Source: a virus. From it: a stretch of DNA of 25,359 nucleotides. The stretch is taken from positions 1-25,359 of IMG/VR virus record IMGVR_UViG_3300037493_002157; one strand, given 5' to 3'. This document shows, one piece after another, positions 1 through 25,359 of the stretch. A model generated the notes under the pieces. The model was not told where the DNA came from, ran no database searches, and saw only the letters and a list, made by a program, of their open reading frames with translations. The first letter of the stretch is position 1; each line of letters begins with the position of its first letter. Made by a program: the position numbers and the translations under genes.

Positions 1-99
1 GACCTAGATACATTCATGAAGGCATACCCACTAGCGACGTTTAGAGTAAGAACGTCAGCGACCTCTAGGGTAAGAAGGTACGACAGCTTCAAAGCGTAG
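1..99 (+). CDS. 3' end of an unknown gene
   Basis: An open frame runs from the first base to a TAG at 97-99 and gives the last 32 residues of a basic protein (it reads ...TFRVRTSATSRVRRYDSFKA). Only the C-terminus is visible, so no family can be named. The stop codon lies inside the first copy of the 24-bp palindrome (96-119). This matches the other palindromes, which sit at or just after the ends of genes, and supports the frame being real. The start lies outside the window. Confidence 0.5.
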   Translation, partial: DLDTFMKAYPLATFRVRTSATSRVRRYDSFKA

Positions 100-119
100 T
101 GCGGACATGTCCGCACTAC
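96..119. repeat. 24-bp palindrome, copy 1 of 4
   Basis: Perfect 24-bp palindrome: arm GTAGTGCGGA, centre CATG, then the complementary arm. As RNA it would form a 10-bp hairpin with a CAUG loop. It overlaps the stop codon of the upstream partial gene. No T-tract follows, so it is not a standard intrinsic terminator. Possible roles are a dimer-bound operator, an RNA processing or stability hairpin, or a factor-dependent terminator. Confidence 0.9.
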
Positions 120-180
120 TAACAACTTAAGGATTCACTCTCGCCTTTGACTGAGAGTTGGCACAACAAGAGATAAGACA
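96..180 (+). promoter_or_regulatory. 85-bp leader cassette, copy 1
   Basis: These 85 bases are identical to 2827-2911. Both copies end exactly at an ATG. The cassette holds the 24-bp palindrome, a second possible small hairpin (ACTCTC at 137-142 with GAGAGT at 153-158) and a purine-rich stretch, AAGAGATAAGACA, before the start codon. It looks like a portable 5' untranslated region that would give two genes the same control. No good sigma70 promoter is visible inside it. Confidence 0.8.
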
Positions 181-789
181 ATGGAAACAGTACACATCAC
201 GACAGGCTCAAGCAAGATGCTTGGACTACAAAGTATCAACACACCGACGACGAGCAACGAGTTCTGTACTAAGCTCGCGTCGGCAGAAGGTAGTATATGT
301 AGCGGCTGTTATGCCGCACGGTACGAGAAGATACGACCTTCACTACCAGAAGCAACAGCTCGAAACTTATTCATGACACAACGTGCATTAACAGCACGGG
401 AAACACCGACAATCAATGCGAGCATATTTCGGTTTCACAGCTACGGCGAACTCCACAACGCCCAGCACCTACTGAACTATATAGCGATAGCTAACCATAA
501 CCCAGACACCATCTTCACGTTGTGGACTAAGCGAACACCGATAGTTAATGTAGTGTTCGACAACCAGCTTGCTCGCAAGCCCAGCAATTTAATCTTAGTG
601 CATAGCACGCTGAGTTTGGACAGCACGGGGCAACGACTACCACGCTACTTCGACAAGGTGTTTAGTGTGTTCACTAAGAAAGGCGCGATGGCAACGAGCG
701 CAGATATTAACTGCCACTCAAGCTGTAACGAGTGCCGTCTGTGCTATACACACAATGATGTTACCCACATTAACGAGATAAAAAAATAA
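181..789 (+). CDS. GP88-like cysteine-rich phage protein
   Basis: 202 residues. Two cysteine clusters stand out: C29, C40 and C43 (in CSGCYA) near the N-terminus, and C178, C182, C185 and C188 (NCHSSCNECRLCY) near the C-terminus. Between them is a conserved-looking core with FRFHSYGEL, TLWTKRTP and YFDKVFSVFTK. This arrangement resembles the phage 'gene product 88' family as I remember it; the family has no firmly known biochemical role. The cysteines suggest a zinc or iron-sulfur site (inference). The ATG at 181 is chosen because the 85-bp leader ends exactly there, as it does before the MoxR gene. The stop at 787-789 abuts the second palindrome. The overlapping frame from 158 is a shadow. 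Confidence 0.75.
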   Translation: METVHITTGSSKMLGLQSINTPTTSNEFCTKLASAEGSICSGCYAARYEKIRPSLPEATARNLFMTQRALTARETPTINASIFRFHSYGELHNAQHLLNYIAIANHNPDTIFTLWTKRTPIVNVVFDNQLARKPSNLILVHSTLSLDSTGQRLPRYFDKVFSVFTKKGAMATSADINCHSSCNECRLCYTHNDVTHINEIKK

Positions 790-813
790 GTAGTGCGGAC
801 ATGTCCGCACTAC
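790..813. repeat. 24-bp palindrome, copy 2 of 4
   Basis: Sequence identical to copy 1. It starts on the base after the TAA of the upstream gene. It is followed by CACAACAACGAGGAACGACG and then an ATG at 835. The CACAACAA element is shared with the other leaders, but the rest of the 85-bp cassette is absent here. Confidence 0.9.
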
Positions 814-834
814 CCACAACAACGAGGAACGACG

Positions 835-1056
835 ATGAACCAACCATACCAAAACTACTTAGCATACCTAAGAGAAAGCACCAACATGATTACCTGCTCG
901 TGGTCAATGCCATACAGAGGTGTGACGATACACGGTGCACTATATAACGGCGTAGCAGTCTTAACCTGCCACTTGCCCGAAGGCAGAACGATATACAGCA
1001 AGAGCCTTACGATGATGAAAGGGTTAATAAGAAAACAACTAGGAGAAATGAAATGA
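835..1056 (+). CDS. Small hypothetical protein
   Basis: 73 residues beginning MNQPYQNYLAYLRES. The ATG at 835 is preferred over the in-frame ATG at 793, because 793 lies inside the palindrome and would translate it, while 835 follows a GAGGA Shine-Dalgarno site. The protein ends RKQLGEMK. Its last codons carry the ribosome-binding site of the next gene, and its TGA overlaps that gene's ATG. I do not recognise a family; the central part looks like a small beta-rich domain. Confidence 0.65.
   Translation: MNQPYQNYLAYLRESTNMITCSWSMPYRGVTIHGALYNGVAVLTCHLPEGRTIYSKSLTMMKGLIRKQLGEMK
1034..1056 (+). repeat. 23-bp translational coupling repeat, copy 1
   Basis: The 23 bases here are identical to those at 1192-1214. 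They encode the end of one protein (LGEMK, stop), contain the AGGAG Shine-Dalgarno site of the next gene, and end in the ATGA stop/start overlap. Confidence 0.8.
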
Positions 1057-1214
1057 TATATCGTGGCGTTGAAATGCAAGTAACCCTCTCAGAAGACGGT
1101 GACTATTTAGATGAGGTGGTTGTGAATGGCGTTTACATCGGACACTTGATTTCTGAGTTCGATTGCGACGAAATACTCGAACAACACTTGGAACAACTAG
1201 GAGAAATGAAATGA
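1053..1214 (+). CDS. Small acidic hypothetical protein
   Basis: 53 residues beginning MIYRGVEMQVTLSEDGDYLD. The ATG overlaps the upstream stop (ATGA) and follows AGGAG in the end of the previous gene. The protein is strongly acidic and ends EQLGEMK, the same end as its upstream neighbour, because the same 23-base coupling sequence is used again at the next junction. Function unknown. Confidence 0.65.
   Translation: MIYRGVEMQVTLSEDGDYLDEVVVNGVYIGHLISEFDCDEILEQHLEQLGEMK
1192..1214 (+). repeat. 23-bp translational coupling repeat, copy 2
   Basis: Second exact copy of the 23-base stop/start cassette, again ending in an ATGA overlap, here between the 53-residue gene and the gene starting at 1211. 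Confidence 0.8.
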
Positions 1215-1519
1215 ACATAACTACAGCACAACGTGCTTACGACAACGCATCGCCCGAAGAAGGTAACGATGACACAGAAAACGCTGACGTGTTAGCGCGT
1301 TTAGCACAGGAACACTACGAGGATTACAACTGTGCAAACAGTGACGAGGTACGTATGGCTATGCGTAAGATGCTCGACAATCCCGCTGACGCGGTAGCTC
1401 TGAAAGAAATGTGCGATGCACTACGCCGTGACTATACGGCAGACTTGGAACACTACATTACACGCAACTACGACAATAACTACGCTGCATGGGCAGACGA
1501 ACAAGGGGATTACTTATGA
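1211..1519 (+). CDS. Acidic hypothetical protein
   Basis: 102 residues beginning MNITTAQRAYDNASPEEGND. The start at 1211 is fixed by the ATGA overlap and the repeated AGGAG site; the in-frame ATG at 1163 lies inside the previous gene. The sequence is acidic and helical in character (DVLARLAQEHYEDYNCANSD, LKEMCDALRRDY), with no catalytic motif I recognise. Its stop overlaps the next start at 1516. Confidence 0.65.
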   Translation: MNITTAQRAYDNASPEEGNDDTENADVLARLAQEHYEDYNCANSDEVRMAMRKMLDNPADAVALKEMCDALRRDYTADLEHYITRNYDNNYAAWADEQGDYL

Positions 1520-2370
1520 GCATTTCATTATCAAGCGTAGCTATGATAGCTACAGTGAACATCAGCGTGTGGACAGCTCGCAAGTTGGACAGGAAAGTAA
1601 GCGAAGACGTAGACGTGGCGAACAGTACGCTCACTAAGGCGGGTAGATACCACAAGAACCTACTGGCAGGGGACGAATCACTAACGAACATCGGTAAAAT
1701 AGTCAGTGAAGTTAGGACATACCATATATACATGACTTCGCCGTGGAACGATACGGGCGGTAGGTTACTAACAACGGCGAATTTTTTAGAGTACTGTGCA
1801 GGAATGGGTAAGTTAGAGAAGATGTACTGGGATTCGGTTAATGCTTTCCTACCACAGTACGACGTGAAGATTGAGGCGGCAGCGTTTCAGCTAGGCGCAT
1901 TGTTTAATCGGGAAGAATACCCGACAGTAGATAACATCGCACGCAAGTTCGCATTTAACGTAGGTTATGCCCCGCTCCCTGAGAGCGGAGACTTTCGAGT
2001 TGATGTAACAAACGAGGCAGTAGACGAGCTACGCCAGCAGTATGAAACAACCTATGCGGCTAACATAGCAAAGGTACAAGATGATGCTTGGCAACGGCTA
2101 TACAAGATACTGTCGCAGTTGAGTTCGTCGTTACGTATTGAGGAAGACGGCACAAAAGGGCGGTTGCATAAGAGCGTGTTCGACAGCGCATCAGAGCTAT
2201 GCTCTCTACTGTCAGCATTTAACGTGTCGGGTGACACACAACTAGAACACCTACGTCAGCGGCTCGAGAACCAGATAGTAGGGATAGAGATAGAAGACAT
2301 CAAACAATCCGACTTTATGCGGACACAACTTAAAACCGAGGTAGATGATATGCTCGGTAAATGGAACTAA
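1516..2370 (+). CDS. DUF3150-like protein
   Basis: 284 residues from the ATG at 1516 (TATGA overlap with the upstream stop). The N-terminus carries WTARKLDRKVSEDV, followed by a largely helical protein with IYMTSPWNDTGGRLLTTANF and a long C-terminal helical region (LYKILSQLSSSLRIEEDG). This resembles DUF3150 phage proteins, which as I recall often lie beside MoxR-type ATPases and VWA proteins, as here. The molecular role is unknown. A likely guess is a partner or substrate of the MoxR/VWA machine encoded just downstream. Confidence 0.7.
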   Translation: MSISLSSVAMIATVNISVWTARKLDRKVSEDVDVANSTLTKAGRYHKNLLAGDESLTNIGKIVSEVRTYHIYMTSPWNDTGGRLLTTANFLEYCAGMGKLEKMYWDSVNAFLPQYDVKIEAAAFQLGALFNREEYPTVDNIARKFAFNVGYAPLPESGDFRVDVTNEAVDELRQQYETTYAANIAKVQDDAWQRLYKILSQLSSSLRIEEDGTKGRLHKSVFDSASELCSLLSAFNVSGDTQLEHLRQRLENQIVGIEIEDIKQSDFMRTQLKTEVDDMLGKWN

Positions 2371-2381
2371 AGGGGTTAGTC

Positions 2382-2798
2382 ATGGGTTACAGAAGCGAAG
2401 TTATGATTGCTATGGCATTCAAAACAAAAGATGCGTTAGATGCGTTCATTGCGCCACGCTTATTACAGAAAGAGATTGCATCGAACAAGGAGTATTTTGA
2501 GCGTAGTGAGTATCACGACAGTGTCCTTGTCTTTCATGTTGATGAGTGGAAATGGAACGATTACTACCCTGACGTGCAGGCGATAATAGAGTTAATGCAC
2601 GAAGTTCCCACTTATGGCGGTGCATACAGGTTCATGCGAATCGGTGAGGATACGGGTGATATTGAGCAGACAGATAGCTACGGTGAAGTCGATGCCGACG
2701 GTAACGATGAATCAGGGAACGATTGCTATGACCTCCTAGATAGCTTTAGGTTGGTAAGTATTATCGAGGCAGACCGCACCGTCCCGCTGGAGTTTTAG
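2382..2798 (+). CDS. Hypothetical phage protein (MGYRSEV family)
   Basis: 138 residues. The ATG at 2382 is preferred because AAGGGG lies six bases upstream; an earlier in-frame ATG at 2361 lies inside the previous gene. The opening MGYRSEVMIAMAF is typical of a widespread small phage protein of unknown function. The C-terminal half is acidic (ADGNDESGNDCYDLLDSF). It ends 28 bases before the second 85-bp leader. Confidence 0.65.
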   Translation: MGYRSEVMIAMAFKTKDALDAFIAPRLLQKEIASNKEYFERSEYHDSVLVFHVDEWKWNDYYPDVQAIIELMHEVPTYGGAYRFMRIGEDTGDIEQTDSYGEVDADGNDESGNDCYDLLDSFRLVSIIEADRTVPLEF

Positions 2799-2826
2799 GG
2801 AACAGGTATTTGGCGCGGCGCACGAA

Positions 2827-2850
2827 GTAGTGCGGACATGTCCGCACTAC
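2827..2850. repeat. 24-bp palindrome, copy 3 of 4
   Basis: Sequence identical to copies 1 and 2. It lies 28 bases after the preceding stop and forms the 5' end of the second 85-bp leader. Confidence 0.9.
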
Positions 2851-2911
2851 TAACAACTTAAGGATTCACTCTCGCCTTTGACTGAGAGTTGGCACAACAA
2901 GAGATAAGACA
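2827..2911 (+). promoter_or_regulatory. 85-bp leader cassette, copy 2
   Basis: Identical to 96-180, including the palindrome, the ACTCTC/GAGAGT inverted repeat and the purine-rich pre-start region, and ending at the ATG of the MoxR gene. The sequence upstream of the palindrome and the coding sequence downstream differ from copy 1, so exactly the leader is duplicated. Confidence 0.8.
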
Positions 2912-3985
2912 ATGAGAAAACCATACGATTCAATTTCAATGCAAGATGCTATCGACTTAATATCAGCAGTCGGTGATGTAACCACAGTGTTAGTACAAGG
3001 CGAGATGGGTATAGGGAAAAGCAGTATATTAAAAGCACTGCAACAACAGCACCCAGACCATGTAACGTGCTATGTAGATATAACAACCAAGGATGTCGGA
3101 GACTTTCTTATTCCACAGGTACGCCAGCTAGATGGCACGTCGGTCTGCTCATTCATACCGAACGAAGAGTTCGGCTTCCACCTCAATAAGCCTGTCATCA
3201 TTATGCTCGATGAGATAGGTAAGGCGAGTAAGTCCGTGATGAATGCGTGTCTTAGACTAATGCTCGAACGTAAGCTAGGAACACACACCCTGCCTGCTGG
3301 TAGTATTGTGTTTGCGACGACTAACTTATCGGCTGAAGGCATTGGCGATAGCTTACCGCCTCACGCAAGGAATAGAGTGGACTTGGTTAAAGTTCGCAAA
3401 CCGACTAGCGAAGAGTGGCGACTAGGCTTCGCATTAGGTGCAGGGATTGACCCCGTAGTCATCGCAACAGCAGGCGAGTACCCAGCAATGTTAGGGAGCT
3501 TCGAGGACTATGAACGCCCCGATATGAACGAGTACATCTATGACCCAAGAACACAACGCTCGGCGTTCGTTACACCGCGTAGCTTAGAAGCGGCAAGCAC
3601 CATACTGAAGCGATGCAGACACCTATCCGAAGACGTGCTGTACCATGCGCTGATAGGTGTAATCGGTGAGAGAGCGACGATGGACATGATGAACATTCTT
3701 AAACTCGACAACACCATGCCAACCTTCAAGGAGATAGTGGCAAAGCCACTGACAGCAATAGTGCCTACCAATGGCGCGTCGGTCTGCCTCGTGGTATCAA
3801 AGATAATGTGCAACGCGACAAAAGAAACCTTCGACAACGTGATGGTATACATCGAACGGCTACCCAAAGAAGCACAAGCCCTATTCGCTATGTCTGTGAT
3901 GAGTAGCAAAAGCCCACAGAGATTGGAAGCGGTAAAGAATAAACCTTTCACACAATGGTGCGTGAAAAACGGATGGATGTTCTAA
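2912..3985 (+). CDS. MoxR-type AAA+ ATPase
   Basis: 357 residues. Walker A GEMGIGKS is at 30-37, Walker B VIIMLDE at 95-101 and sensor 1 ATTN at 135-138, with candidate arginine-finger residues at R153 and R155 (HARNRVD). A helical lid domain follows. This is the layout of MoxR-family ATPases, which act with VWA-domain partners to remodel or activate proteins. The next gene encodes such a partner and starts at the stop codon, so the two are translationally coupled. The ATG follows the duplicated 85-bp leader. Substrate unknown. Confidence 0.9.
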   Translation: MRKPYDSISMQDAIDLISAVGDVTTVLVQGEMGIGKSSILKALQQQHPDHVTCYVDITTKDVGDFLIPQVRQLDGTSVCSFIPNEEFGFHLNKPVIIMLDEIGKASKSVMNACLRLMLERKLGTHTLPAGSIVFATTNLSAEGIGDSLPPHARNRVDLVKVRKPTSEEWRLGFALGAGIDPVVIATAGEYPAMLGSFEDYERPDMNEYIYDPRTQRSAFVTPRSLEAASTILKRCRHLSEDVLYHALIGVIGERATMDMMNILKLDNTMPTFKEIVAKPLTAIVPTNGASVCLVVSKIMCNATKETFDNVMVYIERLPKEAQALFAMSVMSSKSPQRLEAVKNKPFTQWCVKNGWMF

Positions 3986-5109
3986 TGAAAGCCGAAGACA
4001 GAATAACTAAGGCACACATAGCCTTGATGAAAGACCCAAGAACACTTGCCTACTCAGGCATACTGATGGTAGGTAAAGCCGAAGTCTTAGACGACGCATT
4101 GACAGCGAGGACAAATGGTAGAGATGTGCAGTATGGCAGGGCGTTCGTTGACAAGTTGACCGACCCAGAACTCAGAGGTTTAATCCTACACGAAGCCAAA
4201 CACAAGATGTATATGCACCTATTCGTATGGCGCAAGTTGATGGAAGAGGATATGGGTAAGGCTAACAGGGCGTGTGACTACGTTATCAACCTAGAGATTC
4301 ATGACCTTAACCCTAGAGGAGACTTTATACGACTACCCGAAGGCGGGTTAGTAGATGAGCAGTACAGAGGACTAGATAGTGGGCAAGTGTTCAAGCTCCT
4401 AGAAGATGATGGTGGTGACGGTGACGGGCTAGATGAACACGACTGGGAAGATGCTCAGGCACTAGATGGTGATGCGTTGGCAAAGGAGATAGATGGCGCG
4501 ATTAGGACAGGCGCACTACTCGCAGGTAAACAAGGCGGCGACATGGACAGGAGCTTCGATGTACTAATGACAGCACGGGTTGACTGGGCAGAACAATTAC
4601 GGGAGTTCGTTAGCAATACGTGTGCTGGTAAGGGCGACAGCACATGGGCAAAACCTAACCGCAGGTGGTTATCACAAGGTATTTATATGCCAAGCCAGAT
4701 AAGTGAAACAATAGGTTCGGTATGCGTAGCAATAGATACATCGGGTAGTATCGGGGGAGAGGACATAGCCAAAGCCCTTGCTGAAGTCGTGTCGATATGT
4801 GACAATACAACACCTGAGAAAGTTGACCTTCTCTACTGGGATACGAGCGTTGCATCCCATGAACAATACCGCGAGGATAACTACGCAGGGTTACTAACTT
4901 CGACTAAGCCAGCAGGTGGTGGCGGAACGAGCGTAGGGTGCGTAATGGACTACATAAAAGATAACCAACTCAAGCCTGAATGCACGATTATTATTACTGA
5001 TGGGTACACAGACTTTCCTAGCGCAGTGCCACCTTACCCTGTGATTTGGGTGATGGTAGGTAGCGGCAGTGTTGTCCCACCGTTCGGAGTTACAATTAGA
5101 ATAGGGTAA
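3985..5109 (+). CDS. Metallopeptidase-like VWA protein (DUF2201 type)
   Basis: 374 residues from the ATG at 3985, which overlaps the MoxR stop (TAATG); ATGs at 3955 and 3973 are possible but lie inside the MoxR gene. The N-terminal part has a zinc metallopeptidase signature, HEAKH, at 69-73. An acidic linker follows (about 139-170), then a VWA-like domain with a MIDAS motif: DTSGS at 251-255, GGGTS at 312-316 and a TDG at 338-340. This is the DUF2201 architecture (putative metallopeptidase plus VWA-like domain). Paired with the MoxR ATPase it probably forms a metal-dependent protein-remodelling or proteolytic complex. Whether the peptidase is active cannot be told from sequence alone. Confidence 0.88.
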   Translation: MKAEDRITKAHIALMKDPRTLAYSGILMVGKAEVLDDALTARTNGRDVQYGRAFVDKLTDPELRGLILHEAKHKMYMHLFVWRKLMEEDMGKANRACDYVINLEIHDLNPRGDFIRLPEGGLVDEQYRGLDSGQVFKLLEDDGGDGDGLDEHDWEDAQALDGDALAKEIDGAIRTGALLAGKQGGDMDRSFDVLMTARVDWAEQLREFVSNTCAGKGDSTWAKPNRRWLSQGIYMPSQISETIGSVCVAIDTSGSIGGEDIAKALAEVVSICDNTTPEKVDLLYWDTSVASHEQYREDNYAGLLTSTKPAGGGGTSVGCVMDYIKDNQLKPECTIIITDGYTDFPSAVPPYPVIWVMVGSGSVVPPFGVTIRIG

Positions 5110-5118
5110 GGAGATTAG

Positions 5119-5340
5119 ATGGTAATGTTAGTAGATACAGTTAAGCGCAGGGCAGTAGCGTTAGATGATGCAATCCCTACTCGTAGTATGGAGGAGGTGT
5201 TATTTGAGGATGTAGGTGAACTCCCACCTCCTATACCCGACAGGGTAGCCTTACTTAGAGTTACACCTATCAACAACCATGTGGTGGACGTAGGGATAAA
5301 CAAGGGTGGAGGGATTTACTGGGTGTGTGAGATAGAGTAA
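5119..5340 (+). CDS. Small hypothetical protein
   Basis: 73 residues beginning MVMLVDTVKRRAVALDD, with a strong GGAG site seven bases before the ATG. It contains a proline stretch (GELPPPIPDR) followed by a short beta-like C-terminus. No family recognised. It follows the VWA gene by nine bases and is probably the last gene of that transcription unit, because the fourth palindrome follows it. Confidence 0.6.
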   Translation: MVMLVDTVKRRAVALDDAIPTRSMEEVLFEDVGELPPPIPDRVALLRVTPINNHVVDVGINKGGGIYWVCEIE

Positions 5341-5350
5341 AAAAAAGAAG

Positions 5351-5374
5351 GTAGTGCGGACAAGTCCGCACTAC
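5351..5374. repeat. 24-bp palindrome, copy 4 of 4 (variant centre)
   Basis: The same 10-bp arms as the other copies, but the central four bases are CAAG instead of CATG. The hairpin stem stays perfect while the DNA is no longer a strict palindrome at its centre. It begins 11 bases after the upstream stop. Another small inverted repeat (GTTAGG 5384-5389, CCTAAC 5401-5406) and a CACAACAA-like stretch follow before the next gene, echoing the 85-bp leader layout. Confidence 0.88.
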
Positions 5375-5439
5375 CCCAGAGAGGTTAGGAGTGATGCTGA
5401 CCTAACTATAACACAACAAAAAAGATTAGGAGATTTAAT

Positions 5440-5733
5440 ATGGCTAAAACGCCAGAAGGTATTATCAAAGACCAAGTACGTAAAGTGCTTGAGGAGTTAG
5501 GGGCGTACTACTTCTTCCCAGCGGCGAACGGTTTTGGCAGAGCGGGTATCCCAGATGTTATCGCTTGCATCAACGGACAGTTCATTGGCATAGAGTGTAA
5601 GGCAGCAAGTAAACAACCGACAGCCTTGCAACAACGTGAGCTCGACAACATCGAGAAAGCGAAAGGAACAGGTTTGTTGGTCAACGCCGACAACATCGAC
5701 AATTTAAAAACAATTTTAACAGGGGAAAGCTAA
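5440..5733 (+). CDS. VRR-NUC domain nuclease
   Basis: 97 residues, essentially one VRR-NUC domain. The PD-(D/E)XK-type active site can be read as GIPD (D39), then IECK (E52, K54), with Q64 and an N-terminal acidic residue (E6) as expected. VRR-NUC proteins are structure-selective nucleases; phage versions are usually stand-alone single domains of about this size. TTAGGAG lies upstream of the ATG. It opens the replication part of the window, directly before a small membrane protein and DNA ligase, and may process branched replication or recombination intermediates. Confidence 0.88.
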   Translation: MAKTPEGIIKDQVRKVLEELGAYYFFPAANGFGRAGIPDVIACINGQFIGIECKAASKQPTALQQRELDNIEKAKGTGLLVNADNIDNLKTILTGES

Positions 5734-5882
5734 TGGAATTTTTAACCTACTTAGACGAATCAAACATCGCGTACTTACTAATGGTAGTCGGGTTCTTACT
5801 TATGGCGCGACTAAACAACAAGGCTATGGACGAGAACAAACGCCTGCGTCGCCTACTTAAAAACACGGTGCTAGGAGATTAA
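5733..5882 (+). CDS. Small single-span membrane protein
   Basis: 49 residues beginning MEFLTYLDESNIAYLLMVVG. The ATG overlaps the nuclease stop (TAATG). One hydrophobic segment covers about residues 12-25 (AYLLMVVGFLLMAR), followed by a basic, probably cytoplasmic tail (ENKRLRRLLKN). The AGGAG site of the ligase gene lies at its end. Function unknown; the coding case rests on tight spacing and the membrane segment. Confidence 0.55.
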   Translation: MEFLTYLDESNIAYLLMVVGFLLMARLNNKAMDENKRLRRLLKNTVLGD

Positions 5883-5883
5883 C

Positions 5884-6765
5884 ATGAAGATTAAACCGCT
5901 ACTTGCGGCGACCTGCTCAGACCTGAGCAGTGTAAAGTTTCCTGTATATGTGTCCGCAAAGTTGGATGGGATTCGCAGTTTAGTGCTTGAGGGTCAGTTG
6001 GTATCACGAACGCTTAAACCTATACCAAACAAAGCAATCCGCGAACTACTGTCAAGACCTGAGTTCAGTAACCTAGATGGTGAGCTGATTATAGGCAACC
6101 CGACGGACGACAATGTGTTTAACCGCACGTCGTCACAGGTGATGACTATGGAAGGTGGCTCTAAAGGTATGAAGTTCCATGTGTTCGACTACATTGTTGA
6201 TAAGCCGTACTATGTACGGTTGGAGATGGTTAGAAGTATCTGTGCAAAGTACCCTGAACACCTTGTAGCGCTAGAGCAGATACACTGCACAGATACAAAG
6301 CTCTTAGAAGACTTAGAGAGCCGCATCGTAGGGTTAGGGTTTGAAGGGGTGATGCTACGAGATTACAAAGGACTGTATAAGTTCGGGCGTTCCACTTTGA
6401 AAGAGCAGACCTTACTGAAATTCAAACGGTTTGAAACATCGGAAGCCCATGTAGTAGGGTTTGAAGAGCTGATGCACAATGACAACGAGGCTACGAAAGA
6501 TGCACTAGGGCATACAAAACGCAGTTCACATCAAGAGAACCAAGTACCCGCAGGCACGTTAGGCGCACTACTTGTGGTAGACGTTAAGACGGATGTCGAG
6601 TTTAAAATAGGTACAGGTTTTACGGCTGATGACCGCAAGAAAATCTGGGACAAACAAAGCTACTACGAAGGTGGTGTGGTTAGCTATCAGCATTTCCCAG
6701 TAGGTGTAGTAGACAAACCCCGATTCCCTAGCTTCAGAGGGTTTCGGAACAAAATTGATATGTAG
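5884..6765 (+). CDS. ATP-dependent DNA ligase
   Basis: 293 residues, short for the family (T7 ligase has about 359). Nucleotidyltransferase motifs appear in order: KLDGIR at 26-31 with the adenylated lysine K26, LDGELI with E65, FHVFDYI around 97-102, EGVMLRD at 152-158, and LLKFKR (motif V) at 175-180. The C-terminal part is a small OB-like domain (VEFKIGTGF). It seals nicks using ATP, here most likely between Okazaki fragments. AGGAG precedes the ATG. Confidence 0.93.
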   Translation: MKIKPLLAATCSDLSSVKFPVYVSAKLDGIRSLVLEGQLVSRTLKPIPNKAIRELLSRPEFSNLDGELIIGNPTDDNVFNRTSSQVMTMEGGSKGMKFHVFDYIVDKPYYVRLEMVRSICAKYPEHLVALEQIHCTDTKLLEDLESRIVGLGFEGVMLRDYKGLYKFGRSTLKEQTLLKFKRFETSEAHVVGFEELMHNDNEATKDALGHTKRSSHQENQVPAGTLGALLVVDVKTDVEFKIGTGFTADDRKKIWDKQSYYEGGVVSYQHFPVGVVDKPRFPSFRGFRNKIDM

Positions 6766-6774
6766 GAGAACACC

Positions 6775-7026
6775 ATGAACACAGCAGTCTTATTACTAAC
6801 ATTAAAAATCTTAACCGTTCACACAACAATGGACGCGAAGGGTAGTCACATCGCCGAAGACAGATACACGCTAACGACAGGCACTATCCACTATGAAACG
6901 ATGATGGCGTGCAGAAATGGGCGTGAAGAACTTGCTCTAGCTTACGGGGCATACGGGATGGCAAAGTCACCAACCGAAATCGTCAGTGCGGTGTGCATCG
7001 ACAGAACAATGGGGTCAGTACAATGA
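6775..7026 (+). CDS. Hypothetical protein with hydrophobic N-terminus
   Basis: 83 residues beginning MNTAVLLLTLKILTVHTT, with AGGAG upstream of the ATG. The first 15 or so residues are hydrophobic and could be a signal or anchor sequence, though the positive n-region is weak. The rest has two cysteines (in MMACRNG and AVCIDR) that could form a disulfide if exported. Its TGA overlaps the start of the next gene. Function unknown. Confidence 0.65.
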   Translation: MNTAVLLLTLKILTVHTTMDAKGSHIAEDRYTLTTGTIHYETMMACRNGREELALAYGAYGMAKSPTEIVSAVCIDRTMGSVQ

Positions 7027-7220
7027 GAGATGACAGATTTACATTAGCCGTCGCCTTGATAGGCGTCCTTATCGGCGCAGTCATTAGTGGCGGGGCGTAC
7101 ACGTTTACGCACAAGGGCTATCATGAAATCATCAAGACTAATATTGGGGAGTTTATCCTGCGCGACGGGAAGATTTACACGGTGTATGAGATGCAGCGTG
7201 ACATGATGGGGGTAAAATAA
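7023..7220 (+). CDS. Small membrane protein
   Basis: 65 residues beginning MRDDRFTLAVALIGVLIGAV, starting at an ATGA overlap with the previous gene. One clear transmembrane segment (about residues 8-25) is followed by a short soluble tail (GEFILRDGKIYTVYEMQRD). The in-frame ATG at 6993 is inside the previous gene and is rejected. It could work with the preceding hydrophobic protein, but no function is recognised. Confidence 0.65.
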   Translation: MRDDRFTLAVALIGVLIGAVISGGAYTFTHKGYHEIIKTNIGEFILRDGKIYTVYEMQRDMMGVK

Positions 7221-7221
7221 C

Positions 7222-8502
7222 ATGGCAATAATCACACTCGACTTTGAAAGTTTTTACAGTAAGACCTATAGCCTATCTAAGCTAACGACGGAGGAGTATG
7301 TTAATGGTGATGAGTTTGAAGTTATCGGTGTAGGCGTTAAGGTAGGGGAAGCGGCGACGAGCTGGCATACAGGGAGCAAGGAAGAGATAGCGCAAGCCTT
7401 ACACGAGTACGACCTACCAAACAACACGCTCTTGTGCCATAACACCTTCTTTGATGCAACGATACTGTATGAGTTCTTTGGTATCACCGCTAAGAAGAAT
7501 CTCGACACTCTGTCGATGGCTCGTGCGATACATGGCATATCAGTAGGTGGTAGCCTCGCAAAACTAGCAGAGCACTACGAGCTTGGGGTTAAGGGGGATG
7601 AGGTTGTGAACGCACTGGGTAAGCACACCAAAGACTTCACGCAGGAAGAGCTTGCAAGGTACGGTGAGTATTGCATTAACGATGTGGAGCTGACCCACGA
7701 CTTATTCTTTAAACTCCTATCTCAGTTCAATGTGCAGGAGCTGACCCTAATCGATATAACTATTAAGATGGCGGTAAAACCTACATTAGTAGTAGACTTA
7801 CCTATGCTAGAGAGCTATCTGTACGAAGTAAGAGAAAAGAAAGAAGCCTTAATAAACTCTATCGAGGCAGACAAATCACAGATAATGAGTAACCCTAAGT
7901 TCGCTGCGTTACTCGAAGGGCTAGGGGTTGAACCCCCTATGAAAGTGTCACCTACTACAGGAAAACTTACTTATGCTTTTGCAAAAACAGATGATGGGCT
8001 TAAAGCACTACTGGAACACGCAGACCCAACCGTTCAAGCACTGGTCGCAACCCGACTCGGAGTTAAGAGTACCATTGAAGAAACACGAACAGACCGTTTT
8101 ATCGAAATTGCTAAACGAACTGATTACTTACCCATACCGTTAAACTATTACGGGGCGGCGACAGGGCGATGGTCAGCTTGTTTAGTTGCAGATACAATGC
8201 TTAAAGTGTATGATGTAGTCGAAGGGGTAGTAGACAAACGTATTGTCGATGTTCTCCTAGATGACCTTATATGGGACGGGGAAGAGTTTGTATCTCATGA
8301 GGGTGTAGTGTTTAACGGGTATGCAGAGGTGATGTCATATGACGGAATTACAGGAACAAAAGACCACATCGTGTTCACAGAAGATGGAGAGAGGACTCTA
8401 CTTGAAGCACTGCAAGGACAAAGTAGAATCTCGATTGCAGATAGCGTTACAGAAGACAAAGTGGAGTCCGCTAGAATCTTTAAGGTTACCGACAAAAGCT
8501 AA
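7222..8502 (+). CDS. polA: DNA polymerase A, N-terminal half fused to N-intein
   Basis: 426 residues. Residues 1-319 are the 3'-5' exonuclease domain plus the start of the polymerase domain: exo I DFE at 7-9, exo II HNTFFD at 73-78, exo III YCIND at 150-154, and the conserved TGRWS at 314-318. Proofreading residues look intact; there is no 5' nuclease domain. At C320 the polymerase stops and an intein begins (CLVADTML, block A; GTKDHIVF, block B). The protein ends in TAA at 8500-8502, after the intein N-fragment. The rest of the polymerase is encoded from 9120 in another frame. A purine-rich GGGGG lies before the ATG. Joined, the exteins would give about 608 residues, normal for a phage polymerase. 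Confidence 0.93.
   Translation: MAIITLDFESFYSKTYSLSKLTTEEYVNGDEFEVIGVGVKVGEAATSWHTGSKEEIAQALHEYDLPNNTLLCHNTFFDATILYEFFGITAKKNLDTLSMARAIHGISVGGSLAKLAEHYELGVKGDEVVNALGKHTKDFTQEELARYGEYCINDVELTHDLFFKLLSQFNVQELTLIDITIKMAVKPTLVVDLPMLESYLYEVREKKEALINSIEADKSQIMSNPKFAALLEGLGVEPPMKVSPTTGKLTYAFAKTDDGLKALLEHADPTVQALVATRLGVKSTIEETRTDRFIEIAKRTDYLPIPLNYYGAATGRWSACLVADTMLKVYDVVEGVVDKRIVDVLLDDLIWDGEEFVSHEGVVFNGYAEVMSYDGITGTKDHIVFTEDGERTLLEALQGQSRISIADSVTEDKVESARIFKVTDKS
8179..8499 (+). other. N-terminal half of a split intein (107 aa)
   Basis: The coding sequence from the Cys codon at 8179 to the stop gives an intein N-fragment. Cys1 directly follows the polymerase motif GRWSA. Block A (CLVADTMLKVYD) is followed by the beta-rich splicing domain and block B with TxxH (TGTKDH, T379 and H382 of the host ORF). 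The last segment, KVESARIFKVTDKS, looks like the strand that in contiguous inteins leads into the C-terminal block. Together with the C-half at 9120-9197 the intein totals 133 residues, minimal intein size. Confidence 0.88.
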
Positions 8503-9139
8503 ACTGCTGTGCAGATGTATTTGCGGTAGGGAGTACAGGGTTAGGGTATCCGACATACTATGTGGGGGTTCGCTACAATGTAGAGCCTGTAGTGATAGAG
8601 CGTGGGGAGATGCACGACAAACACCCCTAGAGGAATTAAAGAGAAGAGCTGAAGTAGGTGTTAAAGTTAGGGAAGGAAATAGACTTAAGGCATGGGGATA
8701 CTACTGGGATACGTACACCATCTTAGAAGTACAGAGAGTAAGGAGTATTGCCTCTGGGGCTAGGTCTAGGTGTACTAACAAAAACAACAAGTCATACGCT
8801 AACTATGGGGGCAGGGGGGTAGAGTGTAAGTTCCCAACAACAGAGGTAATGACTAAGTGGCTGCTTGATAATTTAGGTGTTCGACCTTCGGATAGGCACT
8901 CAATAGATAGAATAGATAACAACGGGCACTACGAACCTGGAAATATAAGGTGGGCATCCCCTTTAGAGCAAGCACGGAATAAACGTCAGTACAAGTGCAC
9001 TCAACGGGGGGAGCAGATAAGGTACATACTATCCCAAAGACAAGACCTAACACACGAATGCGTTAGAGCGTGGATAAAACAAGGGTTTTCTGTAGAGCAA
9101 ATACTAAATAGGAGTAAACATGATAGAGCCTGTATATGA
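8339..9139 (+). CDS. HNH homing endonuclease between the intein halves
   Basis: 266 residues if started at the ATG at 8339, which has AGAGGTG seven bases upstream. The domains are a cysteine-rich zinc-binding region (C58, C60, C62, C81, C84), a linker with YANYGGRGVE, an HNH core with H187, D190, N202 and N214 (RHSIDRIDNNG, GNIRWASP, QARNKR), and a C-terminal helix-turn-helix (CVRAWIKQGFSVEQIL) that probably helps DNA recognition. This is the architecture of many intein- and intron-borne phage HNH nucleases. It lies in a different frame from both polymerase halves. Its first 50 or so residues overlap the N-intein coding sequence in the +1 frame and carry no recognised domain, so the true start is uncertain. 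It ends 20 bases into the C-half gene. Expected role: cutting intein-free polA alleles to spread the insertion. Confidence 0.87.
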   Translation: MTELQEQKTTSCSQKMERGLYLKHCKDKVESRLQIALQKTKWSPLESLRLPTKAKLLCRCICGREYRVRVSDILCGGSLQCRACSDRAWGDARQTPLEELKRRAEVGVKVREGNRLKAWGYYWDTYTILEVQRVRSIASGARSRCTNKNNKSYANYGGRGVECKFPTTEVMTKWLLDNLGVRPSDRHSIDRIDNNGHYEPGNIRWASPLEQARNKRQYKCTQRGEQIRYILSQRQDLTHECVRAWIKQGFSVEQILNRSKHDRACI

Positions 9140-9197
9140 TATAAAAAACTGCGGACCACGACATAGGTATGCAGCGAATGGGAAATTAGTACACAAC
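9120..9197 (+). other. C-terminal half of a split intein (26 aa)
   Basis: The peptide runs from its own ATG through EPVYDIKN, CGPRHRY (block F histidine) and AANGKLVHN (block G, ending His-Asn), and is followed by Cys as the first extein residue. All residues needed for the C-terminal splicing steps are visible. At 26 residues it is clearly shorter than the 35-40 residue C-fragments of well known natural split inteins; it seems to lack one N-terminal beta strand, which is present on the N-half instead. Confidence 0.88.
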
Positions 9198-10067
9198 TGC
9201 GGTGGGCAACGGGCAAATTTCCAAAACCTACCTAGAAACTCTACGCTCAAGAAGGCTATCGTTGCACCAGAAGGTTATGTGGTAGTGGGGGCTGACTTAT
9301 CTAACATTGAGCTACGAGTAGGGTTATGGGTATGCGGCGAGATGGAAGCACTCAAGTCGTTAGGTGAAGGTCGGGATTTGTACAAAGAGTTCGCCAGCTT
9401 AGTGTTTAACGTAGCGTATGAGGACGTGAGTAAAGACCAACGGTTTATTGGTAAAACATCTCAGCTCGGTCTTATCTTCGGTGTCGGTGCTGGGAAACTA
9501 CGGGAAGCTATTAAGGTCGGGTCAGGCACAGACATCGGTGAGATGGAAGCGAAGCGCATCGTTGACTTATACCGTGCAACCTACAAGGGGGTGACAGCGT
9601 TTTGGAAGACGTGCACAAATGCTATCACCGCAATGGGTAACGACGAGGGGTTTACTTTTGGGCAAGACGGGTTGTATGTAGCAGAAGGTAAACGAGGTGT
9701 TAAGTTCCCTTCAGGGTTGTATATGCAGTACCCACTACTAGCAAATGTGGTAGATGAAAAGACAGGTGAGAAAGGGTACAAGTATAAAATGCGTAACGGT
9801 TATGATAGACTTTACGGCGGTAAATTGACTAATAATTTAGTACAGGGAACGGCACGTTGCGTTATGTCAGAGGCAATGGTTCGCATTGCAGATAAGTACC
9901 AGATTGCTCTAACGGTACACGATGCGCTATATATTGTTGTGCCAGAAGCTGAGGCACAGGAAGCCTTAGATTATTTAATTGAAGAGATGTGCAAACCACC
10001 GTTGTGGATGCAGGGCATCCCACTAGCGGCTGAGGGTGGGTGGGGTAGAAGTATCGCAGATTGTTAA
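9120..10067 (+). CDS. polA: C-intein fused to DNA polymerase A, C-terminal half
   Basis: 315 residues. Residues 1-26 are the intein C-fragment and residue 27 is the +1 Cys. The polymerase then resumes with CGGQRANFQNLPR. Motif A is GADLSNIELR (D59). Motif B is R108-K112-L116-F120 (RFIGKTSQLGLIFG). A conserved NNLVQG (Q242) and motif C VHDA (D268) follow. The nucleotide-selecting position equal to E. coli F762 or T7 Y526 is Leu, and motif C has Ala after the catalytic Asp instead of the usual Glu. The start is certain: an in-frame TAA lies at 9105-9107, then GGAG at 9111-9114, then ATG at 9120. It is therefore translated as its own gene. Confidence 0.93.
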   Translation: MIEPVYDIKNCGPRHRYAANGKLVHNCGGQRANFQNLPRNSTLKKAIVAPEGYVVVGADLSNIELRVGLWVCGEMEALKSLGEGRDLYKEFASLVFNVAYEDVSKDQRFIGKTSQLGLIFGVGAGKLREAIKVGSGTDIGEMEAKRIVDLYRATYKGVTAFWKTCTNAITAMGNDEGFTFGQDGLYVAEGKRGVKFPSGLYMQYPLLANVVDEKTGEKGYKYKMRNGYDRLYGGKLTNNLVQGTARCVMSEAMVRIADKYQIALTVHDALYIVVPEAEAQEALDYLIEEMCKPPLWMQGIPLAAEGGWGRSIADC

Positions 10068-10076
10068 GGAGGAAAG

Positions 10077-10157
10077 ATGGATATGTATGATGCTATAGCA
10101 TTACAGGTAACAGCGGTTGTATTACTAGGAACGACGATATGGTTATCTCTAAAATAG
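10077..10157 (+). CDS. Very small membrane protein
   Basis: 26 residues beginning MDMYDAIALQ, with an almost ideal Shine-Dalgarno site (AAGGAGG) before the ATG. The body VTAVVLLGTTIWLSL is one hydrophobic segment. The strong ribosome site directly behind the polymerase stop makes translation likely despite the size. Function unknown. Confidence 0.5.
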   Translation: MDMYDAIALQVTAVVLLGTTIWLSLK

Positions 10158-10288
10158 CCCCCGTTGAAAGAGTTGAGCAAGTGCACCCACATAAACATTC
10201 GTGGGTGTTGTATCAAGACAAACGGTATAGGTGGTGTAGGGACTGCAAGAAAATAGAACCTGCCACGACGTTTAGAGTTCCGAGTTAA
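10139..10288 (+). CDS. Small putative zinc-binding protein
   Basis: 49 residues beginning MVISKIAPVERVEQVHPHKH. It has histidines in HPHKHSW and a cysteine pair in WCRDCKK, so a small zinc ribbon or knuckle is possible (inference). It overlaps the previous small gene by 19 bases in another frame, with AGGA upstream. Family not recognised. Confidence 0.5.
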   Translation: MVISKIAPVERVEQVHPHKHSWVLYQDKRYRWCRDCKKIEPATTFRVPS

Positions 10289-10321
10289 GGAACAGGTAGT
10301 GTAAATTTACGAGGGTAGACC

Positions 10322-10747
10322 ATGTTTAAAGTTCAAAAGTTACGCGATGATGCTATTATACCAAGTCGCGCTCACCCAGAAGATGCTGGGTTGGATATAC
10401 ACTGCGTTGACAGCTTCACACTGTTAGTCGGTGAGCACAAGCTGATACACACAGGGATAGCCATAGAGATACCTAAAGGATACGAAGCCCAGATTAGACC
10501 ACGGTCAGGGTTGGCTATGAAGCAGTGCATTACAGTATTAAACGCGCCAGGCACAATAGATTCTAATTATAGGGGTGAGGTTGGCGTGGTACTTATTAAC
10601 CTAGGCAGTGCACCTAGCACGTTTAAGTCAGGCGATAGAATTGCCCAGATGGTATTCGCCAGAGTAGATTTGTCTGAACTAACTGAAGTAGATACCTTGA
10701 ATAAATCAACCAGAGGTACTAGTGGGTTCGGCTCAACAGGGGTGTAG
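10322..10747 (+). CDS. dut: Trimeric dUTPase
   Basis: 141 residues with all five motifs of homotrimeric dUTPases: DAGLDI (21-26), PRSGLA (60-65), GTIDSNYRGEV (77-87, catalytic D80), GDRIAQ (104-109) and the C-terminal lid RGTSGFGSTG (131-140). It hydrolyses dUTP to dUMP and pyrophosphate, keeping uracil out of phage DNA and supplying dUMP. Full length, no anomalies. The 33-base gap before it holds GAGGG and a 10-bp palindrome (GTAAATTTAC, 10301-10310). Confidence 0.96.
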   Translation: MFKVQKLRDDAIIPSRAHPEDAGLDIHCVDSFTLLVGEHKLIHTGIAIEIPKGYEAQIRPRSGLAMKQCITVLNAPGTIDSNYRGEVGVVLINLGSAPSTFKSGDRIAQMVFARVDLSELTEVDTLNKSTRGTSGFGSTGV

Positions 10748-10749
10748 CA

Positions 10750-10932
10750 GTGGTGAGTATAGACTATATAAAAAAACAATTGGGTGTTACAGAAATGCAG
10801 GTTAAAATAGCTATTTATAGTGGCGCATTACCCAGACCTACTGACATGGATGAATGGGAGGAAGACCATATAAAACCCTTCTTAGACAATTGGCAGGCGC
10901 GGATAGACCGTAGCAGGGAGGAAGTACGATGA
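10750..10932 (+). CDS. Small protein, possible HTH
   Basis: 60 residues from a GTG at 10750 (a second GTG follows directly), with AGGGG eight bases upstream inside the dUTPase end. The N-terminal part YIKKQLGVTEMQVKIAIYSG resembles a short helix-turn-helix. The C-terminal half is acidic and helical. It ends in an ATGA overlap with the next gene. Weak family evidence. Confidence 0.55.
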   Translation: MVSIDYIKKQLGVTEMQVKIAIYSGALPRPTDMDEWEEDHIKPFLDNWQARIDRSREEVR

Positions 10933-11180
10933 CGTATGTGCAGTTGTTCCACAAGTTAGATACACCCCAGAAGGATGCCTTCTGTGACAACCTCCTAAAC
11001 TTAGGGCTAGTGAGTGAGCTTAACCCTACGGCATGGAACAAAACAATTAAGGCAGCTATCAAAGGGTCTAAAGGTACAGTAAAAAAACTATATCAAGCCT
11101 TTAAACCCCTAGAACCTGCTCAACGTAGTAAATTTTTTCAATCAATGGTAGATGAGGCTAGAAGACAAGATGAAACATGA
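10929..11180 (+). CDS. Small hypothetical protein
   Basis: 83 residues beginning MTYVQLFHKLDTPQKDAFCD, translationally coupled to the previous gene by ATGA, with GGGAGGAAG upstream. It looks all-helical and basic in the middle (TIKAAIKGSKGTVKKLYQAF). No family recognised. Confidence 0.6.
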   Translation: MTYVQLFHKLDTPQKDAFCDNLLNLGLVSELNPTAWNKTIKAAIKGSKGTVKKLYQAFKPLEPAQRSKFFQSMVDEARRQDET

Positions 11181-11391
11181 AAAAGTGTGTGAGTTGGCAT
11201 TACTGATGTTTGATAGCGGGCATTTGACATTACCTGAGCGTGAAACCCTTCTCGCAGAATGGTTTGAACAAAATCCGATTGAGCCTGCGGTTGTACGCCG
11301 TAGCACCCACCCCTTCGCAAGGTCGCAGCAATATATGCCCGACTGGACTAATTGGGTTGACAAAGATGGTGCTTGTTTTTGGCATGAATAA
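11170..11391 (+). CDS. Small hypothetical protein
   Basis: 73 residues from the ATG at 11170, overlapping the previous gene by 11 bases. It begins MKHEKVCELALLMFDSGHLT, helical, and ends with a tryptophan-rich tail (WTNWVDKDGACFWHE). The ATG at 11152 is in frame but deeper inside the upstream gene. Function unknown. Confidence 0.55.
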   Translation: MKHEKVCELALLMFDSGHLTLPERETLLAEWFEQNPIEPAVVRRSTHPFARSQQYMPDWTNWVDKDGACFWHE

Positions 11392-11436
11392 ACCCATCCC
11401 AAATAGATGTAATCACTAAAGCAACTGGAGAATAAA

Positions 11437-11586
11437 ATGGAACATGAAACAGAAAACGTAGATAACACAGATTTAATCCGTCAGATATATGAGCTTACAC
11501 ATGAAGCGGCGGTAGGCAATAGCCCAGCGATTCGACTACGGCTAGAAGAACTGTATAAAGAAGCAGAACTCAGAGGAGTAATGTGA
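11437..11586 (+). CDS. Small acidic helical protein
   Basis: 49 residues beginning MEHETENVDNTDLIRQIYEL. CTGGAG lies eight bases before the ATG and the TGA overlaps the next ATG (TGATG). A 45-base gap upstream holds nothing obvious. No family recognised. Confidence 0.5.
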   Translation: MEHETENVDNTDLIRQIYELTHEAAVGNSPAIRLRLEELYKEAELRGVM

Positions 11587-11933
11587 TGGAAACCGTAATG
11601 GGTATGGCATTAAGATTAGGTATGCACTTGGGTGGTAAGAGTATATCTGCTGCTGAGTTAAGGGCAGCTAGACTATACGCAATAGCTAAATTCAATGAGG
11701 ACAAACCAAAAAAACTAACCCCCGAGGAATTAAAAAGAAACCAGAAAAAATACCGCACAACCAATAGAGAAGCGATTATAGCGCAGCGGAAAGTGTATTA
11801 CGAACAGAACGGTGATCAGCTACGCGCTGCGAAACGTGAAGCATACCGTCTATCAAAGGAGAACGGCGATCATATAAGGATTGCGAAACGTGCAGCGTAC
11901 CGCCTATCAAAGGAGGGTAACCGTGTTACTTGA
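11586..11933 (+). CDS. Basic helical-repeat protein
   Basis: 115 residues from the ATG at 11586 (TGATG overlap, AGAGGAG upstream). The C-terminal half is built of basic helical units: NGDQLRAAKREAYRLSKE followed by NGDHIRIAKRAAYRLSKE, with a degenerate earlier unit (NREAIIAQRKVYYEQ). Repeats of this kind occur in DNA-binding regions of phage nucleases and related proteins, so DNA or RNA binding is likely (inference). No catalytic domain is visible. The last repeat also holds the Shine-Dalgarno site of the next gene. Confidence 0.6.
   Translation: METVMGMALRLGMHLGGKSISAAELRAARLYAIAKFNEDKPKKLTPEELKRNQKKYRTTNREAIIAQRKVYYEQNGDQLRAAKREAYRLSKENGDHIRIAKRAAYRLSKEGNRVT
11808..11915 (+). repeat. Two tandem 54-bp coding repeats
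   Basis: Units 11808-11861 and 11862-11915, each 18 codons, begin AACGG(T/C)GATCA and end with CTATCAAAGGAG. Many differences are at third positions while the protein unit is kept, suggesting an older duplication under selection. Confidence 0.8.
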
Positions 11934-12414
11934 ACATGAGATGTTGACAGAAGTTGCGAGACATAAGTTGGGTACGACCTATCCAGAGCTGGCTGATTAC
12001 TTTATGTTATCCGCGACACAAGTAAGGGAAGCCATGCTACCTCTAATAATAGACGGTAGAGTTATCAAAGGTGAATCTATAGGGGCAGAGGGCGTACTAA
12101 TCACCATAACACAAAAAGGTAAAGATGCGTTGACCGCAGCGAAAGTCAAAGCAAAAGCTGCTATAATAGATAAAAAGTCACGTCCGTTGAAGGACGTAAA
12201 TCCACCCAATGATGCAGTTACCCGACCCGTGCATTACACGGTAGGTAAAATTGAGTGTATCGACGCAATGCGTTCAATGTTGTCGGCGGATGAGTACATA
12301 GGTTTCCTACGAGGAAATATCTTCAAGTATCAATGGCGATACCGTATGAAGAATGGTTTAGAAGATCTGCGTAAAGCGCAGTGGTATTTAGATAGATTAT
12401 TAGAGGCAAGTTAA
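11923..12414 (+). CDS. Winged-helix + DUF3310 fusion protein
   Basis: 163 residues from a GTG at 11923. AGGAGG at 11911-11916 is spaced six bases before it, so GTG is preferred over the internal ATG at 11941. Residues 1-75 look like a winged helix-turn-helix (YPELADYFMLSATQVREAML, then a wing GVLITITQKGKDAL). Residues about 95-160 match DUF3310 (RPVHYTVGKIECIDAM, GNIFKYQWRYRMKNGLEDL, KAQWYLDRLL), a common phage domain sometimes annotated as nucleotide-kinase-like but without a proven role. The fusion suggests DNA binding or regulation joined to the DUF3310 activity. Confidence 0.82.
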   Translation: MLLEHEMLTEVARHKLGTTYPELADYFMLSATQVREAMLPLIIDGRVIKGESIGAEGVLITITQKGKDALTAAKVKAKAAIIDKKSRPLKDVNPPNDAVTRPVHYTVGKIECIDAMRSMLSADEYIGFLRGNIFKYQWRYRMKNGLEDLRKAQWYLDRLLEAS

Positions 12415-12618
12415 ATGAGCACAGGCAGTGACAACACTGACCATGCGACGTACCAAGAGATGCTAGTTAGAGACAAAGCTATCAACATCATACGGCGAAG
12501 GGCAGGTAGTTTAGATACAAGCAATCCTAAAGGGTTATGTCTGTCCTGTGGGAGACCTACAGGACAGGCAAAAAGGTGGTGCAACGCAGCGTGTAGAGAT
12601 TCGACAGATGAAACCTAA
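12415..12618 (+). CDS. Small zinc-finger protein
   Basis: 67 residues beginning MSTGSDNTDHATYQEMLVRD, with the ATG directly after the upstream TAA. The C-terminal half has CLSCGRPT followed by WCNAACRD, a four-cysteine pattern expected for a treble-clef or ribbon zinc finger. Such small proteins are common in phages; possible partners are DNA or RNA polymerase (not demonstrated). Confidence 0.6.
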   Translation: MSTGSDNTDHATYQEMLVRDKAINIIRRRAGSLDTSNPKGLCLSCGRPTGQAKRWCNAACRDSTDET

Positions 12619-12742
12619 AATAATGCGGGTTAAGGGGGTGTGGTGGTGTTGTTATGGAATGGAGTGCGTAGCAGGGAAGACACCCGCGCTTGCCTACAAC
12701 AGGTGGTTATCGTTAGTAGGGTACAGAAATGAAGATTCCTAG
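12608..12742 (+). CDS. Small phage protein (WWCC...TPALAYNRW)
   Basis: 44 residues from the ATG at 12608, overlapping the upstream stop by 11 bases. It reads VKGVWWCCYGMECVAGKTPA then LAYNRWLSLV, a pattern found in many tiny phage ORFs of unknown function. An alternative start is the ATG five codons later. It overlaps the next gene by 14 bases. Confidence 0.5.
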   Translation: MKPKIMRVKGVWWCCYGMECVAGKTPALAYNRWLSLVGYRNEDS

Positions 12743-13418
12743 CTTCACATACAGTTCGATAAGCCGCTTTAAGACCTGCCCTAAACAGTACGAAGCACAT
12801 CAAGTCCTAAAGTATGTCCCCTTCGTGGGCACTACAGCTACTATATACGGTACGGACTTGCACGAAGCGGCGGAAAACTACATCGGTAAGGGTGATGAGT
12901 TGCCGGGGAGGTTTAGTTTTGTTAAGAACTACCTAGACATCTTAAAAAATATTCCCGGTGAGAAACTGTGTGAGTACAAGATGGGGATCGCCAAAACAGA
13001 GGACGGGTATACCTACTGCGATTATGAATCCCCTTTAAGATACTGGAGAGGGATTGCAGATTTAGTTATTATAAATAACGAAGAAGAGAAGGCGTGGGTT
13101 ATCGACTATAAAACAGGGAAGTCGGCGAAGTATGCGGACACAACGCAGCTGGCTTTAATCGCTGCGGCGATATTCCTTGAGTTCCCCCATATCAAAACCG
13201 TTAAAGGGATGTTATTATTTGTTGTGTCAAACGAGACAGTTAAGGATGAGTACGAGTATAGTAATCGTTTCGAGGTGTTTAGTAATCTATCACTACTATT
13301 AGCACGGCGAGCCGTAGCCTATGAAACGAATGTATTCAACGCCATCCCTAATGGTCTTTGTAGGAAGTGGTGCCAAGCTACACGCTGCATTCACAACGGA
13401 AACTATAAGGAGGCGTAA
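12729..13418 (+). CDS. RecB/Cas4-like PD-(D/E)XK nuclease
   Basis: 229 residues. Active-site residues of the RecB-like nuclease fold are visible: H45 (YGTDLHEAAE), D111 (GIADLVI), D126 and K128 (VIDYKTGK), and Q140. Four cysteines are placed as in Fe-S-cluster nucleases of the Cas4/AddB type: C17 near the N-terminus (FKTCPKQYE) and C211, C215 and C220 near the C-terminus. An iron-sulfur cluster closing the domain is therefore likely. Role: exonuclease in phage recombination or end processing. No CRISPR genes are nearby, so this is not evidence of a CRISPR system. Confidence 0.88.
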   Translation: MKIPSFTYSSISRFKTCPKQYEAHQVLKYVPFVGTTATIYGTDLHEAAENYIGKGDELPGRFSFVKNYLDILKNIPGEKLCEYKMGIAKTEDGYTYCDYESPLRYWRGIADLVIINNEEEKAWVIDYKTGKSAKYADTTQLALIAAAIFLEFPHIKTVKGMLLFVVSNETVKDEYEYSNRFEVFSNLSLLLARRAVAYETNVFNAIPNGLCRKWCQATRCIHNGNYKEA

Positions 13419-13759
13419 TGCCGTACAAGAATAAAGAAGACCGCAATGTTAAGCGGGAAGTAGAGTTAGAAAAAGTACGCCCTGGTGCATACGAGGCTAG
13501 GCTAACAAGGCAACGTGCAAGATACGCTTATGATAAGGCAGGGATAGATAGAAAGGGTAAGGACATAGACCACGTACACGGCACTGAAGCGGGGAATGGT
13601 ACTAGCAATTTAAGGTTACGAGAACCTTCGGTTAACAGGTCGTTCCAACGTAACAGCGACCACACAATGAAAAAGAATGAACCGCCTAAGAAAACCGTAG
13701 TCAAGAAGGTAGTTAAGAAAACCGTAGCCAAGAAGGTTACACCTAAAGGGAAGAAGTAA
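13418..13759 (+). CDS. HNH-like protein with lysine-rich tail
   Basis: 113 residues. The middle resembles a small HNH-type domain (KGKDIDHVHGTEAG with D51 and H52, then TSNLRLREPSVNRS with N64 and N73). The expected zinc cysteines are absent, so it may be a degenerate or non-catalytic member. The C-terminus is a histone H1-like tail of Lys-Lys-Val/Thr repeats (about 89-113), encoded by two 27-bp tandem units. The tail should bind nucleic acid non-specifically. It is tightly coupled to the nuclease upstream and to a small gene downstream (TAATG). Confidence 0.6.
   Translation: MPYKNKEDRNVKREVELEKVRPGAYEARLTRQRARYAYDKAGIDRKGKDIDHVHGTEAGNGTSNLRLREPSVNRSFQRNSDHTMKKNEPPKKTVVKKVVKKTVAKKVTPKGKK
13687..13740 (+). 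repeat. Two tandem 27-bp repeats encoding the basic tail
   Basis: Units 13687-13713 and 13714-13740 share TAAGAAAACCGTAG then CAAGAAGGT. Each encodes about nine residues of the KKTV-x-KKV pattern. Such near-identical units could change in number by slippage or recombination, altering tail length. Confidence 0.75.
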
Positions 13760-13968
13760 TGCAAGTATCTGTGAAGTCTATACGGGTAATGGCAAGTGAG
13801 TCGGGCTTACCCGAGAGCTTAGTGGAGCGTCACCTAGACGCTCTCTGCGCCTTATCCTTACGAACCAGGGCAAGCGAAAGAAAACTCTGCCTAAACAAAG
13901 TCAAAGCGTGGTATTTTAGTAGCGCAAAAAACAAAGCCCCACTATTTGAAGTATTAAACGATAACTGA
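13759..13968 (+). CDS. Small hypothetical protein
   Basis: 69 residues beginning MQVSVKSIRVMASESGLPES, with the ATG overlapping the upstream stop. The sequence is helical with a basic middle (LRTRASERKLCLNKVKAWYF). No family recognised. Confidence 0.6.
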   Translation: MQVSVKSIRVMASESGLPESLVERHLDALCALSLRTRASERKLCLNKVKAWYFSSAKNKAPLFEVLNDN

Positions 13969-13998
13969 GTCACTCCCATAAGGAGTTGAGAGGAAAAA

Positions 13999-15555
13999 AT
14001 GGAAGTATCAGTCATACATGACAAAGTGCTGTCTATTAAGACAGCCAACCCAACTGCGATTACAGACACTATAGGTAAGAGCAAAATAGCGGGTGAGAGC
14101 GGCGGTATATACGACGTGTGGGTAGACTTTAGTTTAGGTACAGCACACATCTTAAATAACATGAACATACCTAACGTACCTTCGCCCATCCGCACACAAT
14201 ATGCTTGGGCTGGTGTGTACAAACCCTTTGACCACCAGCGAGTTACGTCAGAGTTCCTAACACTCAACAAAAAAGCATTTTGTTTTAATGAAATGGGTAC
14301 AGGCAAAACAAACTCCGTTATCTGGGCAGCGGATTACCTAATGCAACTAGGTGTGGTGCGCCGAATGCTTGTAGTCTGCCCACTATCTATTATGGATGCC
14401 GCATGGCGTAGGGATTTGTTTAGGACAGCGATGCGCCGCTCAGTTGAGATTGCTCATGGGGACAGGCACAAACGCGCAGCGATTATTAACGGCGATGCTG
14501 AGGTTGTCATCATTAACTTTGACGGCGTAGAAATAGTAGAACAAGAGATTGCAGCTGGAGGGTTTGATTTAATTGTAATCGATGAAGCCACGCATCTAAA
14601 AAATGTATCGACATTCCGGTGGCGAGCAATGAACCGCCTAATAACAGCAAACACGTGGCTATGGATGTTAACGGGGACACCTGCGGCGCAGTCCCCTGTA
14701 GATGCCTACGGCTTGGTTAAACTAGTAAACCCTAAGAATGCGCCTAGAACATTTAACTCCTTTAGAGACCTAGTTCAGATACGCACGTCACAGTTTACGT
14801 TTCAGTCAAGACCCGAAGCAGGTCAGATTGTCCATGCCTTACTGCAACCTGCGATACGGTTTTCTAAGGAAGAGTGTTTAGATTTACCTGAGTTAACATA
14901 CCAAACAAGAGAGATCCCTTTATCTGCACAGCAAGCGAAGTATTACAAACTCCTCAAAAAGGAAATGCTTATGCAAGCGGGGGGCGAGGAAGTTTCAGCG
15001 GCGAACGCAGCGGTGGCTTTAAACAAACTTCTCCAGTTATCTGCTGGCGCAATATACACCGACTCTGGGGAGGTAATGGAGTTCGATGTCAAGGCTAGGG
15101 GGCAGGAGCTGTTAGATGTAGTGGCAGAATCTTCGCACAAGACAATTGTGTTCGTTATGTTTAGGCACACTATTGAGATAGTAGAAAAACTACTGATTGA
15201 GGCAGGGTACGCAGTGGGTGTAATTCACGGCGGTATAAGTGCGGGGAAACGCGCAGAGTTATTTGATTCTTTCCAAAACAACCCTAAACCGCAGATACTC
15301 GTAATTCAGCCGCAGGCAGCGGCGCATGGAGTAACACTTCACGCAGCGAACACAATTGTGTGGTGGGGATTAACGATGTCCCTAGAAACCTACAAGCAAG
15401 CCAATGCGCGTATCCATCGAGCAGGGCAAGTGAACAAATGCAGTATCGTCCATTTAATAGGATCACCTGTAGAGAAGAAAGTATTGACCGTACTAGAAAG
15501 TAAAGGGGTAGCCCAAACTAAACTACTAGATTTATATAAAGAAGAGATAAACTAA
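13999..15555 (+). CDS. SNF2-family DEAD-like helicase
   Basis: 518 residues. Motifs in order: F77/Q80 (FDHQ), Walker A EMGTGKT (98-104), DEAT (195-198), LTGTP (224-228), a C-terminal RecA-like domain with IVFVMFRH, and motif VI QANARIHRAGQ (467-477). This is the compact SNF2 type common in phages, an ATP-driven DNA translocase that can remodel protein-DNA complexes or help replication and repair. An extra N-terminal region (1-75) is of unknown role. The ribosome site is GAGAGGAAAAA; a weak hairpin (ACTCC-GGAGT, 13972-13986) lies just upstream. No additional nuclease domain is visible. Confidence 0.93.
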   Translation: MEVSVIHDKVLSIKTANPTAITDTIGKSKIAGESGGIYDVWVDFSLGTAHILNNMNIPNVPSPIRTQYAWAGVYKPFDHQRVTSEFLTLNKKAFCFNEMGTGKTNSVIWAADYLMQLGVVRRMLVVCPLSIMDAAWRRDLFRTAMRRSVEIAHGDRHKRAAIINGDAEVVIINFDGVEIVEQEIAAGGFDLIVIDEATHLKNVSTFRWRAMNRLITANTWLWMLTGTPAAQSPVDAYGLVKLVNPKNAPRTFNSFRDLVQIRTSQFTFQSRPEAGQIVHALLQPAIRFSKEECLDLPELTYQTREIPLSAQQAKYYKLLKKEMLMQAGGEEVSAANAAVALNKLLQLSAGAIYTDSGEVMEFDVKARGQELLDVVAESSHKTIVFVMFRHTIEIVEKLLIEAGYAVGVIHGGISAGKRAELFDSFQNNPKPQILVIQPQAAAHGVTLHAANTIVWWGLTMSLETYKQANARIHRAGQVNKCSIVHLIGSPVEKKVLTVLESKGVAQTKLLDLYKEEIN

Positions 15556-15584
15556 TATACTATAAATAAACACATACAAAAGTG

Positions 15585-15613
15585 TTGACACGGTATAAAG
15601 CATACATTATACT
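15585..15613 (+). promoter_or_regulatory. sigma70-type promoter
   Basis: TTGACA at 15585-15590, a 17-base spacer, then TATACT at 15608-15613. This is a perfect -35, optimal spacing and a five-of-six -10. It lies in the only sizeable gap of this region (15556-15649) and points at the gene at 15650. Transcription by host RNA polymerase is expected to start near 15620. Confidence 0.85.
15593..15612. promoter_or_regulatory. Possible operator inside the promoter
   Basis: Inverted repeat GTATAA, eight bases, TTATAC, occupying the promoter spacer and the -10 box. A wider pair, AAAGTGT (15579-15585) and ACACTTT (15618-15624), brackets the promoter. A dimeric repressor binding here would block RNA polymerase. 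No such protein is proven; the HTH protein at 16042 is one candidate. The repeats are short enough to arise by chance in AT-rich DNA. Confidence 0.35.
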
Positions 15614-15649
15614 TATCACACTTTCTAAGAATCAACAGAGGGGTAACGT

Positions 15650-16042
15650 ATGGAAGTGCAGAATGTAGAGCAGTTAATAAGAATTTATATTAAGATGCGC
15701 GACGCTAAACAACAATTGCAACGCGATTACGACAAAGCAGTAAATGATATAGTGGCACAACAAGATCTAGTGCAGCGAGCGATACTAGATCTTTGTAAAG
15801 ATACGGGGTCAGATGGTTTCAAGACCTCAGCAGGAAGCGTATCTCGGACAGTTAAGACGAGGTATTGGACAAACGACTGGCACAGTATGCAGGAGTTTAT
15901 TAAGGAGCATGATGCGTTTGACTTGATGGAGCAGCGAGTACATCAAACAAATATGAGGAGTTTCCTAGAAGAGAACCCAACGCTCATGCCTCCAGGCATG
16001 AGTATAGATAGTAGATACGTTATTACAGTGAGGAAGAAGTGA
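15650..16042 (+). CDS. Phage replication-region protein, unknown function
   Basis: 130 residues. The N-terminal third is a likely coiled coil (MRDAKQQLQRDYDKAVNDIV), followed by DGFKTSAGSVSRTVKTRYWT, a tryptophan-containing segment (DWHSMQEFIKEH) and a C-terminus with PPGMSIDSRYVITVRKK. This pattern is familiar from many tailed-phage genomes, usually in the replication region and unnamed. GAGGGG precedes the ATG. It is the first gene after the sigma70 promoter. Confidence 0.75.
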   Translation: MEVQNVEQLIRIYIKMRDAKQQLQRDYDKAVNDIVAQQDLVQRAILDLCKDTGSDGFKTSAGSVSRTVKTRYWTNDWHSMQEFIKEHDAFDLMEQRVHQTNMRSFLEENPTLMPPGMSIDSRYVITVRKK

Positions 16043-16257
16043 TGGAAGTAGAAAAAGAAACAGGAACAGAGTATTTGACTTTACCAGAGGCTCTACAGAT
16101 ACTAGGAGTTTCCCGACAAACCTTATTCAGTTTACGTAAGTCTGGAAGATTAACAACCTTCCGTAAGGTAAGTACAATCCTAGTAAGCGCAGATGAAGTA
16201 AGAGAATTATTAACAATTACACCTATAACAATTACAGAGGTTAGTGATCATGAGTAA
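16042..16257 (+). CDS. MerR/excisionase-like HTH protein
   Basis: 71 residues from the ATG at 16042 (TGATG overlap, AGGAAG upstream). It has the classic small helix-turn-helix of excisionase and MerR-like proteins: YLTLPEALQILGVSRQTL, then LRKSGRLTTFRKVST, a wing, and ADEVRELL. It could be a transcription regulator or a DNA-architectural protein. No integrase is in the window, so an excisionase role is not supported. Its stop overlaps the next start. Confidence 0.8.
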   Translation: MEVEKETGTEYLTLPEALQILGVSRQTLFSLRKSGRLTTFRKVSTILVSADEVRELLTITPITITEVSDHE

Positions 16258-17119
16258 CGAAATGAGCTTATTTACATCAGGCGCAGCAATCCCAGCACAC
16301 ATCGCAAAAAGAGAATTGAGCGAAACAACCAAAGCCCTTATGGGTGGGGGCGGTGCATCAGAATCACGCCGTATCTCAGTAAGAGGAAACATCTTTCGCT
16401 TAACTGTCGGCGGACAAGAGATAGCAAAGAACGAAGACCGTGCAATGAATATCATCATTGCGGCAGCTGCACCTAAAACGTCTCGCACGTACTACTCTGC
16501 TACCTACCAAGAAGGTGTTGCGGTTTCACCCGACTGCTGGAGCGCAGACGGCGACCAACCTAGTAGCACCGTTGCTCAACCAGAAAGTGTCAACTGCGCT
16601 ACGTGTACAAAAAACATCGCTGGGTCAGGGCAAGGTTCAAGTAGAGCCTGCCGCTACACGCACAGATTAGCTGTACTGCTAGAGAATGACATTACAGGCA
16701 ATGTGTATGAGTTAACCCTAGCTGCAACGTCGCTGTTCGGTAAGGGCGAAAACGGCAAGATGCCTTTGTTCCAGTATGCTAAACAATTAGCTACGCACGG
16801 TATGAACGTCACTGACGTAGTAACGGAACTTAGGTTCGACACAGATTCTGCTACACCCAAAATGGTATTCCGCGCAGTGAGACCTTTAGAAGTTTCGGAG
16901 TTGGAAGCGGTGTTAGATAAAGGGTCTTCACTAGAAGCAATCCAAGCAGTAACCACAAGTTTCCAACCCGTAAAGACAGACGGTAGACCTGCCAAAAGTA
17001 CTAGTGCGCCGCAGGGCTTTAACGTAGCTGAACCCACCGTTAGGGAGAACAAGAAAGCGGCAGGGGTACCGGCTGCAACACCAGATTTAGCAAGTGCTCT
17101 GCAAGATTGGGCGGATTAG
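16250..17119 (+). CDS. Candidate ssDNA-binding protein
   Basis: 289 residues from the ATG at 16250; a GTG two codons earlier (16244) is less likely because it is too close to AGAGG. A beta-rich core contains four cysteines, C96, C116, C119 and C134 (CATCTKN, RACRYTHR), likely binding zinc. Aromatic and basic residues surround them (SRTYYSATY). A low-complexity linker (about 240-275) leads to a short acidic tail with an aromatic residue (LASALQDWAD). Core plus linker plus acidic aromatic tail is the design of phage ssDNA-binding proteins, and the position beside primase fits. It is not a clear match to a named family, so the role is an inference. Confidence 0.6.
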   Translation: MSNEMSLFTSGAAIPAHIAKRELSETTKALMGGGGASESRRISVRGNIFRLTVGGQEIAKNEDRAMNIIIAAAAPKTSRTYYSATYQEGVAVSPDCWSADGDQPSSTVAQPESVNCATCTKNIAGSGQGSSRACRYTHRLAVLLENDITGNVYELTLAATSLFGKGENGKMPLFQYAKQLATHGMNVTDVVTELRFDTDSATPKMVFRAVRPLEVSELEAVLDKGSSLEAIQAVTTSFQPVKTDGRPAKSTSAPQGFNVAEPTVRENKKAAGVPAATPDLASALQDWAD

Positions 17120-17136
17120 TTACTAGGCTCGGATAA

Positions 17137-17163
17137 GGGGCAGGATATCCTGCCCCTTTTTTT
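17137..17163 (+). terminator. Intrinsic terminator
   Basis: GGGGCAGG (17137-17144), ATAT loop, CCTGCCCC (17149-17156), then seven Ts (17157-17163). A strong GC-rich hairpin with a U-tract, 17 bases after the stop of the candidate ssDNA-binding protein gene. Confidence 0.92.
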
Positions 17164-17186
17164 ACCTTAAATTTTAGGAAACAGGT

Positions 17187-19991
17187 ATGAACAGTTTAGA
17201 TTTTTTCGCTACAGTGTTAGCAGACAGTGGTATTTACTGCGCTGTGGGGCTAAAACCAGGGAGGGCACCTAACCAAGTATTCTTTGATTCTTACGAAGAG
17301 ATAATAGCATGGGGTGAGGCGCAAGCTGCAACAGGCACAAACGCTTACTTTGGGGTAGCCACCTATAAAAGTAGGCTTAATAGAAGTAAGAAAAATACAG
17401 ATATGTTCAAGTCTATGTGGGTGGATTTAGACATAGGCAAGGGAACGCAATACGATACACAAGCAGAAGGTGTAGAAGCACTACGAGAATTCTGCCAATC
17501 AACAGGAATGCCTAAACCAACTATTGTGTCCTCTGGGCTGGGTCTTCATGTGTATTGGTCGTTCTCGGAAGCCGTTGGATACAATGTTTGGAAACCCCTA
17601 GTCGTCGCACTGACAGGGCGGATATTAACTGAGAAGTTTGCGGTTAAAGATCTCGCACCTATAACACAGGATGCCGCTAGGATTTTAAGAATACCCAATA
17701 CCTTGAACTTCAAACTGGGTGAAGACAGAGCTAAAAAAGTTAAAATATTGTTTATCGGAGATAGTGTAGGCGCAGAAGTTTATGAAGAACTACTCAAACC
17801 AGAATCGATACTAGACCCTTTAATTGAAGCAGAACTATCTTCCACGAAGAGTACGTTAAACGACACCACTAAAGCCTTATTAGGTAACATCATCTATAAG
17901 TTCTCACGGGTTATGCAAAAGAGTTTGAGTGGCAGCGGCTGTGCTCAAATGGCACATATATACTTAAACCAGAACGACGTGGATTATAACTTGTGGCGAG
18001 CAGGGTTATCTATCGCTGCGTTTTGTGTAGACAAAGAATCGGCTATCCATAAGCTGTCTAGTGCTAACGACGACTACTGCCCTGCGGAAACCGACATAAA
18101 AGCCAGCGATATAAAAGGACCTTACCTATGCAGTACGTTTAATTCAATAAACCCAGAACTATGCGTGGGATGCAAACACATAGGGACGTATGTCAGTACG
18201 CCACTGCTACTAGGTAAAGACATACTAGAAGCGACACCTATGGATAATCTTATTACGGCTGAGAGCGCAGAGTTAGGCACTATCGACATCGAGATCCCAC
18301 CCTACCCCTTCCCATACAGCAGAGGACCTAACGGCGGAGTGTACGCAAAAGGCGCACTAGAGGAAGGCGAGGAAGGCACACCAGACAAAATCTTAGTATA
18401 TGAAAACGACTTCTATGTTGTAGGTAGACGTACTGACCCTAACGATGGGGAAGTGCTGCATCTACGGCTTATCCGCCCACATGACGGCGTGAGTGACTTC
18501 GTAGTACCTTTAGCAACCATATCAGCAGGAGATAGATGTAGGGACTTCCTATCCTACAGAGGGGTCGCCGCTCATGGCAACCAGATGAAACTAATAATGA
18601 CCTACCTAGTCACATGGACAAAACACTTGCAGAACACTACCAAAGCAGAACTAGTACGGGTGCAGTTTGGGTGGACACCTGATAATGCGTCTTTCATTAT
18701 CGGCTCACGGGAACTATCAAAAGGGGAACCACCTAAATACAGCCCTCCTTCATCTACAACACAACAAGCTGTCGGGCACTACACAAAAGCAGGTTCTCTA
18801 AGCGCATGGACAAATGTTGCAAATACTTACAGCGCACAGGGGAATGAAGTTAGGGCGTTTGCCTTATTCTTAAGTCTAGGTGCACCAATGTTTAAGATCT
18901 TCGCTTTAGGCGGGGCGATACTGCATCTTACTAATGCGTCATCAGGTGTAGGTAAATCAACTATCCAGTATGTAGCCAACAGTGTATGGGGGCACCCGAC
19001 ACGCACGATGTTAATTAACGACGATAAGATATTAGCCAAGTACCAACGCATGGGCATCATCCAAAACCTTATCCTATGTATTGACGAGCTGACCAACCTA
19101 CCGGCAGAAGACATAAGTGATCTAGCTTTTGGTATTTCTAACGGGCGAGGTAGAAACCGTATGAGTGCATCAAGTAACGTAGAAAGGGTTAACAATACTT
19201 CATGGGCGATGCCTTGTATCACATCAGGTAACAACAGCTTGCACGAGGTATTGCAGACACTAAAAGCCAACCCAGAAGGCGAAACGCTACGTATCTTAGA
19301 ACTAGAAGTTACTCGTGCGGACAACCTAACCAAACAACAAACAGACCAACTATTCTCGCGGGATTTGATTTCTAACTACGGTCACGCCGGGGACATAATG
19401 ATGCAGTATGTCTTAGATAACTACGACGCTTGTGTGAAAGAGTTATTCGAGATTCAAGAAGAGTTCGATAAGAGTGCGGGGCTAGTTCAACCAGACCGGT
19501 ATTATTCAGCCTTAGTAGCAACCGCTATCTTTGGTGGGCGTATAGCCAACGCATTAGGGTTAGTAGATATTCCTGTTGAGCCTGTTGTAAATTACATACG
19601 TTCCAAAGTAGGACACACGATTAAACCACGCACGGCACAAGAAGATGTATCCTCTGCTAACTTAGGGTTATTCATGTCCGAGAATATGCAGAACCAACTA
19701 GTCATACTAAACAGAGCACCCGCAATTGCTGGGGCATTTAACGTCCCTATTGAAACACCTCGCGGCGCACTAGTGATACGCAGGGAAACGGATACGAACA
19801 GAGCATACATAATTGCAGCGGTGATGAAGACGTGGTGTGCTAAGAAACAAATATCGTATAAGTGCATGACAGACGACCTACGAAAGCAGGGTATCCTACT
19901 AGATATTACAAAAATCAGAATGTCCGCAGGGACGGTGCAAGATAGCCCAGCGGTTGTGGCACTTGTGCTGGACTCGTCATTCTTAAACTAA
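17187..19991 (+). CDS. PrimPol-DUF927 primase/helicase
   Basis: 934 residues. The N-terminal archaeo-eukaryotic-type primase (PrimPol) has WVDLD with D80 and D82, SSGLGLHVYW with H121, and a third acidic position near D162 (QDAARILRIPNTLNFK). A zinc site follows (C298, C315, C326, C329). The C-terminal half is a DUF927-like P-loop ATPase: Walker A NASSGVGKST (583-592), Walker B ILCIDE (629-634) and HLTNASS typical of the family. Together they make primers and probably unwind DNA at the fork, replacing a T7-like primase-helicase. AGGAAACAGG precedes the ATG. The gene starts only 23 bases after an intrinsic terminator. The TAA lies at the edge of the next terminator. Confidence 0.9.
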   Translation: MNSLDFFATVLADSGIYCAVGLKPGRAPNQVFFDSYEEIIAWGEAQAATGTNAYFGVATYKSRLNRSKKNTDMFKSMWVDLDIGKGTQYDTQAEGVEALREFCQSTGMPKPTIVSSGLGLHVYWSFSEAVGYNVWKPLVVALTGRILTEKFAVKDLAPITQDAARILRIPNTLNFKLGEDRAKKVKILFIGDSVGAEVYEELLKPESILDPLIEAELSSTKSTLNDTTKALLGNIIYKFSRVMQKSLSGSGCAQMAHIYLNQNDVDYNLWRAGLSIAAFCVDKESAIHKLSSANDDYCPAETDIKASDIKGPYLCSTFNSINPELCVGCKHIGTYVSTPLLLGKDILEATPMDNLITAESAELGTIDIEIPPYPFPYSRGPNGGVYAKGALEEGEEGTPDKILVYENDFYVVGRRTDPNDGEVLHLRLIRPHDGVSDFVVPLATISAGDRCRDFLSYRGVAAHGNQMKLIMTYLVTWTKHLQNTTKAELVRVQFGWTPDNASFIIGSRELSKGEPPKYSPPSSTTQQAVGHYTKAGSLSAWTNVANTYSAQGNEVRAFALFLSLGAPMFKIFALGGAILHLTNASSGVGKSTIQYVANSVWGHPTRTMLINDDKILAKYQRMGIIQNLILCIDELTNLPAEDISDLAFGISNGRGRNRMSASSNVERVNNTSWAMPCITSGNNSLHEVLQTLKANPEGETLRILELEVTRADNLTKQQTDQLFSRDLISNYGHAGDIMMQYVLDNYDACVKELFEIQEEFDKSAGLVQPDRYYSALVATAIFGGRIANALGLVDIPVEPVVNYIRSKVGHTIKPRTAQEDVSSANLGLFMSENMQNQLVILNRAPAIAGAFNVPIETPRGALVIRRETDTNRAYIIAAVMKTWCAKKQISYKCMTDDLRKQGILLDITKIRMSAGTVQDSPAVVALVLDSSFLN

Positions 19992-20017
19992 AAAAAGGAG
20001 CCTAGGCTCCTTTTTTT
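19990..20017. terminator. Bidirectional terminator between convergent genes
   Basis: Seven As (19990-19996), the perfect palindrome GGAGCCTAGGCTCC (19997-20010), then seven Ts (20011-20017). It can stop transcription from both sides. Both flanking stop codons lie in it (TAA at 19989-19991 and, on the minus strand, 20016-20018), so the two converging transcription units share it. Confidence 0.92.
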
Positions 20018-23000
20018 ACATAGGCAATTTATGGTACCACTTACTATACCTCTCGTGGGCTACCTGAACCTTTTTGTTTATTAGATCCTCCTTAACCTTC
20101 TTCTGAGCTGCATTTAGGTTTTTGCTGTTATGGATCTGACGTAGTTGCGCGTGCAAGTCATCTACGGTTTTAGTGGTTAGGTTAGTCGCTGTGATTAACG
20201 CTGGGTTTAACAACGCTTTATGTTCCAGTTTATATGCCTTAGCTTCAGCCGGCAGTTTATCTTTCACCAAACTGTTGTAGGTATTGTTAGCAGTCTCTAC
20301 TTCTCGTCGTACTTTATAAGACAAGTTGGTTGCTTCAAACGAATCCCCCACAGGCACTATACTGGACGTTCCAGGAACCATTCTAACTAGCTCACGAAGT
20401 GAGTGATCTTTAACAGACACATTAGAAGCGAAACTGGCGACGTTACTGGCTACCAACACGAGTTTACCCGTACCACTAAACAAGCTCGAAACTATATGAT
20501 CAAACTTAATAGGAGACATCCCGACCTTACCGGCTATCTTACCCAACTCAGAGGTAGACGTATCGTACTGCTCTGCGGTAGCTCGGCGTTGTAATCGCTC
20601 AGGAACAATAGGGCGTTCTGTAAAGAAGTCATAGTTAGCGCCGTACTGCGCAATCTCTTTAAGCAGTGGAGGAGTCATCGGCGCACCTAGCCCCGATGCC
20701 ATAAACAGTGTGTGCAATAGAGCATCTCTTGTCTGAGCAGCGTCTTCTCGACCTACCAACGCCTGGTATAAATGATTTCCGCCGACAAAAGGCATAGACC
20801 AAATATCGGGGCGGATAGCAAGTGATACTGGCGAATTCCCACCAAGTAGGAAGATACGGGAATCCTTGTCACGGTTACTTTTTTTCTTGAACTCATCATC
20901 ATCATCATCTAACAAGCTACCATAAAGCACGTTGTGCACGAGGGCCATAGCCATCATAGTAAGAGAACTAGACACTAGTCGCTTATACACTTCTGCCTTA
21001 TCTTGGTGAGCAAGACCTCTACCCGCTATCACTTGAAATGCCGCACGTTGTGCTTGTATCGTGGCACCCATAAACGGAACATTAGAACGCCACTGCTCTA
21101 GTACAGCAGAAGCGCCCCGTCTACGAAAGTTAATAACATCAAATGCGCGTTGCGTCGCAATTGCCTTCGCATTAGGATTACCCTTAAGCTCTTCCATAGA
21201 TCGCTTATATACCGCCTGACGAATAGCATTATCCCCCGCCATCGCAAACTTCTCTAACTTCGTTTTAAGACCACGCCACGCTTTTGCCGTTACAGTTTTA
21301 GCCTCGTCGTCGTAATGCGTGTGGAACGATATGTCATGGATATGGGTGGATTTAGAATCAGCGATGTTATCTTTCACGCCCACTGCGCCCATACGTTTAA
21401 GGATTTGGTGCGTATCTGTATCTTTCTTAGAAAACGCCGTGGTACCAAACTCGGTAGCTAGGTCATAAGCCAGTTTAAAAGGGTTCTTAATACCTGCTGT
21501 GAAAAACGCAGAGTATATATCTTGAGGTAGCTGACCTATTGTAAAGGTAGGGGCTAAAACGATACCGCTCCGCATGATGTTACCAGACACAGTCAATAAT
21601 GGCACTATCAGGGCCGCTGACGGTGTCCCTCTAAAGGCACTTGCCATTAAAACATCCTCAAACATCCAAGACTGTTTTTTACCGTGAGAATAGATTACAA
21701 CTGTTTTAGCTTTATCTTCGGCGGACTGAGAACCATGTACGCGTGTTACTGTCCCTACAGGCATAGACTTACGCATTACGTCTATTAGGTCCGTTGCTTT
21801 CTTAGCGCGAATAGCCGACGTAAAACTTATCTGACTCCACGCTTCCATGTTGGACATAATATCCATAACATCTCGCTCAGAACCTTTGAGTTTTTTGTTA
21901 GACATCCCGTTTGTCAACGCAGATACCCTATGACCGCCTACGTTATTATCCCCCATACCTTCAATGAAACTGTCTAAGGAATCGGTGTCTGTTAGGTTCT
22001 CCATAACACGGTTGAAAGGGACATAAGCCAGCGCCTTCGCATAAGCGTCAGCTTTTTCTTGGCTAAACAACCCAGATTTAACTAGGGTTTTGATAAGGTT
22101 AGCCCTAACTGCGTGCCACATCTTCTCAGCTTTTACGAACTCTTCTATACTGCCGTACGCATCTGCCGTAGCCTGGCTCTTTGCTTTGTTAGCCCCATCC
22201 CTTTTTAAGACAGCCCTAATTTCCTTAACCTTCTCAAGCCACACCGCTTTTTCGTCTTTATCTACTATAGCATTGGCAGCAGCCTCGTGGCTTTCGGCTT
22301 CCTCAAAAAGCTCCAGTATTCGCTTAGACACCATATAGTTTGTAAAGTAGGCGTGTGTCTCACGCTGCGTCCAGCCTTGTTTTGCGCCACCATCATCGAC
22401 CAACTGGCGGAGACTGACTAAGTTGTCCTTAGAATCTATAGAAGACCATATCCCCATACTGTCAAAATCTCCTCCCCCTACCATCGTAAACTCCGCTGCA
22501 ACAGAGGTTACATTCACCGTCTGCATTTGATTAGATCTAGTCAGGGCAGTTAGGGTGTATTCGGTGGCCGCTCCTATTTTCTCTAGGTAGCGGCGAAGTG
22601 AGTTAACCAGCACCGCATCGTGGCTCATATACTGCTGTTCAAAAATATCGATTGCCCTAGTGAGGTTAGACATCATAGGTTTTTTACTTACCGTCCAACT
22701 TTCTTTAGCTGTAGGTACGTTCTTTTTGTCCAGCTCAACTTGTGCTTTTAGTTTGTTTGCTACTGAGTACACGTACTCTGATTTCTTACCGTATACAGGG
22801 TCTTTTACCATCAGAATACTTCCGATTTGAATAACTCTTGAACCTGATTTTATAGGCTGCATAGTTTTTCTATCGTAGAAGTACGAATGACGTTCTGGGT
22901 CCATACCCACTTGCACCCAATCAGGGTCAGTCATTGCTTCATCCGCTAATCGTTTAGCTTCCTTAGCAGACATATTAACGTATTCACCGTCAACCGTAGC

Positions 23001-25359
23001 CAAAGGATATTTATCACGCGTTGTGCCAGCTATTTTTAACGCATTCGCTTCCTCAATACTAAATTTAGGATTATCCGCAACGGCGTGACCGTAGTAGGCA
23101 AGGGGCGTAGCTGTATCTACACCAAATATAGAATTCTTTTTGGTATTTCCTTCGTGAGCAGTCACCGCCCAAATCCCAAACCGTTTATAGGCTGGGATAT
23201 CTAAGCGTAGTTTTACTTTATACCCGTCTGGGACAGGTCTATTTATATTAACGGCTTGCTTATCTTTTAATGCTCCCTGCATTTCAGCTTCTGTTGCAGG
23301 GGTAGGTAGAGATTGGTAAGGCTCAACGGGTTTATATTTTTCAACTAAAGCGTCATGCGCTTCTGCTAACTTTCTAAACTCTGGATTAGACCGAGCAAAG
23401 TCTTCAACATCCTTAATGGATACCTCTTTAGCTAAGTTCCCTTTTGTACCTCTAACAAGCATCCCATTATCATACAGCACATCCATCATCTTCTTTGCAG
23501 ATTCAGTGAGTTCTGGTACGCGTTGTAATATTTGTTCATGGGGCATACCTATACGAGAATTCTCTCTAGGTTTTTGAGCGTAAGCTGTATCACCGTCGAA
23601 CCGCACAATCGCATCTTCTTTGCTGATACCTTGAGACGTGTAAGGCGTTGAATCTTTACGCTGTTCTGGTGTGAAATCTTTACGAGCCTCAACGTCCCTA
23701 GCTTCAATTTCACCAGAGATTAATTTATACACCCTATGTTTCACCGTACTGGGGACTAAAGCGTATAGCTCGCTACTACGCTCCCTGATGTCTTTTTCAG
23801 TACTATATTTTAACTCCCTAAGCTTATCTAGCGGTTCTTTGTACTTAGTATTTAACTCTCTAATCGCTCTGGAGGGGTTGAGATATGTCATTGACTCATA
23901 ATGAAGCCTATTAGCCTCGTCACCTAATACCCTAATCTTGGAATTTATATAATCTCTACCTGCTCCGAGCGGCGCATCAAAATGCTCGTCTTGTAAGGCG
24001 GTCACAGCAATTCTATTTTTATCGATTGCGTCTTTAGTAAATTGATACTTATCCGCATACTCACTACGAGTTTTGGTTTCAATAGACTTCATTCTTCCAT
24101 CTATAATTTTTTTGATGTTATCTATCTTAGCGTTAATACCTTCTAGTTTAGCCAAAGATTTATGAAGCACGTTTATCTCACTGAGGCTTTTACGGACTTT
24201 ACTTATGTCTTTCTGCACCCAATCTTTCATAATTTTATTTGTACTCACATCACTAAGAATATATTTTTCTAACGTGTTAAGTAGGTTCTCGTCATAATTT
24301 TTAACAGAGTTAGAGTTACCTCCTGACGCGAAACCTTCTTTATCTTGTATCCAATGTTGTATCTCATGGATAATGGTGCTTCTAGGGTCCTCAGCATACG
24401 GGGTAACAACTATCTCGTTTTTACCTTTGTCATACCAACCGTTTGTGCTTTGAGACCAGTCAAAAAACGGGCTTTTTATTTCAAATTTAATATCCGCTGC
24501 ATCAGGGTACTGCTTGTACAGTTCTGGGTTATCTAATACCTCACCTACTGTGAACTTAGTTTTTTCTGGGATAGCTTTAAAATCTTGTTTATACTTAGCT
24601 ACGCTATCATCGACTTCAAACCGCCACTTATCATCCATCCCTAAAAACCAACCCGTATCTTTACGGATAGAGTCAACATCTACGCCTTCTTGTTCCATTT
24701 TAGTTGCGCGGGCTAAGGCAGGGGTATCCGCACCTAACGCTTTCTGTCCAACATAAGAAAAAGCTGTACCTTCTCTAACAGAACGCGCAGATGTTAGAGA
24801 TTCTTTGCGTAGCGCTTTAGCTGCAAGGTGGTGGATATCCGCTTCTGTGATGCTAAGTCTTGCACCGAAGGTTGTGCGTACCCAGTTTTTAATAGCGGCG
24901 ACTGTCCGTTTTACAATAGGCAAATGAGGGGCGTTCTCTACTAAGTACGCAAGGGTTTCTTCCCCTTTTAAATGCTCTGGTGTGTCCTCAGGCACTGACC
25001 GCCGCGCCGCTTCAAATGCGCCACCTTTAGTGGTAAGAGCTTGAGACGTTAAATCACCCCAGACTTTATCCCCCACCATACCTTTCATACCGACGTGCAC
25101 ACCCATTTCGTGCAAAGCTACTCTCGGCATTGATTCAGGTGTGAGCTTATTAGCCAGTAAGTGCACTTCGCCTTGCGGGGTTGTTAGACCTTGTACACCC
25201 TCAGGGTGGTTTTCGCCAGGGAACGTATCTAAGCTGTCATGCAGTGTGAGCTTACCGCTTTTAACAAGTGCACGCATCTGCGGCGTGAAGTACGGAGTAA
25301 GGGTCTCAATGGTATGTGCTGTATTTTCATCCGACGTAGTTATAGAGGGTTTAGGTTCT
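20016..25359 (-). CDS. Giant polyvalent protein, C-terminal part
   Basis: Open on the minus strand to the right edge, about 1,780 residues visible; the frame continues upstream of the ATG at 25277 with no stop, so the N-terminus lies outside the window. Features in order: a zincin-like HEMGVH (25095-25112); a second zincin motif HEIQH within STIIHEIQHWIQ (24354-24368), followed by EGFASGG; an inserted coiled-coil region (about 23,900-24,300); GEIEARDV (about 23,700); a domain with GYKVKLRLDIPAYKRFGIW and VDTATPLAYYGH; a helical region; and a C-terminal LPD38-like domain with hydrophobic stretches. This is the polyvalent-protein architecture of phages and conjugative elements: many effector domains in one chain, thought to enter the host with the DNA. 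The opposite strand and size fit a virion-associated late gene (inference). Confidence 0.85.
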   Translation of the reverse strand, partial: EPKPSITTSDENTAHTIETLTPYFTPQMRALVKSGKLTLHDSLDTFPGENHPEGVQGLTTPQGEVHLLANKLTPESMPRVALHEMGVHVGMKGMVGDKVWGDLTSQALTTKGGAFEAARRSVPEDTPEHLKGEETLAYLVENAPHLPIVKRTVAAIKNWVRTTFGARLSITEADIHHLAAKALRKESLTSARSVREGTAFSYVGQKALGADTPALARATKMEQEGVDVDSIRKDTGWFLGMDDKWRFEVDDSVAKYKQDFKAIPEKTKFTVGEVLDNPELYKQYPDAADIKFEIKSPFFDWSQSTNGWYDKGKNEIVVTPYAEDPRSTIIHEIQHWIQDKEGFASGGNSNSVKNYDENLLNTLEKYILSDVSTNKIMKDWVQKDISKVRKSLSEINVLHKSLAKLEGINAKIDNIKKIIDGRMKSIETKTRSEYADKYQFTKDAIDKNRIAVTALQDEHFDAPLGAGRDYINSKIRVLGDEANRLHYESMTYLNPSRAIRELNTKYKEPLDKLRELKYSTEKDIRERSSELYALVPSTVKHRVYKLISGEIEARDVEARKDFTPEQRKDSTPYTSQGISKEDAIVRFDGDTAYAQKPRENSRIGMPHEQILQRVPELTESAKKMMDVLYDNGMLVRGTKGNLAKEVSIKDVEDFARSNPEFRKLAEAHDALVEKYKPVEPYQSLPTPATEAEMQGALKDKQAVNINRPVPDGYKVKLRLDIPAYKRFGIWAVTAHEGNTKKNSIFGVDTATPLAYYGHAVADNPKFSIEEANALKIAGTTRDKYPLATVDGEYVNMSAKEAKRLADEAMTDPDWVQVGMDPERHSYFYDRKTMQPIKSGSRVIQIGSILMVKDPVYGKKSEYVYSVANKLKAQVELDKKNVPTAKESWTVSKKPMMSNLTRAIDIFEQQYMSHDAVLVNSLRRYLEKIGAATEYTLTALTRSNQMQTVNVTSVAAEFTMVGGGDFDSMGIWSSIDSKDNLVSLRQLVDDGGAKQGWTQRETHAYFTNYMVSKRILELFEEAESHEAAANAIVDKDEKAVWLEKVKEIRAVLKRDGANKAKSQATADAYGSIEEFVKAEKMWHAVRANLIKTLVKSGLFSQEKADAYAKALAYVPFNRVMENLTDTDSLDSFIEGMGDNNVGGHRVSALTNGMSNKKLKGSERDVMDIMSNMEAWSQISFTSAIRAKKATDLIDVMRKSMPVGTVTRVHGSQSAEDKAKTVVIYSHGKKQSWMFEDVLMASAFRGTPSAALIVPLLTVSGNIMRSGIVLAPTFTIGQLPQDIYSAFFTAGIKNPFKLAYDLATEFGTTAFSKKDTDTHQILKRMGAVGVKDNIADSKSTHIHDISFHTHYDDEAKTVTAKAWRGLKTKLEKFAMAGDNAIRQAVYKRSMEELKGNPNAKAIATQRAFDVINFRRRGASAVLEQWRSNVPFMGATIQAQRAAFQVIAGRGLAHQDKAEVYKRLVSSSLTMMAMALVHNVLYGSLLDDDDDEFKKKSNRDKDSRIFLLGGNSPVSLAIRPDIWSMPFVGGNHLYQALVGREDAAQTRDALLHTLFMASGLGAPMTPPLLKEIAQYGANYDFFTERPIVPERLQRRATAEQYDTSTSELGKIAGKVGMSPIKFDHIVSSLFSGTGKLVLVASNVASFASNVSVKDHSLRELVRMVPGTSSIVPVGDSFEATNLSYKVRREVETANNTYNSLVKDKLPAEAKAYKLEHKALLNPALITATNLTTKTVDDLHAQLRQIHNSKNLNAAQKKVKEDLINKKVQVAHERYSKWYHKLPM

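Follow-up and report, generated by a model that had tools for sequence, protein, structure and literature searches.

How does a phage come by its DNA polymerase when the gene has been broken into two parts that lie in different reading frames, with an HNH endonuclease gene in the third? The question is raised by the window analysed here, the whole of a 25,359-base virus record. Our answer, to which we assign a probability of roughly 0.87, is that the gene for the phage's family A DNA polymerase (PolA) carries a mobile, fractured intein, with splicing and homing both predicted from its organisation.

The locus and the empty site in a sister phage

The features of the locus, all on the + strand, are as follows.

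7222-8502, +, PolA N-half fused to the intein N-half (IntN); frame 1, 426 aa
7222..8178, +, PolA N-extein; 319 aa, 3'-5' exonuclease domain and start of the polymerase domain, ending TGRWSA
8179..8502, +, IntN; 107 aa plus stop TAA, with Cys1 and block B GTKDH
8179-8181, +, Cys1 codon, the start of IntN
8365-8367, +, block-B His63 codon, within GTKDH of IntN
8327..8332, +, putative Shine-Dalgarno sequence (SD) AGGTGA inside IntN, 6 nt before ATG 8339
8339..9139, +, HNH endonuclease ORF; frame 2, 266 aa, +1 frame relative to IntN
ATG 8384, +, alternative HNH start within the HNH ORF
9110..9114, +, SD AGGAG inside HNH codons, 5 nt before the IntC ATG at 9120
9120-10067, +, intein C-half (IntC) and PolA C-half; frame 3
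9120..9197, +, IntC; 26 aa with its own ATG, sequence MIEPVYDIKNCGPRHRYAANGKLVHN, block F VYDIKNCGPRHRY and block G LVHN
9198..10067, +, PolA C-extein; 289 aa, opening with Cys+1 at 9198, motifs DLSNIELR and VHDALY
8179..9197, +, whole mobile element; 1,019 nt, missing from polA of sister phage L002

Both parts of the broken gene are recognisable as polymerase. The N-half matches Pfam DNA_pol_A_exo1 (4.6e-7) and the DNA polymerase family phrog_17 (8e-26), the C-extein matches Pfam DNA_pol_A (6.8e-32) and again phrog_17 (5e-60), and the two together carry both domains of a family A enzyme, exonuclease and polymerase, as well as the polymerase motifs. The top match of the C-half is to Pseudomonas phage Rollin, which is without intein; BLASTN against phage records gave no match.

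An intact counterpart is present in the L002 contig which, at the same place, has a 608-aa polA without the element. The N-extein of the window is colinear with it, and the joined exteins of the window likewise come to 608 aa. Exteins and L002 gene, of 1,827 nt each, are 92.2% identical, and the sole insertion in the window is the 1,019 nt of the element (no multiple of 3), at GRWSA|CGGQ against GRWSA|GGGQ in L002. Identity drops to 78% in the 60-nt bin directly 3' of the junction, compared with 88-97% in bins farther away, which could be explained by co-conversion since flanking DNA would arrive with the element. The comparison, of one pair and hence a single observation, supports a probably recent insertion of the element into an otherwise near-identical phage.

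The sequence-only reading had proposed a fractured polA with halves in different frames, a split intein, an HNH gene in the third frame and a clean rejoining of the exteins at GRWSA / CGGQ. All of these are borne out, and the comparison that it recommended, with a phage carrying intact polA, agrees with them. Its placing of the nuclease between the halves needs amendment: the HNH gene exists and occupies the third frame, but its first 164 nt (8339-8502) also belong to IntN and its last 20 nt (9120-9139) to IntC, and it is therefore no intervening gene in the strict sense. This dual coding of HNH with both intein halves is the unusual part of the locus.

Splicing domain, nuclease and their shared DNA

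The residues required of an intein are found on both sides of the break: Cys1, block-B TxxH (GTxxH), block-F CGPRHR, the terminal His-Asn, and Cys or Ser at position +1. Nevertheless IntN is beyond the sensitivity of curated intein HMMs; those of Pfam gave no match and TIGR01445 reached E 0.05 in one of the 22 loci of the IntN alignment (A4). Searches of Pfam, NCBIfam and PDB sequences yielded no identification of IntN, and its alignment to Npu DnaE IntN by hhalign was weak (probability 5%). Profile and sequence searches having failed, the assignment was therefore settled by structure comparison. The AlphaFold model of IntN (pLDDT 86) aligns with Npu DnaE IntN (4qfq_A) in VIA-align with a Z of 9.6 and an rmsd of 1.9 over 87 aa; the best 41 matches are all to intein or Hedgehog Hint domains, while unrelated structures score Z ≤2.7. 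Foldseek E-values for the same model are marginal taken alone (best 9e-3). We consider the Hint assignment of IntN secure.

The three frames, and the possession by IntC of an SD and ATG of its own, point to separate polypeptides. A single mRNA would thus yield three proteins: PolA-N fused to IntN; the HNH nuclease, read in the +1 frame from a start codon within the IntN coding region; and an IntC-PolA-C fusion, begun at the SD-ATG within the last HNH codons. IntN and IntC would assemble, and Cys1, Cys+1 and the IntC-terminal Asn would catalyse trans-splicing to a 608-residue polymerase with the junction TGRWSA-CGGQRANFQNLPR. Manufacture of the polymerase by trans-splicing is a prediction well supported by sequence. 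The IntC of this split type is usually roughly 35-40 aa in length; with just 26 aa the present one is shorter, so that splicing efficiency could be low. The earlier claim that phage replication relies on protein trans-splicing is overstated; a second polymerase may be encoded elsewhere in the phage genome, and the contig is possibly incomplete.

The nuclease ORF matches phrog_374, an HNH endonuclease family, in all 30 members of the HNH alignment A5 (5.9e-30 for the window), and structures named HNH endonuclease in BFVD match it with E-values down to 2e-15; its model found no PDB match by Foldseek, nor the protein any PDB sequence match. It contains a zinc-ribbon CxC..CxxC and the motif SIDRIDNNxHYEPGNxRWA, in which an Arg (DRID) occupies, throughout the 30 members, the position that the first His has in canonical HNH motifs, for which reason nuclease activity is not to be assumed. 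If active, the enzyme would most likely cleave intein-less polA at the conserved junction motif, and the ensuing repair would copy the whole element into polA, i.e. homing. The part of the protein encoded in the IntN overlap, residues 14-44, is predicted to form a confident helix and strand.

Use of the overlap in both frames was assessed by holding the IntN protein fixed and reshuffling synonymous codons over a 36-codon overlap in 20 loci, with 200 shuffles. Stops in the HNH frame number 0 in the observed sequences, against a mean of 25.3 and a minimum of 14 in the shuffles. The conservation score of the same test is inflated by common ancestry; the unused third frame also beats the shuffles, yet contains 53 stops. 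Divergence measured separately by codon position is less exposed to that bias. IntN substitution is protein-coding in pattern (0.24, 0.22 and 0.59 at positions 1, 2 and 3, respectively), and mean pairwise divergence at third positions falls from values of 0.59 and 0.56 upstream to 0.36 within the overlap and is 0.61 directly after it, a pattern from which it follows that both frames are constrained. Measured cases in which sequences for a homing nuclease and a splicing domain share the same DNA, as they do here, are rare.

Start signals are likewise embedded in the neighbouring coding sequence. An SD match of at least 4 nt precedes the IntC ATG in 30 of 32 loci, compared with 36% of synonymous shuffles. 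At the other end, 28 of 45 loci have CATG as block-B His codon plus following base, and thereby a candidate HNH ATG; L012, L026 and others have no other early HNH start codon. The block-B codon is CAC in the window, L008 and some others, and the HNH start of the window (ATG 8339 or ATG 8384) is uncertain for this reason; L008 has AGAGGT, similar to the putative SD AGGTGA of the window.

Conservation among viral loci and competing explanations

Loci were gathered by one scan with the HNH alignment and one with the IntN alignment, to which the window and GTDB matches were added, giving a total of 74, of which 56 are less than 95% identical over IntN. Counting the window, the three-frame layout (IntN 0, HNH +1, IntC +2) is found in 37 IMG/VR loci that are non-redundant; 36 were obtained by script and the other is L124, whose HNH was overlooked by the motif pattern of the script and is visible in the overlapping locus L034. 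In five further loci (L131, L132, L135, L137 and L142) IntC has returned to frame 0, and four contigs end within the element. A GIY-YIG-like ORF replaces HNH in L152, and in L145 HNH is reduced to an 86-aa remnant. L145 and L146 have a split polA intein, and their UViG identifiers have the look of isolate records. IntC is near-invariant across all loci, and HNH and IntC overlap by exactly 20 nt in 28 of the 32 checked. Scanned with the profile of the fractured IntN, GTDB gave no match, and a second scan, with L145, contiguous relatives only. The system is real, widespread and conserved. Of the checks suggested beforehand, that on whether the frame breaks are artefacts is answered by the same breaks in some 40 independent loci, whereas the search of intein databases and viral metagenomes was successful in the metagenomes (37 loci plus five) and not with curated intein profiles, which left IntN unrecognised. 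A widespread intein group thus escapes the standard profiles.

These loci also bear on other explanations of the broken frames. The window is metagenomic, single-contig data, and an assembly or sequencing error might have introduced two false frameshifts into an unbroken intein that contains an HNH domain in frame. However, dozens of contigs that come from different samples and are 50-70% identical show the very same two breaks, IntC is provided with an SD and ATG, the HNH-IntN overlap exceeds 100 nt and the IntN stop lies far downstream of the HNH start; with dozens of independent loci sharing the breaks, error is refuted and its probability practically nil. Alternatively, the steps from IntN to HNH and from HNH to IntC, both +1 in the majority type, might be programmed ribosomal frameshifts that yield a single, continuous, cis-splicing precursor. 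Against this, 14 different codons precede the IntN stop in 32 loci, IntC has an SD and ATG, it lies in frame 0 in five type-B loci, and L093 is without any HNH. No slippery site common to the 32 loci was found and programmed frameshifting, which we judge very improbable, was rejected.

An RNA-level explanation would make the element a group I or II intron with an HNH ORF and the protein motifs incidental. Such group I introns are known in phage DNA polymerase genes (PMC3428280), and the length of the element, not divisible by 3, would suit an intron. Yet IntN varies in the manner of a protein-coding sequence and is predicted to adopt a Hint fold, the Gly at +1 is replaced by Cys or Ser, and a search of 7900-9500 against Rfam gave no intron match up to E 1, on which ground the intron was rejected as exceedingly improbable. 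There remains a genuine split with an intein that no longer splices, leaving either a two-subunit polymerase or a decaying gene. Phages with split polymerases lacking inteins exist, in keeping with this possibility, but loci of great diversity have kept the catalytic residues in both halves of the intein, and the two exteins remain full length and conserved, so that we regard it as unlikely.

Relatives, origin and known systems

Contiguous relatives show the out-of-frame nuclease in an unbroken intein. At the same polA site, L151 has a contiguous intein in a single 962 aa ORF, with an HNH in the +1 frame at 5077-5880. In APSE-1 P45 (L092) the intein is also contiguous, the nested +1-frame HNH being annotated as P46, and Javan113 (L090) has a contiguous polA intein with HNH in the +1 frame. 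Both share with the window a PolA Hint domain and a +1 HNH that runs from near block B to near block F, while differing in their single ORF and in occupying other PolA sites. Further contiguous polA or helicase inteins with a +1 HNH are found in L150 and in Bacillota and Sphingomonadaceae MAGs (GTDB). At the other extreme, L093 has kept the split and deleted HNH, with 8 nt from IntN stop to IntC ATG.

In the HNH tree, which is unrooted and has several long branches, contiguous and split forms are separated by one change (support 75). A route from contiguous to fractured to nuclease-less is the simplest reading, its direction being inferred on an unrooted tree. The present element would likely have originated from an out-of-frame HNH gene in a contiguous intein whose continuous frame was later lost. 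As a general route, to which we give about even odds, an HNH gene would lie wholly out of frame in a contiguous intein, the linker of which would be a mere off-frame translation of the nuclease; upon loss of the intein frame IntC would be rescued by an SD-ATG in the final nuclease codons, after which the nuclease could be deleted to leave a bare split intein, as in L093. The overlap would also shield the nuclease, because mutations at its start or end would harm the essential polymerase. These arrangements suggest out-of-frame nuclease genes as breakers of inteins into two. The origin of split inteins is still debated, and here one intein class shows every stage: contiguous with a hidden nuclease, two fractured frame arrangements, and a split without nuclease.

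Comparison of trees suggests that element and polA may have had different histories. Two converse tests of extein against HNH trees were not significant (AU 0.30 and 0.41), while extein data reject the HNH groupings L026+L017+L030+L129 (AU p about 1e-58) and L034+L035 (p 0.02). We take the conflict as no more than supportive, since the groups were picked after viewing the trees. With the empty site of L002 and the flank suggestive of co-conversion, it points to homing indirectly.

Dassa et al. (2009, NAR 37:2560) reportedly described fractured genes in which a split intein is accompanied by a nuclease gene placed between its halves. In the present locus, also in a phage context, a split intein likewise breaks the gene of a conserved enzyme and a homing endonuclease gene separates the two parts, the overlaps on both sides being a variation. 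It appears to differ in that the enzyme is PolA and the nuclease HNH, rather than of the Vsr-like family; in that the nuclease gene, in the third frame, overlaps both intein halves under measurable dual-coding constraint; and in having contiguous out-of-frame relatives. A review (PMC11766414) cites the fractured-gene work for the view that endonucleases invaded, then fragmented, contiguous inteins.

Split inteins are established in phage PolB (Aes123 PolB1, CP21 PolB1 and LCGC14 PolB2; PMC12707363), and assembly of a polymerase by trans-splicing is for that reason not new as such. There too a replicative polymerase comes from two trans-spliced halves, as is predicted here, but unlike the PolA of the window these are family B polymerases with cysteine-less inteins (PMC12707363); Aes123 PolB1 matches the IntN model less well in structure (Z 5.6). 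The ShiLan domain, reported in 2025, is a hidden out-of-frame HNH in a phage methylase (PMC11855218). It resembles the present case in being an alternate-frame HNH gene within an insertion through which the host gene stays open; it has neither intein nor split, whereas the host frame in the window carries a Hint domain and is broken. In literature of partial coverage, we came across neither a split intein in PolA nor a split intein whose two halves are both overlapped by a nuclease gene. Three separate things are known, namely fractured genes, split PolB in phages, and an out-of-frame HNH that lacks an intein; their combination in PolA appears new. With it, assembly of a phage PolA through trans-splicing becomes directly testable.

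Among well-known split inteins, Npu DnaE, gp41-1 and NrdJ-1 share the IntN fold and are split near the same position, at about 16-20% identity. The very short IntC, of 26 aa, sets the present loci apart from these as a new split-intein group of use in protein engineering.

Variation among fractured polA genes

In the related locus L152 (IMGVR_UViG_3300046001_005823, approximately 5250-6140), the HNH gene between the halves of a fractured polA intein is replaced by a GIY-YIG-like ORF carrying MYSIYKITSPSGRSYIGLTKSKISERWRQH. Two further loci, L145 and L146, the UViG identifiers of which look to be of isolate-genome origin, retain no more than an 86-residue HNH remnant within their split polA intein (5001-5640). 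The fractured layout of the window recurs in L038/L144 (IMGVR_UViG_3300001661_000011), there in a PolA resembling that of Pseudomonas phage Rollin, far from the window PolA and with the intein at DRLAG|C. In L017, L025, L096, L101 and L130 the polA C-halves reach around 565-590 residues, compared to the usual 290 or so, the extra length possibly originating in a second polA insertion.

Contiguous inteins

The DEAD-type helicases of loci L150 and L159 contain a contiguous intein at GRGTR..PGK|C, with an HNH gene hidden in the +1 frame. The Moraxella phage Mcat21 locus (L091, 2632-3564) is a chimera of odd make-up, in which a PolA-like stretch (PIPLRYASAHTGRYGG) is fused to a ThyX-like N-terminus; it also bears a contiguous mini-intein lacking a nuclease.

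Further features of the window

The extein/IntN region matches phrog_26005, a family of unknown function. Other genes are as follows:

2912-5109, AAA ATPase gene, then DUF2201 metallopeptidase/VWA-like gene
20016-25277, minus strand, 1,753-residue protein containing the large polyvalent protein domains LPD23 and LPD38

The first two genes overlap by 31 nt. The LPD23/LPD38 gene lies on the strand opposite to the replication genes.
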